Origin: Thermodesulfovibrionales bacterium
GTDB lineage: Bacteria; Nitrospirota; Thermodesulfovibrionia; Thermodesulfovibrionales; SM23-35
NCBI GenBank assembly: GCA_031082155.1
Contig: JAVHLL010000005.1
Location: 1 to 46,013 of the forward strand
Direction of reading: 5' to 3'
Length of the DNA stretch: 46,013 nt
Shown: positions 1 through 46,013 of the stretch, piece by piece
Layout: each line of letters opens with the position of its first letter
How positions within the stretch are numbered: position 1 is the stretch's first letter
Notes under the pieces: generated by a model
Told to the model about the DNA's origin: nothing
Seen by the model: the letters and a program-made list of their open reading frames with translations, nothing else
Databases searched by the model: none
Made by a program: the position numbers and the translations under genes

Positions 1-1
1 A

Positions 2-319
2 AGAATGGGAAGAAGAATCGAATTCAATAATGTCAATGTTCAAGGGCTGACCCCTATTCCGTTAACGGATACCGATTTGATTTACTCGATGTGGGAAGGT
101 TATTGGGATGACATGAATCCGTTTTGGAAGAAATACGGAGTTCCTATTATCCAAGTGCATACCAGTGGTCACGCTTACATCGAAGAAATGAAATCCTTTG
201 TCGAAGCAGCCAAACCGAAGCACATCATTCCCAATCACACCTTTTATCCTGAAAAGTATAGAGAACTGTTGGGGGATAATGTGATGCTCCTGAAGGACAA
301 ACAGCCAGTGGTTCTTTAG
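2..319 (+). CDS. C-terminal part of a metallo-beta-lactamase-fold hydrolase (5' truncated)
   Basis: The reading frame is open to the left edge of the window, so the gene begins outside it and the Met at base 5 is probably internal. The visible ~105 residues end in a segment with VHTSGHA, then AKPKHIIPNHTFYPEKY. This is the arrangement at the C-terminus of RNase J and related beta-CASP/MBL hydrolases, where a conserved Ser-Gly-His precedes a strand stating where the product list is kept (RMMBL-like region). The catalytic HxHxDH motif would lie upstream and cannot be seen, so metal binding and substrate are unproven. It converges with the cation-transporter gene, 61 bases downstream. It may be a nuclease or a general MBL hydrolase. 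Confidence 0.7.
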   Translation, partial: RMGRRIEFNNVNVQGLTPIPLTDTDLIYSMWEGYWDDMNPFWKKYGVPIIQVHTSGHAYIEEMKSFVEAAKPKHIIPNHTFYPEKYRELLGDNVMLLKDKQPVVL

Positions 320-380
320 AAGCAAGGGAAAGAATCCACAGAATACTTTACAAATGATGTGAAAAGACGGCATTTAAATG

Positions 381-1043
381 TTAATCACACTTCCCCTGAC
401 AGCTACAGGTTATGCCTTTGGCTTTTTGAAATGATTCAAGCCCTTCTTTAAAAGAAAAACCAGCAATCAAGACTGTCCCCACAGAGTCAATACCACCAAT
501 CCCCGTGAGTTCATATCCAGCACTTGATACAAGAAGAATAACTGAAAGATAAAGACATGCTTTTGTGCAATTGGCATCTGCTATGATTGCCTGAGAACCC
601 AATTGAGTACCTATTTTGACTTTATAATGTATCAAGCTCCACATGGTAAAAATAGACACCAAAGAGATAACTATTCCCCATAAGGTTGTTTCAGGCTTAT
701 GCCCCTGATAAAGATTAATCAGAGCTGTCACTATAAGACCTACTGAAAGAATATAGAAGGCTGTCCCCGTAATTTTCAGTGCCTGTCTTTCAAAACTGTC
801 TGAATTTGTCCCAGCATTCCTTCGTATTCGGTTAATCATGTGCCATATACCAATGCCTGAGATGACTTCAACAAAAGAATCCAAGCCAAATCCGAATAGT
901 GCCAGGGTTTCATCTTCCACACCGAAATAGACGGAAACCAACCCCTCCATGATGTTGTAAAAAATAGTTATCAGGGCAAGAACATTTGCCCATTTATAGA
1001 GTAGGACTTTTTCCTTGTTGAGTCCGATTGATAATAATTCCAT
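381..1043 (-). CDS. Cation diffusion facilitator-like membrane transporter with Cys-rich tail
   Basis: A 220-residue protein with five or six hydrophobic segments (about 20-40, 45-65, 90-110, 120-140, 150-175, 180-200), fitting a short member of the cation-efflux superfamily. The expected acidic residues appear as D55/E59 in the second membrane helix and D156 in the fifth. D156 is followed by C159 and C163 rather than the usual His/Asp pair. The protein ends in a small cluster, C213, C215 and C219, that could bind a soft metal. It lacks the large C-terminal cytoplasmic domain of classical CDF exporters. No ribosome-binding site is obvious before the ATG. It is divergent from the small zinc-ribbon gene at 1139. 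Metal identity is not readable from the sequence. Confidence 0.75.
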   Translation of the reverse strand: MELLSIGLNKEKVLLYKWANVLALITIFYNIMEGLVSVYFGVEDETLALFGFGLDSFVEVISGIGIWHMINRIRRNAGTNSDSFERQALKITGTAFYILSVGLIVTALINLYQGHKPETTLWGIVISLVSIFTMWSLIHYKVKIGTQLGSQAIIADANCTKACLYLSVILLVSSAGYELTGIGGIDSVGTVLIAGFSFKEGLESFQKAKGITCSCQGKCD

Positions 1044-1138
1044 AGATATATGTTAACAAAGGAATCTTCTTTATTCAGACAGATACAAATTGAGACAATA
1101 CAATTACAATTACAATTTGGTTTGGTTTATTATTAATA

Positions 1139-1420
1139 ATGGAAAGAGAACTGATAGAAATATTGCTATTAGCAGCTATTATTGGATTGATCCCTGCATT
1201 TATAGCCCGAAAAAAAGGAAAGAGCTTTGTATTATGGTGGTTTTATGGTTTTATGATATTTATTGTGGCGTTGCCTCATGCATTATGGATTAAACCTCTC
1301 AATCAAAAGGTAGAACAAAAGCAGAGGTCAGAGGGAATGAAAAAATGTTTTTATTGTGCTGAATCTATAAAAAAAGAAGCTAAGGTTTGTCAGTATTGTG
1401 GGAAGTTGCTTCATGATTAA
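1139..1420 (+). CDS. Small membrane protein with C-terminal zinc ribbon
   Basis: A 93-residue protein. Residues 5-22 and 30-50 are hydrophobic helices separated by a basic ARKKGK turn. After a charged linker come CFYC (about 75-78) and CQYCG (about 87-91), a two-CxxC zinc ribbon with the AESIKKEAKVC spacing typical of many small bacterial membrane proteins. The ribbon probably sits in the cytoplasm. An overlapping frame starting at 1090 has no domain features and is not used. Upstream bases are AT-rich without a clear Shine-Dalgarno site, so expression is likely weak or leaderless. Its function is not known; the fold assignment is firm and the role is not. Confidence 0.7.
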   Translation: MERELIEILLLAAIIGLIPAFIARKKGKSFVLWWFYGFMIFIVALPHALWIKPLNQKVEQKQRSEGMKKCFYCAESIKKEAKVCQYCGKLLHD

Positions 1421-1766
1421 AAATAGGTATGGATGAGCATACTCTATTGATAATCTTCTGGGTCTTTGAAATGTTCTTCAAATGAATTTTTATAATCAGT
1501 TTGAAGTAGCCTATCATCCATAATAGAGTTCAACTTATGCAAAATTATGAGCATTTGTGCATAATAGAATCATATAAAAACAAGGAGTTAGGCATTTCTA
1601 TAGTGCTTGGGGTGTGAGTGGTCGCCCGTTCAAATCGGGTCGCCCCGACCATTTATTGTCAAGGGTTCGCAATGTCTGGTAAATATTTGCCGGACACTAC
1701 TGGATTTGCTTCGATCTCATATTTCAGATTCAGTTCAATCAGGACAGGGGGTAGACTCCTCTGCCA
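1421..1766. other. Intergenic stretch with a tRNA-Pro fragment
   Basis: No protein-coding gene is supported here. The left half is AT-rich, with a short inverted repeat (TTATGCA at 1535-1541, TGCATAA at 1558-1564). The right half holds the tRNA-Pro 3' half at 1607-1651, listed separately. Beyond that, up to the end of the patatin gene, I see no promoter, terminator or small gene that I would defend. Confidence 0.6.
1607..1651 (+). pseudogene. 3' half of a tRNA-Pro(GGG) gene
   Basis: Read as tRNA positions 32-76, the bases give an anticodon loop TTGGGGT (anticodon GGG, G37), anticodon-stem 3' strand GTGAG and variable region TGGTC. They continue with T-stem GCCCG/CGGGT around TTCAAAT, acceptor 3' strand CGCCCCG, discriminator A and an encoded CCA. 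Every element from the loop to the 3' end is intact. The 5' half is absent: the bases before the loop do not pair with GTGAG beyond the closing pairs, and no CGGGGCG acceptor strand lies upstream. Such fragments are left when an element integrates in the anticodon loop of a tRNA gene. A shortened copy lies at 6026-6055. It cannot make a functional tRNA. Confidence 0.75.
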
Positions 1767-4004
1767 TCAGAGGGAACCTCCCTGTCTGCCGAATGTTTGC
1801 CCCAGGTAAAAATATACCGCGCTATTCCCGCCGCCGGCGTGTCCGAACCCTAAGTAAAAAGGGCCGAAAGGGGTGTCATATCCGATAAAAACGCTTCCTG
1901 AAAGCCTCATGTTTTTGAATTCAGTTTCTTCATCCTTTTGCCAGACGTTTCCCGTCTCGACCGAACCGCCGAGGTAAAAATTACCGAGCAGGGACTGATG
2001 TGCATTCCAGTAGGTAATGAGCCTGCCGAGACCGAGACGCTGACCGCGAAGCTGGCCCTCATGGAGACCGGAGAGCGCAAAAAACCCGCCCATTGAAAAT
2101 TCATCATAATACGGGATCTGATTGCCGATATATGATCCCAGCAAGATACTGCCCAGAATGGTATATTTTTTATACGTGAAAGCCTTCAGAAAAGAAACCT
2201 CGATTTTGTTGTAGTTGTTATCGGCGCCGACATCCCTCAGCGACGAATAGAGTTTCACATAGCCGAAATATCCTTCGTGGGGGAAATTTACATTATCTAT
2301 CTGATCAGCGACTACCTTGAGTGTCAGTGCGCCCTGATTTATTCTGCCTTCTCCTATACCCAATGTTCCCTTCATAAGCTTAGGCTTTATGAATCCTCCC
2401 AGATACCCTATTCTCACTTCCCCATATGTCCATGGCTGTATTCCGAAATCAATGCCGCCTTCGAGCGTCCTCAGGCGGTATTCCGCGATGATATTATTTT
2501 CATGATACACATTCACATTATCCTGCATCCATGTTCCGTGAGGAGCAACGAAGAAAAGACGGGAAGGAACGATCGGCTGATAGAACTCCGAGAAAATACC
2601 CTTTGCACTGCCGAACTGCAGCTGGTTTTTCCATTCAGCGCCGAGCCGGTTCATCCAGCGCATGGTATAGTCTACCCCGATATTATAATTGTTATCCCCG
2701 TCAAAATCGGATTCAAGATTTATTCCCATTCTGAGATAGTTCGGCCCCCAGGATTTTTCTTTCGGCCTCAGGATGATATCGTATTTGTCTCCATTCGGTT
2801 TAAACTGGAGGTCGATTCTCTCAAAATCTCCCATCCCGTATAGCAACCCCACATCTTCCTTCAGTTTTTGAATATCAAGACTGTCTCCTTGAGAAATTTT
2901 TAACTTGCTTGCAACAGCTTCCGGTGATACTACTGAAAGGCCTTCCACGGTGACGGAGCCTGCTGTTATGATTGATACTTTTTCCCGATGATGTTTTGCA
3001 GCGAAAACGGCATATGCCTCATCTGTGACAGAGTACCGGCGCAGCTCTTTTTCTTTCAGTCTCGCAGCCTGTTCGCCCTGATCGACAGCTTCTTTTCCTC
3101 TCTGGAAATCCACTGAGGTGATCGACCCGAGTTCAGGCCTGATGAAGACATCTTTATCGCCAAGGGTGTCTATCTGTGCCTGCACGTTCTGATTTATCAT
3201 GATATCGATCATCTGGTTCATGACCGCTATCGGAGAACCGAGGTCTTCCCGTTTTGACAGTGGTTTCCCGACGTCCACGGCAATTACTACCTCTGCGCAC
3301 ATCTCCCTCACGACATCAACAGGAAGATTCCTGACAATGCCACCGTCAGTCAAATAGCGGCCATTGACTTCGGCAGGCGGAAATACTCCCAGAGCAGACA
3401 TGCTGGCTCTTGAAGCAGCTGCAAGACTGCCGCTGCCGAGCAATACCATTTCACCGGTCTCGAGGTCGGCTGCAACAGCCCTGAAAGGGATAGGCAACTG
3501 ATCAAAGTCCTCGATTTGCGAGACCGGAAGCAGTAAGGTTTCGAAGAATATCCCAATCTTCTGGCCTGCAATTAAAGATTTCGGCATTTGCACCTTATCA
3601 TTTTTTATACCGACTGATATCTTGGAAAGGTATGTAAGGTCTTCCTGCTTGCGCCTGAAGCCGATATCTTTGCGCGGCGGGTTGTCGGAAAAAATATCAT
3701 CCCAATCCACAGTTGTCAATACTTTTTCGATCTCTGCAGCAGACATTCCTGATGCGTAGAGACTTGCGACGATAGCTCCCATACTTGTGCCGGCAATACA
3801 GGCAACAGGGATTTTCAGTTCTTCGATCACCTTCAGTACGCCGATATGGGCTGCTCCCTTTGCACCGCCACCGCCGAGCACAAGACCGATCTTTGGTCTT
3901 TCCTTCGTTTCCGCGGCGGTCGCGTAATCCGGGGGAAAAATACAGAATAAACCAAAAATGAAAAGGAGAAAAGTTATGAGTATTGTATGTAGCTTCTGGG
4001 TCAT
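1767..4004 (-). CDS. Patatin-like phospholipase fused to POTRA and beta-barrel (type Vd autotransporter, PlpD-like)
   Basis: A 745-residue protein with three parts after a signal peptide (1-30, ending ATAA). Residues 37-320 are a patatin domain: oxyanion loop GGGGAKG (44-50), nucleophile Ser74 in GTSMG, and catalytic Asp220 in DGG. Residues about 343-415 resemble a single POTRA domain. From about 420 to the end are alternating strands of an outer-membrane 16-strand barrel of the Omp85 superfamily, ending YLGQTF plus a short tail. This order matches PlpD of Pseudomonas, in which the barrel exports its own lipase domain to the surface. The expected activity is phospholipase A or lysophospholipase outside the cell. 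It is followed downstream by a tRNA-Pro fragment and preceded by a YiiX-like gene on the same strand, 138 bases away. Confidence 0.9.
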   Translation of the reverse strand: MTQKLHTILITFLLFIFGLFCIFPPDYATAAETKERPKIGLVLGGGGAKGAAHIGVLKVIEELKIPVACIAGTSMGAIVASLYASGMSAAEIEKVLTTVDWDDIFSDNPPRKDIGFRRKQEDLTYLSKISVGIKNDKVQMPKSLIAGQKIGIFFETLLLPVSQIEDFDQLPIPFRAVAADLETGEMVLLGSGSLAAASRASMSALGVFPPAEVNGRYLTDGGIVRNLPVDVVREMCAEVVIAVDVGKPLSKREDLGSPIAVMNQMIDIMINQNVQAQIDTLGDKDVFIRPELGSITSVDFQRGKEAVDQGEQAARLKEKELRRYSVTDEAYAVFAAKHHREKVSIITAGSVTVEGLSVVSPEAVASKLKISQGDSLDIQKLKEDVGLLYGMGDFERIDLQFKPNGDKYDIILRPKEKSWGPNYLRMGINLESDFDGDNNYNIGVDYTMRWMNRLGAEWKNQLQFGSAKGIFSEFYQPIVPSRLFFVAPHGTWMQDNVNVYHENNIIAEYRLRTLEGGIDFGIQPWTYGEVRIGYLGGFIKPKLMKGTLGIGEGRINQGALTLKVVADQIDNVNFPHEGYFGYVKLYSSLRDVGADNNYNKIEVSFLKAFTYKKYTILGSILLGSYIGNQIPYYDEFSMGGFFALSGLHEGQLRGQRLGLGRLITYWNAHQSLLGNFYLGGSVETGNVWQKDEETEFKNMRLSGSVFIGYDTPFGPFYLGFGHAGGGNSAVYFYLGQTFGRQGGSL

Positions 4005-4142
4005 ACCTTTCCTATGGTGTTATGGGCCATTATAGCAACAGCACAGAGGGTTGTCTATCTGACTTTAGTCCAACAGGTAAAATATAAGGAAATCTTAGAG
4101 TTTAGAAAAAATTGCGAGGGATATCTTGATCAGCTGACGATA

Positions 4143-5636
4143 TTATTTGCCTTTTTTCACTTCATCTTTCGCTGTCCGGGCAAGCGTTACCAGCTCCCAG
4201 TAAGGAGGAGCATATCCATGATCTGCCTTGAACTGATCGGCCTTGAAGGAAAGACGTTCTTTAATGGCCTCGTGTTTTTTGTCATAATACTGTGTACGCA
4301 ATGCTGTGGTTGCAGACATGCCTTCCGGGACAGGTCCGGGTCTCCCGAAAAAATTCAGGACAACACTATAGGCCTTTACAGTACGTGCCAAGGGAATGAG
4401 ATACCATTGATAGGAGAGTTCATCTCCCTTTTCCGCGCCTTCGAGCATCACTTCTGTTACTGCGTTATCATAACGGTCTTTTTTGAGGGTTGCCTGATCC
4501 CGCCACTCCGCAACAACCACAAGCTGCGGGTCATACTCAAGATCAGAAGGTTCCTGTGTTTCGAAATGGCGCACGCCGAAAGCGGACAGCCATTTTCTAA
4601 GTCCCGGGGACGAGATATGCGAGATGCCGGCCCACAGATGGATGCCGAACTGCTCATATGCTGCTGATGCCACTTCCGAGCAGAAGAGTTTTGAATGGTC
4701 TTTGTAATCCATCGCAAAATCATAAGGGATATGTTCCTCGTTTGCACGCCTGTAGGCAAACTCTGCCGCCTTATGGGGGAGCATCGGGTCATTTATCATC
4801 TGAGGAAGATCAGCCCTGGGCCGCAGAAGCATTATGCGCAATTTCTTGTCCTTCAGATATTCCTCAACAGTTGATACGACGACGCCGATCTCGATGTGCG
4901 ATTCAACAATCTTTGCCTCATGTGTTCCGGGATCGACATAGACAAATGCGATATGGGAGAAATTACCGGGATAGTCATTCCCGCGTGCGATAAGCGCAGA
5001 GGTAAGTGCGCCGCCCCGGGAAACAAGGATATCTCCGCTGTGTATTTTCACATTATGGATGTCGGTTGCGGGTGTCTGAGACGGCGCATCCATGTCCTTG
5101 ATCAGAACAGGATATGCGGCCTTTGGCGATTGCAGCATTATCTCTTCGATTGCAGTGCGGCCTCCGTAGAGAAGCCTGTAAAGGGTTATCCTTGATGCGT
5201 TGTCATTCATATCCCAGCGCTCCGACTGCTTTTTGACAACATAACGCATATCGGTTACAAAGCGGATGTATTCAGGAATAAATATATTGCAACCGCTCAC
5301 GAGCGGACCGGTCTCAAACATTCTTCGCTCAAGATCCGCAAATTCTGGAGCATCCGGCCCAAGGTTTTTCCGGGATATCTGAAGGAGGAGACTGGCTGCT
5401 TCGATAAGTTCAGATGCAATCCGATTCTCGATATCTCTGCAACCGGACTGCTGCAGCTGTCTGTATTGCGCCTCAAGCGTCTGCCAATACGAATCCTGGT
5501 TCCATACAAAGGGTTGTTTTGTTTGAGAACCGGAATCAGAGAATGATAAAAACGGTTCTTGCTCGGGGATCAGCAATAACAGATAAGCTGCGGCAAGTAT
5601 ACATACAACAACCGCGATGAATGTTTTATTTCTCAA
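4143..5636 (-). CDS. YiiX/YebB-like NlpC/P60-family cysteine hydrolase, membrane-anchored
   Basis: A 497-residue protein. An N-terminal hydrophobic segment (5-23) acts as signal anchor, so the rest is periplasmic. Residues about 196-350 form a permuted papain-like (YiiX/DUF830) domain. It has SGDILVSRG at its start, His228 in FSHIAFVY, and the nucleophile candidate Cys319 in KLFCSEV with Glu321 two residues on. In this superfamily the circular permutation puts His before Cys, as here. Enzymes of the group act as amidases or thioesterases on peptidoglycan, lipids or peptide conjugates. The flanking 45-190 and 350-497 regions are mainly helical and unassigned. It is upstream of the patatin-autotransporter gene in the same orientation and could be cotranscribed with it. 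The substrate is unknown. Confidence 0.82.
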   Translation of the reverse strand: MRNKTFIAVVVCILAAAYLLLLIPEQEPFLSFSDSGSQTKQPFVWNQDSYWQTLEAQYRQLQQSGCRDIENRIASELIEAASLLLQISRKNLGPDAPEFADLERRMFETGPLVSGCNIFIPEYIRFVTDMRYVVKKQSERWDMNDNASRITLYRLLYGGRTAIEEIMLQSPKAAYPVLIKDMDAPSQTPATDIHNVKIHSGDILVSRGGALTSALIARGNDYPGNFSHIAFVYVDPGTHEAKIVESHIEIGVVVSTVEEYLKDKKLRIMLLRPRADLPQMINDPMLPHKAAEFAYRRANEEHIPYDFAMDYKDHSKLFCSEVASAAYEQFGIHLWAGISHISSPGLRKWLSAFGVRHFETQEPSDLEYDPQLVVVAEWRDQATLKKDRYDNAVTEVMLEGAEKGDELSYQWYLIPLARTVKAYSVVLNFFGRPGPVPEGMSATTALRTQYYDKKHEAIKERLSFKADQFKADHGYAPPYWELVTLARTAKDEVKKGK

Positions 5637-5755
5637 ATAACTTCTCGATCTTCATGCTGAATATTTTTTGTGTTATCATATGACATTCTTATGTATAAAA
5701 ATTTAATCAAAAAATTCCTCGAAGCTCAGCTTCGTGGTTACTGTTCTCCTTATTC

Positions 5756-5892
5756 TGTCATTCCCGCTTGTCCGGAATCTTTCCGGAGCATATGTTCTAT
5801 AACGACAATACAGGAATGCAAATCCCGAAAGCTTTCGGGACGGACAAGCCGGAATGACATTTTTGATACCTCGTCCCGAAAGCCTTCGGGAC
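5756..5892. repeat. Compound inverted-repeat (MITE- or REP-like) element
   Basis: The outer arms at 5756-5774 and 5841-5859 are inverted copies of 19 bases with one mismatch (TGTCATTCCCGCTTGTCCG and its complement). Inside are the hairpin TCCGGAA-TCT-TTCCGGA (5771-5787) and the perfect palindrome CCCGAAAGCTTTCGGG (5824-5839). A related hairpin, GTCCCGAA-AGCC-TTCGGGAC (5873-5892), follows. No coding capacity is evident. This looks like a non-autonomous or REP-like dispersed element; a related stem is at 16548-16570. Confidence 0.7.
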
Positions 5893-6025
5893 TGAGGGGT
5901 AGTTCATTTCTTTAGAATAATTTATGGTATAAAAATGCTGGAAACATTATGCAAAATAGGACAAAAAATAGCAAATTAAACATTGTAAATTGCAATAATA
6001 TCAATAAGTTATCCTTAATATAATC

Positions 6026-6055
6026 GCTTGGGTGTGAGTGGTCGCTCCGACCATT
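6026..6055 (+). repeat. Second, shortened copy of the tRNA-Pro 3' fragment
   Basis: The run GCTTGGG-TGTGAGTGGTCGC followed by CCGACCATT repeats the fragment at 1605-1653 in the same orientation. It lacks one G of the anticodon loop and about 19 bases covering the T-arm. It brackets, with the first copy, the 4.4 kb that holds the patatin and YiiX-like genes. It could be one end of an old integration event or a dispersed repeat derived from the tRNA gene. Confidence 0.6.
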
Positions 6056-6091
6056 AGTCTGCACAATACATTCTTGTGGGCATTTTTGATT

Positions 6092-6706
6092 ATGCACGAT
6101 TATATGCAAATTTTTTTTAGCTGGCTTGTAGATACTATCGGCTCCATGGGATATCCGGGAATTATGCTCCTCATGTTTATCGAGAGTACATTCATACCGC
6201 TGCCTTCTGAGCTTGTGATTCCTCCCGCAGGATATCTGATCTACCAGCAACAGATGAGCTGGGCAGGGGTAATCATCTCCGGGACGGTGGGGAGCGTGCT
6301 CGGCGCACTTTTTAATTATGGAATTGCGGTGTACCTTGGAAGACCTGTCATTCTCCGATACGGCAAATATTTCGGCGTTACCGAGAAACATTTCCTGAAA
6401 GGGGAGGCTTTCTTTCTGAGACACGGGAATATCAGTACCTTTATCGGCAGGCTTATTCTGGGGGTAAGGCATTATATCTCATTCCCGGCAGGACTTTGGA
6501 GAATGAACCTCGCCAAGTTCAGTTTCTATACGGCGTTTGGGGCTTCGATCTGGGTATGGATTCTCGCATATATCGGTTTCTTCGTGGGTGACAACAAGGA
6601 GAGGATCATGGAAGTGAGCAAGCAATGGAGTGTATATGTTATTCTTGCATGCATTGGATTAATAGCCGTGTATATTTTCTGGCACAAAAAAAGGAAAGTA
6701 CTATAG
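6092..6706 (+). CDS. DedA/SNARE-associated family membrane protein
   Basis: A membrane protein of about 204 residues of the DedA (VTT) family, whose members flip or transport polyprenyl-phosphate and phosphatidylethanolamine-type lipids and support envelope integrity. Marker segments are ESTFIPLPSELVIPPAG (an acidic residue in a re-entrant loop), then FIGRLILGVRHYISFPAG. In the latter the conserved Arg-Gly-x-Arg and Pro-Ala-Gly of the second re-entrant loop are kept. Four or five hydrophobic stretches follow, with a C-terminal basic HKKRK. A GTG at 6038 would lengthen the protein but falls inside the tRNA-derived repeat, so the ATG at 6092 is preferred. The endonuclease Q gene follows 47 bases on. 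Confidence 0.88.
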   Translation: MHDYMQIFFSWLVDTIGSMGYPGIMLLMFIESTFIPLPSELVIPPAGYLIYQQQMSWAGVIISGTVGSVLGALFNYGIAVYLGRPVILRYGKYFGVTEKHFLKGEAFFLRHGNISTFIGRLILGVRHYISFPAGLWRMNLAKFSFYTAFGASIWVWILAYIGFFVGDNKERIMEVSKQWSVYVILACIGLIAVYIFWHKKRKVL

Positions 6707-6753
6707 AAGTCGAAATTATTCAACTGCATTTTTTAAGTAAATGAGCACCTGAT

Positions 6754-8025
6754 ATGCGTTTTATTGCTGACCTTCATATCCATTCAAAATATTCGCGGGC
6801 GACGAGCAGAGACATGTCTCCGGAGAACATCTGGAAGTGGGCGCAGCGCAAGGGAATCGTTGTTGTCGGTACCGGCGATTTCACCCATCCGAAGTGGCTC
6901 CAGGAATTACAGGAAAAACTGGAAATTACTGAGAATAACCTGCTGCAAATACGGAATGAATTTCGATCGGATGATGTCCCTCCCTCGTGCAGGGCAGAAG
7001 TCTTTTTCATGCTTACTGCAGAAATAAGCTGTATCTATTCAAAAAACGGCAAGGTAAGGAAAATTCACTGCCTCCTGCTTGCCCCTGATTTTTCAGCTGC
7101 GGAAAAAGTCAATGCTGCGTTGTCACGCATCGGGAATCTCTCATCCGATGGAAGACCGATCCTCGGCCTTGATGCAAAGAATCTTCTCGAAATCGTTCTT
7201 GAAATAGATGCAGATATCATGCTTGTCCCGGCACATGCATGGACTCCTCATTTTTCGGTATTTGGTGCAAACTCCGGTTTTGATTCACTCGATGAGTGTT
7301 TTGAAGAGTTCATCCCTCATATTTTTGCCATAGAAACAGGGTTGTCATCAGACCCGTCCATGAACTGGAGGCTCTCTGCGCTGGACAGTGTTACCCTTCT
7401 CTCGAATTCTGATGCCCACTCTCCGGCTAAACTCGGCAGGGAAGCAAATATCTTTGATACCGGATTGTCTTACACAGAGATTCTCGATTCGATCAGGACA
7501 AGGAGAGGCTTTATGGGTACGATCGAATTTTTCCCTGAAGAGGGGAAATACCATTATGATGGACACAGTGCGTGCGGAATAACCCTTTCGCCCTGGGAGA
7601 CGATACAAAACAACTACCTTTGCCCTGTATGCGGGAAAAAGGTGACGGTTGGAGTACTCCACAGAGTCCAAAAACTTGCGGACCGGGAAACAGGCTATCA
7701 ACTGGAGGGAGCGCTGCCTTTCCGCTCCATAATACCTCTCCAGGAGGTTCTTGCTGAGACCTTGAAAAAGGGTGTGAATACGAAAACAGTGAAAGACGAA
7801 TATGAAAAATTACTCCAGAAACTCGGGAATGAATTCACAATCCTTACAGATACTCCGCTCGATGTCATCGAACGTGAAGGGTCGCTTCTTTTCAGAAAAG
7901 CAATCCAGCGAATGCGTACGGGGAATATTCATATCAGTCCGGGATTCGATGGAGAGTACGGGAAGATAAAGATATTTGAGAATGTCACGCGTCAGGCAAT
8001 CAAAGGACAAACATTGTTTTTGTAA
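6754..8025 (+). CDS. endoQ: Endonuclease Q-family PHP-domain nuclease
   Basis: A 423-residue protein of the PHP phosphoesterase-plus-zinc-finger family (COG1379). Archaeal and a few bacterial members are endonuclease Q, which nicks DNA 5' of uracil, hypoxanthine, xanthine and abasic sites. Residues 1-260 form a PHP domain with DLHIHSKYSRA (6-16), a D42/H45 pair, E90 (TAEIS), H161 (PAHAWTP) and D220/H222 (SNSDAHSP). A zinc-finger region follows: C274, C290, C293 and H303 (LCPVCGKK...VLHRV). The C-terminal third keeps the LADRE and IPLQE segments of the family. Function is assigned by family resemblance. Non-repair roles are known for other PHP proteins, but the motif order fits EndoQ well. Confidence 0.85.
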   Translation: MRFIADLHIHSKYSRATSRDMSPENIWKWAQRKGIVVVGTGDFTHPKWLQELQEKLEITENNLLQIRNEFRSDDVPPSCRAEVFFMLTAEISCIYSKNGKVRKIHCLLLAPDFSAAEKVNAALSRIGNLSSDGRPILGLDAKNLLEIVLEIDADIMLVPAHAWTPHFSVFGANSGFDSLDECFEEFIPHIFAIETGLSSDPSMNWRLSALDSVTLLSNSDAHSPAKLGREANIFDTGLSYTEILDSIRTRRGFMGTIEFFPEEGKYHYDGHSACGITLSPWETIQNNYLCPVCGKKVTVGVLHRVQKLADRETGYQLEGALPFRSIIPLQEVLAETLKKGVNTKTVKDEYEKLLQKLGNEFTILTDTPLDVIEREGSLLFRKAIQRMRTGNIHISPGFDGEYGKIKIFENVTRQAIKGQTLFL

Positions 8026-8037
8026 CTATGGATAAAA

Positions 8038-8220
8038 TTATTTCAGGCAGTCTGTTCTCCACAGGCAGTTTATCTGATCGCACTCACCGGACGTTGCAGC
8101 ACCGAAGCATTCAAAATTTCCTTCTGCCCGCTGAATTGCTCTGATAATGTTTTCTTTCTTCATAGTTCCAGGGCTCAGTCCCTTTGCTTTGGCTATTTCC
8201 CTGATCTGCTTCACGTTCAT
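8038..8220 (-). CDS. Small SAP/Rho-N-like DNA-binding domain protein
   Basis: A 60-residue protein. Residues 1-35 (MNVKQIREIAKAKGLSPG then KKENIIRAIQ) form the helix-extended-helix of the SAP/Rho N-terminal type that binds nucleic acid. The tail holds four cysteines (C38, C47, C52, C58) that could bind zinc. The start has an excellent AAAGGAGG site. It is convergent with endoQ, whose stop lies 12 bases away, and lies downstream of nadC on the same strand. Small proteins of this shape are common in anaerobes, and their partners are unknown. Confidence 0.75.
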   Translation of the reverse strand: MNVKQIREIAKAKGLSPGTMKKENIIRAIQRAEGNFECFGAATSGECDQINCLWRTDCLK

Positions 8221-8327
8221 TTTTTCCTCCTTTAACCCTTTTTATTTATCAACTGACCATAAAAAATACTGCATCCTCCGTACCCGTCAGCAACTCACAA
8301 ATAATATAGGTTCACTCTCACACAATA

Positions 8328-9167
8328 TCAAACCCCGGCCATGATTTTCAAGGATATATCTACTGCAGGCGCCGAATGGGTAAGGGCGCCTACTGATATA
8401 AAATCAACCCCGGTTTCGGCGATTGCCCTCACATTCTCAAGGGTTACCCCACCCGAAGCTTCAAGCAATACCCTCCCGTGAGCGGCTGTTACCGATGCCT
8501 TGATCTCATCAACTGACATATTGTCAAGCATTACGATATCCGCTCCTGCTTCAATGGCTTCCTTTAGTTCCTGAACAGTCTGGACTTCAATCTCTATTCT
8601 CATAAGATGATGGGCTTTTTTTGCCAGGAATACTGCCTTCTGGATGCCGCCTGCAGCACTTATGTGGTTGTCCTTTATCAGGATGCCGTCAAAGAGTCCG
8701 AAACGGTGGTTGCTCCCTCCGCCGGTTTTTACTGCATATTTTTCCATGAACCGGAGACCCGGCGTAGTCTTCCTTGTATCGACTATTCGGGCAGTACAGC
8801 CTTGCACAAGATCTCTATAGATACGGGTCAGGGTCGATATGCCGGAGAGCCTCTGGAGGAGATTCAGGCTTACTCTCTCTCCCGCGAGGATGCCTGATGT
8901 TTTCCCGGAAACTTCGGCAAGAATAGCTCCTTTTTGGATGCTTTCTCCTTCCCTGAAAAAACTCCGAAAAGAAAGCGAGGGGTCGAGCAGGCGGAATACT
9001 TCATTTACAAAGGGAATTCCGGCCAGAACAAAATCCGATTTTGCAAGGTAATGTGCTCTGGAGGTGTGCTCAGCGGGAATAAGAAGGTCTGTGGTAATAT
9101 CACCAGGGCCGATATCCTCTTCAAGTGCACGGCGGAGGAAGTCAAAAACACCTGAAGGGATCTCCAT
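8328..9167 (-). CDS. nadC: Nicotinate-nucleotide pyrophosphorylase (carboxylating)
   Basis: A 279-residue quinolinate phosphoribosyltransferase, converting quinolinate and PRPP to nicotinate mononucleotide in de novo NAD synthesis. The family motifs are present: EDIGPGDITTD near the start, GERVSLNLLQRLSGI, and TRKTTPGLR...KYAVKTGGGSNHRFGL. Later come IEIEVQTVQE, VMLDNMS and LEASGGV near the end. A GGAGA ribosome-binding site precedes the ATG, one base after the upstream stop. It is the last gene of the minus-strand operon that begins with nadE, so two NAD-synthesis genes bracket it. Confidence 0.96.
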   Translation of the reverse strand: MEIPSGVFDFLRRALEEDIGPGDITTDLLIPAEHTSRAHYLAKSDFVLAGIPFVNEVFRLLDPSLSFRSFFREGESIQKGAILAEVSGKTSGILAGERVSLNLLQRLSGISTLTRIYRDLVQGCTARIVDTRKTTPGLRFMEKYAVKTGGGSNHRFGLFDGILIKDNHISAAGGIQKAVFLAKKAHHLMRIEIEVQTVQELKEAIEAGADIVMLDNMSVDEIKASVTAAHGRVLLEASGGVTLENVRAIAETGVDFISVGALTHSAPAVDISLKIMAGV

Positions 9168-9168
9168 G

Positions 9169-9654
9169 CTATTTTCTCCTGAAAAGGAGGGAGATGAATC
9201 CCGATATACCTCCTAACACAGCCCCAAGGGCGAATGCGGAACGCCAATCGAGAATTGTTGTCACATTTCCTTCTATTCTGTTCGCAATGACAAGGAAGGC
9301 AGAGGTATTATCGGCTTTCACCTTATGTGACGCCATGATACCAACAGCGGAATTGTGTGCGGTGGCTTGTTCGCGTGCAAGGATCAGGGGAGTACAGGAA
9401 AAATTGCTCGATACTCTCTCCGCTGCGGTAATTCCGCTTATACTCTGGTTGAGGTTGATATCGGTTCCCCGCAGGATACCGGATGCCCCCTGGGTTACCT
9501 CTACCCGTTCGCCGTCAATACTCAGCGCGCATACCTGGTTGAGTTCAACATGCCCACCTTCAACTGCGCGGATTGTGCTCTGCTTGATATTGATGAATTC
9601 GCCTTCAACAAACTCGAAATCCCCTTTTTCAAGTTCACTTTTGCTTTTGGACAT
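9169..9654 (-). CDS. Membrane-anchored protein of 15-residue repeats
   Basis: A 161-residue protein that I cannot assign to a named family. Residues 21-137 divide cleanly into about eight units of 15 residues (one of 16), each opening with a V/I-x-hydrophobic-x-Q/N pattern. The first units begin INIKQ, VELNQ, VEVTQ and INLNQ; later ones are more degenerate (ATAHN, VKADN). Such periodicity suggests a beta-solenoid or similar stacked fold. Residues about 138-157 form a hydrophobic helix, and the end is LLFRRK, so the repeats are probably held at the inner face of the cytoplasmic membrane. The gene starts inside the end of valS with a strong GGAGGTG site, and nadC follows one base after its stop. 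Confidence 0.75.
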   Translation of the reverse strand: MSKSKSELEKGDFEFVEGEFINIKQSTIRAVEGGHVELNQVCALSIDGERVEVTQGASGILRGTDINLNQSISGITAAERVSSNFSCTPLILAREQATAHNSAVGIMASHKVKADNTSAFLVIANRIEGNVTTILDWRSAFALGAVLGGISGFISLLFRRK

Positions 9655-12442
9655 TATTTTTCACCTCCGCATCTTTTAGTGTGTTTATGCTCTCTGCAAT
9701 CTTCTTTTTCATGCTGAGCAATTCCTCAGATTTTGCTTTTTCCTTTTCGACGACCTTTTGGGGCGCCCTCTGGAGAAAGTCATCGTTCATGAGTTTTTTG
9801 TTGAGCATGGTAATGGATTCCTCAAGCTTTGCCAAGTCTTTCTTAAGTCTATCGAGTTCTGCGCCGATATTCAAGACGGCTTTCAAAGGAACAAATATCT
9901 CCATGTCAGTTTTGACAGAGGTGGCAGAGCCCTCGGGCTTCACAATATCAAGCCCGATCGTGATTTCTTCCGCCTTTGCGAGAGCCTTCAGGTACGGCAT
10001 GTTATCCCGCAGGATTTTTTCTGCTTTCCGGTGATATGCCTTGATGAAAACGATCACTTTCAGTGACGGTGCAATGTTCAATTCTCCTCTGATGGTTCTG
10101 ATTCCGGTGACCGCGTCAATGAGGAATGACATATCTTCTTCTGCGTGCAGATTCCTCGAGAGTGATTTTGGATAATCCGAGACCATAATGCTTTCATATT
10201 TTCCGGTTTCAGGCTTCAGCAGATCGCCTGGGGTGGCAGTTTTCAAGGTCCGGCATTTCTCTTTTAATGGTTTCTGATTTTTTCCCGCTGTTTCCAGGTC
10301 CCGTATATGCGGTATCTTCTGCCAGATTTCTTCCGTTACATATGGCATAAAGGGATGGAGGAGCTTTAATGAGGTGTCGAGTATTGCAAGGAGGCACCAT
10401 TGAACCTCCTTCTCCATATTTTTATTCTGAAAGTCGCATTTTGCCATCTCTATATACCAGTCACAGAACTCATGCCAGATGAACTGATAGATACTGCTGG
10501 CAGCATCATTGAACCGGTATTCCTCCAATGCCGCATTCATTTCCCCGGTCACTGCAGCAAGGCGACTCAGTATCCAATTATTCGCCAGTCCTGAGTGAGC
10601 GAGAGGTCTTTGCATAGAAGTCAGTTCTTTTTCTTCAGCTCCCTGTATGTTCATCATTATGAACCGGGAGGCGTTCCAGAGCTTATTCACAAAGTGCCTG
10701 TATCCTTCAACCCTGTCCTCAGAGAATTTGATATCTCTCCCCTGTGCAGCAAATGCCGCAAGAGTGAACCGGAATGAATCTGTTCCATACCTGTCCATCA
10801 TGATGAGAGGATCGACGACATTGCCTTTTGACTTTGACATTTTCATCCCGTGCATGTCCCTGACCAGTGCATGGATATATACGTCCCGGAAAGGAACGTC
10901 TCCCATGAATTTCAGTCCCATCATGGTCATCCGTGCAACCCAGAAAAAGATGATGTCGAAGCCGGTCACCAGCACACTGGTCGGGTAGTAAGTTTTCAGG
11001 TCATCGGTATTGTCGGGCCAGCCGAATGTGGAAAATGGCCATAAGGCGGAGGAGAACCAGGTATCAAGTACATCGTCATCCTGTTTTAATGCGGATGATC
11101 CGCAATGCGCACAGTGACGGGGAATTTCACGGAATACGTTGACGCCCTGTTTTGCCTTGCATGCGTCATTTTTCTGCTCCTGACAATACCAGACAGGTAT
11201 CCTGTGTCCCCACCATATCTGGCGGGATATGCACCAGTCCCTTATACTTTCCATCCAGGCAAAGAAGGTATTCTCCCACGACTGGGGGATAATCCTGATT
11301 TTGCCTGTTCTTACGGCGCTGGTGGCTTCACGGGCCATAGCCTGGACATTTACATACCATTGGAGAGTCGAGAGGGGTTCGGTAATAGTTTTACACCGGT
11401 AACAATGCCCGATTGCATGCTGATGCGGTTCTTCCCTGACGATCAGATTAAGTTCCCTTAAATCGTTCCGGACAAGTTTTCTGCATTCATACCGGTCAAG
11501 GCCTGAATATTTTTCTCCTGCATCGTAAGTCATACGACCATCGTCTCCAATGACTGTAAGAAAAGGCAGGGGAGGTTTCTGCCTCTTCGCGATTGTTTCA
11601 TCATTGAAGTCATGGGCAGGGGTTACCTTCACCGCACCGGTTCCAAATGAAGGGTCAACCGCAGTGTCAGCAATAACAGGAATTTTTCTCTTCGTGAGGG
11701 GAAGTGAAACTTTTTTCCCGATATATTCCCTGTATCTCTCATCTTCAGGATGCACAGCAACCGCAGTATCACCGAGCATGGTTTCAGGTCTTGTTGTGGC
11801 AACTGTAATGGACTTTCCGCTTCTATCTGCAAGCGGATATTTGATATAGGTCAGTTTTCCTTCCAGGGTATCGTACTCGACTTCAAGATCTGAAAGAGCG
11901 GTATGGCAGCGTGGACACCAGTTGATCAGGCGGTTGTCTCTGTAGATGAGTCCTTCTTCGAAAAGCCTTACAAAGACCTCTCTCACCGCTTTGGAAAGTC
12001 CTTCATCGAGGGTGAATCGTTCTCTTGACCAGTCACACGAGGCGCCGAGTCTCTGCAACTGATGAATAATAATTCCCCCTGATTCAGCTTTCCATTTCCA
12101 TACGCGCTCTGTAAACGCATCGCGGCCAAGCATATGCCTGTCGAGTCCGTCGGCGGCGAGCTGCTTTTCGACAACATTCTGTGTAGCAATACCGGCATGA
12201 TCCGTCCCCGGCAGCCAGAGGACCCGAAACCCCGACATTCTTTTCCAGCGGGCAAGGATATCCTGCAACACACTGTTCAGGGCATGTCCCATATGAAGCG
12301 AACCGGTGACATTTGGGGGAGGGATGACCAGAGAATAGGGAGCAGCGCTACTGGCTGGATCGGGCGTAAAATATCCCTTGGAGATCCAGAAAGCATACCA
12401 TTTTTTTTCTACACCGTGCGGATCAAAACCCTTGTCTAAAAT
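9635..12442 (-). CDS. valS: Valine--tRNA ligase, apparent ATT start
   Basis: Class I synthetase charging tRNA-Val. Homology runs from about LDKGFDPHGVEKKWY, through the HIGH region PPPNVTGSLHMGHA, the editing domain and KMSKSKGNVV, to a C-terminal coiled-coil arm. The frame is open from a TGA inside the upstream gene, and contains no ATG, GTG or TTG before the ATG within the HIGH motif at 12292. That later start would delete essential residues. The best start is ATT at 12442, five bases after an AAGG site, overlapping the stop of the response-regulator gene by seven bases and giving about 935 residues. Alternatives are another rare start in the same stretch, or a sequencing frameshift. Confidence 0.93.
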   Translation of the reverse strand: MLDKGFDPHGVEKKWYAFWISKGYFTPDPASSAAPYSLVIPPPNVTGSLHMGHALNSVLQDILARWKRMSGFRVLWLPGTDHAGIATQNVVEKQLAADGLDRHMLGRDAFTERVWKWKAESGGIIIHQLQRLGASCDWSRERFTLDEGLSKAVREVFVRLFEEGLIYRDNRLINWCPRCHTALSDLEVEYDTLEGKLTYIKYPLADRSGKSITVATTRPETMLGDTAVAVHPEDERYREYIGKKVSLPLTKRKIPVIADTAVDPSFGTGAVKVTPAHDFNDETIAKRQKPPLPFLTVIGDDGRMTYDAGEKYSGLDRYECRKLVRNDLRELNLIVREEPHQHAIGHCYRCKTITEPLSTLQWYVNVQAMAREATSAVRTGKIRIIPQSWENTFFAWMESIRDWCISRQIWWGHRIPVWYCQEQKNDACKAKQGVNVFREIPRHCAHCGSSALKQDDDVLDTWFSSALWPFSTFGWPDNTDDLKTYYPTSVLVTGFDIIFFWVARMTMMGLKFMGDVPFRDVYIHALVRDMHGMKMSKSKGNVVDPLIMMDRYGTDSFRFTLAAFAAQGRDIKFSEDRVEGYRHFVNKLWNASRFIMMNIQGAEEKELTSMQRPLAHSGLANNWILSRLAAVTGEMNAALEEYRFNDAASSIYQFIWHEFCDWYIEMAKCDFQNKNMEKEVQWCLLAILDTSLKLLHPFMPYVTEEIWQKIPHIRDLETAGKNQKPLKEKCRTLKTATPGDLLKPETGKYESIMVSDYPKSLSRNLHAEEDMSFLIDAVTGIRTIRGELNIAPSLKVIVFIKAYHRKAEKILRDNMPYLKALAKAEEITIGLDIVKPEGSATSVKTDMEIFVPLKAVLNIGAELDRLKKDLAKLEESITMLNKKLMNDDFLQRAPQKVVEKEKAKSEELLSMKKKIAESINTLKDAEVKNNVQKQK

Positions 12443-13383
12443 TCTGACCTTATCCTCTCTATTTCCTTTGTGATCATTGTTTCAGCAAGGTCGGGTACCG
12501 TTTCCCAGATTACCTTTTCGACCTCTTTGGTCAGAGATTCAAGGGAGCCCTTCAGCATCTCTTTCAGCATCCGCTCTACAAGGTCTGGGGTAACTTCCCA
12601 CAAAATCTTTTCGACAGAGTCTTTTATGATGGGGGTTAATGAAGCAAGAATGGTCTCCTTGACTTCAAGAGAGGCAAGAAAAGAGGAAACTCTTTCGTTC
12701 ACCGCTTTTTCAAAGACTGCCTTCAATTCATCTTTCGATGGGAGTGCTCTTTCCGGGGACTCCGTTCTTAAGCCCGCAGGCGCTTCTTTTTCTCTCTCTT
12801 CAGACGACGCAGGAGCAACAACGGATGTCTCTTCGGCAACCTCTTCCGGTATTTCTTCAGCAAGTTCGAGCATCTCTTCCAATCCCGCGATAACAGGTTC
12901 TTCTTCAGTGAGGACGCTTGCCTCTGCAGCTTCGGTTGTCTCTTCCATGGCCCAGAGGTCTTCTTCCGGAACAATTGCAGGCTCTTCCAGGCTCAAGGTC
13001 TCTGCTTCCACGACCGAGATAGTGAGCGCTGCATTGATCTTGCTGATCAACTCCTGCGATTCGAACGGTTTTACAATAAAACCATCAGCCTGAACCTGGT
13101 TCGCAAGTTCTTCATCGACAGGTTCAAAGGCGCCGGCAAGGAGAATGACCGGAATATTTCCGGTAGCAGTATCCTGCTTAATCATCTCGCAGAGCTGGTA
13201 GCCGTTTACCTTTGGCATTTCGATGTCAGCGAGGATGATATCCGGCCTGAACTCTGCGAGCGCAGCAAGCGCTTCTTCCCCTGAACCTACCGATCTGATC
13301 TCGAAATCTTCCTCGGCAAGAATTAGTTCGACTACTTTTTGTATTGTAACACTATCATCTGCTAGAAGAAGTTTATGGGCCAC
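12436..13383 (-). CDS. CheY-like response regulator with paired helical C-terminal repeats
   Basis: A 315-residue protein. Residues 4-120 are a receiver domain with D9/D10, phospho-acceptor D53 (LADIEMP) and K105 (VKPF). The usual Thr/Ser switch position reads LLAGAF, so it may be atypical. A long acidic Glu/Ala/Val-rich linker (about 125-205) follows. The C-terminal 90 residues are amphipathic helices containing a near-duplicate: VEKILWEVTPDLVERML, then VEKVIWETVPDLAETMI. The family occurs in Nitrospirota and Myxococcota-type genomes, where its output is not defined. The start is GTG with an AGAGGTG site. The stop overlaps the valS start region, implying translational coupling. Confidence 0.85.
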   Translation of the reverse strand: MAHKLLLADDSVTIQKVVELILAEEDFEIRSVGSGEEALAALAEFRPDIILADIEMPKVNGYQLCEMIKQDTATGNIPVILLAGAFEPVDEELANQVQADGFIVKPFESQELISKINAALTISVVEAETLSLEEPAIVPEEDLWAMEETTEAAEASVLTEEEPVIAGLEEMLELAEEIPEEVAEETSVVAPASSEEREKEAPAGLRTESPERALPSKDELKAVFEKAVNERVSSFLASLEVKETILASLTPIIKDSVEKILWEVTPDLVERMLKEMLKGSLESLTKEVEKVIWETVPDLAETMITKEIERIRSEF

Positions 13384-13415
13384 GCTTCACCTCTCAGAAT
13401 ATCTTTGAAAAAATT

Positions 13416-14252
13416 TTATTGCTCTGTACCAAAAAAGTCAAGGGATTTATCATAAAGTTCTTTTTTGCTCAGTCCGTATGCTTCTGCAATCCTCCTGGCA
13501 GCCTCTTTCCTTTTCAGACCTTTTTTCATCAGAGAAAGGACTTCCTCAACCGCATCATCACCTGCTGTTTTCCTCCCGCTTTTTCTCCCCTCAACAAGTA
13601 TTACGTACTCTCCCATGAGCACAGTTTTTTCAAGCTGATGCATGATGTCAGAGAGAGTACCTCTGAAAATCTCTTCATGGATTTTTGTCAATTCTTTTAC
13701 GACTGCCGCTGCTCTCTCTGTAAATATCTGATCCATGTCTGTAAGGGCCTCTAAGAGCCTGTGAGGGGCTTCATAGAAAATCAGAGTACCTGCTTCGAAG
13801 ACCAGTTCCCTGAGGATTTTCTGACGTTGGGTATTTTTTGGAGGGAGGAACCCTATAAAAGTGAAGTTGTCCGTCGGAAGACCTGACACCGAAAGGGCTG
13901 TAATGCATGCCGAGGGACCGGGTACCGGCACGATGTGAATACGTTCTTCGATGGCCTTTTTTACTACTACTCTTCCGGGATCTGATATGCCGGGTGTGCC
14001 GGCGTCAGAAATCAGCGCAACCGAATGGCCGGAAAGAAGTTTGTCGATGATTTCTTCTGCTCTCACCTTTTCCTTCCCGCTCCAGTAACTGATCATGGGT
14101 TTTTTTATGCCGTAGTGAGTGAGCAGTTTCAGTGAATGGCGGGTGTCCTCTGCTGCGATGAAATCAACTTCTCTGAGCACACGCAAAGCCCGGAAAGTGA
14201 TATCTTCCAGATTTCCGATAGGCGTCGAAACGATAAAGAGGGTGCCCTTCAC
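13416..14252 (-). CDS. rsmI: 16S rRNA (cytidine1402-2'-O)-methyltransferase
   Basis: A 278-residue SAM-dependent methyltransferase that adds the 2'-O-methyl group at C1402 in the decoding centre. Diagnostic segments are LFIVSTPIGNLEDITFRALRVL, AEDTRHS, SDAGTPGISDPG, VPGPSA and FIGFLPP. Together they give the tetrapyrrole-methylase-like fold with its C-terminal extension. The gene starts at a GTG overlapping the stop of the preceding 85-codon gene (GTGA), so it is translationally coupled. It sits in the nadE-nadC operon. Confidence 0.95.
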   Translation of the reverse strand: MKGTLFIVSTPIGNLEDITFRALRVLREVDFIAAEDTRHSLKLLTHYGIKKPMISYWSGKEKVRAEEIIDKLLSGHSVALISDAGTPGISDPGRVVVKKAIEERIHIVPVPGPSACITALSVSGLPTDNFTFIGFLPPKNTQRQKILRELVFEAGTLIFYEAPHRLLEALTDMDQIFTERAAAVVKELTKIHEEIFRGTLSDIMHQLEKTVLMGEYVILVEGRKSGRKTAGDDAVEEVLSLMKKGLKRKEAARRIAEAYGLSKKELYDKSLDFFGTEQ

Positions 14253-14506
14253 TCGATATTCAGCAGCTTTTTAAGGCGTTTATCAGCGCGTACAACTTCG
14301 TCGACCTCATCACCTGAGAGATCCCACGAATACTTCCCCTCGGAAGAGCGTTTCAGTTTGATCCTGACAGGCTTCCTGGGTTTCACCTGCTGGATTTCCG
14401 GCTGTTTCTTCACCTGGAACGTTTTGGTATCGGCCGAAATGGCGGGTTCCAGAGTGAAAGGCAGAAAAAGCACTGTGATCACAAGTAGAATGAGTATTCT
14501 CTTCAT
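14249..14506 (-). CDS. Small exported basic protein
   Basis: An 85-residue protein with a Sec-type signal peptide (MKRILILLVITVLFLPF, cleavage about AISA at 25). The mature part is Lys/Arg- and Pro-rich (VKKQPEIQQVKPRKPVRIK), followed by an acidic segment SGDEVDEVVRADKRLKKLLNIE. No cysteines are present and I do not recognise a family. Its ATG overlaps the stop of the zinc-ribbon gene upstream by one base, and its stop overlaps the rsmI start, so it belongs firmly to the operon. It is probably periplasmic. Confidence 0.7.
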   Translation of the reverse strand: MKRILILLVITVLFLPFTLEPAISADTKTFQVKKQPEIQQVKPRKPVRIKLKRSSEGKYSWDLSGDEVDEVVRADKRLKKLLNIE

Positions 14507-14697
14507 CAGTATTTCAACCCTTTCTCAAGCTTGAAATTCTTTATTGCAGATGTTGTCCATCCTATTCTGTATGATTGTCCGCATTGAGGACAGATAAGGG
14601 CAATGCGGGTTTTCCCCTGTGTTTTTTTGAAAGCAACATGAAATCCCCGTTCGTACCCGCATTCCGGACAAACCCTCAGTTCTTCCTGTAGATTCAT
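14506..14697 (-). CDS. Small two-CxxC zinc-ribbon protein
   Basis: A 63-residue protein with CPECG (10-14) and CPQCG (36-40), separated by 21 residues rich in basic and aromatic groups: a rubredoxin/zinc-ribbon knuckle pair likely to hold one zinc. The C-terminus (SAIKNFKLEKGLKY) is basic. It begins six bases after nadE ends and overlaps the next gene by one base. It probably binds nucleic acid or protein; the specific role is unknown. Confidence 0.75.
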   Translation of the reverse strand: MNLQEELRVCPECGYERGFHVAFKKTQGKTRIALICPQCGQSYRIGWTTSAIKNFKLEKGLKY

Positions 14698-14703
14698 GAC
14701 TGG

Positions 14704-16449
14704 TTAATACCCCTTATATCGGTTTGTTATTGGAACCCGTCTGTCTCTTCCGAGGGCCCTCTCGGTAATCTTTATGCCCGGCGGGGCCTGGCGCCTTTTA
14801 TATTCGCTGTTGTCGATCATCCGGATCACCTCCTGTGCACGTGGCGGCTCACACCCGAGCAAAAGTATTTCCCGGTATCCCTTGTCTTCTTCAATATATG
14901 CCTTGAGAATAGGATCAAGGAGAGAATAAGGCGGTAGAGTATCTCTGTCCTTCTGCCCGGGTTTGAGTTCTGCCGAAGGTTCTTTTGTGAATATCCTGGC
15001 GGGTATGACCGGTTTTCCTGCATGAATATTTTTCCACCTGCAGAGCTCATAAACCATCGTCTTCGGTACGTCTTTAATAACCGCAAACCCCCCGGCCATA
15101 TCCCCATAAAGCGTGGCATATCCAACGCTCATCTCGGATTTGTTGCCGGTTGTGAGGACAAGCCATTTAAATTTATTCGAGAACGCCATGAGGATATTGC
15201 CGCGTATCCTTGCCTGGAGATTTTCTTCGGTTACATCAGGCGCTGTCCCGGTGAATTCTTTTTTGAATGCGGCAAGGTAAGCCTTGAAAACTGCAGTTAT
15301 AGGGATCTCCTTTATCCTGATGCCCAGAGTTTTGCCGAGGATATACACATCTTCCCTGCTCTGTTGTGAAGTATAGGGAGACGGCATGAAGAGTCCGGTG
15401 ACGTTTTTTCTCCCAAGGGCATCAACCGCAATGGCTGCAACGAGTGCCGAGTCAATGCCGCCGCTCAACCCTATGACACTGCGTTCGAAACCGTTTTTTC
15501 TTACATAATCACGGGTGCCGAGTGCCAGTGCTCTATATATCTCTTCTGTCTGCTCCAGGGGTTCAGGATATTGTTGAGAGGAGGGAAGAGATTTCCCCGT
15601 CTTTTTCCTGTGACGCTTTTTCTCATGGGGGATGACGATCTTTTCGACAGCCTCTTTCCCGATCTTTGTGACTTCCTGTCTCCTGAGGGGTGCATGGAGC
15701 CGTTTCATGAGAATACCTTTCAGGTCGAGGTCAATGACAACGAGGTCTTCTTCAAATTGCCTGCCCCGGGCGATCACCGAGCCGTTCTGATCGAGGACGA
15801 TGCTCTGGCCGTCAAATACCAGTTCGTCCTGGCCCCCAACGGTATTCACATATGCGACCACGACCGCATTGTCTGTGGCTCTCGTCGAGAGCATCGTCTC
15901 CCTGAATTTTCCTTTTCCGATACGGTAAGGAGAAGCATTGATGTTAAGAATGATCTCGGCTCCTGCCAGTGCCTGGGTCCTCGAAGGGCCTTCAGGATAC
16001 CAGATGTCTTCACAGATGTTTATCCCTATCCAGGTATCGTGGATTCCGTATACGGGACATCTCGTCCCGGCCTGAAAATAACGGTATTCATCGAAGACCC
16101 CATAATTGGGGAGGTACATCTTGTGATAGGTATCAAGAAGACGTTTGTCAGAGAGGACGGCTGCGGCATTATAAATGTCGTCTTTCCTGTCGACAAATCC
16201 GACGACCGCAATGATGCCGGACGTCTGTTTCCTCACCTTCCGGAGCGCTTCGAGGTTGTCGTCAATAAACTGACTTTTGAGGACCAAATCCTCGGGAGGA
16301 TAGCCTGTAATTGCAAGTTCAGGGAAAACTACGACGTCGGTATGGACTTTTTTTGCCTTCTGTATATACTCGGTGATCTTCGCAACGTTCCCATTGAGGT
16401 CTCCGACAGTCGGATTAATCTGTGCAAGGGCTATTCGTAACGATCCCAT
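14704..16449 (-). CDS. nadE: Glutamine-dependent NAD+ synthetase
   Basis: A 581-residue two-domain enzyme that makes NAD from deamido-NAD using ammonia released from glutamine. The N-terminal nitrilase-like glutaminase has the triad E44 (FPELAITGYPPEDL), K110 (HKMYLPN) and C146 (NICEDIWYP). The C-terminal synthetase has the ATP pyrophosphatase loop SGGIDS at about 329-334, then TTGNKSE and YGDMAGG. A TTG four codons upstream is possible, but the ATG at 16449 is preceded by GGAG at the right distance. It heads the minus-strand operon that also ends with nadC. Confidence 0.96.
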   Translation of the reverse strand: MGSLRIALAQINPTVGDLNGNVAKITEYIQKAKKVHTDVVVFPELAITGYPPEDLVLKSQFIDDNLEALRKVRKQTSGIIAVVGFVDRKDDIYNAAAVLSDKRLLDTYHKMYLPNYGVFDEYRYFQAGTRCPVYGIHDTWIGINICEDIWYPEGPSRTQALAGAEIILNINASPYRIGKGKFRETMLSTRATDNAVVVAYVNTVGGQDELVFDGQSIVLDQNGSVIARGRQFEEDLVVIDLDLKGILMKRLHAPLRRQEVTKIGKEAVEKIVIPHEKKRHRKKTGKSLPSSQQYPEPLEQTEEIYRALALGTRDYVRKNGFERSVIGLSGGIDSALVAAIAVDALGRKNVTGLFMPSPYTSQQSREDVYILGKTLGIRIKEIPITAVFKAYLAAFKKEFTGTAPDVTEENLQARIRGNILMAFSNKFKWLVLTTGNKSEMSVGYATLYGDMAGGFAVIKDVPKTMVYELCRWKNIHAGKPVIPARIFTKEPSAELKPGQKDRDTLPPYSLLDPILKAYIEEDKGYREILLLGCEPPRAQEVIRMIDNSEYKRRQAPPGIKITERALGRDRRVPITNRYKGY

Positions 16450-16547
16450 ACCATACTCCAATTCAAAACGAACTCTTTTTCAATGGTTATCATTAATACG
16501 GTTTGACCGGATAATCCAGTTCTTTTTCCAAAAACTTTTGATCCTGG

Positions 16548-16570
16548 ATTCCCCGATCAAGTCGGGGAAT
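16548..16570. repeat. Short palindromic repeat ATTCCCCGA-TCAAG-TCGGGGAAT
   Basis: A 9-bp perfect stem with a 5-base loop lies in the ~300-base gap upstream of nadE. It is followed by GACAG, as in the GTCATTCC-type arms at 5756. It has the look of a dispersed REP-like unit. No T-run follows, so a terminator role is unlikely. The remainder of the gap 16450-16682 holds nothing else I can support. Confidence 0.5.
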
Positions 16571-16682
16571 GACAGAAAGGACCGTAAACAACTCTCAAGA
16601 AATTTAAAGATTAATAATATCGATCTCTGAAAACAGTGCATAATTCTGCTTATTATAGCATTAGATAAATGTTTCAACAAAC

Positions 16683-16711
16683 TTGACATGGCGCCATGAA
16701 AAATTTAGAGT
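16683..16711 (+). promoter_or_regulatory. Candidate sigma-70 promoter for the holin-like gene
   Basis: TTGACA at 16683-16688 and TAGAGT at 16706-16711 are separated by exactly 17 bases. This places a start site near 16718, about 30 bases before the ATG at 16749. It is a pattern match only. Confidence 0.4.
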
Positions 16712-16748
16712 ACGAGTAGGGAAAGGTATTCAACAGGAAGAAAACTAT

Positions 16749-17135
16749 ATGGCATATTTGATGCTCCAGATTATGATCAATGCACTATCCATCACTGTGG
16801 CAGTCAGATTTGTGGACGACATCTCCTTTACCGGAGAGTGGTGGAAAATGATCATAATCGGTGCTGTCTTTGGCATCGTGAATTCATTCATCAAACCGGT
16901 TATCACCCTCTTTACCTTGCCCCTCATCATCCTTTCCCTCGGACTCTTTACCCTCATCATCAACACCCTTATGCTCCTTCTTACCGCCAAATTCTCTGTC
17001 CCGCTCGATCTCGGGCTTCAAATCCCCGGATTCTGGCCCGCATTCAAGGGAGCCATAATTATCAGCATTGTCAGTGTTCTTCTTTCCTGGATTACCGGAT
17101 TGAAGAAGATAAAATATTCCAGGCGCAGGGGATAG
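16749..17135 (+). CDS. Phage-holin-family (PF04020-like) membrane protein
   Basis: A 128-residue protein with four hydrophobic helices. It has the family's characteristic FVDDISFTGEWWKMIIIGAVFGIVN start and N-x-x-I-K-P segment (NSFIKPVITLFTLPLIILSLGLFTLIINTLML). A basic tail (KKIKYSRRRG) follows. The ATG at 16749 has an AGGAAG site; an upstream ATG at 16683 lacks one and would add a hydrophilic N-terminus not seen in the family. Despite the name, most members are ordinary chromosomal membrane proteins of unknown function, and no phage genes are nearby. Confidence 0.85.
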   Translation: MAYLMLQIMINALSITVAVRFVDDISFTGEWWKMIIIGAVFGIVNSFIKPVITLFTLPLIILSLGLFTLIINTLMLLLTAKFSVPLDLGLQIPGFWPAFKGAIIISIVSVLLSWITGLKKIKYSRRRG

Positions 17136-17327
17136 GAAACAATAAGCAGCAGGCACAAAACAGCAAGGAATAAGTACAGAAGCCTCTGAAGCGGGTTCCC
17201 GGAACTGAACGAATGCCTTTGATTTATTCAGACAAATCCGCCTGACTGAAAGGTGCATTCTTGTCAGGCACAGGACCCCCCGATTACCGCGCTGAAGACC
17301 CGCAGTGTTTTCTTGTTGGATGAACAA

Positions 17328-18068
17328 TTATCTGACTTCTGGCAAAGCATCAGGGTTAAAGGGATTTGTTCTTACGGCAAGGGAGAACAAATATGGATAG
17401 TCAGTTTTTAAATGCTTCATGTAGGTTACCCATTCGGAAATGAGGGAGACATACGCTCTTTTGATATCGCCTGAAAGATGCTGATAGTCCGTATCAGGCA
17501 ATCCTCTTACGTCTGCTCTGGAAGCTAATTCTTCTGTCAGATGAAAAACAGCCCAGAGGACATCTGTAAACGATTCATGTTCAAGTAAATTCGGATTTTC
17601 CAGAAGGCGGAGCAAGAAATCCCTTTTCCCTACAAGAAAATTTTTTAAGCTCTCTAAATCACCTTTTTCACTGTTCACGCTATAATCAAACTCTCCAAGT
17701 CGTTTCTTCACAATAGAAAAGTCCTGTTCGGACCAATCGTTTGTTATGACAAGGTTCCTTCTGATCTTGTCATAATGGAGGTCAAAATCGGTAAAAGATT
17801 TTAACAGTATAGTGCCGACTTCGCTGAAAAAAGCACCTATAACCATATTCATTTTTTTGAGCAGTACACGTTTTTCTCTTATCCTCAGCAACTGATCGAT
17901 GATCAGTGTGACCGTTAAAACCGAAATGGGAACAAATGCAAGATCCTGGAACAAATAAAAGAAGGTATCTCTGGGGGTTCTGAAAAGTTGGATCTGAATA
18001 AAATAGAGGGAAACGGATAAAGCGATTAATGATATGCCGAAAATGATCTGCCATTGAAAACTTTTCAT
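17328..18068 (-). CDS. Two-helix membrane protein of unknown function
   Basis: A 246-residue protein with two N-terminal membrane helices (about 7-27 and 38-60) joined by a short periplasmic loop. A cytoplasmic domain of about 185 residues follows; it is helical and has no cysteines or recognised catalytic motif. A stretch around FDLHYDKIRRNLVITNDWSEQDF is the most polar and conserved-looking part. I do not recognise a family. It converges with the holin-like gene and is divergent from argS. The hydrophobic N-terminus plus a long soluble tail could suit a membrane sensor or scaffold. Confidence 0.7.
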   Translation of the reverse strand: MKSFQWQIIFGISLIALSVSLYFIQIQLFRTPRDTFFYLFQDLAFVPISVLTVTLIIDQLLRIREKRVLLKKMNMVIGAFFSEVGTILLKSFTDFDLHYDKIRRNLVITNDWSEQDFSIVKKRLGEFDYSVNSEKGDLESLKNFLVGKRDFLLRLLENPNLLEHESFTDVLWAVFHLTEELASRADVRGLPDTDYQHLSGDIKRAYVSLISEWVTYMKHLKTDYPYLFSLAVRTNPFNPDALPEVR

Positions 18069-18332
18069 ATATGATTATCAGGTTAGTCTGGTTATTCTCA
18101 ATAAGCGCTCGCTGTACAACAACATTCAGCATAACATACTCATAAGCCTCTATAAAACATCCTTATTGTCTGATCACTTGTGGTTGGAATCAGCATGACA
18201 CTGCCGAACATAAGATATGATCAATTCAGGAAGAAACCCCGATGACAAGAATCCTAGCAAATGTTCTTGTATCCTTTTTCTTTCTTTCGGTTTGTTGACT
18301 TTCACTTCCGGCGCTGTTTAAACTCTAAATTC

Positions 18333-19979
18333 ATGAGAAAAAAGGTAGTCGCAAAGATCATAGAAGATGCGGCAAAGTTACTTGGAGTCGAGGCGTTGCC
18401 CCCTGTTGAGATAGAGATACCACGCAACGAACAGTTTGGTGATATTTCAGCGACAGCGGCGTTAACCCTCGCAGGGATACTCAAAAAGCCACCGAGGAAA
18501 ATCGCTGAAGAAATTGTGGACTCCATACGCGATAAGTCCCAGTTTGAAAAGATTGAAGTAGCAGGGCCGGGCTTTATCAATTTTACCTTCTCAAAAGAAT
18601 ATCTCGCTTCAGAGATCAGGCAACTACTCAAGCAGGGGAAAAAATTCCTGAGAGAAGACATAGGGCAAGGGAAAAAGGTCCAGATTGAATTTGTCAGCGC
18701 CAATCCTACAGGTCCGCTGCACCTCGGACACGGAAGGGGTGGTGCGACAGGAGAGGCGCTTGCCAACCTCCTCATGGCAGCGGGATACCGGGTTGAGCGC
18801 GAATACTATGTGAATGATGCCGGCCGGCAGGTAAAGCTGCTCGGTCTTTCTGTATTTGCACGGTACCAGCAGCACCTGGGAGCAGAATACCCTTTTCCTG
18901 AAGAAGGGTATAGAGGCGGGTACATAGAGGACATTGCGCAGGAGATAGTCAGGCTTCACGGCAAAGACTTTCTCCAGGCAAGCTTTACGAGCGCGGAAGA
19001 CTTCTTTACCGGGTATGCATATGAGAAGATTCTCCAGGGAATCAAAGATGACCTGCGGGATTTCGGGATATCGTTTGATACCTGGCAGAGTGAAAGAGAA
19101 TTATTCACTGAAGGAGTTGTAGCGAAATCCATTGCAGAACTCAATGAAAAAGGATTTCTCTATGAGCAAGATGGCGCGATCTGGTTTAAAGCGACCGCCT
19201 TCGGAGATGAAAAGGACAGGGTGATTATCAAGCAGGATGGCGAGTATACCTATTTTACTTCTGATATCGCATATCACAGGGGAAAACTTGAAAAAAGGTT
19301 TGATGAACTTATCGACATCTGGGGTGCAGACCACCATGGATATATACCGCGGATTCATGCGGTCATCGAAGCGCTCGGCCATCCCAAAGAAAAGCTGAAA
19401 GTACTGCTCGTACAGATGGTGACCCTGCTCAGGGGAGGGAAACCCGTTCAGATGTCCAAGAGAGCCGGAGAGTTTGTCACGCTGCGGGAAGTCATCGATG
19501 AAGTGGGGGCTGATACCACGAAATTTATTTTTCTTACCCGAAGGCCCGACAGCCAGCTCGAGTTCGATCTTGAAGTGGCAAAGGCCCAATCTGCTGAAAA
19601 TCCTGTTTTCTATGTTCAGTATGCACACGCGAGGATAAACAGCATCTTTCTCCATGCTCGGGACCAGGGCATTGCTGTTGAAAACATTCCGGATGCAAAG
19701 CTTGAACTTCTCTCGCAGCCGGAGGAAATCAGGATCATGAAAAAACTGCTCCTCTATCCGATGGTATTCGAAGGCGCGGTCTCAGCACATGAGCCTCACA
19801 GGATTACCTTCTATATACAGGAACTCGCCGGTTTTTTCCATCCTTACTATAACAAACATCGGATTGTTACTGAAGACATACCGCTCACTGCTGCAAGGCT
19901 TGCACTCTGTGACGCGGTGAGCATTGTGCTCCGTGAAGGTCTCGAAATCCTTGGCATGAAAGCCCCGGAAAAGATGTAA
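18333..19979 (+). CDS. argS: Arginine--tRNA ligase
   Basis: A 548-residue class I synthetase. The start MRKKVVAKIIEDAAKLLG opens the tRNA-binding N-terminal domain (IPRNEQFGDIS). The HIGH motif is ANPTGPLHLGHGRG, the KMSKS equivalent is VQMSKRAGEF, and the C-terminal DALR anticodon-binding domain ends with the typical CDAVSIVLREGLEILGM. A start at 18261 would add 24 atypical residues, so the ATG at 18333 is chosen. ilvE follows after 66 bases. Confidence 0.96.
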   Translation: MRKKVVAKIIEDAAKLLGVEALPPVEIEIPRNEQFGDISATAALTLAGILKKPPRKIAEEIVDSIRDKSQFEKIEVAGPGFINFTFSKEYLASEIRQLLKQGKKFLREDIGQGKKVQIEFVSANPTGPLHLGHGRGGATGEALANLLMAAGYRVEREYYVNDAGRQVKLLGLSVFARYQQHLGAEYPFPEEGYRGGYIEDIAQEIVRLHGKDFLQASFTSAEDFFTGYAYEKILQGIKDDLRDFGISFDTWQSERELFTEGVVAKSIAELNEKGFLYEQDGAIWFKATAFGDEKDRVIIKQDGEYTYFTSDIAYHRGKLEKRFDELIDIWGADHHGYIPRIHAVIEALGHPKEKLKVLLVQMVTLLRGGKPVQMSKRAGEFVTLREVIDEVGADTTKFIFLTRRPDSQLEFDLEVAKAQSAENPVFYVQYAHARINSIFLHARDQGIAVENIPDAKLELLSQPEEIRIMKKLLLYPMVFEGAVSAHEPHRITFYIQELAGFFHPYYNKHRIVTEDIPLTAARLALCDAVSIVLREGLEILGMKAPEKM

Positions 19980-20045
19980 CCAACGAACCATAACCAACGA
20001 ATCTGATTGACTTTAACGGTAAAATGCTGCTATAAATAAATCCAC

Positions 20046-20963
20046 ATGATACCGAAAACGGCAAAGATCTGGATGGACGGAAAGCTGGTTGACTGGGACC
20101 ATGCGACAGTCCATGTCTTGACCCATACCCTTCATTACGGGCTCGGTGTATTCGAGGGAATCCGCTGTTATGAGACCAGGCAAGGGCCTGCAATATACCG
20201 GCTCGATGAACATGTAGCGCGGCTCTTTAATTCTGCCCGCATCTTCCTCCTAGACATCCCCTATACACAGCGTGAGATTCGTGAGGCGATCATAAAAACC
20301 GTACAGGTAAACCGGATGAAGGAGTGTTATATCAGGCCGCTCGTGTATATTGGGTATGGCGCAATGGGGTTGTATCCAAAGGACAATCCGGTAAGCGTCT
20401 CCATTGCCGTATGGTCATGGGGTGCATATCTCGGCGAAGAAGGACTGAAAAACGGCATCAAGGTCAAGACCTCGTCGTTCATCAGAAATCATGTCAATGC
20501 AAACATGACACGGGGCAAAATCTGCGGTTACTATGTGAATTCGCAGCTTGCCAAAAAAGAGGCTATATCATGCGGGTATGATGAAGCGCTCCTGCTCGAT
20601 ACCGAAGGATACGTTGCTGAAGGGAGTGGCGAGAATGTCTTTATCGTACGGAACGGTGTGTTAAAGACGACCCCGCTTACCTCCATACTCGAAGGTATCA
20701 CGAGAGACAGCATCCTGGAGATTGCGAAGGATGAAGGAATAGATATCAGAGAAGAAAGGTTTACCCGTGACGAACTGTATATCGCTGATGAGGCATTCTT
20801 TACCGGGACTGCTGCAGAAATCACTCCTATACGGGAACTCGATGGAAGAGTTATTGGGCAGGGGAAACCAGGCAGGATAACCAAGAAACTGCAATCAATA
20901 TTCTTTGATATTGTAAAGGGTAAGAATAAAAAGTATAAATCCTGGCTTACGCGGGTAAAATAG
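20046..20963 (+). CDS. ilvE: Branched-chain amino acid aminotransferase
   Basis: A 305-residue PLP fold-type IV transaminase that performs the last step of valine, leucine and isoleucine synthesis. Key segments are [18 protein letters not shown] (28-44), catalytic Lys158 in TRGKICGYY, and [19 protein letters not shown]. The late LEGITRDSI and [10 protein letters not shown] mark the IlvE group rather than D-amino-acid transaminases. It lies downstream of argS on the same strand and is closed by a strong terminator at 20975. Confidence 0.96.
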
Positions 20964-20974
20964 ACGAAAAGAAC

Positions 20975-21010
20975 AAAAGGGGCGCGGATCATAAAATCCG
21001 CGCCCCTTTT
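20975..21010. terminator. Bidirectional intrinsic terminator between ilvE and the cytochrome gene
   Basis: A 15-bp perfect stem (20975-20989 with 20996-21010) with a 6-base loop has a GC-rich core. It has A-runs on the left and T-runs on the right, continuing TTTTGTTTTC. It lies between the convergent ends of ilvE (+) and the triheme cytochrome (-) and should stop transcription in both directions. Confidence 0.93.
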
Positions 21011-21021
21011 GTTTTCAAGCG

Positions 21022-21417
21022 CTATTTCTTTTCTTCAGGTTTGACTTCTTCAGGTTTCGCAGTTTCGGGTTTTATCTCATCTGCTTTCTTATCTACAGCC
21101 TTTATATGGCATTTTCCGCAGTCTGCTTCTGTTGACTGCGAGAATGCTTTCTGGCCATCATGACACTTGCCGCATAAATCAGCTTTGCCATGATCTTCCT
21201 TGGACATTTTGAAGGCGCCTTTTTTCATGCCGAAAGGCTTGGGATGGCAATCGGCACATTTCATGCCCTGTTTCGAACCATGGGTGTCTCCGTTAAAAAC
21301 GACCTTTCCTACATCGCCGCCCGCATATTCAACCGTCTTGCCCGGCATGACCGCAAACGCACTGCCCATAAAGACGAGCGCAACAAACAGAGTCAAAAGA
21401 ACTGTCATCTTTTTCAT
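21022..21417 (-). CDS. c7-type triheme cytochrome, exported
   Basis: A 131-residue protein with a Sec signal peptide (1-22, cleavage after AFA) and three CxxCH sites: C54-H58, C82-H86 and C100-H104. Only two other His (H46, H76) are present, so one heme may have a non-His distal ligand such as Met, or come from a partner. The segment GDVGKVVFNGDTHG...CADCHPK fits the c(7) triheme domain used in periplasmic electron shuttling. The C-terminal tail (110-131) is a low-complexity KPEE-rich stretch. A strong GGAGGTGAG site precedes the ATG. The neighbours do not reveal its donor or acceptor. Confidence 0.9.
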   Translation of the reverse strand: MKKMTVLLTLFVALVFMGSAFAVMPGKTVEYAGGDVGKVVFNGDTHGSKQGMKCADCHPKPFGMKKGAFKMSKEDHGKADLCGKCHDGQKAFSQSTEADCGKCHIKAVDKKADEIKPETAKPEEVKPEEKK

Positions 21418-21665
21418 TACTTCTCACCTCCTTTCATGATCTTTCTCATCACCGCTGGTGAGTATAAAGAAACTCTATGCTCTGGTAAAAGCTCAGCCAG
21501 GCGGCCTTTTTTACGAGAACTTAACCGGCACCGGAAGTATTTCCCGATATGGAAAAATATTCTGCGTATGATTGTAAAATAAGTATTGCCGGGAGTGCTT
21601 GTCAAGGCAAATATAACGTCCGCGTTTCTTGAATTCTCACCTGCCTTCAGGTAATATTAAATATA

Positions 21666-22547
21666 GTGAAAGAAAAAGTTGTAAGAAAAGCGATTCTTCC
21701 CGCTGGAGGGCTTGGCACAAGGTTCCTCCCTGCGACCAAGGCGTCTCCGAAGGAGATGCTGCCGATTGTTGATAAACCGATGATCCAGTATGCGGTTGAA
21801 GAGGCACAAGCCTGCGGCATTGAAGAGTTCATCGTCATTACCGGAAAACACAAACGTGCGATAGAGGACCATTTTGATGCGGCGTTCAAGCTTGAAGAGA
21901 GCCTAAAGAAGTCAGGTAAAAAGAAGCTTCTGGAGGAGATAAACCGGTTGAGTCACCTGAACTTCGCATATATAAGACAGAGAGAAGCCCTGGGACTCGG
22001 ACATGCTCTTTCTTATGCAAGGCCATTTATCAGGGATGAACCGTTTGCTGTCCTCCTCAGTGACGATATCATTGATCCAGATGATACTCTGCTGAAGGAC
22101 ATGATTCATTTATACAGGGAATGCAAGGCTCCCGTTCTTGCCATTGAAAAAGTTCCCATGTCTGACATAAGCAGATACGGTGTGATCAGCGGAACACGGG
22201 AAAAAGAAAACGTGTACAGGATACACGATCTTGTAGAAAAGCCACCTCCGGAAAGCGCCCCTTCGGACATGGCCATTATCGGACGCTATATCCTTACCCC
22301 GGACATATTTGAAATCCTTGAGAACCTTGCCCCGGGCAAGGGTGGTGAAATACAATTGACTGACGCACTTGCTGGCCTCCTGAAGCGCCGAACTCTCTAC
22401 GGATATCTTTTCACCGGTAAGAGGTATGATGCAGGAGACAAAATCGGATACCTGAAAGCAACTGTGGATCTTGCGCTCAAAAATTCAGAAGTATCCAGCC
22501 ATCTGAAGGAATATCTTATTGCCGTTGCAGAGCGCTTAAAACATTAG
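21666..22547 (+). CDS. galU: UTP--glucose-1-phosphate uridylyltransferase
   Basis: A 293-residue nucleotidyltransferase making UDP-glucose for envelope polysaccharides. The N-terminal KAILPAGGLGTRFLPATKASPKEMLPIVDKP is the GalU signature. Later come EEFIVITGKHKRAIEDHFD, LSDDIID, GRYILTPDIFEIL and DAGDKIGYLKA. The start is GTG. The gene ends 15 bases before lon, with a GAGGAG site for lon in the gap, so the two are likely cotranscribed. Confidence 0.96.
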   Translation: MKEKVVRKAILPAGGLGTRFLPATKASPKEMLPIVDKPMIQYAVEEAQACGIEEFIVITGKHKRAIEDHFDAAFKLEESLKKSGKKKLLEEINRLSHLNFAYIRQREALGLGHALSYARPFIRDEPFAVLLSDDIIDPDDTLLKDMIHLYRECKAPVLAIEKVPMSDISRYGVISGTREKENVYRIHDLVEKPPPESAPSDMAIIGRYILTPDIFEILENLAPGKGGEIQLTDALAGLLKRRTLYGYLFTGKRYDAGDKIGYLKATVDLALKNSEVSSHLKEYLIAVAERLKH

Positions 22548-22562
22548 AATAGAGGAGTTACA

Positions 22563-24980
22563 ATGACTGATGTTATGGATGTTGAGCAGAAGAACGAAAA
22601 AGAAATAGAGATACCGGATAGCATGCCTGTCCTCCCAGTGCGGGATATAGTTGTTTTTCCTTATATGATACTCCCCCTGTTTGTCGGAAGGGAGATGTCG
22701 ATCAAGGCGATAGAGCATGCCCTCGGATCCAACAGGATGGTTTTGCTTCTCACTCAGAAAGACCTGAACATCGAAACTCCTGCACCTGAGGACCTCTTCT
22801 CAATCGGTACGGTTGCTCTTGTAATGAGAATGCTCAAACTTCCGGACGGAAGGGTGAAGATACTCGTCCAGGGGCTGACAAAAGCCAAGGCAGTCGATTT
22901 CGAGCAGACAGAACCTTTTTTTAAGGCGTCGATAGAAAAAATAACTGACGAAAAATCCGAATTACTCACAATCGAGGATGAAGCACAGGTCCGGAATGTG
23001 AAGGGACAACTCGAAAAAGTTGTTTCCCTCGGAAAGTCAATCCTTCCGGATATCATGGGGGTGGTCGAAAATATTGAAGAACCCGGCAGGCTCGCCGACC
23101 TCGTTGCCTCTAACCTCGGACTGAAAACTGAACAGGCACAGGAGATACTTGAGATCTCCGATCCGATGCTGAGGCTAAAACGGGTCAGCGAGATACTGGT
23201 GCGTGAGATCGAGCTCCTTACGGTCCAGCAAAAGATACAATCTGAGGCGAGAGGTGAGATCGACAAAACGCAGCGGGAGTATTTTTTGAGAGAACAACTC
23301 AAGGCGATTCAGAAAGAACTCGGCGATATTGACGAACGAGCGGAGGAGATTAAGGAGTTCAAGCAAAAGATAGAAGATGCAAAAATGCCCGAAAAAGTGA
23401 TGAAGGAGGCGGAAAAACAGCTCAAGCGCCTCGAAAAAATGCATCCTGACAGTGCAGAATCTGGTACGGTCAGAACTTATCTTGACTGGCTCGTTGAATT
23501 GCCGTGGTCCAGATCTACAAAGGACAACCTCGACATAAAAGCTGCGGAGAAAGTCCTGAACAATGATCACTATGACCTTGAAAAGGTGAAAGAGCGTATT
23601 CTTGAATATCTCAGCGTGAGGAAACTCAAGGAAAAAATGAAGGGCCCGATCCTCTGCTTCATCGGACCTCCGGGGGTTGGCAAGACATCTCTCGGCAGAT
23701 CGATAGCGCGGGCTCTCGGACGGGAATTCGTCCGTATGTCTCTTGGAGGAGTAAGAGATGAAGCTGAAATCAGGGGCCACCGGAGAACCTATGTTGGAGC
23801 GCTGCCCGGGAGGATTATCCAGGGCATCAAAACAGCAGGGAAAAATAACCCTGTATTCATGCTTGATGAGATCGACAAGATCGGAACGGACTTTAGGGGA
23901 GACCCTTCTTCAGCCCTTCTTGAAGTGCTTGATCCTGAGCAGAATAACTCATTTGCGGACCATTATCTTGCTGTTCCGTTCGATCTCTCGAAGGTCATGT
24001 TTATCACCACGGGGAATCTGGTTGATACAATACCTGGTCCCCTGAAGGACCGCATGGAAATTATTTATCTTTCCGGTTATACCACAGAAGAAAAGCAGGG
24101 GATTGCCAGGAACTATCTGATTCCGAAACAACTCGAAGAGCATGGCATCAGCAGCAAAGTACTGAAAATTACCGACCAGGGCCTTTTTACCCTTATTTCC
24201 CAGTATACCCGGGAGGCCGGTGTGAGAAATCTCGAGCGGGAAATTGCAAACCTCTGCAGAAAGGTAGCGAAAAGGATAGCAGAGGGGCAGGACAAAACAT
24301 TCATCGCCAGTGTTCAGAACCTGCATAAATATCTGGGAGTCCCCAAATATCTCCCTGAAGAAGAAATGCAGAAAGATGAAATCGGTGTCTCTACCGGACT
24401 TGCGTGGACGGAAACAGGGGGCGATATCATTTATGTTGAAGCAACGACAATGAAGGGCAAAGGGAATCTCACCCTTACCGGTCAACTCGGAGATGTTATG
24501 AAAGAATCGGCACAGGCTGCCATGAGTTACGTGAGGTCCAAATCAAAAGTCCTCGGTATTCAAGACGACATATACTCAAAAACCGATCTCCATATCCATG
24601 TGCCGGCAGGCGCGACCCCCAAAGACGGACCCTCGGCAGGGATTACCATGGCAACAGCAATTGCTTCGGCACTTACCGGCAGGCCGGTGAATAAAAACAC
24701 TGCAATGACCGGAGAAGTGACACTCAGGGGGAGAGTTCTCCCGATCGGCGGGCTGAAAGAAAAAACGCTCGCAGCCAAGAGGATGGGTATCAACAGAGTC
24801 ATTATCCCGGAGAGGAACCGGAAGGACCTTGAGGACATTCCGAAATATATCAAGAAGGATATGGAGTTTGTCTTCGCCGAAACTATGGACGATGTGCTTA
24901 AAGTTGCCCTGAAGAAGGGCAATCAGGGCAAACTCAAGAAACCTTCTCAGAGTAAGAGGCTGTCGAAGAAAAGAAAATAA
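22563..24980 (+). CDS. lon: Lon ATP-dependent protease
   Basis: An 805-residue cytosolic protease that degrades misfolded and regulatory proteins. It has the N-terminal LON substrate-binding domain ([23 protein letters not shown]), a coiled-coil linker and an AAA+ module (Walker [17 protein letters not shown]). The C-terminal Ser-Lys protease carries the catalytic dyad Ser691 (PKDGPSAG) and Lys734 (GGLKEK). Length is normal for the family. The tail ([14 protein letters not shown]) is unusually basic and could contact DNA, an activity known for Lon. A hairpin follows the stop. Confidence 0.97.
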
Positions 24981-25008
24981 GCAAGGGAGGCCTGACGGCC
25001 TCCTTTGC
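24981..25008 (+). terminator. Hairpin after lon
   Basis: GCAAGGGAGGCC and GGCCTCCTTTGC pair over 12 bp (one G-T) with a TGAC loop immediately after the lon stop. It lacks a clear T-tract, so it may be an mRNA 3' stabiliser or a weak terminator. Confidence 0.6.
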
Positions 25009-25053
25009 TGCAAAGAACTGTATATTATTTTCAGGGGTTCACTAGAGAGCATT

Positions 25054-25128
25054 CCCCCTCACCCTTGCCCTCTCCCTCCGGGGGAGAGGGGATTAGAATT
25101 TATTCCTCCCCCTTGAGGGGGGAGGGTG
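25054..25128. repeat. C/G-rich palindromic repeat between lon and thiL
   Basis: Two nested hairpins are visible: CCCTCTCCC-TCC-GGGGGAGAGGG around 25068-25090, and CCTCCCCC-TTGA-GGGGGGAGG at 25105-25125. The outer arms CCCTCACCC and GGGTGA are inverted too. The composition differs sharply from the flanking AT-rich DNA. It belongs to the same C/G-palindrome type as 25715-25757 and 26862-26897. Confidence 0.65.
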
Positions 25129-25168
25129 AAATATCAATACAATTTTGAGAACCTTACTATAAATCCAA

Positions 25169-26194
25169 ATGAAACTTTCGCACATCGGCGAACTTGCACT
25201 CCTGGACTATATCAGGACTAGGTTCATCAGCAGGTCGAAGGATGTTCTTACAGGAATCGGTGACGACGCGGCTGTTCTGAAATCTCGGGTGCAACACCTT
25301 CTTGTAACTACCGACATGATGGTGGAAGGGGTCCACTTCGATCTCCGTTTTACGACCCCCTATCAGCTCGGTTTCAAATTAGTCTCTGTGAATGTGAGTG
25401 ATATCTTTGCAATGGGCGGTACCCCGGCGTATCTCCTCCTGAATACCGCCGTGAAAAAAAATACCGACATGGCATTCATCACTTCCTTTTTCGATGGTAT
25501 TCATGATACACTCCGCCTCTATGCAATGAAACTCATCGGTGGTGACATTTCTGCAACACAAAGGGACATGTCGCTCTGTGCGACGTGTATTGGATATGGG
25601 AAAAAGGTAATCCATCGCTACGGTGCAAAGGCCGGTGATACGATTTATACCACCGGAACCCTTGGGGATTCTGCCTGCGGCCTTGCATTACTCAAGAAAA
25701 TAAAGAGGACATCGCCCCCTCATCCCTCCCTTGTCAAGGGGGGGAGCACAGGGGGGGCAAGCGTGCCCCGGAGGTTTATCGAACCGCTTCTCAAAAAGCA
25801 TCTCATGCCTGTCGCAAGAAACCCGAAGAACTTTGTCCGGTATGCTACCTCCATGATCGACATCAGCGACGGCCTGCTCATCGATCTGTCGAGGCTCTGC
25901 GATGAGAGCAAGGTAGGCGCACGGATATTTCTCGACAAAATCCCTCTTTCTTCCCAGTTGCGTAAAGCAGCGGCAGAGACGGGGATTGCGCCGGTGCTAT
26001 TCGCACTGTCAGGGGGCGAGGATTATGAACTCCTCTTTACCGCACCCGGAAAAAAGAAGATAAATGCGTTCGCTATCGGAGAGATCACTGAATCAAAGAG
26101 GGTGATTGTTGATATCTCAGGAAAGGAAAAACCTTTTTCGGCAGGTGGGTATCAGCATTTTATCTCTCAAGGAAAGGGAAAGCCTTCATCATGA
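25169..26194 (+). CDS. thiL: Thiamine-monophosphate kinase
   Basis: A 341-residue enzyme phosphorylating thiamine monophosphate to the diphosphate cofactor. It has the AIR-synthase-like fold: GIGDDAAVL (29-37), TTDMMVEGVHF (47-57), GGDISAT, GTLGDSACGLALL, DISDGLLIDLSRLC and SGGEDYELLFT. Residues about 183-197 (PPHPSLVKGGSTGGA) are translated from a palindromic repeat inserted without breaking the frame, in a surface loop before FIEPLLKK. The stop overlaps the start of the small membrane protein downstream (ATGA). Activity is probably retained, since the insert avoids all motifs. Confidence 0.94.
   Translation: MKLSHIGELALLDYIRTRFISRSKDVLTGIGDDAAVLKSRVQHLLVTTDMMVEGVHFDLRFTTPYQLGFKLVSVNVSDIFAMGGTPAYLLLNTAVKKNTDMAFITSFFDGIHDTLRLYAMKLIGGDISATQRDMSLCATCIGYGKKVIHRYGAKAGDTIYTTGTLGDSACGLALLKKIKRTSPPHPSLVKGGSTGGASVPRRFIEPLLKKHLMPVARNPKNFVRYATSMIDISDGLLIDLSRLCDESKVGARIFLDKIPLSSQLRKAAAETGIAPVLFALSGGEDYELLFTAPGKKKINAFAIGEITESKRVIVDISGKEKPFSAGGYQHFISQGKGKPSS
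25715..25757. repeat. Palindromic repeat inside thiL, translated in frame
   Basis: CCCTCCCTTG-T-CAAGGGGGGG forms a near-perfect stem, flanked by CCCCCTCAT on one side and a run of seven Gs on the other. The element adds about 15 residues to ThiL. Its composition is that of the intergenic palindromes at 25054 and 26862. Confidence 0.65.
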
Positions 26195-26388
26195 ACAAGT
26201 ATCAGAAAATTGCTCTTCTCATCGGCGGTATTATTCTCATCCTTCTCTTCGGCAAGACGATAACACAGGTCGGATTGAGAACGATCGGTTCTCTCGGTGC
26301 ACTCATGGGGAAATTTCTCATTGTGATTATTGCAATCGTGCTGCTTTTTTCTTTTCTCAAGAAAAAAGGGAAAAAGAAGAATGAATGA
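26191..26388 (+). CDS. Small two-helix membrane protein
   Basis: A 65-residue protein with two hydrophobic helices (7-22 and 38-56) and a highly basic C-terminus (KKKGKKKNE). Its ATG overlaps the thiL stop, so it is translationally coupled. No function is suggested beyond membrane location. Confidence 0.65.
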   Translation: MNKYQKIALLIGGIILILLFGKTITQVGLRTIGSLGALMGKFLIVIIAIVLLFSFLKKKGKKKNE

Positions 26389-26395
26389 GGTTTTT

Positions 26396-26482
26396 TGGTA
26401 CCGGAGACCGGACTTGAACCGGTACACCATTTCTGGCGAGGGATTTTAAGTCCCTTGCGTCTGCCAATTCCGCCACTCCGGC
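26396..26482 (-). tRNA. tRNA-Leu (anticodon UAA)
   Basis: Read on the minus strand, the 87 bases fold as a long-variable-arm tRNA. The acceptor pairs GCCGGAG with CTCCGGT, then A73 and an encoded CCA. The anticodon loop is CTTAAAA with anticodon TAA (bases 26446-26448), and the T-loop is TTCAAGT. The variable arm is long, as for class II tRNAs. It lies between the small membrane gene and the zinc-ribbon gene. Confidence 0.95.
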
Positions 26483-26535
26483 ATAACTACTAATTTTAAT
26501 CGATTTCTCAAAGTTTGGTCAAATGGTCTGATGCC

Positions 26536-26826
26536 CTAAAATATTTTAAATAAATCGTTCAGTTTTCGGAGTGCCTCATCTTTTTCATTCTTAGGAGAAG
26601 AGGGCGAGGATGCCTCTCTGAAAGTGAAAAAATCGCAGAAATTCGCCCTGTCTCTCACCCTCTGAAATTCAGCCTTCGGTTCTCTGCATTTGTTGTGGCT
26701 TGTTTCAGAATAGAATTTGCAGTTGAGGCAGATATGAAGGTCTCCTCTGCATTTCGGACAAACCGATTTTCTCGAAAAATAGTTGTCTGCTTCGATTTCT
26801 TTCCCGCACAGGGAGCAGGTTTTCAT
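26536..26826 (-). CDS. Cys-rich zinc-finger protein
   Basis: A 96-residue protein with four CxxC-type pairs: CSLCG (4-8), CPKC (23-26) and CLNC (33-36), then single C47 and C64 residues. A C-terminal amphipathic helix (DEALRKLNDLFKIF) follows. The order CSLCGKEIEADNYFSRKSVCPKCRGDLHICLNC is a double zinc ribbon, found in small uncharacterised proteins of anaerobes. A GAGGT site precedes the ATG. A role in nucleic-acid or protein binding is only a guess. Confidence 0.75.
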   Translation of the reverse strand: MKTCSLCGKEIEADNYFSRKSVCPKCRGDLHICLNCKFYSETSHNKCREPKAEFQRVRDRANFCDFFTFREASSPSSPKNEKDEALRKLNDLFKIF

Positions 26827-26861
26827 AATGACCTCGGGTGCAGCGTCTCTGATAAAATCTT

Positions 26862-26897
26862 CCCAATCCCCCCCTCGAATAAAGAGGGAGATTGGGG
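26862..26897. repeat. Palindromic repeat between two minus-strand genes
   Basis: CCCAATC plus CCCCCTC pairs, with a small bulge, with GAGGGAGATTGGG around a GAATAAA loop. It is of the same C/G-palindrome class as those near thiL. It could also end the GYD transcript, but no T-run is present in that direction. Confidence 0.55.
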
Positions 26898-26916
26898 ATT
26901 GTTATCCTTCCGTTTG

Positions 26917-27201
26917 CTACTTGATTTTTTTAATAAATTCCTCTATCGGTAATGCAACAAGGGTCAAAAGTTGCACCGATCCACGGGAACCGAGTTCGAC
27001 CGACATCTTCATGATCGTATTGTTATCCTTAGCTTCTACAATGTTGACGAAGTCATAGGGGCCAAGGACCGCATATTGTTCTTTTACCTTGACGCCCATT
27101 TTTTCGAGTTCCTTGTTCACTTCGAGAATCCTTTCCGGTTTTTCCTTGATCGTTTTCCTTCCCTCATCAGTAAGTGTGCTCAAAATGACATAGTAAGCCA
27201 T
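26917..27201 (-). CDS. GYD-domain protein
   Basis: A 94-residue ferredoxin-like alpha+beta protein of the GYD family (PF08734-like). Features are YYVILSTLTDEGRKTIKEKPERI, then GPYDFVNIVEA (the GYD position reads GPYD) and a final SVQLLTLVALPIEEF. Members are single-domain and often form dimeric barrels; no reaction is established. A very good AAGGAGGG site precedes the ATG, and the gene lies 19 bases after the diguanylate cyclase ends, so the two may be cotranscribed. Confidence 0.88.
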   Translation of the reverse strand: MAYYVILSTLTDEGRKTIKEKPERILEVNKELEKMGVKVKEQYAVLGPYDFVNIVEAKDNNTIMKMSVELGSRGSVQLLTLVALPIEEFIKKIK

Positions 27202-27219
27202 ACGTTCCCTCCTTGGTTT

Positions 27220-28917
27220 TTATGAGAGCAGATGGACAACCATATTCCGCCCTCTTTTCTTTGCCTGATACATGGCATTATCGGCTCGCTTCAAGAAACT
27301 CTTCATGGTATCATCCATGTGAAATTCCGCGACACCGATGCTGACAGTCTTGCTTACGACATCAGGTTGACCCTCGAGCGTAAAAGGGTAAAAAACGGCC
27401 TGTGCAACAGCCTTTCTGATTCTTTCCGCAACCACAATTGCTTCTTCAAAACTCGTTTCAGGCAGTATGACGGTAAACTCTTCTCCGCCATATCTAAACG
27501 GCATATCTATATCCCTGACATTCTTCAGGAATATATCCCCAAGCCTCTTCAATACATAATCACCTTCCCAATGACCATACTTGTCATTAAAATCCTTGAA
27601 TCTGTCGATATCAATAAGGAGAAGGGAGAGCGACCTCTCATGTCTTTTTGCGCGCTCAACTTCCTTGTTGAGATGGGTATAGAAATATCGCTGGTTGTAA
27701 ATACCGGTCAGGTCATCGGTAATGACGAGTCTTTTCAATTCCGCTTCGGTTTTTTTCCGCTCGGTGATGTCCCTAAGGGTAATGAGGACCGCAAGCCTGT
27801 CTTCATAATGTATCTGGGTAAGGAGTACCTCCATAAAAAGACATTCCTGATTTTTGTGGAGCATCCTGATTTCAAGAGGAGTGTCTACTTTCTGCCCCGT
27901 ATCGAGTATAGTCAGGTTTTCGGAAAGGAGCCCGCGCTCGTTCGGACAGAGAAAACGCATGATATCCTTCCCGATTATCTCTCCTTCTGTATAGTTCAGG
28001 ATTTTCAGGAGGGTTGGGTTCACAAACTGAATCAGACCTTCCTGGAGGATCAGGATACCTTCCAGCGACTGTTCGACAAGGGTTCTGTATTTCAGTTCCG
28101 ATTCGATCAGTGCACGGGATTTGTCTCTGAGCATATTTTTAAGGATTTCTATATAGTCTGCCCTGAGATTTTTTATTACGTCGCTTTTGGTGAGAATACC
28201 CACGGCATTTCCTGTACCGTTCACCACAACGAGGCTGTTTATTCCCTGTTCGTCCATCACCCGCGTCGCATCATAGAGACCGATGTTTTTTCCGGTGACA
28301 GGAGCCGGATATTTCATAATTTCCTGCACAGATTTTGAAGCGATATTACCAGCTATTGCTCTGGTAATCTCCCGTTCGGTAACGATCCCGACAGGTTTCT
28401 TATCCTCGAGAACAGGGACACAGCTGATGTGTTTCTCCGACATGATTGAAATGACCTTTGAGAGAGGGTCCTTCTGCATGACAGAGACGACCCGTTGATT
28501 CATAATCTGCTCAACTTTCTTGAAACTGACGAAGGAGTCGATGCTCAGGTTCTTGATTATTTCGGTCTGGGTAACGATGCCGATTACATGACGCGCATCA
28601 TTTACGACAACAAGACGTCTCAGCTCGTTAATTACCATGAGATTTGCCGCTTCCAGAATTTCCGCTTCTTCTGAAAGAGCAATAACCGGGCTCTGCATAA
28701 CGGGCTGCAGACTTACTGCATTAAAATCCAACCGGGTGTCCATCAGATAAATGATGTCCCTTTCGGTGAGAATCCCTATCGGTGTATTGTTTTCGACCAC
28801 TACAACGCAGCTTGAATTGTGGTCGCTCATAATTTTGACGGCTGAAATAAGAGACTCTTCCGGCCCGAGCGTGATCACATCGGTAGACATAATTGAATTG
28901 ATTTTTCCAATTTTCAT
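27220..28917 (-). CDS. CBS(x4)-PAS-GGDEF diguanylate cyclase
   Basis: A 565-residue soluble protein. Residues about 1-245 form four CBS motifs (two Bateman pairs), with repeats of the type GILTERDI, GIVTQTEI, GIVTEREI and GILTKSDV. These usually bind adenosyl nucleotides. A PAS domain (about 268-390) ending RDITERKKTEAELK links to a C-terminal GGDEF domain. Its active site reads GGEEF and is preceded five residues earlier by RDID, an RxxD product-inhibition site. It should make c-di-GMP under nucleotide or energy-status and PAS-ligand control. It is soluble, so its input is intracellular. Confidence 0.92.
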   Translation of the reverse strand: MKIGKINSIMSTDVITLGPEESLISAVKIMSDHNSSCVVVVENNTPIGILTERDIIYLMDTRLDFNAVSLQPVMQSPVIALSEEAEILEAANLMVINELRRLVVVNDARHVIGIVTQTEIIKNLSIDSFVSFKKVEQIMNQRVVSVMQKDPLSKVISIMSEKHISCVPVLEDKKPVGIVTEREITRAIAGNIASKSVQEIMKYPAPVTGKNIGLYDATRVMDEQGINSLVVVNGTGNAVGILTKSDVIKNLRADYIEILKNMLRDKSRALIESELKYRTLVEQSLEGILILQEGLIQFVNPTLLKILNYTEGEIIGKDIMRFLCPNERGLLSENLTILDTGQKVDTPLEIRMLHKNQECLFMEVLLTQIHYEDRLAVLITLRDITERKKTEAELKRLVITDDLTGIYNQRYFYTHLNKEVERAKRHERSLSLLLIDIDRFKDFNDKYGHWEGDYVLKRLGDIFLKNVRDIDMPFRYGGEEFTVILPETSFEEAIVVAERIRKAVAQAVFYPFTLEGQPDVVSKTVSIGVAEFHMDDTMKSFLKRADNAMYQAKKRGRNMVVHLLS

Positions 28918-29046
28918 GCCGTGTAACTCCCTAGTATATTTATAATAATTATTCGGAAAAGTCTATAGAAAAATCCAGCTGAAGAATGTGCGGTATATAA
29001 AATCTGCTGTTTGACACGGGAAAGAGGATATTTTTATACTTAGAAT

Positions 29047-29469
29047 GTGAGAAAGATAGCGGTAGTTGACGGGCAGGGCGGCGGCATTGGCAGCTTGATT
29101 GTGAAACGGCTAAGAGAAGAGTTCGGTGACTCTGTCGAAATTCTTGCCCTCGGAACCAATGCTGCTGCAACCTCGGCCATGATGAGATCGAGGGCAGATA
29201 AGGGAGCAACAGGGGTAAACGCAATTATCTGGAATGCTCCAAGGGTGCACCTGATTATAGGCCCCCTCAGCATTGTTCTCCCGAATGCGATGTTAGGAGA
29301 ACTTACCGCAGGGATGGCAGAAGCGGTTGCGTCATCGGATGCCAAAAAAATACTCCTGGCGCTTAACCAGGAGGGTATCGAAGTGATTGGTGTTGAGAAG
29401 GAGCCACTCCCCCATATGATCGAAAAGATTATAGAAGCTGTCAGGCAGGAGATAGGAAAGGAGAAGTAA
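29047..29469 (+). CDS. DUF3842 family protein
   Basis: A 140-residue protein with a Rossmann-like start (KIAVVDGQGGGIGSLIVKRL), a central GTNAAATSAMMRSRADKGATGVNAI, and GPLSIVLPNAMLGELT. These are hallmarks of the DUF3842 family found in anaerobes. Its biochemistry is unknown; the Gly-rich loop suggests nucleotide or cofactor binding. The start is GTG and I find no strong ribosome site. The next gene, a CooT-like protein, begins two bases after its stop, so they are almost surely cotranscribed. Confidence 0.85.
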   Translation: MRKIAVVDGQGGGIGSLIVKRLREEFGDSVEILALGTNAAATSAMMRSRADKGATGVNAIIWNAPRVHLIIGPLSIVLPNAMLGELTAGMAEAVASSDAKKILLALNQEGIEVIGVEKEPLPHMIEKIIEAVRQEIGKEK

Positions 29470-29471
29470 CC

Positions 29472-29660
29472 ATGTGTGAAGCAAATGCCTATGTCTACGA
29501 GAACGGCAAGGAAATACTCTACCTGGAAAGTGTCGATATTCTGAAGCCCGAAGCAGGAAAGATTTATCTCAGGAGCCTGTTCGGAGAACAGAAAGTGTTT
29601 GACGGAGCGGTGCGGGAGATATCGCTCCTTAACCATAAGATAGTCCTTGAGAAGAAATAG
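29472..29660 (+). CDS. CooT family nickel-binding protein
   Basis: A 62-residue protein opening MCEANAYVYENGKE, with the family's invariant Cys2, then VDILKPEAGKIYLRSLFGEQKVFDGAVREISLLNHKIVLE. CooT of carbon-monoxide oxidisers is a homodimer binding one Ni(II) between the two Cys2 thiolates and supports maturation of CO dehydrogenase. Here no CODH gene is visible in the window, so the recipient is unknown. An AAGGAG site precedes the ATG. Confidence 0.88.
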   Translation: MCEANAYVYENGKEILYLESVDILKPEAGKIYLRSLFGEQKVFDGAVREISLLNHKIVLEKK

Positions 29661-29766
29661 CTGCTTCTTTGCTGAAATTCTTTCCGGTAGAGAGAATGCG
29701 AATTCATCCTCTGGAACGACATGACCGGCAGAATAAAAAATTCTGAAAGTCTTCAATAATACTCAC

Positions 29767-30417
29767 ATGGCGAAAGTTCCGTCGTTTACGATCACACAAT
29801 GCATCCGGTGCGGTACCTGTTGCCGCAAGGGCGGGCCTGTACTGCACAAACAGGATATCAAAATACTCCTGGAAGGGCATGCGGGTCATCAGCACCTTAT
29901 GACAATCAGGAAGGGGGAAAAAGCGTACAATCCTGTTTCTGGGAGAGCAGAACCTGTCCCCCGTGAACTGGTAAAGATAATCGGAAGAGAAACAGACTGG
30001 ACCTGTATCTTTTTTGATGAAGAGCAGTCATCCTGCAGTATCTATCATTACCGTTTTCTCGAATGCAGTCTCCTCCAATGCTGGGACCCTTCTCCGATCA
30101 TTAGGGTTATAGGAAAAAATACTCTCTGCAGGTTCGATCTCATAAATCCCGGTGACCCGATCAGAGAGATAATTCAGACGCATGAACTGGAGTGCCCCTT
30201 CAGTGAAGTTGAGAACCTCCTGTCGGCTCTCTCAACTGGAACTGACAAGTCAGGAATATTCAAAGGCCTGGCTGCGCTGGTGCAGAAAGACAATTCGCTT
30301 CGCTCTTATGCAATAGATGAACTGGGGATGAAAAAAGAGCATGAATTTTTCATCTTCGGCCGCCCGCTCGCACAGATTCTCGAAGACCATGGATTCACTA
30401 TCCGAACGCATGGCTAA
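29767..30417 (+). CDS. YkgJ-type cysteine-cluster protein
   Basis: A 216-residue protein with the YkgJ/zinc-or-iron-chelate motif CIRCGTCCRKGGP at the N-terminus (C12, C15, C18, C19). Four further cysteines in the middle (WTCIFF, SSCSIY, LECSLLQC) and one later pair could ligate a metal or iron-sulfur centre. The C-terminal region is unassigned. It lies 106 bases after the cooT-like gene and shortly before an exported 5'-nucleotidase on the same strand. Function in this family is not established; metal handling or protein modification are possibilities. Confidence 0.8.
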   Translation: MAKVPSFTITQCIRCGTCCRKGGPVLHKQDIKILLEGHAGHQHLMTIRKGEKAYNPVSGRAEPVPRELVKIIGRETDWTCIFFDEEQSSCSIYHYRFLECSLLQCWDPSPIIRVIGKNTLCRFDLINPGDPIREIIQTHELECPFSEVENLLSALSTGTDKSGIFKGLAALVQKDNSLRSYAIDELGMKKEHEFFIFGRPLAQILEDHGFTIRTHG

Positions 30418-30442
30418 GTTTGAAAGGATAATTGTTTTTCCA

Positions 30443-31981
30443 ATGAAACGATTTGTGCTCATAATACTTTTTCTCTGTTGCTTCACTTGCCTGCATTCAG
30501 ATGTCTCAGCCGTACAGACAGAAATCAGGATTCTTTATGTGAACGACTTCCATGGATTTGCTGAACCATACAAACCCTTTGGCTCAGATGAATTACTTGG
30601 GGGGATGGCATATCTCGCAGGAAGGGTTGAGACGCTCCGAAGAGAGAAACCGTCTCTCCTGCTCGCTGCCGGGGACATGATACAGGGAAACGACTGGGCT
30701 AACCTCTTTCAGGGCGAATCCGTCCTTGCAATAATGAACGCGATGAGGTTTGACGGTATGGTTCTGGGGAACCATGAGTTTGATTTCGGGCAGGATGTGC
30801 TGAAGAAGAGGATTAGTGCGGCGCACTTCCCTGTTCTCGGTGCGAATGTTAAGGGGGTCGACAGGGTGAAACCTTACATTATAACGCAGCTTGGCGGGAT
30901 AACCGTTGCAGTTATCGGGGTTGTGACTGACGAAACACCAGTTTCAACCCATCCGAAGAATGTTGAGGGTTTACTCTTTATCCCTCCAGCGGATGTGCTG
31001 CCGGACTATATTGCAGAGTTGAGAGAAAATGCAGATCTCATTGTGGTCCTGTCCCATATCGGTTACTCGGCGGACAGGATACTGGCCGAAAAAGTGTCTG
31101 GAATCGATATCATCGTCGGCGGACATTCGCACACAAAACTCACCCAGCCGGTTATAGTTCAGGGCACGCTTATCCTCCAGGCATGGGAACACGCAAAGGC
31201 CCTCGGAATACTCGATGTGACGGTTGACAGTGGGGCAATCATCAGGTGCGAGGGTCGTCTTGAGGAGATAAAGCCTGTGCCTGGTACAGAAGAAAGAGGT
31301 ATCGAAACAACCGTGAAAGCATACCGGCAAGACATTGATCATGTGCTCCTGGAGAAGATCGGAAAGGCAGAGAATGACCTTGACGGAGAGAATGTAAGAA
31401 AGAGAGAGACGAATTTTGGGGATTTTGTTGCCGATGTAATACGGTTGACAGCCGGATCAGACGTTGCGATCATTAACGGCGGAGGAATACGGACAAGTAT
31501 CAAACAGGGTGACATCTTTGTGAGGAATATATATTCGGCTCTGCCCTTTGACAATTATCTTATTGCGTTCAGGATATCCGGCACGCGTATCAGGGAGACC
31601 TTAGAACATGGGGTATCTGCAGTGGAGGAGGAGGCCGGGAGATTTCCTCAGGTTTCGGGCCTGACCTTTACCTACAATCCCTCTGCACCCAAGGGGGCAA
31701 GAACAAGGGATATTTTTATCGCGGGGAAACCGGTCGAACCTGACAGAGAATACACGGTTGCAACGAATGACTTTCTCGCTGCCGGAGGCGACGGATACAG
31801 GGCATTCGGCGATGCACTAAAGGAAACAGACGATTTTTCAGTCATGGGAGGGATGATACGGAGCGAAAAGATTGTCTATAGTGATTACAGCAGATGGCTC
31901 AGAGATGATGTCATTGCCTATATCAGGGAGAAGAAGGTGATCGCTCCTTCAATTGAGATGAGGATTGTCGAGGTGCCCTGA
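30443..31981 (+). CDS. Exported 5'-nucleotidase/metallophosphatase (UshA-like)
   Basis: A 512-residue periplasmic enzyme. The signal peptide is MKRFVLIILFLCCFTCLHSDVSA; of the possible in-frame starts the ATG at 30443 gives this clean leader. The N-terminal calcineurin-like domain has LYVNDFHGF, AAGDMIQGN, GNHEFDFG, VVLSHIGY and GGHSHTKL, which bind the dinuclear metal. The C-terminal nucleotidase domain has NFGDFVADVIR, NGGGIRTSI and ATNDFLAAGGDGY. It should hydrolyse extracellular nucleotides to recover phosphate or nucleosides. The following beta-grasp gene starts one base after its stop. Confidence 0.92.
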   Translation: MKRFVLIILFLCCFTCLHSDVSAVQTEIRILYVNDFHGFAEPYKPFGSDELLGGMAYLAGRVETLRREKPSLLLAAGDMIQGNDWANLFQGESVLAIMNAMRFDGMVLGNHEFDFGQDVLKKRISAAHFPVLGANVKGVDRVKPYIITQLGGITVAVIGVVTDETPVSTHPKNVEGLLFIPPADVLPDYIAELRENADLIVVLSHIGYSADRILAEKVSGIDIIVGGHSHTKLTQPVIVQGTLILQAWEHAKALGILDVTVDSGAIIRCEGRLEEIKPVPGTEERGIETTVKAYRQDIDHVLLEKIGKAENDLDGENVRKRETNFGDFVADVIRLTAGSDVAIINGGGIRTSIKQGDIFVRNIYSALPFDNYLIAFRISGTRIRETLEHGVSAVEEEAGRFPQVSGLTFTYNPSAPKGARTRDIFIAGKPVEPDREYTVATNDFLAAGGDGYRAFGDALKETDDFSVMGGMIRSEKIVYSDYSRWLRDDVIAYIREKKVIAPSIEMRIVEVP

Positions 31982-31982
31982 C

Positions 31983-32204
31983 ATGAATGTTTTTGTAAAT
32001 GACACACCGGTTGTCCTTGCACCTGGCATGACGGTCAGGCATGCCCTCACAGGTGCTGGGGTGATGAATGTGACCGGTTCATTATGGCGGGTCTATGATG
32101 AATGGGGGAACGAGTTGGGGCTCGACGGAGCATTGTCAGAAGGAGCAAGGATTTATGTCAGACAGGAGGGTGAGAACCCCGTTGCCAAAAGCATTCCTGA
32201 TTAG
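31983..32204 (+). CDS. Small beta-grasp (ubiquitin/ThiS-like) protein
   Basis: A 73-residue protein starting MNVFVNDTPVVLAPGMTVRHAL, with VYDEWGNELGLDGAL and EGARIYVRQ: the strand-turn-helix-strand order of small beta-grasp domains. It does not end in the Gly-Gly of ThiS or MoaD, so sulfur carriage is unlikely. No cysteines for a 2Fe-2S cluster are present. It lies one base after the 5'-nucleotidase stop, implying coupling. Its function is unknown. Confidence 0.65.
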   Translation: MNVFVNDTPVVLAPGMTVRHALTGAGVMNVTGSLWRVYDEWGNELGLDGALSEGARIYVRQEGENPVAKSIPD

Positions 32205-32290
32205 CCCACACTATTCATAAATTCCGGGATGAACACAGCATCTGCTGTGTGTGTTGTGGTAAATTGATGAATAAAGAGGGTTCTGCCCTG

Positions 32291-33109
32291 CTATTTGGCA
32301 CCTTTGTCTTTGAATATGTGGAAGAACTTGCCCAGCAGTTTATTGAACGGATTCGAGCGCTCAAGAAATGAGACAGGAGGTCTTTTCCGTTCGCCAAGTT
32401 TCCGTGTCTCCCTGAGGAGTTCCCTGTGCTCCGGATCGATTTCGAGGCCCTTCTGAAAAGAGGTGTATGCTTCTTTCTTTTTGCCTGCTGCGAGATACGC
32501 TTTCCCGAGATTCAGGAAGAGGACTGGATAAAAAAATTCTTCACCAAAGGGGACCTGTTCTCTCAGGATCGTGAATGCCTCCCTGCATGTCTTAATCCCT
32601 TTTGAGAAATTGCGGTTTACCACAGTGTCAAGATACCCCTGAAAGGAGAAGATGAAAGGGTTGTTTGGATACTGTTCAAGGGCTTTCGTCAACAAGACAA
32701 AGGCTTCTTTCGGTTTTCTGTCCCGCATGATGGTTTCTACAGCACTGATGTATTCTTCGTAGGTTTTTTCCTGGGAAATCTTCTCGCGTTTCAGTGATTT
32801 GATCGCTTCCTGGTGGTGTTTCCTGGTCATCTCTGCAAGCCGGTTTTCGAAGTCGGCCTGGTTGAGCGCATCTGCGTAATCATACTCATATGTTGAGATA
32901 ATCTGGCCTTTATAATACACGCGGGTTGTAAGTATATGTTTCGCAGAACCGAGGTCTTCAGATGCTATGATATATTCATTCCCGCCAAGGGTAATTTTCT
33001 GGCTGAATTCCTTTCCGGGACCTGACTTTATCTTCAGCGATATTTTTTCCACGGAGCCGTTCTCATTCTCCTTACGGTATACTATATCTTTTACTGACGA
33101 ACTTATCAA
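32291..33109 (-). CDS. Tetratricopeptide-repeat protein
   Basis: A protein of about 272 residues. Residues 1-90 are beta-rich and unassigned (DIVYRKENENGS...KITLGGNEYIIASED), then a charged helix, then TPR units. The units include KEAFVLLTKALEQYPNNPFIFSFQGYL and YPVLFLNLGKAYLAAGKKKEAYTSFQKGLEIDPEH, near residues 130-230. The C-terminus is basic. The apparent start is TTG without a clear ribosome site and without a signal peptide. The frame is open further upstream without an ATG, so the real N-terminus is uncertain. Partners are unknown; TPRs mediate protein contacts. Confidence 0.75.
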   Translation of the reverse strand: MISSSVKDIVYRKENENGSVEKISLKIKSGPGKEFSQKITLGGNEYIIASEDLGSAKHILTTRVYYKGQIISTYEYDYADALNQADFENRLAEMTRKHHQEAIKSLKREKISQEKTYEEYISAVETIMRDRKPKEAFVLLTKALEQYPNNPFIFSFQGYLDTVVNRNFSKGIKTCREAFTILREQVPFGEEFFYPVLFLNLGKAYLAAGKKKEAYTSFQKGLEIDPEHRELLRETRKLGERKRPPVSFLERSNPFNKLLGKFFHIFKDKGAK

Positions 33110-33282
33110 ATAGTATGAACAGTATCCGGGGTATTTGATAAAAAATATGCGTTCATGTTGCAGAATAAAGACTGTACAGAAAAGAGGGGAAGAGAATTCA
33201 GTACCACGGTGAATATCAGGCCTCCGCAGAAAAATCCTTTAAAGAGGACCCTCTTTATAGTTCACTTTTCGCATAAGAAATG

Positions 33283-34371
33283 CTAAAAAAGTTTCAGATA
33301 TTCTCCGTACCCTTCTTTTTCTAAATTCTCTTTTGGGACAAACCGTAGCGCAGCTGAATTCAGGCAATATCTGAGGCCGGCCGGCTTCGGTCCGTCAGGG
33401 AATACATGACCGAGATGGGAGTTGCCAAGTTTGCTTCTCACCTCGGTACGCTTTATGAATAGTTTCCTGTCCTCACGTTCAATAATATTGGCAGGTTCCA
33501 TGGGTTTTGTGAAACTCGGCCATCCTGTCCCTGAATCATACTTGTCGAGAGAACTGAAGAGGGGTTCTCCCGAGACTATGTCCACATATATCCCTTCTTT
33601 CTTGTTGTCCCAGTATTCGTTTTGAAAAGGAGGTTCCGTACCCTCTTTTTGTGTTACGTCATATTGCAGGGGAGCGAGGGTTTTCCTCAGCGTTGCATCA
33701 TCCGGTTTCTGATATTTCTGTTTCAGTGTATCCGGTTTTTTCATTTCCTTGCCCCATACTTTTTCCAGGAACTGATCACGGCCTGATCCTATCCGGTAAA
33801 AGCTATATTTCAGAGAGTGGGTTTTATAATAGTCCTGGTGATAGTCCTCGGCTTCATAGAACTGAGTAAACGGGATAATTTCGGTAACAACAGGCTTTTT
33901 AAACCGGCCTGATTTCGCAAGAGCGTCCCTTGACTGTTCCGCAAGCCGTCTCTGTTCTTCGTCATGGTAAAAAATCGCACTCCGATATTGCTGCCCTCTG
34001 TCTACAAACTGGCCGCCTGGATCCGTGGGGTCAATATGACGCCAGAAGTAGTCGAGCAGTTCTTCGTAAGTGATCTGAGACGGGTCATAAAAGACCTGAA
34101 CAGCTTCTCCATGCCCTGTGTTACCGGATGCTACCTCTTCGTAGGTCGGATTGTCCTTCTGTCCTCCGGTATACCCCGATATCACCTTTACAACTCCGGG
34201 CAGTTTTTCGAAATCAGATTCCACACACCAGAAGCAACCACCGGCAAATGTGGCGATACGGAATTGTGCATTGTCTTTCATCGTCGTAGTCTCCAGGTTT
34301 TGTTTCCCGGAGGGATACGGGCATCCACCGAGGAACAAGATTGAAATTATGGTGAATAGAAATATTTTCAT
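33283..34371 (-). CDS. msrAB: Bifunctional peptide-methionine sulfoxide reductase, lipoprotein MsrA-MsrB
   Basis: A 362-residue protein with a lipobox (LFLGGC, lipidated Cys17), so it is envelope-bound. MsrA: catalytic C46 in GCFWC, with [16 protein letters not shown] and YHQDYY. Msr[28 protein letters not shown], and catalytic C336 in [11 protein letters not shown]. The MsrB half lacks the zinc-binding CxxC pairs and reads SGTGWPSF where a resolving Cys is often found. It therefore belongs to the Cys-poor MsrB type. It repairs methionine sulfoxide in exported proteins, both S and R forms. A GGAAG site precedes the ATG. Confidence 0.94.
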
Positions 34372-34495
34372 ATGTCTTCCAAGGTTCGCTTGTTACTGGG
34401 AAAATACTTACTTATTCAGGAGAGGTAGCAAGACAGATGCCAGACTATATCTCTTTGAATTCATTGAATAAGAGTGCAAGAACGATGAGGAAAAT

Positions 34496-34531
34496 CGGGC
34501 ATATTTCCCTCTCTGAGAGATAATATGCCCG
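34496..34531 (-). terminator. Probable terminator of the 34606-35898 gene
   Basis: The 10-bp stem CGGGCATATT/AATATGCCCG (34496-34505 with 34522-34531) encloses a smaller CTCT-CTG-AGAG stem. On the minus strand it is followed by ATTTTCC. It lies 75 bases downstream of the stop of the minus-strand gene. Its T-run is short, so efficiency may be moderate. Confidence 0.55.
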
Positions 34532-34605
34532 GCGTTTCCATTCAGTGGGTGGCGTTGAACGATTGTGTTCAGATGCCGGAAGACTGGTAATGCTGTTCCA
34601 TAATG

Positions 34606-35898
34606 CTAAAAACCGATAATCCCCCTCAGTTTTCTGATAGTGTCAGTATCAACAGGTTCCTGACCGCTTGCAGGTTCCTGTTGTTTGGGCAGTGTATCGC
34701 GGTATTCCTCAGGCTGGCTATCCCTGGAACGGGGGTATTTCATCCCCTCCATCTGTCCGAGGAAGAGCATTCCTGTTGATTTCAACCTGACTTTTGCAGT
34801 CCAGATGGGGTTCCATGGCTCATCCGGATTCTTTGGTTTTGGGGGGAAAACGACATTCATTTCGTCTCCATAGGCGATGAACTGGAGCATGCTTCCCTCT
34901 GTATCTTTGAATATCCCCCTGGGGATAGTGCAGGTTGTAATTGAAGGAGGCATGACGACCTTTTCCCTGATGAATTTCTGTACGTCCCCTGGTGTAAGGA
35001 AATCCATGAGACTGAATGCAGTATCCGGAATTTCACTCGATGACCAAAAAATCATCTCTCCATTCTGCTGGTTGTAACCGGTTGCGAGTGCAAAATAGCC
35101 AATAGCTGTAGGGATACCCTGCCACTGGAACCGGATGCTGTCCCCAGGCCCTCCCTGCACAGAGGTAAAGTTAACAGGCTCCATGAAATCGTGTTTCTCT
35201 CCTATGGAAAAGCGAATCTCCGGTGCATAATTGCCGTGAACAAAGTGGCCTCCCTGCAATGAACTGTCCTGGGGAACCTGGATGGCGCTCTTCCTGTTGG
35301 GCCAATCGGCATAAATCCATCCCGACCTCGGTGAAGGCGGGTATTGAGGCGAAGGACTCGTACCAGAAAATGCCTTGCCAAAATCTTCAGGAGACATTTT
35401 TTCTGTGTCAATAATCTTTGGTTGACCGCTCCGGACAGTTTCGCTGCATCCCCAATAGATAAGCATGCGGAATTTCGGCTTTTCGAACTTGTGCTCAGAC
35501 GGCATCCCTTCTTCCGGTCGCGCGGTCACCTTTTCCAGTTCCGGAATCATAAGCGGCAGGGTTTTCCCCATCTTCTGCTCCGGTGGTATATCATGAGTTT
35601 CCTGAGGGTCGGCAGGGAGTTTCCAGGGGGAAGTCAACTGAAGTTTCAGTTCACGTCGTGGTCCGAACCCCTGACCTCCCATGCCGCCAAGCATCCTTCC
35701 CATCCCTGACATGGCTTCTGACATACCGGGGATGGTCTGATTCATTGTAGAAACACTCATCCAGTACTTTGTGACAGGCACTTTTTTGCCTTCTTCAGCC
35801 TGTTCGGCAGCAGAGACCGGATAGGTGTAAAGGATGAATAACGCAACGATGATTATGAAGATTCTTCTGCTGCTTCCCTCAGCCATTCCCTGTTTCAT
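34606..35898 (-). CDS. Exported protein of unknown function
   Basis: A 430-residue protein. From the ATG at 35898, preceded by GGAGGTG, there is a signal peptide (RRIFIIIVALFILYTYPVSAA). Downstream is a Met/Gly-rich patch (about 55-80: MSEAMSGMGRMLGGMGGQGFGP). Then follow proline-rich segments and IYWGCSETVRSGQP, where the only pair of non-terminal Cys lies far apart. The rest is beta-rich, with repeated Trp (GWIYADWPNRKSA, IRFQWQGIPTAIGYF). I do not recognise the family. It is probably periplasmic or on the outer membrane. It sits alone between the MsrAB gene and a divergent kinase gene. Confidence 0.75.
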   Translation of the reverse strand: MKQGMAEGSSRRIFIIIVALFILYTYPVSAAEQAEEGKKVPVTKYWMSVSTMNQTIPGMSEAMSGMGRMLGGMGGQGFGPRRELKLQLTSPWKLPADPQETHDIPPEQKMGKTLPLMIPELEKVTARPEEGMPSEHKFEKPKFRMLIYWGCSETVRSGQPKIIDTEKMSPEDFGKAFSGTSPSPQYPPSPRSGWIYADWPNRKSAIQVPQDSSLQGGHFVHGNYAPEIRFSIGEKHDFMEPVNFTSVQGGPGDSIRFQWQGIPTAIGYFALATGYNQQNGEMIFWSSSEIPDTAFSLMDFLTPGDVQKFIREKVVMPPSITTCTIPRGIFKDTEGSMLQFIAYGDEMNVVFPPKPKNPDEPWNPIWTAKVRLKSTGMLFLGQMEGMKYPRSRDSQPEEYRDTLPKQQEPASGQEPVDTDTIRKLRGIIGF

Positions 35899-36086
35899 AC
35901 TCACACCTCCAAGAACAAAATTGTTATTCCCGTTCGCCCTCATGCCGGAATTTATTTTTAGACTTGTTCTTCATGGAAATTATGAAGAAAATCCGGATTG
36001 GTTAGACAATCGTATAGAATTAATCTACAATTAGAATATAAACTTATCAACCTTTTTTTATTGAAAGGGTACTATAGTATTTGGAA

Positions 36087-37943
36087 ATGAAGAAACAGAC
36101 TCTGGAGAAGATTACGAAAGAAGAAACGAAACGCATCCCTGAATGCTGGGAATTTTTCCAGTGCACTGAGAGTGAATGTCCTGCGTACCGGTCTGAGGAC
36201 TTGCGCTGCTGGCTGTTTCCGGGAACCCACTGCAGGAATGACATTCAGGGGAAGTTTATCGAGAAGCTTGAGATGTGCCTCGATTGCGAAGTGTTTCAGG
36301 CAAACCAGGATGTTCCTGCAATGAAAACCACGCTCAATGTTATCAACCAGCAATTAAAAGAATACAGCAGGATCATCAGCGAGAGGGACGAGGAACTTGA
36401 AAGTATGAGCATGGAGTTGGCTATCAGCCTCTCCGAAGTCTTTGAAGCCCTCAAAAAGATTTCATCCGGTGATCCGACGGTCAGAGTTCCTGAAAAATCG
36501 AAGATCGAGCTTATCCATAAATTAAAACATATTGTGAATCTGACCGCTGAGGAAATCGGTGAAATCGTCGATCAGTCGCATGAATTCGCGATAGTGCTCG
36601 CAGAGCATTTCGATGTCCTGCACAGAGTCTCCACAGGTGACCTGCAGGCCAGGGTAGAGGGGAAGTCCCAAGTAGAGCTTCTGGAATCGCTGAAGAATGT
36701 CACCAACGAGACGATCGAAAGCATATCCAACGAAATTAGCAAAAGAAAAAAGGCTGATAAATCCCTCAGGAAGGCACATGATGAACTGGAGCACCGGGTC
36801 GAACAGCGTACCGCAGAGTTAAGGCGCTTAAATGAAAAACTGGCTGAAGAAATTGCCGAACGCAAGAAGATTGAGGAGGCGTTACGACAGAGTGAAAAGC
36901 ATTACCGTTCATTAATAGAGACGATGAATGAAGGCTTGTCTGTTGTTGACAAACAGAGTGTTATCACCTTTGTGAATGAGCAATTCTGCACTATGACAGG
37001 ATACACGCAGAAAGAACTTGTCGGGAACGGATTATCGATATTGCTGGACAAAGAAAACCAGAAGATTTTAACGAAACAGTGGGCCTCCCGAATAAAAGGA
37101 GACGACACTTCGTATGAAATTACACTAACCCGGAAAGACAAGACAAGAATGCATACTATTGTTTCTCCCAGTCCGGTCTATGATGAAGGAGGTGTCTTCA
37201 GCGGTGCCATCGGTATCTTTACCGATATTACTGACCGCAAACAGGCAGAGGAAAAACTCCTTTCCTACCAGCAACAACTCCGCTCCCTCGCATCAGAATT
37301 GTCCCTGGTCGAGGAACGACAGCGGAGGTGTATCGCAACAGAACTGAACGATTATATCGGCCAGACGTTGTCTTACTGCAAAGATAAGCTGGATGTGCTG
37401 AGACAATCGGCTTTCACCAATAATCCCAAGGAATCCACGGACGAGATCATCGACCTTATCGAGCAGACTATTGAGTATACGAAATCCCTGACCTTTCAAC
37501 TCGGGACGCCTCTGCTCTATCAGGAAGGGCTGGAGTCTGCACTGAAATGGCTGGGATATCAGTTTCAGAAACAACTCGGCCTGGTGTTCCATTTTGAAGA
37601 TGATCAGAAACCTAAGCCTTTGAATGACGAAACTACCATCCTTCTCTATCAGGCAGCCCGTGAGTTGATGATCAATGCCTCCCGGCACGCAAAGGCACGG
37701 AATATTTATCTCTCCCTGCAGAGAGATTACAAAAAAGTGCGGATCGAAGTAAAAGATGACGGTATCGGGTTTGACGTTTCTCATATCGATCCTCATTCAA
37801 CCAGGACCAGCGGGTTTGGGCTTTTTACTATTAATGAACGGTTAAAATATCTTGGCGGACAATTCAGGGTCGAGTCAAAGCCTGGCCACGGAACCCGTGC
37901 AGTCCTGATCGCTCCTATTAAGTCTCTGAAGAAAACGTTATGA
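36087..37943 (+). CDS. Soluble HisKA_3-type sensor kinase with Cys-rich N-terminus, degenerate His site
   Basis: A 618-residue protein without membrane helices. A Cys-rich N-terminus (C20, C26, C31, C41, C49, C64, C67, in the order CWEF...C...CP...CW...GTxC...CLDC) may bind metal or a cluster. Two HAMP-like units follow (about 111-160, 167-216: ISSGDPTVRV, VSTGDLQARV), then a coiled coil (217-268) and a PAS domain (270-383). A HisKA_3/NarL-type dimerisation segment and an ATPase domain (N-box ARELMINASRHAKA, DDGIGFD, GFGLFTINER, GHGT) end the protein. The phospho-acceptor motif, normally ELHD, reads ELND (Asn421, codon AAC). It may be an inactive or non-canonical kinase. Confidence 0.88.
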   Translation: MKKQTLEKITKEETKRIPECWEFFQCTESECPAYRSEDLRCWLFPGTHCRNDIQGKFIEKLEMCLDCEVFQANQDVPAMKTTLNVINQQLKEYSRIISERDEELESMSMELAISLSEVFEALKKISSGDPTVRVPEKSKIELIHKLKHIVNLTAEEIGEIVDQSHEFAIVLAEHFDVLHRVSTGDLQARVEGKSQVELLESLKNVTNETIESISNEISKRKKADKSLRKAHDELEHRVEQRTAELRRLNEKLAEEIAERKKIEEALRQSEKHYRSLIETMNEGLSVVDKQSVITFVNEQFCTMTGYTQKELVGNGLSILLDKENQKILTKQWASRIKGDDTSYEITLTRKDKTRMHTIVSPSPVYDEGGVFSGAIGIFTDITDRKQAEEKLLSYQQQLRSLASELSLVEERQRRCIATELNDYIGQTLSYCKDKLDVLRQSAFTNNPKESTDEIIDLIEQTIEYTKSLTFQLGTPLLYQEGLESALKWLGYQFQKQLGLVFHFEDDQKPKPLNDETTILLYQAARELMINASRHAKARNIYLSLQRDYKKVRIEVKDDGIGFDVSHIDPHSTRTSGFGLFTINERLKYLGGQFRVESKPGHGTRAVLIAPIKSLKKTL

Positions 37944-38117
37944 AGTTCAGAGGGAAGAAAGCCTGGCCAGTGAGTTTTTCACACATTGCATTGACTAAGG
38001 ATCACAAATCTTTTAAACTTTAATGCTGTACTTTTCCTTCCCTGCGCAGTGATGGTGAGAACTCCCAGTATTGGTGCAGAGTGAAAAGATCCACTTTTTC
38101 TTGAAAGGTAAGAAATT

Positions 38118-39608
38118 ATGTTTACTGAGAATACTGAGAATAATCCCCATTATACCGGGAGAAAAGAGTTAACAGGAGAGCAGGAAGAAGACTTCGCCAC
38201 CATGCTTGATAAGAGCAGTATGGGCCGAAGACTAACTCCCGGGCAGAAAGTAAGGGCAAAGATCGTGAGCATATCCGGGGACCTGGTCTATATTGATCTC
38301 GGAGGAAAGAGTGAAGGAATCGTAGACCTGACCGAACTCATTGATGAGGGGGGCGCCTTCCGTGTCCGTGAGGGCGATGAAATAGAGGCATTTTTTGTGA
38401 CCGTTCAGGACGGTCTCATGAAACTGACAACCCTTATAGGCGGATACTCGGCTGTGACATTGAACTCTATCAGGGACGCCCATGAAGCGGGGATTCCGGT
38501 AAACGGAGAAGTAAAACGGGAGCTCAAAGGGGGATTTGAGATATCAGTGAGCGGGGTGAGATGTTTCTGTCCCTTTTCCCATATTGCCATGAGAAGGGCA
38601 AATGAAGAAGAGGGATTTTTGGGACGTACCTTTCCCTTCATGATACTGGAGTATAGAGAAGAGGGGAAAAAAATAGTCCTCTCCAGAAGAGTGCTCCTTG
38701 AACAGGAAAAAGAGGAAAGGATAAAGAAGCTTAAAGAGAGTCTCGCAGTGGGTATGGATGTTACCGCCGAAGTGAAGTCAATACAGAAATTTGGAGTATT
38801 TGTTGACCTGGGAGGTATTGATGGCCTGATCCCTGCAAGCGAACTCTCATGGGACAGGAGTGAAACCCCCGGGGACATACTTTCCATTACGCAGACCATA
38901 CCAGCAAGAATTATCTCTTTGGACTGGGGGAAAAATCGTATTACACTGAGTACGAAAGCGATTCAGCCTGATCCTTGGTCATCAGCTGCGGAAAAATATC
39001 CTGCAGACAGCAGGGTGAGCGGAACTATTGTCCGTCTTGCCCCGTTTGGAGCTTTTGTCCGTCTTGAACCTGGTATTGAGGGTCTGGTTCACATTTCCAA
39101 TCTTGGAGCAGGCAGGAGGATTCACCACCCCAAAGAAGTTGTCGGGGAAGGGCAATGGGTAGAGGTATATGTTCTCTCAGTGGACCAGCAGAACAGAAAG
39201 ATATCTCTCTCCATGCAGCCAAAGGTTGAGCCTGTAAAGGTCTTGCTTCCCGCTGTAGGAGATCTCCTCGACGGCATCGTTGAAAAGGTCATGCCCTACG
39301 GGATTTTTCTGAAGATGAACAACGGCCTTACAGGACTGGTTCCAAACCAGGAGATGGGGACACCATCCGGTACAGATCACCGAAGCATGTTTGTGCCAGG
39401 CACTGAGCTGCAGGTTCTCGTGATCGAAGTGGATACCGCCGAAAATAAAGTTCGCCTCAGCCGCAAGGCTGTTCTTGAAAAGACGGTACAGGACGAATAC
39501 GACCAGTACAGAGAAACCCTGAAAAACTCCAACGGATCTTCGGGGAGCTTCGGCAGTCTCGGGGAGATACTCAAAGCTAAACTGGAAGAGAATAAAACCC
39601 AGGAGTAA
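38118..39608 (+). CDS. S1-domain RNA-binding protein (ribosomal protein S1-like)
   Basis: A 496-residue protein of five S1-type OB folds, beginning about residues 38, 121, 205, 292 and 377. The best-conserved units read GMDVTAEVKSIQKFGVFVDLGGIDGLIPASELSW, SGTIVRLAPFGAFVRLEPGIEGLVHISNL and DGIVEKVMPYGIFLKMNNGLTGLVPNQEM. The N-terminal repeats are more divergent. Domain number and size are close to the S1 protein of low-GC and deep-branching bacteria, but a second S1-like paralogue is common, so the exact role is open. An AAAGGTAA site precedes the ATG. It is monocistronic. Confidence 0.85.
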   Translation: MFTENTENNPHYTGRKELTGEQEEDFATMLDKSSMGRRLTPGQKVRAKIVSISGDLVYIDLGGKSEGIVDLTELIDEGGAFRVREGDEIEAFFVTVQDGLMKLTTLIGGYSAVTLNSIRDAHEAGIPVNGEVKRELKGGFEISVSGVRCFCPFSHIAMRRANEEEGFLGRTFPFMILEYREEGKKIVLSRRVLLEQEKEERIKKLKESLAVGMDVTAEVKSIQKFGVFVDLGGIDGLIPASELSWDRSETPGDILSITQTIPARIISLDWGKNRITLSTKAIQPDPWSSAAEKYPADSRVSGTIVRLAPFGAFVRLEPGIEGLVHISNLGAGRRIHHPKEVVGEGQWVEVYVLSVDQQNRKISLSMQPKVEPVKVLLPAVGDLLDGIVEKVMPYGIFLKMNNGLTGLVPNQEMGTPSGTDHRSMFVPGTELQVLVIEVDTAENKVRLSRKAVLEKTVQDEYDQYRETLKNSNGSSGSFGSLGEILKAKLEENKTQE

Positions 39609-39716
39609 CCGTCTCAGCAGATTTCATCGCGAAAAGGTTTTTTCACGAAGAAATATCCTAACTCTCCAGTAACTCCGTATCCTCATGCGGAAGCCTAACT
39701 TAACATTATTTTCTCG

Positions 39717-41984
39717 TCAACCGCACTTGGTAAACCCGCAGTTGCGGCAGACGAGGCAGCCGCTTTCCCGTTCGATGGCGCCGCCGCATTCGGGACAGGC
39801 GCCCATGAGCATGACCACCTTTTGACTGTCGCCGTTGCCGCCATTCCCTTTCGTGTTATATTTTTCGAGCGCCTTTGCGATCGCATCTGAACAGGACAGG
39901 ATTCTTCCCCCCTCGTACCATGTCGGAGAGTGGCAGGAAATCCCCTTGAGCTGATTGATCACTTCGTCAGGCTCGATGTTCGACCGGAAAGCAAGGGAGA
40001 CGAGCCTCCCGATGGCCTCGGACTGGCTTGCCGCACATCCGCCTGCCTTTCCCATTGAGGTGAAGAGTTCGAACAAATGGCCTTCTTCGTCTGCGTTAAT
40101 TGTGACATAGAGGTGCCCGCAACCTGTTTTCAGGAGTCTGGTGGCGCCTTTGATCACATCAGGCCTCTTCCTCGGAACGATCTTCTGCCAGGATTCTATG
40201 GCATGCTTGTCTTTCTTTCTCCCTCTGGTAAGCACCTGCTCTTCCCGTGAACCGTCCCGGTAAACCGTGACGCCTTTGCAGCCGAGTTTATATGCAAGGC
40301 GATAGACTTCCTCGACGTCTTTGGAAGTCGCCCGGTGTGGGAAGTTCACTGTCTTGGAAACGGCATTGTCCACGAATTTCTGGAAGGCAGCCTGCATGCC
40401 GATATGTTCTTCGGGCGTAATATCATGGGCAGTGACAAAAACCGATTTCACCTCATTGGGTATCTCGTCGAAATCACGCACCGAACCTTTGTCCGCGATC
40501 TTCTCCATGAGTTCCCTGCTCCAGAAACCATGCTCCTTTGCAACCTTTTCAAAGTAAGGGTTGATCTCAATGAGCTTCGTGCCTTCCATCACGGTCCGCA
40601 CGAAACTGACGGCAAACAACGGTTCGATACCCGAGGAACAGCCGGCGATGATGGAAAGCGTTCCTGTTGGCGCTATGGTTGTCACCGTTGCATTCCTGAG
40701 CTTTCTCTTGCTGTCATAGATGCTCCCCTCGTAATTTTGGAAGACACCGCGTTCTTCAGCTAAAGCAGTAGATGCATTTTTGCCCTCGCGCTGAATGAAT
40801 TCCATCACTTCCTCTGCAAGCTGAACCGCTTTTTCAGAGTTATAGGGGACACCCATCTCGATCAGCATGTCCGCCCATCCCATGACCCCGAGCCCTATTT
40901 TTCTGTTTGCCCTGGTCATTTCCTTGATCTTCGGCAGAGGGTATTTGTTGACTTCTATCACGTTATCGAGGAAGTGGACTGCTTTCCAGGTAGTGTCTTT
41001 TAATTTATCCCAGTCGACTTCATAGACTTCGGCATTCGCGCCCGGAGCGGATGGCTGTTCGGATTTGCTCCTGAATGTCTTTTTCACCATTCTCGCAAGA
41101 TTGATCGAGCCGAGGTTGCAGGACTCGTAGGGCAGCAGGGGCTGCTCTCCGCAGGGATTGGTCGATTCAATATTGCCGATACGCGGTGTCGGGTTTGAAG
41201 CGTTTACCCTGTCGATAAAGACGATGCCAGGTTCGCCGTTCTTCCATGCGTGCTCAACGATCAGGCTGAAGACGTCCCTTGCCTTAAGCGTATTGGTAAC
41301 CTTTTTCGTGCGGGGGTTCATGAGATCGTACGTCTTGTCTTCCTCGACCGCCTGCATAAACTGGTCGGTGATCGCCACCGATATGTTGAAGTTATTGAAC
41401 TTCTTGTTGTCGTCTTTGCAGGTGATGAAAGTCAGGATGTCGGGGTGATCGACGCGCAGGATGCCCATGTTTGCACCCCTCCTGGTGCCGCCTTGTTTGA
41501 CGGCTTCGGTGGCTGTATCAAAAACAGTCATAAATGATACCGGGCCCGAGGATATACCTTTGGTTGAACCGACGATGTCTCCGTTCGGTCTCAGCCGCGA
41601 GAAGCTGAACCCTGTTCCTCCGCCTGATTTATGGATTATCGCAGTATTTTTCACTGCATCGAAGATAGATTCCATCGAGTCGTCAACCGGAAGAACGAAA
41701 CAGGCGCTCAGCTGCCCGAGTCTTCTCCCTGCGTTCATCAGGGTAGGGCTGTTCGGAAGAAAATTGAGAGCGGTGAGCATTGTATAGAATTCGCTCTCGA
41801 CGAAGCCCACTTCTTCGAATGATTTTCCGTACTGCAGGTCGGCGGCGGCTACGCTTTTCGCGACACGCTTGAAGAGGTCTTCAGGGGTCTCGACGACCTT
41901 TCCCTCTTCGTCCTTTTTCAGGTATCTTTTTTCGAGAACTTTTAATGCGTTCGGTGAAAGATGCAGCCCTTTCAATGCGTCCAT
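39717..41984 (-). CDS. nrdJ: Adenosylcobalamin-dependent (class II) ribonucleotide reductase
   Basis: An enzyme of about 755 residues reducing ribonucleotides to deoxyribonucleotides without oxygen, using coenzyme B12. The 10-stranded barrel has ACFVLPVDDSMESIFD, SGGGTGFSFSRLRP, GGTRRGANMGIL, NPCGEQPLLPYESCNLGSINLARM and the finger-loop region APTGTLSIIAG. Residues near the end (MGACPECGGAIERESGCLVCRNCGFTKCG) form a C-terminal zinc ribbon. The ATG at 41984 has a GGGGGAG site and is preferred over an ATG nine codons earlier that lacks one. No NrdA/NrdD or thioredoxin partner is visible in the window. Confidence 0.96.
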   Translation of the reverse strand: MDALKGLHLSPNALKVLEKRYLKKDEEGKVVETPEDLFKRVAKSVAAADLQYGKSFEEVGFVESEFYTMLTALNFLPNSPTLMNAGRRLGQLSACFVLPVDDSMESIFDAVKNTAIIHKSGGGTGFSFSRLRPNGDIVGSTKGISSGPVSFMTVFDTATEAVKQGGTRRGANMGILRVDHPDILTFITCKDDNKKFNNFNISVAITDQFMQAVEEDKTYDLMNPRTKKVTNTLKARDVFSLIVEHAWKNGEPGIVFIDRVNASNPTPRIGNIESTNPCGEQPLLPYESCNLGSINLARMVKKTFRSKSEQPSAPGANAEVYEVDWDKLKDTTWKAVHFLDNVIEVNKYPLPKIKEMTRANRKIGLGVMGWADMLIEMGVPYNSEKAVQLAEEVMEFIQREGKNASTALAEERGVFQNYEGSIYDSKRKLRNATVTTIAPTGTLSIIAGCSSGIEPLFAVSFVRTVMEGTKLIEINPYFEKVAKEHGFWSRELMEKIADKGSVRDFDEIPNEVKSVFVTAHDITPEEHIGMQAAFQKFVDNAVSKTVNFPHRATSKDVEEVYRLAYKLGCKGVTVYRDGSREEQVLTRGRKKDKHAIESWQKIVPRKRPDVIKGATRLLKTGCGHLYVTINADEEGHLFELFTSMGKAGGCAASQSEAIGRLVSLAFRSNIEPDEVINQLKGISCHSPTWYEGGRILSCSDAIAKALEKYNTKGNGGNGDSQKVVMLMGACPECGGAIERESGCLVCRNCGFTKCG

Positions 41985-42019
41985 AACTCCCCCTTGTACT
42001 GTTTTGAGCATTCAGGTGC

Positions 42020-42178
42020 TCAGTGAATTTTTTCCTCTGCTCCGGAGACCGGTATTCCATGGATATGCCTTCTCATCTCTTCGATTACATTGTCACCCTC
42101 CAGGGGGCAATACGTTGTACAGAGACGAGGGCATGAAAGGAATTCAAACCAATTTTTAAACCCCTTGCATGGTTCCAT
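42020..42178 (-). CDS. Small Cys-rich protein (tentative)
   Basis: A frame of 52 codons just upstream of nrdJ, starting at an ATG preceded by AAAAGGGA. It encodes MEPCKGFKNWFEFLSCPRL then CTTYCPLEG, with C4, C16, C20 and C24 spaced as a possible metal site. The rest (NVIEEMRRHIHGIPVSG) is a helix and a tail. A longer form from 42253 has no ribosome-binding site. I recognise no family, and it may be spurious. The position, directly before nrdJ on the same strand, argues for coexpression. Confidence 0.4.
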   Translation of the reverse strand: MEPCKGFKNWFEFLSCPRLCTTYCPLEGDNVIEEMRRHIHGIPVSGAEEKIH

Positions 42179-42352
42179 CAAAAAATTCCCTTTTGCATAG
42201 GCGCCATTATCAATAGATTGTGTTTTATAATAATATCCTGAACATTTAACCACAATATATTGTGTATGTCAAGAAGAAAAGCGGAAAAGTTTTAACCTAT
42301 TGATTTAATTGGTTTATTGTGGTGAAATCTGTGTTGAGAACTGGTGGAGAAT

Positions 42353-43780
42353 TTACCTGATGATTTCGGCGGTAAAACGATAAAGTTCTGCATCCTGCCA
42401 GGCGCCTTTAGGAAGGCCGGCCTTGACGCAGAGCTGGTCAAGGAAAGTCTCCCTGTCCCATCCATATTCCGTGGCAACCTGAGGGAGTAACAGGCCTCTC
42501 TGGATACCTTTTCGAATGAAAAGGCCGTGTCTGCCAACCTGAATGTCTTTTACGTCTCGTAACGGGCTCAAGGGGGAAAGGATCGATATCTCGACCTCGA
42601 TATCCTTTATCTCTTCTTGTGTCAATGGAGGAAATCTGGGATCGCTTGAAGATGCGGCGATGGCATTCTTTATAACCGACTCATAAAGGGGCATAACCGC
42701 CTGAATGTTCCCTATGCAGCCCCTGAGTGACCCGTTCTTCTTGATAGTCACAAATACGGCGCCGTCTGCCCTGAGCTTGGGATTCGATATCTCTTTGTCC
42801 GGTGTTTTTCCGTTTGTTACGTGCTCAGCAATAGCGTTCTTTGCGAGAGAGAGGAGTTCCTTTTTTTCAACTTCTGTGTAGGGGCTTCTGAACAGACCGA
42901 GAGAGGCATACCCCACCACTTTATCCTTTTCGCCCGTTACATCGCCTGAATTTGCATAACGGAATAGCACTCCTTGTGTTGCTCCCAGTCTCTTCGCAGC
43001 TTCCATTGTAATGATGACAGCGAACGCGCCGCACATTTCCGCCTCTCCGTTCTGAAGGAGTTGGCCGGCCTGAATGGTTGAAAGTCTCTCGACTGCTGAT
43101 ATGATTTTGCTGTCCATCCCGATTGCCTTGTGGTAGTCGTGATAATGAGAAAGGTCTGTGCTGGCTACAATCAGGGTTTTTTCATCAAATGTGTCCGATA
43201 TTCTTGATATGAGATGATCGAATGTCTTTTGTGTGGGAGTGCCGATAAGGATGGGGATTATCATGAAGTCCTTCAGAACGGTCTGGAGAAACGGCAGCTG
43301 GACCTCGATTGAGTGTTCTCTCTCAAACGCTTCGGGAAGATACTTTACCTCTGCAGTTTCGTTCAGGAAAGACTGCGCGAGCGGTTCGTTGATCCTGACT
43401 TCACCAAACGGGGACTTGAACCTCCCTTTTGTATATACGGAAGCACCCTTGAAGGCTGAACGATGGCTGACGCCTATTAAAATTACATTCTTTACCTCAT
43501 GGCCCTGAATCTGCCTGTATCCATAGGCAGCAACCTGGCCTGAATACACATATCCTGCGTGGGGCGAGATCAGAGCGATTATTTTCCCTTCACCCTTACC
43601 CTGCGGCGAGTTCCCGATGAACCCGTTTACCATTTCCCCGAGGGCTTTCTTGTCGGAAGGGTAGAATTGTCCGGCGACTGAGGGTTCTTTGACCTGCTCC
43701 GCGCAACCGGTGGTAAGGGGGGTCACAATAAGAGTGACAAGCAGGAATACAAATATTCTTGTCGTCTTCAGTGTGCTCAA
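42353..43780 (-). CDS. AmmeMemoRadiSam system fusion: MEMO1-like (B) and AMMECR1-like (A), lipoprotein
   Basis: A 475-residue protein beginning at a TTG that overlaps the stop of the upstream 44-codon gene. A hydrophobic leader ends in LTTGC (Cys26), a lipobox. Residues about 33-300 are MEMO1-like, with H74 (SPHAGYVYSG), H106 (GVSHRSAF), H212 (TDLSHYHDY) and C250 (MCGAFAV). These match the four metal/catalytic positions of human MEMO1. Residues about 305-475 are AMMECR1-like, with LRGCIGN (352-358) and LLPQVATEYGWDRETFLDQLC. The third component, AmrS, is encoded upstream. The process is unknown in bacteria; the lipobox would place this fusion in the envelope. Confidence 0.93.
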   Translation of the reverse strand: MSTLKTTRIFVFLLVTLIVTPLTTGCAEQVKEPSVAGQFYPSDKKALGEMVNGFIGNSPQGKGEGKIIALISPHAGYVYSGQVAAYGYRQIQGHEVKNVILIGVSHRSAFKGASVYTKGRFKSPFGEVRINEPLAQSFLNETAEVKYLPEAFEREHSIEVQLPFLQTVLKDFMIIPILIGTPTQKTFDHLISRISDTFDEKTLIVASTDLSHYHDYHKAIGMDSKIISAVERLSTIQAGQLLQNGEAEMCGAFAVIITMEAAKRLGATQGVLFRYANSGDVTGEKDKVVGYASLGLFRSPYTEVEKKELLSLAKNAIAEHVTNGKTPDKEISNPKLRADGAVFVTIKKNGSLRGCIGNIQAVMPLYESVIKNAIAASSSDPRFPPLTQEEIKDIEVEISILSPLSPLRDVKDIQVGRHGLFIRKGIQRGLLLPQVATEYGWDRETFLDQLCVKAGLPKGAWQDAELYRFTAEIIR

Positions 43781-43911
43781 TCCAGTCTTCTCCAGAACAT
43801 AGCCTCTTTGAGTTTCCTTTCTTTCTTCACCTCAGCCTTGACCTTCCTGCTGAAAAGGCTGAAGAAAGTTCCCAGACAGAAAAATTTTAAAAAAATTCTT
43901 CGTGTCATCAT
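43777..43911 (-). CDS. 44-residue twin-arginine-like leader peptide
   Basis: This short gene starts at ATG 43911 (or 43908), six bases after GGAGG. The product opens MMTRRIFLKFFCLGTFFSLF, a twin-arginine-type n-region and hydrophobic core. It continues FSRKVKAEVKKERKLKEAMFWRRLD before a stop that overlaps the TTG of the MEMO1-AMMECR1 gene. The EAMFWRRL end resembles the first residues of AmrS enzymes, which often carry twin-arginine leaders. It may be a detached or decayed AmrS N-terminus, or a genuine small membrane peptide. A consensus motif would have TRRxFLK, as here. Confidence 0.6.
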   Translation of the reverse strand: MMTRRIFLKFFCLGTFFSLFSRKVKAEVKKERKLKEAMFWRRLD

Positions 43912-43944
43912 ACAGAACCTCCAATCATCATACAGAACCTCCAA
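43905..43944. repeat. Perfect 20-bp tandem duplication of a ribosome-binding site and start
   Basis: TCATCATACAGAACCTCCAA occurs twice without interruption. On the minus strand each unit carries TTGGAGG, a six-base spacer and ATGATGA. The outer copy starts a seven-codon frame (MMIGGSV); the inner copy drives the 44-codon gene. It could act as a translational buffer or be a recent slippage. Confidence 0.75.
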
Positions 43945-43976
43945 GCGTAACTATAAGAGATTTCATACAATCAATC

Positions 43977-45023
43977 TCAACTCCATACTCCCGGAACAGG
44001 AGTGCTGCAATATGTGCACCTGCTGCCGTTCAGGAGATTCTGTTTCACAAAATACCCGATCCGTTCGATCAGCAGTTTTCTGCACTTCGGACAGAAGGTG
44101 CTTTCTGCTTCATGCCTGATATTGCCGATGTATACAAACTTCAGACCTGCTTCAAGTGCAGTATCCCTCGCCGCGGTGAGTGTCCCGACAGGTGTTGGCG
44201 GGAGATTCGTCAGTTTGTAATGCGGGTGAAACCGTGAGAAATGAATCGGAACATCCGGCCCAAGGTTCTTGACGACCCAGCCGCACATCTCCTTAACCAT
44301 TTTCATGTTGTCATTGAGCGTCGGTATCACGAGGTTGGTTATCTCGATCCAAACGCTTTCTTTCTTCAGTAATACGAGAGAATCGAGAACAGGCTTGAGC
44401 CTCCCGCCGCATACCCTTTCGTAGAAATCTTCCGAGAATGCCTTTAGGTCTATGTCCGCAGCATCCAAATATCTGCATAGTGTTTTCAGAGGTTTTTCCC
44501 TGATATATCCACAGGAGTGCATGGTGTTCCTCAACTTCTTCTCCCTTGCGATGATCGCAGTATCATACATATATTCATAGAAAACCGTAGGTTCTGTATA
44601 CGTATAGGTCACCGATCTGCATTGAGAGCGGATTGCGTTGCTCACGACTTTCTCAGGAGGCAGGTCATAGGTATCCGTATCCTCCGGGTTTGCCTGAGAT
44701 ATCTGCCAGTTCTGGCAGAACTTGCAACTGAGGACGCAACCGGCAGTGGCTATCGAAAAAGCGGTGGTTCCGGGCAGGAAATGGAAGAACGGTTTCTTCT
44801 CTATCGGATCGACATGGACGGCGCAGGGTTTCCCGTATACGAGGCTGTAAAGCCTGCCGTTTTTGTTCATCCTGGCCCTGCACCTGCTCCGCTGGCCTTC
44901 CTCCATGACACATCCGTTCGGGCAGAGTTCACATTGGACTGTCTTGGGCATAGTATAGTATAGTATTTCTACTCTGCATACAGCCAGCCTCTGTGAAAAA
45001 GCTGAACCTGTCCGGTTTACCAT
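43977..45023 (-). CDS. amrS: AmmeMemoRadiSam system radical SAM enzyme
   Basis: A protein of about 348 residues of the AmrS family. It has an N-terminal Cys cluster (CELCPNGC, C31/C34/C38 plus C48), the radical SAM core CVLSCKFCQN (C96, C100, C103), TYTEPTVFYEY, DIDLKAFS and GRLKPVLDSL. Further segments are FSRFHPHY and a C-terminal CPKC...CTYC pair for possible auxiliary clusters. An ATG at 44951 would start right before the first Cys. The segment EILYYT just upstream also matches the family, so the longer start is kept. No signal peptide is seen. MEMO1-AMMECR1 and the twin-arginine peptide follow on the same strand. Confidence 0.92.
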   Translation of the reverse strand: MVNRTGSAFSQRLAVCRVEILYYTMPKTVQCELCPNGCVMEEGQRSRCRARMNKNGRLYSLVYGKPCAVHVDPIEKKPFFHFLPGTTAFSIATAGCVLSCKFCQNWQISQANPEDTDTYDLPPEKVVSNAIRSQCRSVTYTYTEPTVFYEYMYDTAIIAREKKLRNTMHSCGYIREKPLKTLCRYLDAADIDLKAFSEDFYERVCGGRLKPVLDSLVLLKKESVWIEITNLVIPTLNDNMKMVKEMCGWVVKNLGPDVPIHFSRFHPHYKLTNLPPTPVGTLTAARDTALEAGLKFVYIGNIRHEAESTFCPKCRKLLIERIGYFVKQNLLNGSRCTYCSTPVPGVWS

Positions 45024-45099
45024 GAAAAGCCGACGTCTTGCCGAATGTTCCGGTGCAGCCTGAAGAAAGCATATCCCAATGAAACGGGAATCCTGTTCA

Positions 45100-45115
45100 T
45101 GTGACCTGTATCACA
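45100..45115 (+). promoter_or_regulatory. CRP/FNR-family operator, TGTGA-N6-TCACA
   Basis: TGTGACCTGTATCACA is an exact match to the CRP consensus half-sites with the correct 6-base spacer, and the palindrome extends one more base on each side (A...T). It lies between amrS (-) and the secreted-protein gene (+), about 77 bases from the amrS start and 210 from the other. It could regulate either. Confidence 0.7.
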
Positions 45116-45119
45116 TATT

Positions 45120-45325
45120 TTCTCTCCCATGAAGGGTATGCTGTACACGACTGTACCGATCAGGACAAGGAAAGGAGGTGGCAAGGAAGTGGGAGGACCC
45201 GAACCTGATATCGGGAAGGAGGTGTAGAACCCACCTGCCCATATGGGCGCCATGGTTGGTGGGGGAGCCAGTGGCGCAACCAGCCAACTTACGTTCGCAA
45301 ACAGAAACAGTAAGGAGGCTACGCA
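45120..45325 (+). other. Structured leader region with two tiny reading frames
   Basis: No recognised riboswitch is matched. Visible structures are the hairpin AGGTG-TAGAACC-CACCT (about 45221-45237), the perfect palindrome GCCCATATGGGC, and inverted GGTTG/CAACC arms. Short frames begin at about 45129 (MKGMLYTTVPIRTRKGG..., 32 codons) and 45241 (MGAMVGGGASGATSQ..., 28 codons, stop overlapping the next ATG). Both could be chance. This is the only stretch of about 300 bases near the right end without a clear gene. Confidence 0.45.
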
Positions 45326-46013
45326 ATGAAAAAGACGCTTAAGATTACATTTTCTCTACTTGCCGTTCTGGTTTTTATGGCCGCGACGATCCCATGCAGT
45401 GCAGAAAAAAATAAGTACGGAATGCAGGCTCCTCAGGAAATAGGGGACACCATTTACGGATGTTATAAAAAGACAAACGGACAACTGCGTATCGTAAATG
45501 GTCCTGAAGATTGCAACCCTTCAGAATTGCCGGTTTCATGGAGCAATACAGAGGGAGCAGGAGGGGGAGGTTTAACGAATTCTTATGTTATAACCTGCCA
45601 GAATGTGACGAGTTGTTCATGTGATCCTTCTTCTGCAGGCATGGTATTGAGTGGATATGCAGAATGTCCGGCAGGCGCCGTCCTGGTGAGTACGGGAACC
45701 CCGATAGATGATGCGGATAATGGGTTTCAGGCGAACTGTATGTATTTAGACGGTACTTATGTAGCTCCGGCTTATATTGCTATACGATGTATATCGCTTT
45801 CCATTGAAAAGAACTGCAATGATCTGATTGACGACGATGGAGATGGTGCAGTGGATTGCGACGACGCAGACTGCGCAAATGATCCAGCGTGCCAGCCTCT
45901 ACCCGTAGAGAACTGCAATGATTTGGTTGACAACGATGGAGATGGTGCAGTGGATTGTGACGACACGGACTGCGCGAATGATCCGGCGTGCCAGCCTGTA
46001 CCTGTAGAGAACT
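45326..46013 (+). CDS. Secreted protein with Cys/Asp-rich 33-residue repeats (3' truncated by window edge)
   Basis: Starts at an ATG with AAGGAGG. A Sec signal peptide (MKKTLKITFSLLAVLVFMAATIPCSA) precedes a domain rich in Cys and aromatic residues (about 27-160, GCYKKTNGQLRIVNGPEDC...). From residue 162 there are tandem 33-residue repeats. Two are complete, and a third is entered before the window ends. Each repeat reads NCNDLxDxDGDGAVDCDD, then DCANDPACQ, with DxDxDG calcium-loop spacing. Similar Asn-Cys-Asp repeats occur in secreted proteins of Myxococcota and related groups. It is probably a surface or extracellular protein. Function is unknown and the C-terminus is not seen. Confidence 0.8.
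   Translation, partial: MKKTLKITFSLLAVLVFMAATIPCSAEKNKYGMQAPQEIGDTIYGCYKKTNGQLRIVNGPEDCNPSELPVSWSNTEGAGGGGLTNSYVITCQNVTSCSCDPSSAGMVLSGYAECPAGAVLVSTGTPIDDADNGFQANCMYLDGTYVAPAYIAIRCISLSIEKNCNDLIDDDGDGAVDCDDADCANDPACQPLPVENCNDLVDNDGDGAVDCDDTDCANDPACQPVPVEN
45809..46013 (+). repeat. Tandem 99-bp repeats encoding the Cys/Asp units
   Basis: Units at 45809-45907 and 45908-46006 are 99 bp each and about nine-tenths identical; most differences are silent or conservative. A third unit begins at 46007 and is cut by the edge. Such arrays expand and contract easily, so copy number may differ among strains. Confidence 0.85.

Follow-up and report, generated by a model that had tools for sequence, protein, structure and literature searches.

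Gene organization of the locus

The window, by which we mean the whole stretch of 46,013 nucleotides analysed, holds on its minus strand a very short frame that lies between amrS (upstream) and amrBA (downstream). The features, read along that strand, are the following.

43977..44951, minus strand: amrS, split type, a radical SAM gene whose product starts MPKTVQCELCP and is without the EAxFYxxL segment (TIGR04337, 385 bits)
43905..43944, plus strand: 20-base perfect tandem duplication over the ribosome-binding site and ATGATG of the microprotein gene, read from the window sequence alone
43777-43911, minus strand: gene of a stand-alone Tat-leader microprotein, putative N-terminal module of AmrS; a separate frame kept in relatives, with signs of purifying selection
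43885..43905, minus strand: twin-arginine motif T-R-R-I-F-L-K, conserved in relatives
43780..43809, minus strand: C-terminal motif KEAMFWRRLD, homologous by profile match to the N-terminus of full-length AmrS
42353..43780, minus strand: amrBA, encoding an AmrB (MEMO1-like)-AmrA (AMMECR1-like) fusion whose N-terminus (LTTGC) is of lipoprotein type (TIGR04336 and TIGR04335, PF01875/PF01871)

AmrS (TIGR04337), AmrB (TIGR04336), and AmrA (TIGR04335) all scored above the curated cut-offs in the window, and Radical_SAM was the only Pfam model over its cut-off on AmrS. The longest amrS frame opens at 45023. The window AmrS matches TIGR04337 only from profile position 11, which is also the point at which its split-clade relatives begin. 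In many relatives, a TATAAT-like sequence was observed a few bases before the amrS ATG (L106, L108, L120, L134, L152; window about 44952-44966, minus strand), so close to it that leaderless amrS transcripts are suggested. Further along, at 45326-46012 on the plus strand, the window holds the start of a secreted, acidic protein with calcium-site-like repeats such as NCNDLIDDDGDGAVDCDDADC and no Pfam match. An Rfam search for structured RNA returned no match in 42000-46013.

The short frame at 43777-43911 has the TRRIFLK motif, hydrophobic core, and EAMFWRRL end that a preliminary description of this DNA had reported. It encodes 44 amino acids from the first ATG (43911), or 43 from the second, adjacent ATG (43908), and stops at a TGA (43779-43777). 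The product is M(M)TRRIFLKFFCLGTFFSLFSRKVKAEVKKERKLKEAMFWRRLD, with the second M as a possible start and MMTRRIFLKFFCLGTFFSLFSRKVKAEVKKERKLKEAMFWRRLD as the full frame; TRRIFLK is followed by an uncharged hydrophobic run and then by the C-terminal EAMFWRRLD. A ribosome-binding-like GGAGG is found 9-12 bases 5' of the ATGs. The TGA overlaps the TTG start of amrBA, and the TGG-AGA/AGG codons of the KEAMFWRRLD motif are likely also the purine-rich ribosome-binding stretch of amrBA. It was also observed that the 20-base duplication generates a short upstream mini-frame. Neither Pfam nor NCBIfam contains a model for the microprotein, and small genes of this kind, having no such model, are easily overlooked.

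Conservation and selection of the microprotein

A profile search found stand-alone microproteins of 38-53 residues directly before amrBA in 38 of the 176 genomes of the order, with five further carriers elsewhere in the class or phylum (G178, G225, G240, G270, and G048). A search of 296 phylum genomes with the 44-residue sequence as query returned comparable short frames in the same place; the unrelated sequence in relatives that would have counted against the preliminary description was not seen. A peptide-pattern scan of a separate genome collection gave 11 microprotein loci, all titled Nitrospirota or Thermodesulfovibrionales, which are partly genomes already counted, in a scan that covered the space outside Nitrospirota with two peptide patterns only.

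Among the 38 distinct microproteins, the arginine pair is invariant, phenylalanine stands at +2 after it in 35, leucine follows in 27, and threonine precedes it in 23. The leader motif is thus of the S/T-R-R-x-F-L-K type with invariant RR that defines a Tat motif. It is followed by an uncharged run of 11-17 residues with a Kyte-Doolittle mean of 1.5-2.7 (about 2), and then by K or R in most rows. Judged from these sequences, such a run is short for a stable membrane helix and usual for a Tat signal. An AxA-like signal-peptidase I site was found in 22 of the 38. At the other end of the protein, the alanine of A-M-F-W is invariant (38/38) with all four alanine codons in use, while the phenylalanine is present in 36 and the tryptophan in 37. 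The phenylalanine codon of A-M-F-W is TTC in 35 of 36 cases, compared with 58 TTC to 99 TTT at other microprotein phenylalanine positions (Fisher p 4e-12).

We found that pN was below pS in all 703 microprotein pairs, with pN/pS of 0.22-0.42 in the six closest pairs. By this measure, the microprotein is under purifying selection. A chance open reading frame was ruled out by the conservation in relatives together with this selection.

Selection on the protein also bears on whether the frame merely couples or regulates translation of amrBA, its product being irrelevant. Such a role would fit the TGA/TTG overlap, as well as the TGGAGGAGG-type "WRR" codons serving as the amrBA ribosome-binding site. 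The ribosome-binding role of the C-terminal codons may mean that part of the local nucleotide conservation there is not at the protein level. That role leaves the alanine, the two arginines, and the likeness to AmrS unexplained. Amino-acid selection extends across the frame, including RR and the alanine with its four codons. Since the tail also resembles AmrS N-termini and the frame depends on split AmrS even when the two are unlinked (see below), we regard a purely regulatory leader frame as highly improbable.

The microprotein tail and the missing AmrS segment

In AmrS proteins outside the split clade, a short conserved segment precedes the first CxxCxxxC motif; examples are MKEAMFYERLEDGKVRC (G132:C45), MQEARFYEKLGDNKVRC (the second AmrS of the window genome, C34), and MREAMFWEALPDRRVIC (G006). 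In these non-split proteins, the segment reads (K/R)EA(M/L/R)FYE(K/R)L.. or, in an equivalent form, ARYWH..LxDGR, and comes ahead of the MxKVQCELCP point. The AmrS of the microprotein genomes begins at MxKVQCELCP, without exactly that segment, in 38 of 38 genomes of the order and 29 of 29 in the phylum sample, a count in which the G308 start is placed by alignment alone and the G299 N-terminus is masked. In most split AmrS genes there is a stop codon a few codons upstream, and therefore the short N-terminus is not a start-site error.

The tail of the microprotein, KEAMFWRRLD, matches the ordinary AmrS N-terminus, KEAMFYERLED... A profile of 34 full-length AmrS N-termini gave a median of 12.2 bits on the 38 microproteins, 32 of which reached 8 bits, while 6 of 9500 shuffled controls reached 8 bits and none reached 12.2. 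By this comparison, the likeness that the preliminary description had noted between the tail and AmrS N-termini is beyond chance, and by homology the tail is the missing front of AmrS.

This homology weighs on a reading of the locus as a RiPP-like pair, in which the microprotein would be a precursor peptide modified at its C-terminus by AmrS and exported via Tat. A short conserved peptide does adjoin a radical SAM gene, and its C-terminal residues are conserved. That conserved tail is homologous to AmrS itself, however, and in ordinary AmrS it belongs to the enzyme chain; in addition, Pfam shows no peptide-recognition domain in AmrS, and amrS is outside the cluster in four genomes. We consider the pair very unlikely to be of this kind. 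The RiPP precursor was rejected as a main idea because the tail belongs to AmrS elsewhere.

The preliminary description had further considered that a Tat leader may have been split from AmrS and had suggested a search of relatives for AmrS with an intact leader. Six genomes of the same order were found to encode such a fused Tat-AmrS (G350, G284, G304, G301, G154, and G174), for example MLTRRTFLKYC...EEARFYKRLPDGNINCLLCFRGC in one chain, with those of G154 and G174 more distant than the other four. In G174, the gene of a membrane-anchored AmrBA directly follows the fused gene, and no microprotein is encoded between the two. G284 and G301 have a fused Tat-AmrS in addition to the split pair. Together with a partner AmrS that is without the segment and the near-perfect co-occurrence reported below, these proteins support such a split. 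Split AmrS forms a single clade (support 100/100) that is joined to the main Tat-fused and anchored AmrS with moderate support (90/71); on this phylogeny, it is plausible that one fission of a fused ancestor gave rise to it. Searches for similar proteins elsewhere found no full-length AmrS on viral contigs and six AmrS-like places on plasmids, two of which were inspected and showed no sign of a leader in their annotation. No solved structure of an AmrS relative was found, and the AlphaFold model of split AmrS (mean pLDDT 47) is too poor for use.

Several neighbouring observations were made among these relatives. The AmrS of G268:C41 (L207) has an N-terminal hydrophobic anchor of non-Tat type, without RR (MKKSVLILMIMIMLPVIVVTAE...LARYWQPLNDNRVLCQLCP), which is another sign of exported or anchored AmrS. 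Adjoining the fused Tat-AmrS of G301, a second Tat-type leader (SRRQFIKACF...) was seen on a protein with CRLCPRQCG (L205:6299-7001), which may itself be another exported radical SAM protein. In many relatives, the gene upstream of split amrS encodes a membrane protein with a spermidine-synthase domain (PF01564); in the window genome, it lies just past the window, near amrS (contig C55, 46541-48685, minus strand; L221:3316-5460, reverse). A similar protein is found beside fused Tat-AmrS and anchored AmrS. Such membrane proteins, other instances of which are at L116:553-2880, L205:3955-6249, and L207, may be part of the exported system.

The same relatives speak to the idea that the frame is a scar, the remnant of a second, exported AmrS lost from this genome by deletion. 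The tail does look like a cut-off AmrS N-terminus, and fused Tat-AmrS exists. Yet dozens of species retain a frame of about this length, with purifying selection acting on it, and the way in which its stop meets the amrBA start is that of an organised boundary between genes. We therefore set aside this part of the preliminary description, giving it next to no chance of being correct.

Co-occurrence of the microprotein and split AmrS

Within the order, 38 genomes carry the microprotein and the same 38 carry split AmrS; in the phylum sample, both are found in the identical 29 of 296 genomes. These counts were taken over related genomes and are not independent trials. In four genomes (G032, G111, G132, and G308), amrS was found on a different contig from the one that bears the microprotein gene and amrBA; linkage is therefore not the whole of the association. 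The lone exception is G101, in which a split-type AmrS fragment lies at a contig edge and neither a microprotein nor a fused AmrBA was detected.

AmrBA and the predicted site of the system

Across the 37 loci inspected, the microprotein gene adjoins amrBA in every case, and a cysteine ends the AmrBA signal sequence in 36. AmrBA is thus lipoprotein-like at nearly all loci and should lie outside the cytoplasm. TatC is encoded in the window genome (222 bits, C35:62841-63527). Two genomes, G124 (L054/L156) and G186 (L055/L157), have a lipoprotein AmrBA without a microprotein and without split AmrS, indicating that exported AmrBA can exist alone. It was also observed that the window genome has a full-length AmrS (G000:C34:130343-131347) and a separate AmrB (G000:C7:38990-39781), and it appears to hold a cytosolic set besides the exported one.

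The constant neighbourhood with amrBA raises the alternative that only the microprotein is exported and that, at the AmrB/AmrA interface, its KEAMFWRR tail binds periplasmic AmrBA as a substitute for the AmrS N-terminus, with AmrS itself remaining in the cytoplasm. Consistent with this, the gene always adjoins amrBA (37 loci) and not always amrS (the four genomes named above), and the microprotein stop and amrBA start overlap in 27 of 48 rows, ten of which are duplicate records, suggesting coupled translation. This alternative gives no reason why AmrS should lose exactly this segment only in microprotein genomes, though, and it leaves the fused Tat-AmrS forms unexplained; we consider it improbable.

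The main rival is a membrane tether, in which the microprotein would remain in the inner membrane and hold or complete AmrS on the side that faces the cytoplasm, the enzyme itself not passing through Tat. The homology and co-occurrence also fit a tether. The cleavage site is not conserved, radical SAM chemistry is normally cytoplasmic with SAM supply outside the cytoplasm problematic, and the anchored AmrS relative of G268 has its hydrophobic segment without RR. Against this, a simple anchor has no need of an invariant RR with F at +2, as K should serve; the uncharged stretch is merely 11-17 residues; and the AmrBA lipoprotein signal puts the partner outside. On balance, we think a tether unlikely, while giving it more weight than any of the other alternatives.

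Proposed export of AmrS in trans

The explanation that we favour and consider probable is that the microprotein is an N-terminal module that became detached from an exported AmrS and that completes AmrS in trans and takes it via Tat to the periplasmic side, where AmrBA is. From the homology, the absence of the segment from the partner AmrS, the fused counterparts, the co-occurrence, and the selection, all seen in the sequences, we infer binding of the two chains, Tat export, and activity in the periplasm. The amrS of this lineage would have lost its N-terminal segment, which would persist as a microprotein in its own right, with translation immediately ahead of that of the lipoprotein AmrBA. 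Once the iron-sulphur clusters are in, the C-terminal segment of the microprotein would bind truncated AmrS in the cytoplasm, and the bound KEAMFWRR tail would restore the N-terminal segment, completing the fold in trans. Because AmrS binds iron-sulphur clusters, its export would need the folded state, as Tat provides. The twin-arginine leader would then carry the pair through the Tat translocase as hitchhiker export, and AmrS would end up on the same, periplasmic side as the anchored AmrBA. Docking of AmrS on the peptide, a possibility raised in the preliminary description, is the best-supported putative mechanism.

Several observations sit less well with export of AmrS in trans. The AxA-like cleavage site is present in 22 of 38 microproteins only, and a radical SAM enzyme working in the periplasm would depend on a supply of SAM and of low-potential electrons on that side of the membrane. 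The co-occurrence was counted over related genomes and has the contig-edge fragment of G101 as an exception, and G124 and G186 have lipoprotein AmrBA without either the microprotein or split AmrS. The fuller proposal, that a 43-residue stand-alone Tat leader supplies the segment that AmrS is missing and exports the folded, cluster-loaded enzyme in trans and that the whole AmmeMemoRadiSam system (lipoprotein AmrBA and AmrS) works outside the cytoplasm, is in our judgement evenly poised between true and false.

If export in trans is correct, "export tag" and "enzyme" would be genetically separate, offering a simple test of the Tat folding check. The locus further suggests that the AmmeMemoRadiSam system, the AmrB half of which is the bacterial relative of human MEMO1, exists in a second version that is exported; with this comes the question whether radical SAM chemistry can take place in the periplasm.

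Comparison with known systems

The locus resembles the AmmeMemoRadiSam system in that AmrS, AmrB, and AmrA are all present. It differs from the usual form in that AmrB and AmrA make up one lipoprotein-like fusion, AmrS is without its N-terminal segment, and a Tat microprotein has that segment. With the fused Tat-AmrS proteins (G350:C17, G284:C64, G301:C28, and G174:C14), it shares an RRxFLK-type leader, EARFYK..L or a distant equivalent, and the AmrS core; those proteins are one chain, whereas here there are two genes, in the order amrS, leader, amrBA. Our literature search, which covered few subscription papers, turned up no work that treats MEMO1, AMMECR1, and radical SAM together and none that describes a microprotein associated with AmrS.

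Tat signals borne by a helper are already known. In hydrogenases and formate dehydrogenases, a partner subunit bears the signal (PMC10924467). The gamma subunit of FAD-glucose dehydrogenase is small, bears a Tat signal, and is needed for folding and secretion of the iron-sulphur catalytic subunit (PMC6719666); it is helical with its own structure, while the microprotein would be a detached piece of its enzyme. In the Streptomyces tyrosinase pair MelC1/MelC2, an enzyme with no signal is activated and exported by hitchhiking on a small Tat-signal protein (PMC2758597). The present locus is similar in having a separate small Tat-signal protein, an AmrS without its own signal, and consistent co-occurrence. 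MelC1 is a copper-delivery helper and no piece of the enzyme, whereas the tail of the 43-residue leader corresponds by homology to AmrS's own missing N-terminus. It is unusual for an enzyme to have its export tag on so small a protein apart from it, and in the same literature we found no earlier report of a helper composed only of a leader and a detached piece of its cargo. The known cases of Tat hitchhiking that we found use whole folded subunits as helpers; if export in trans is correct, the microprotein would be the minimal case.
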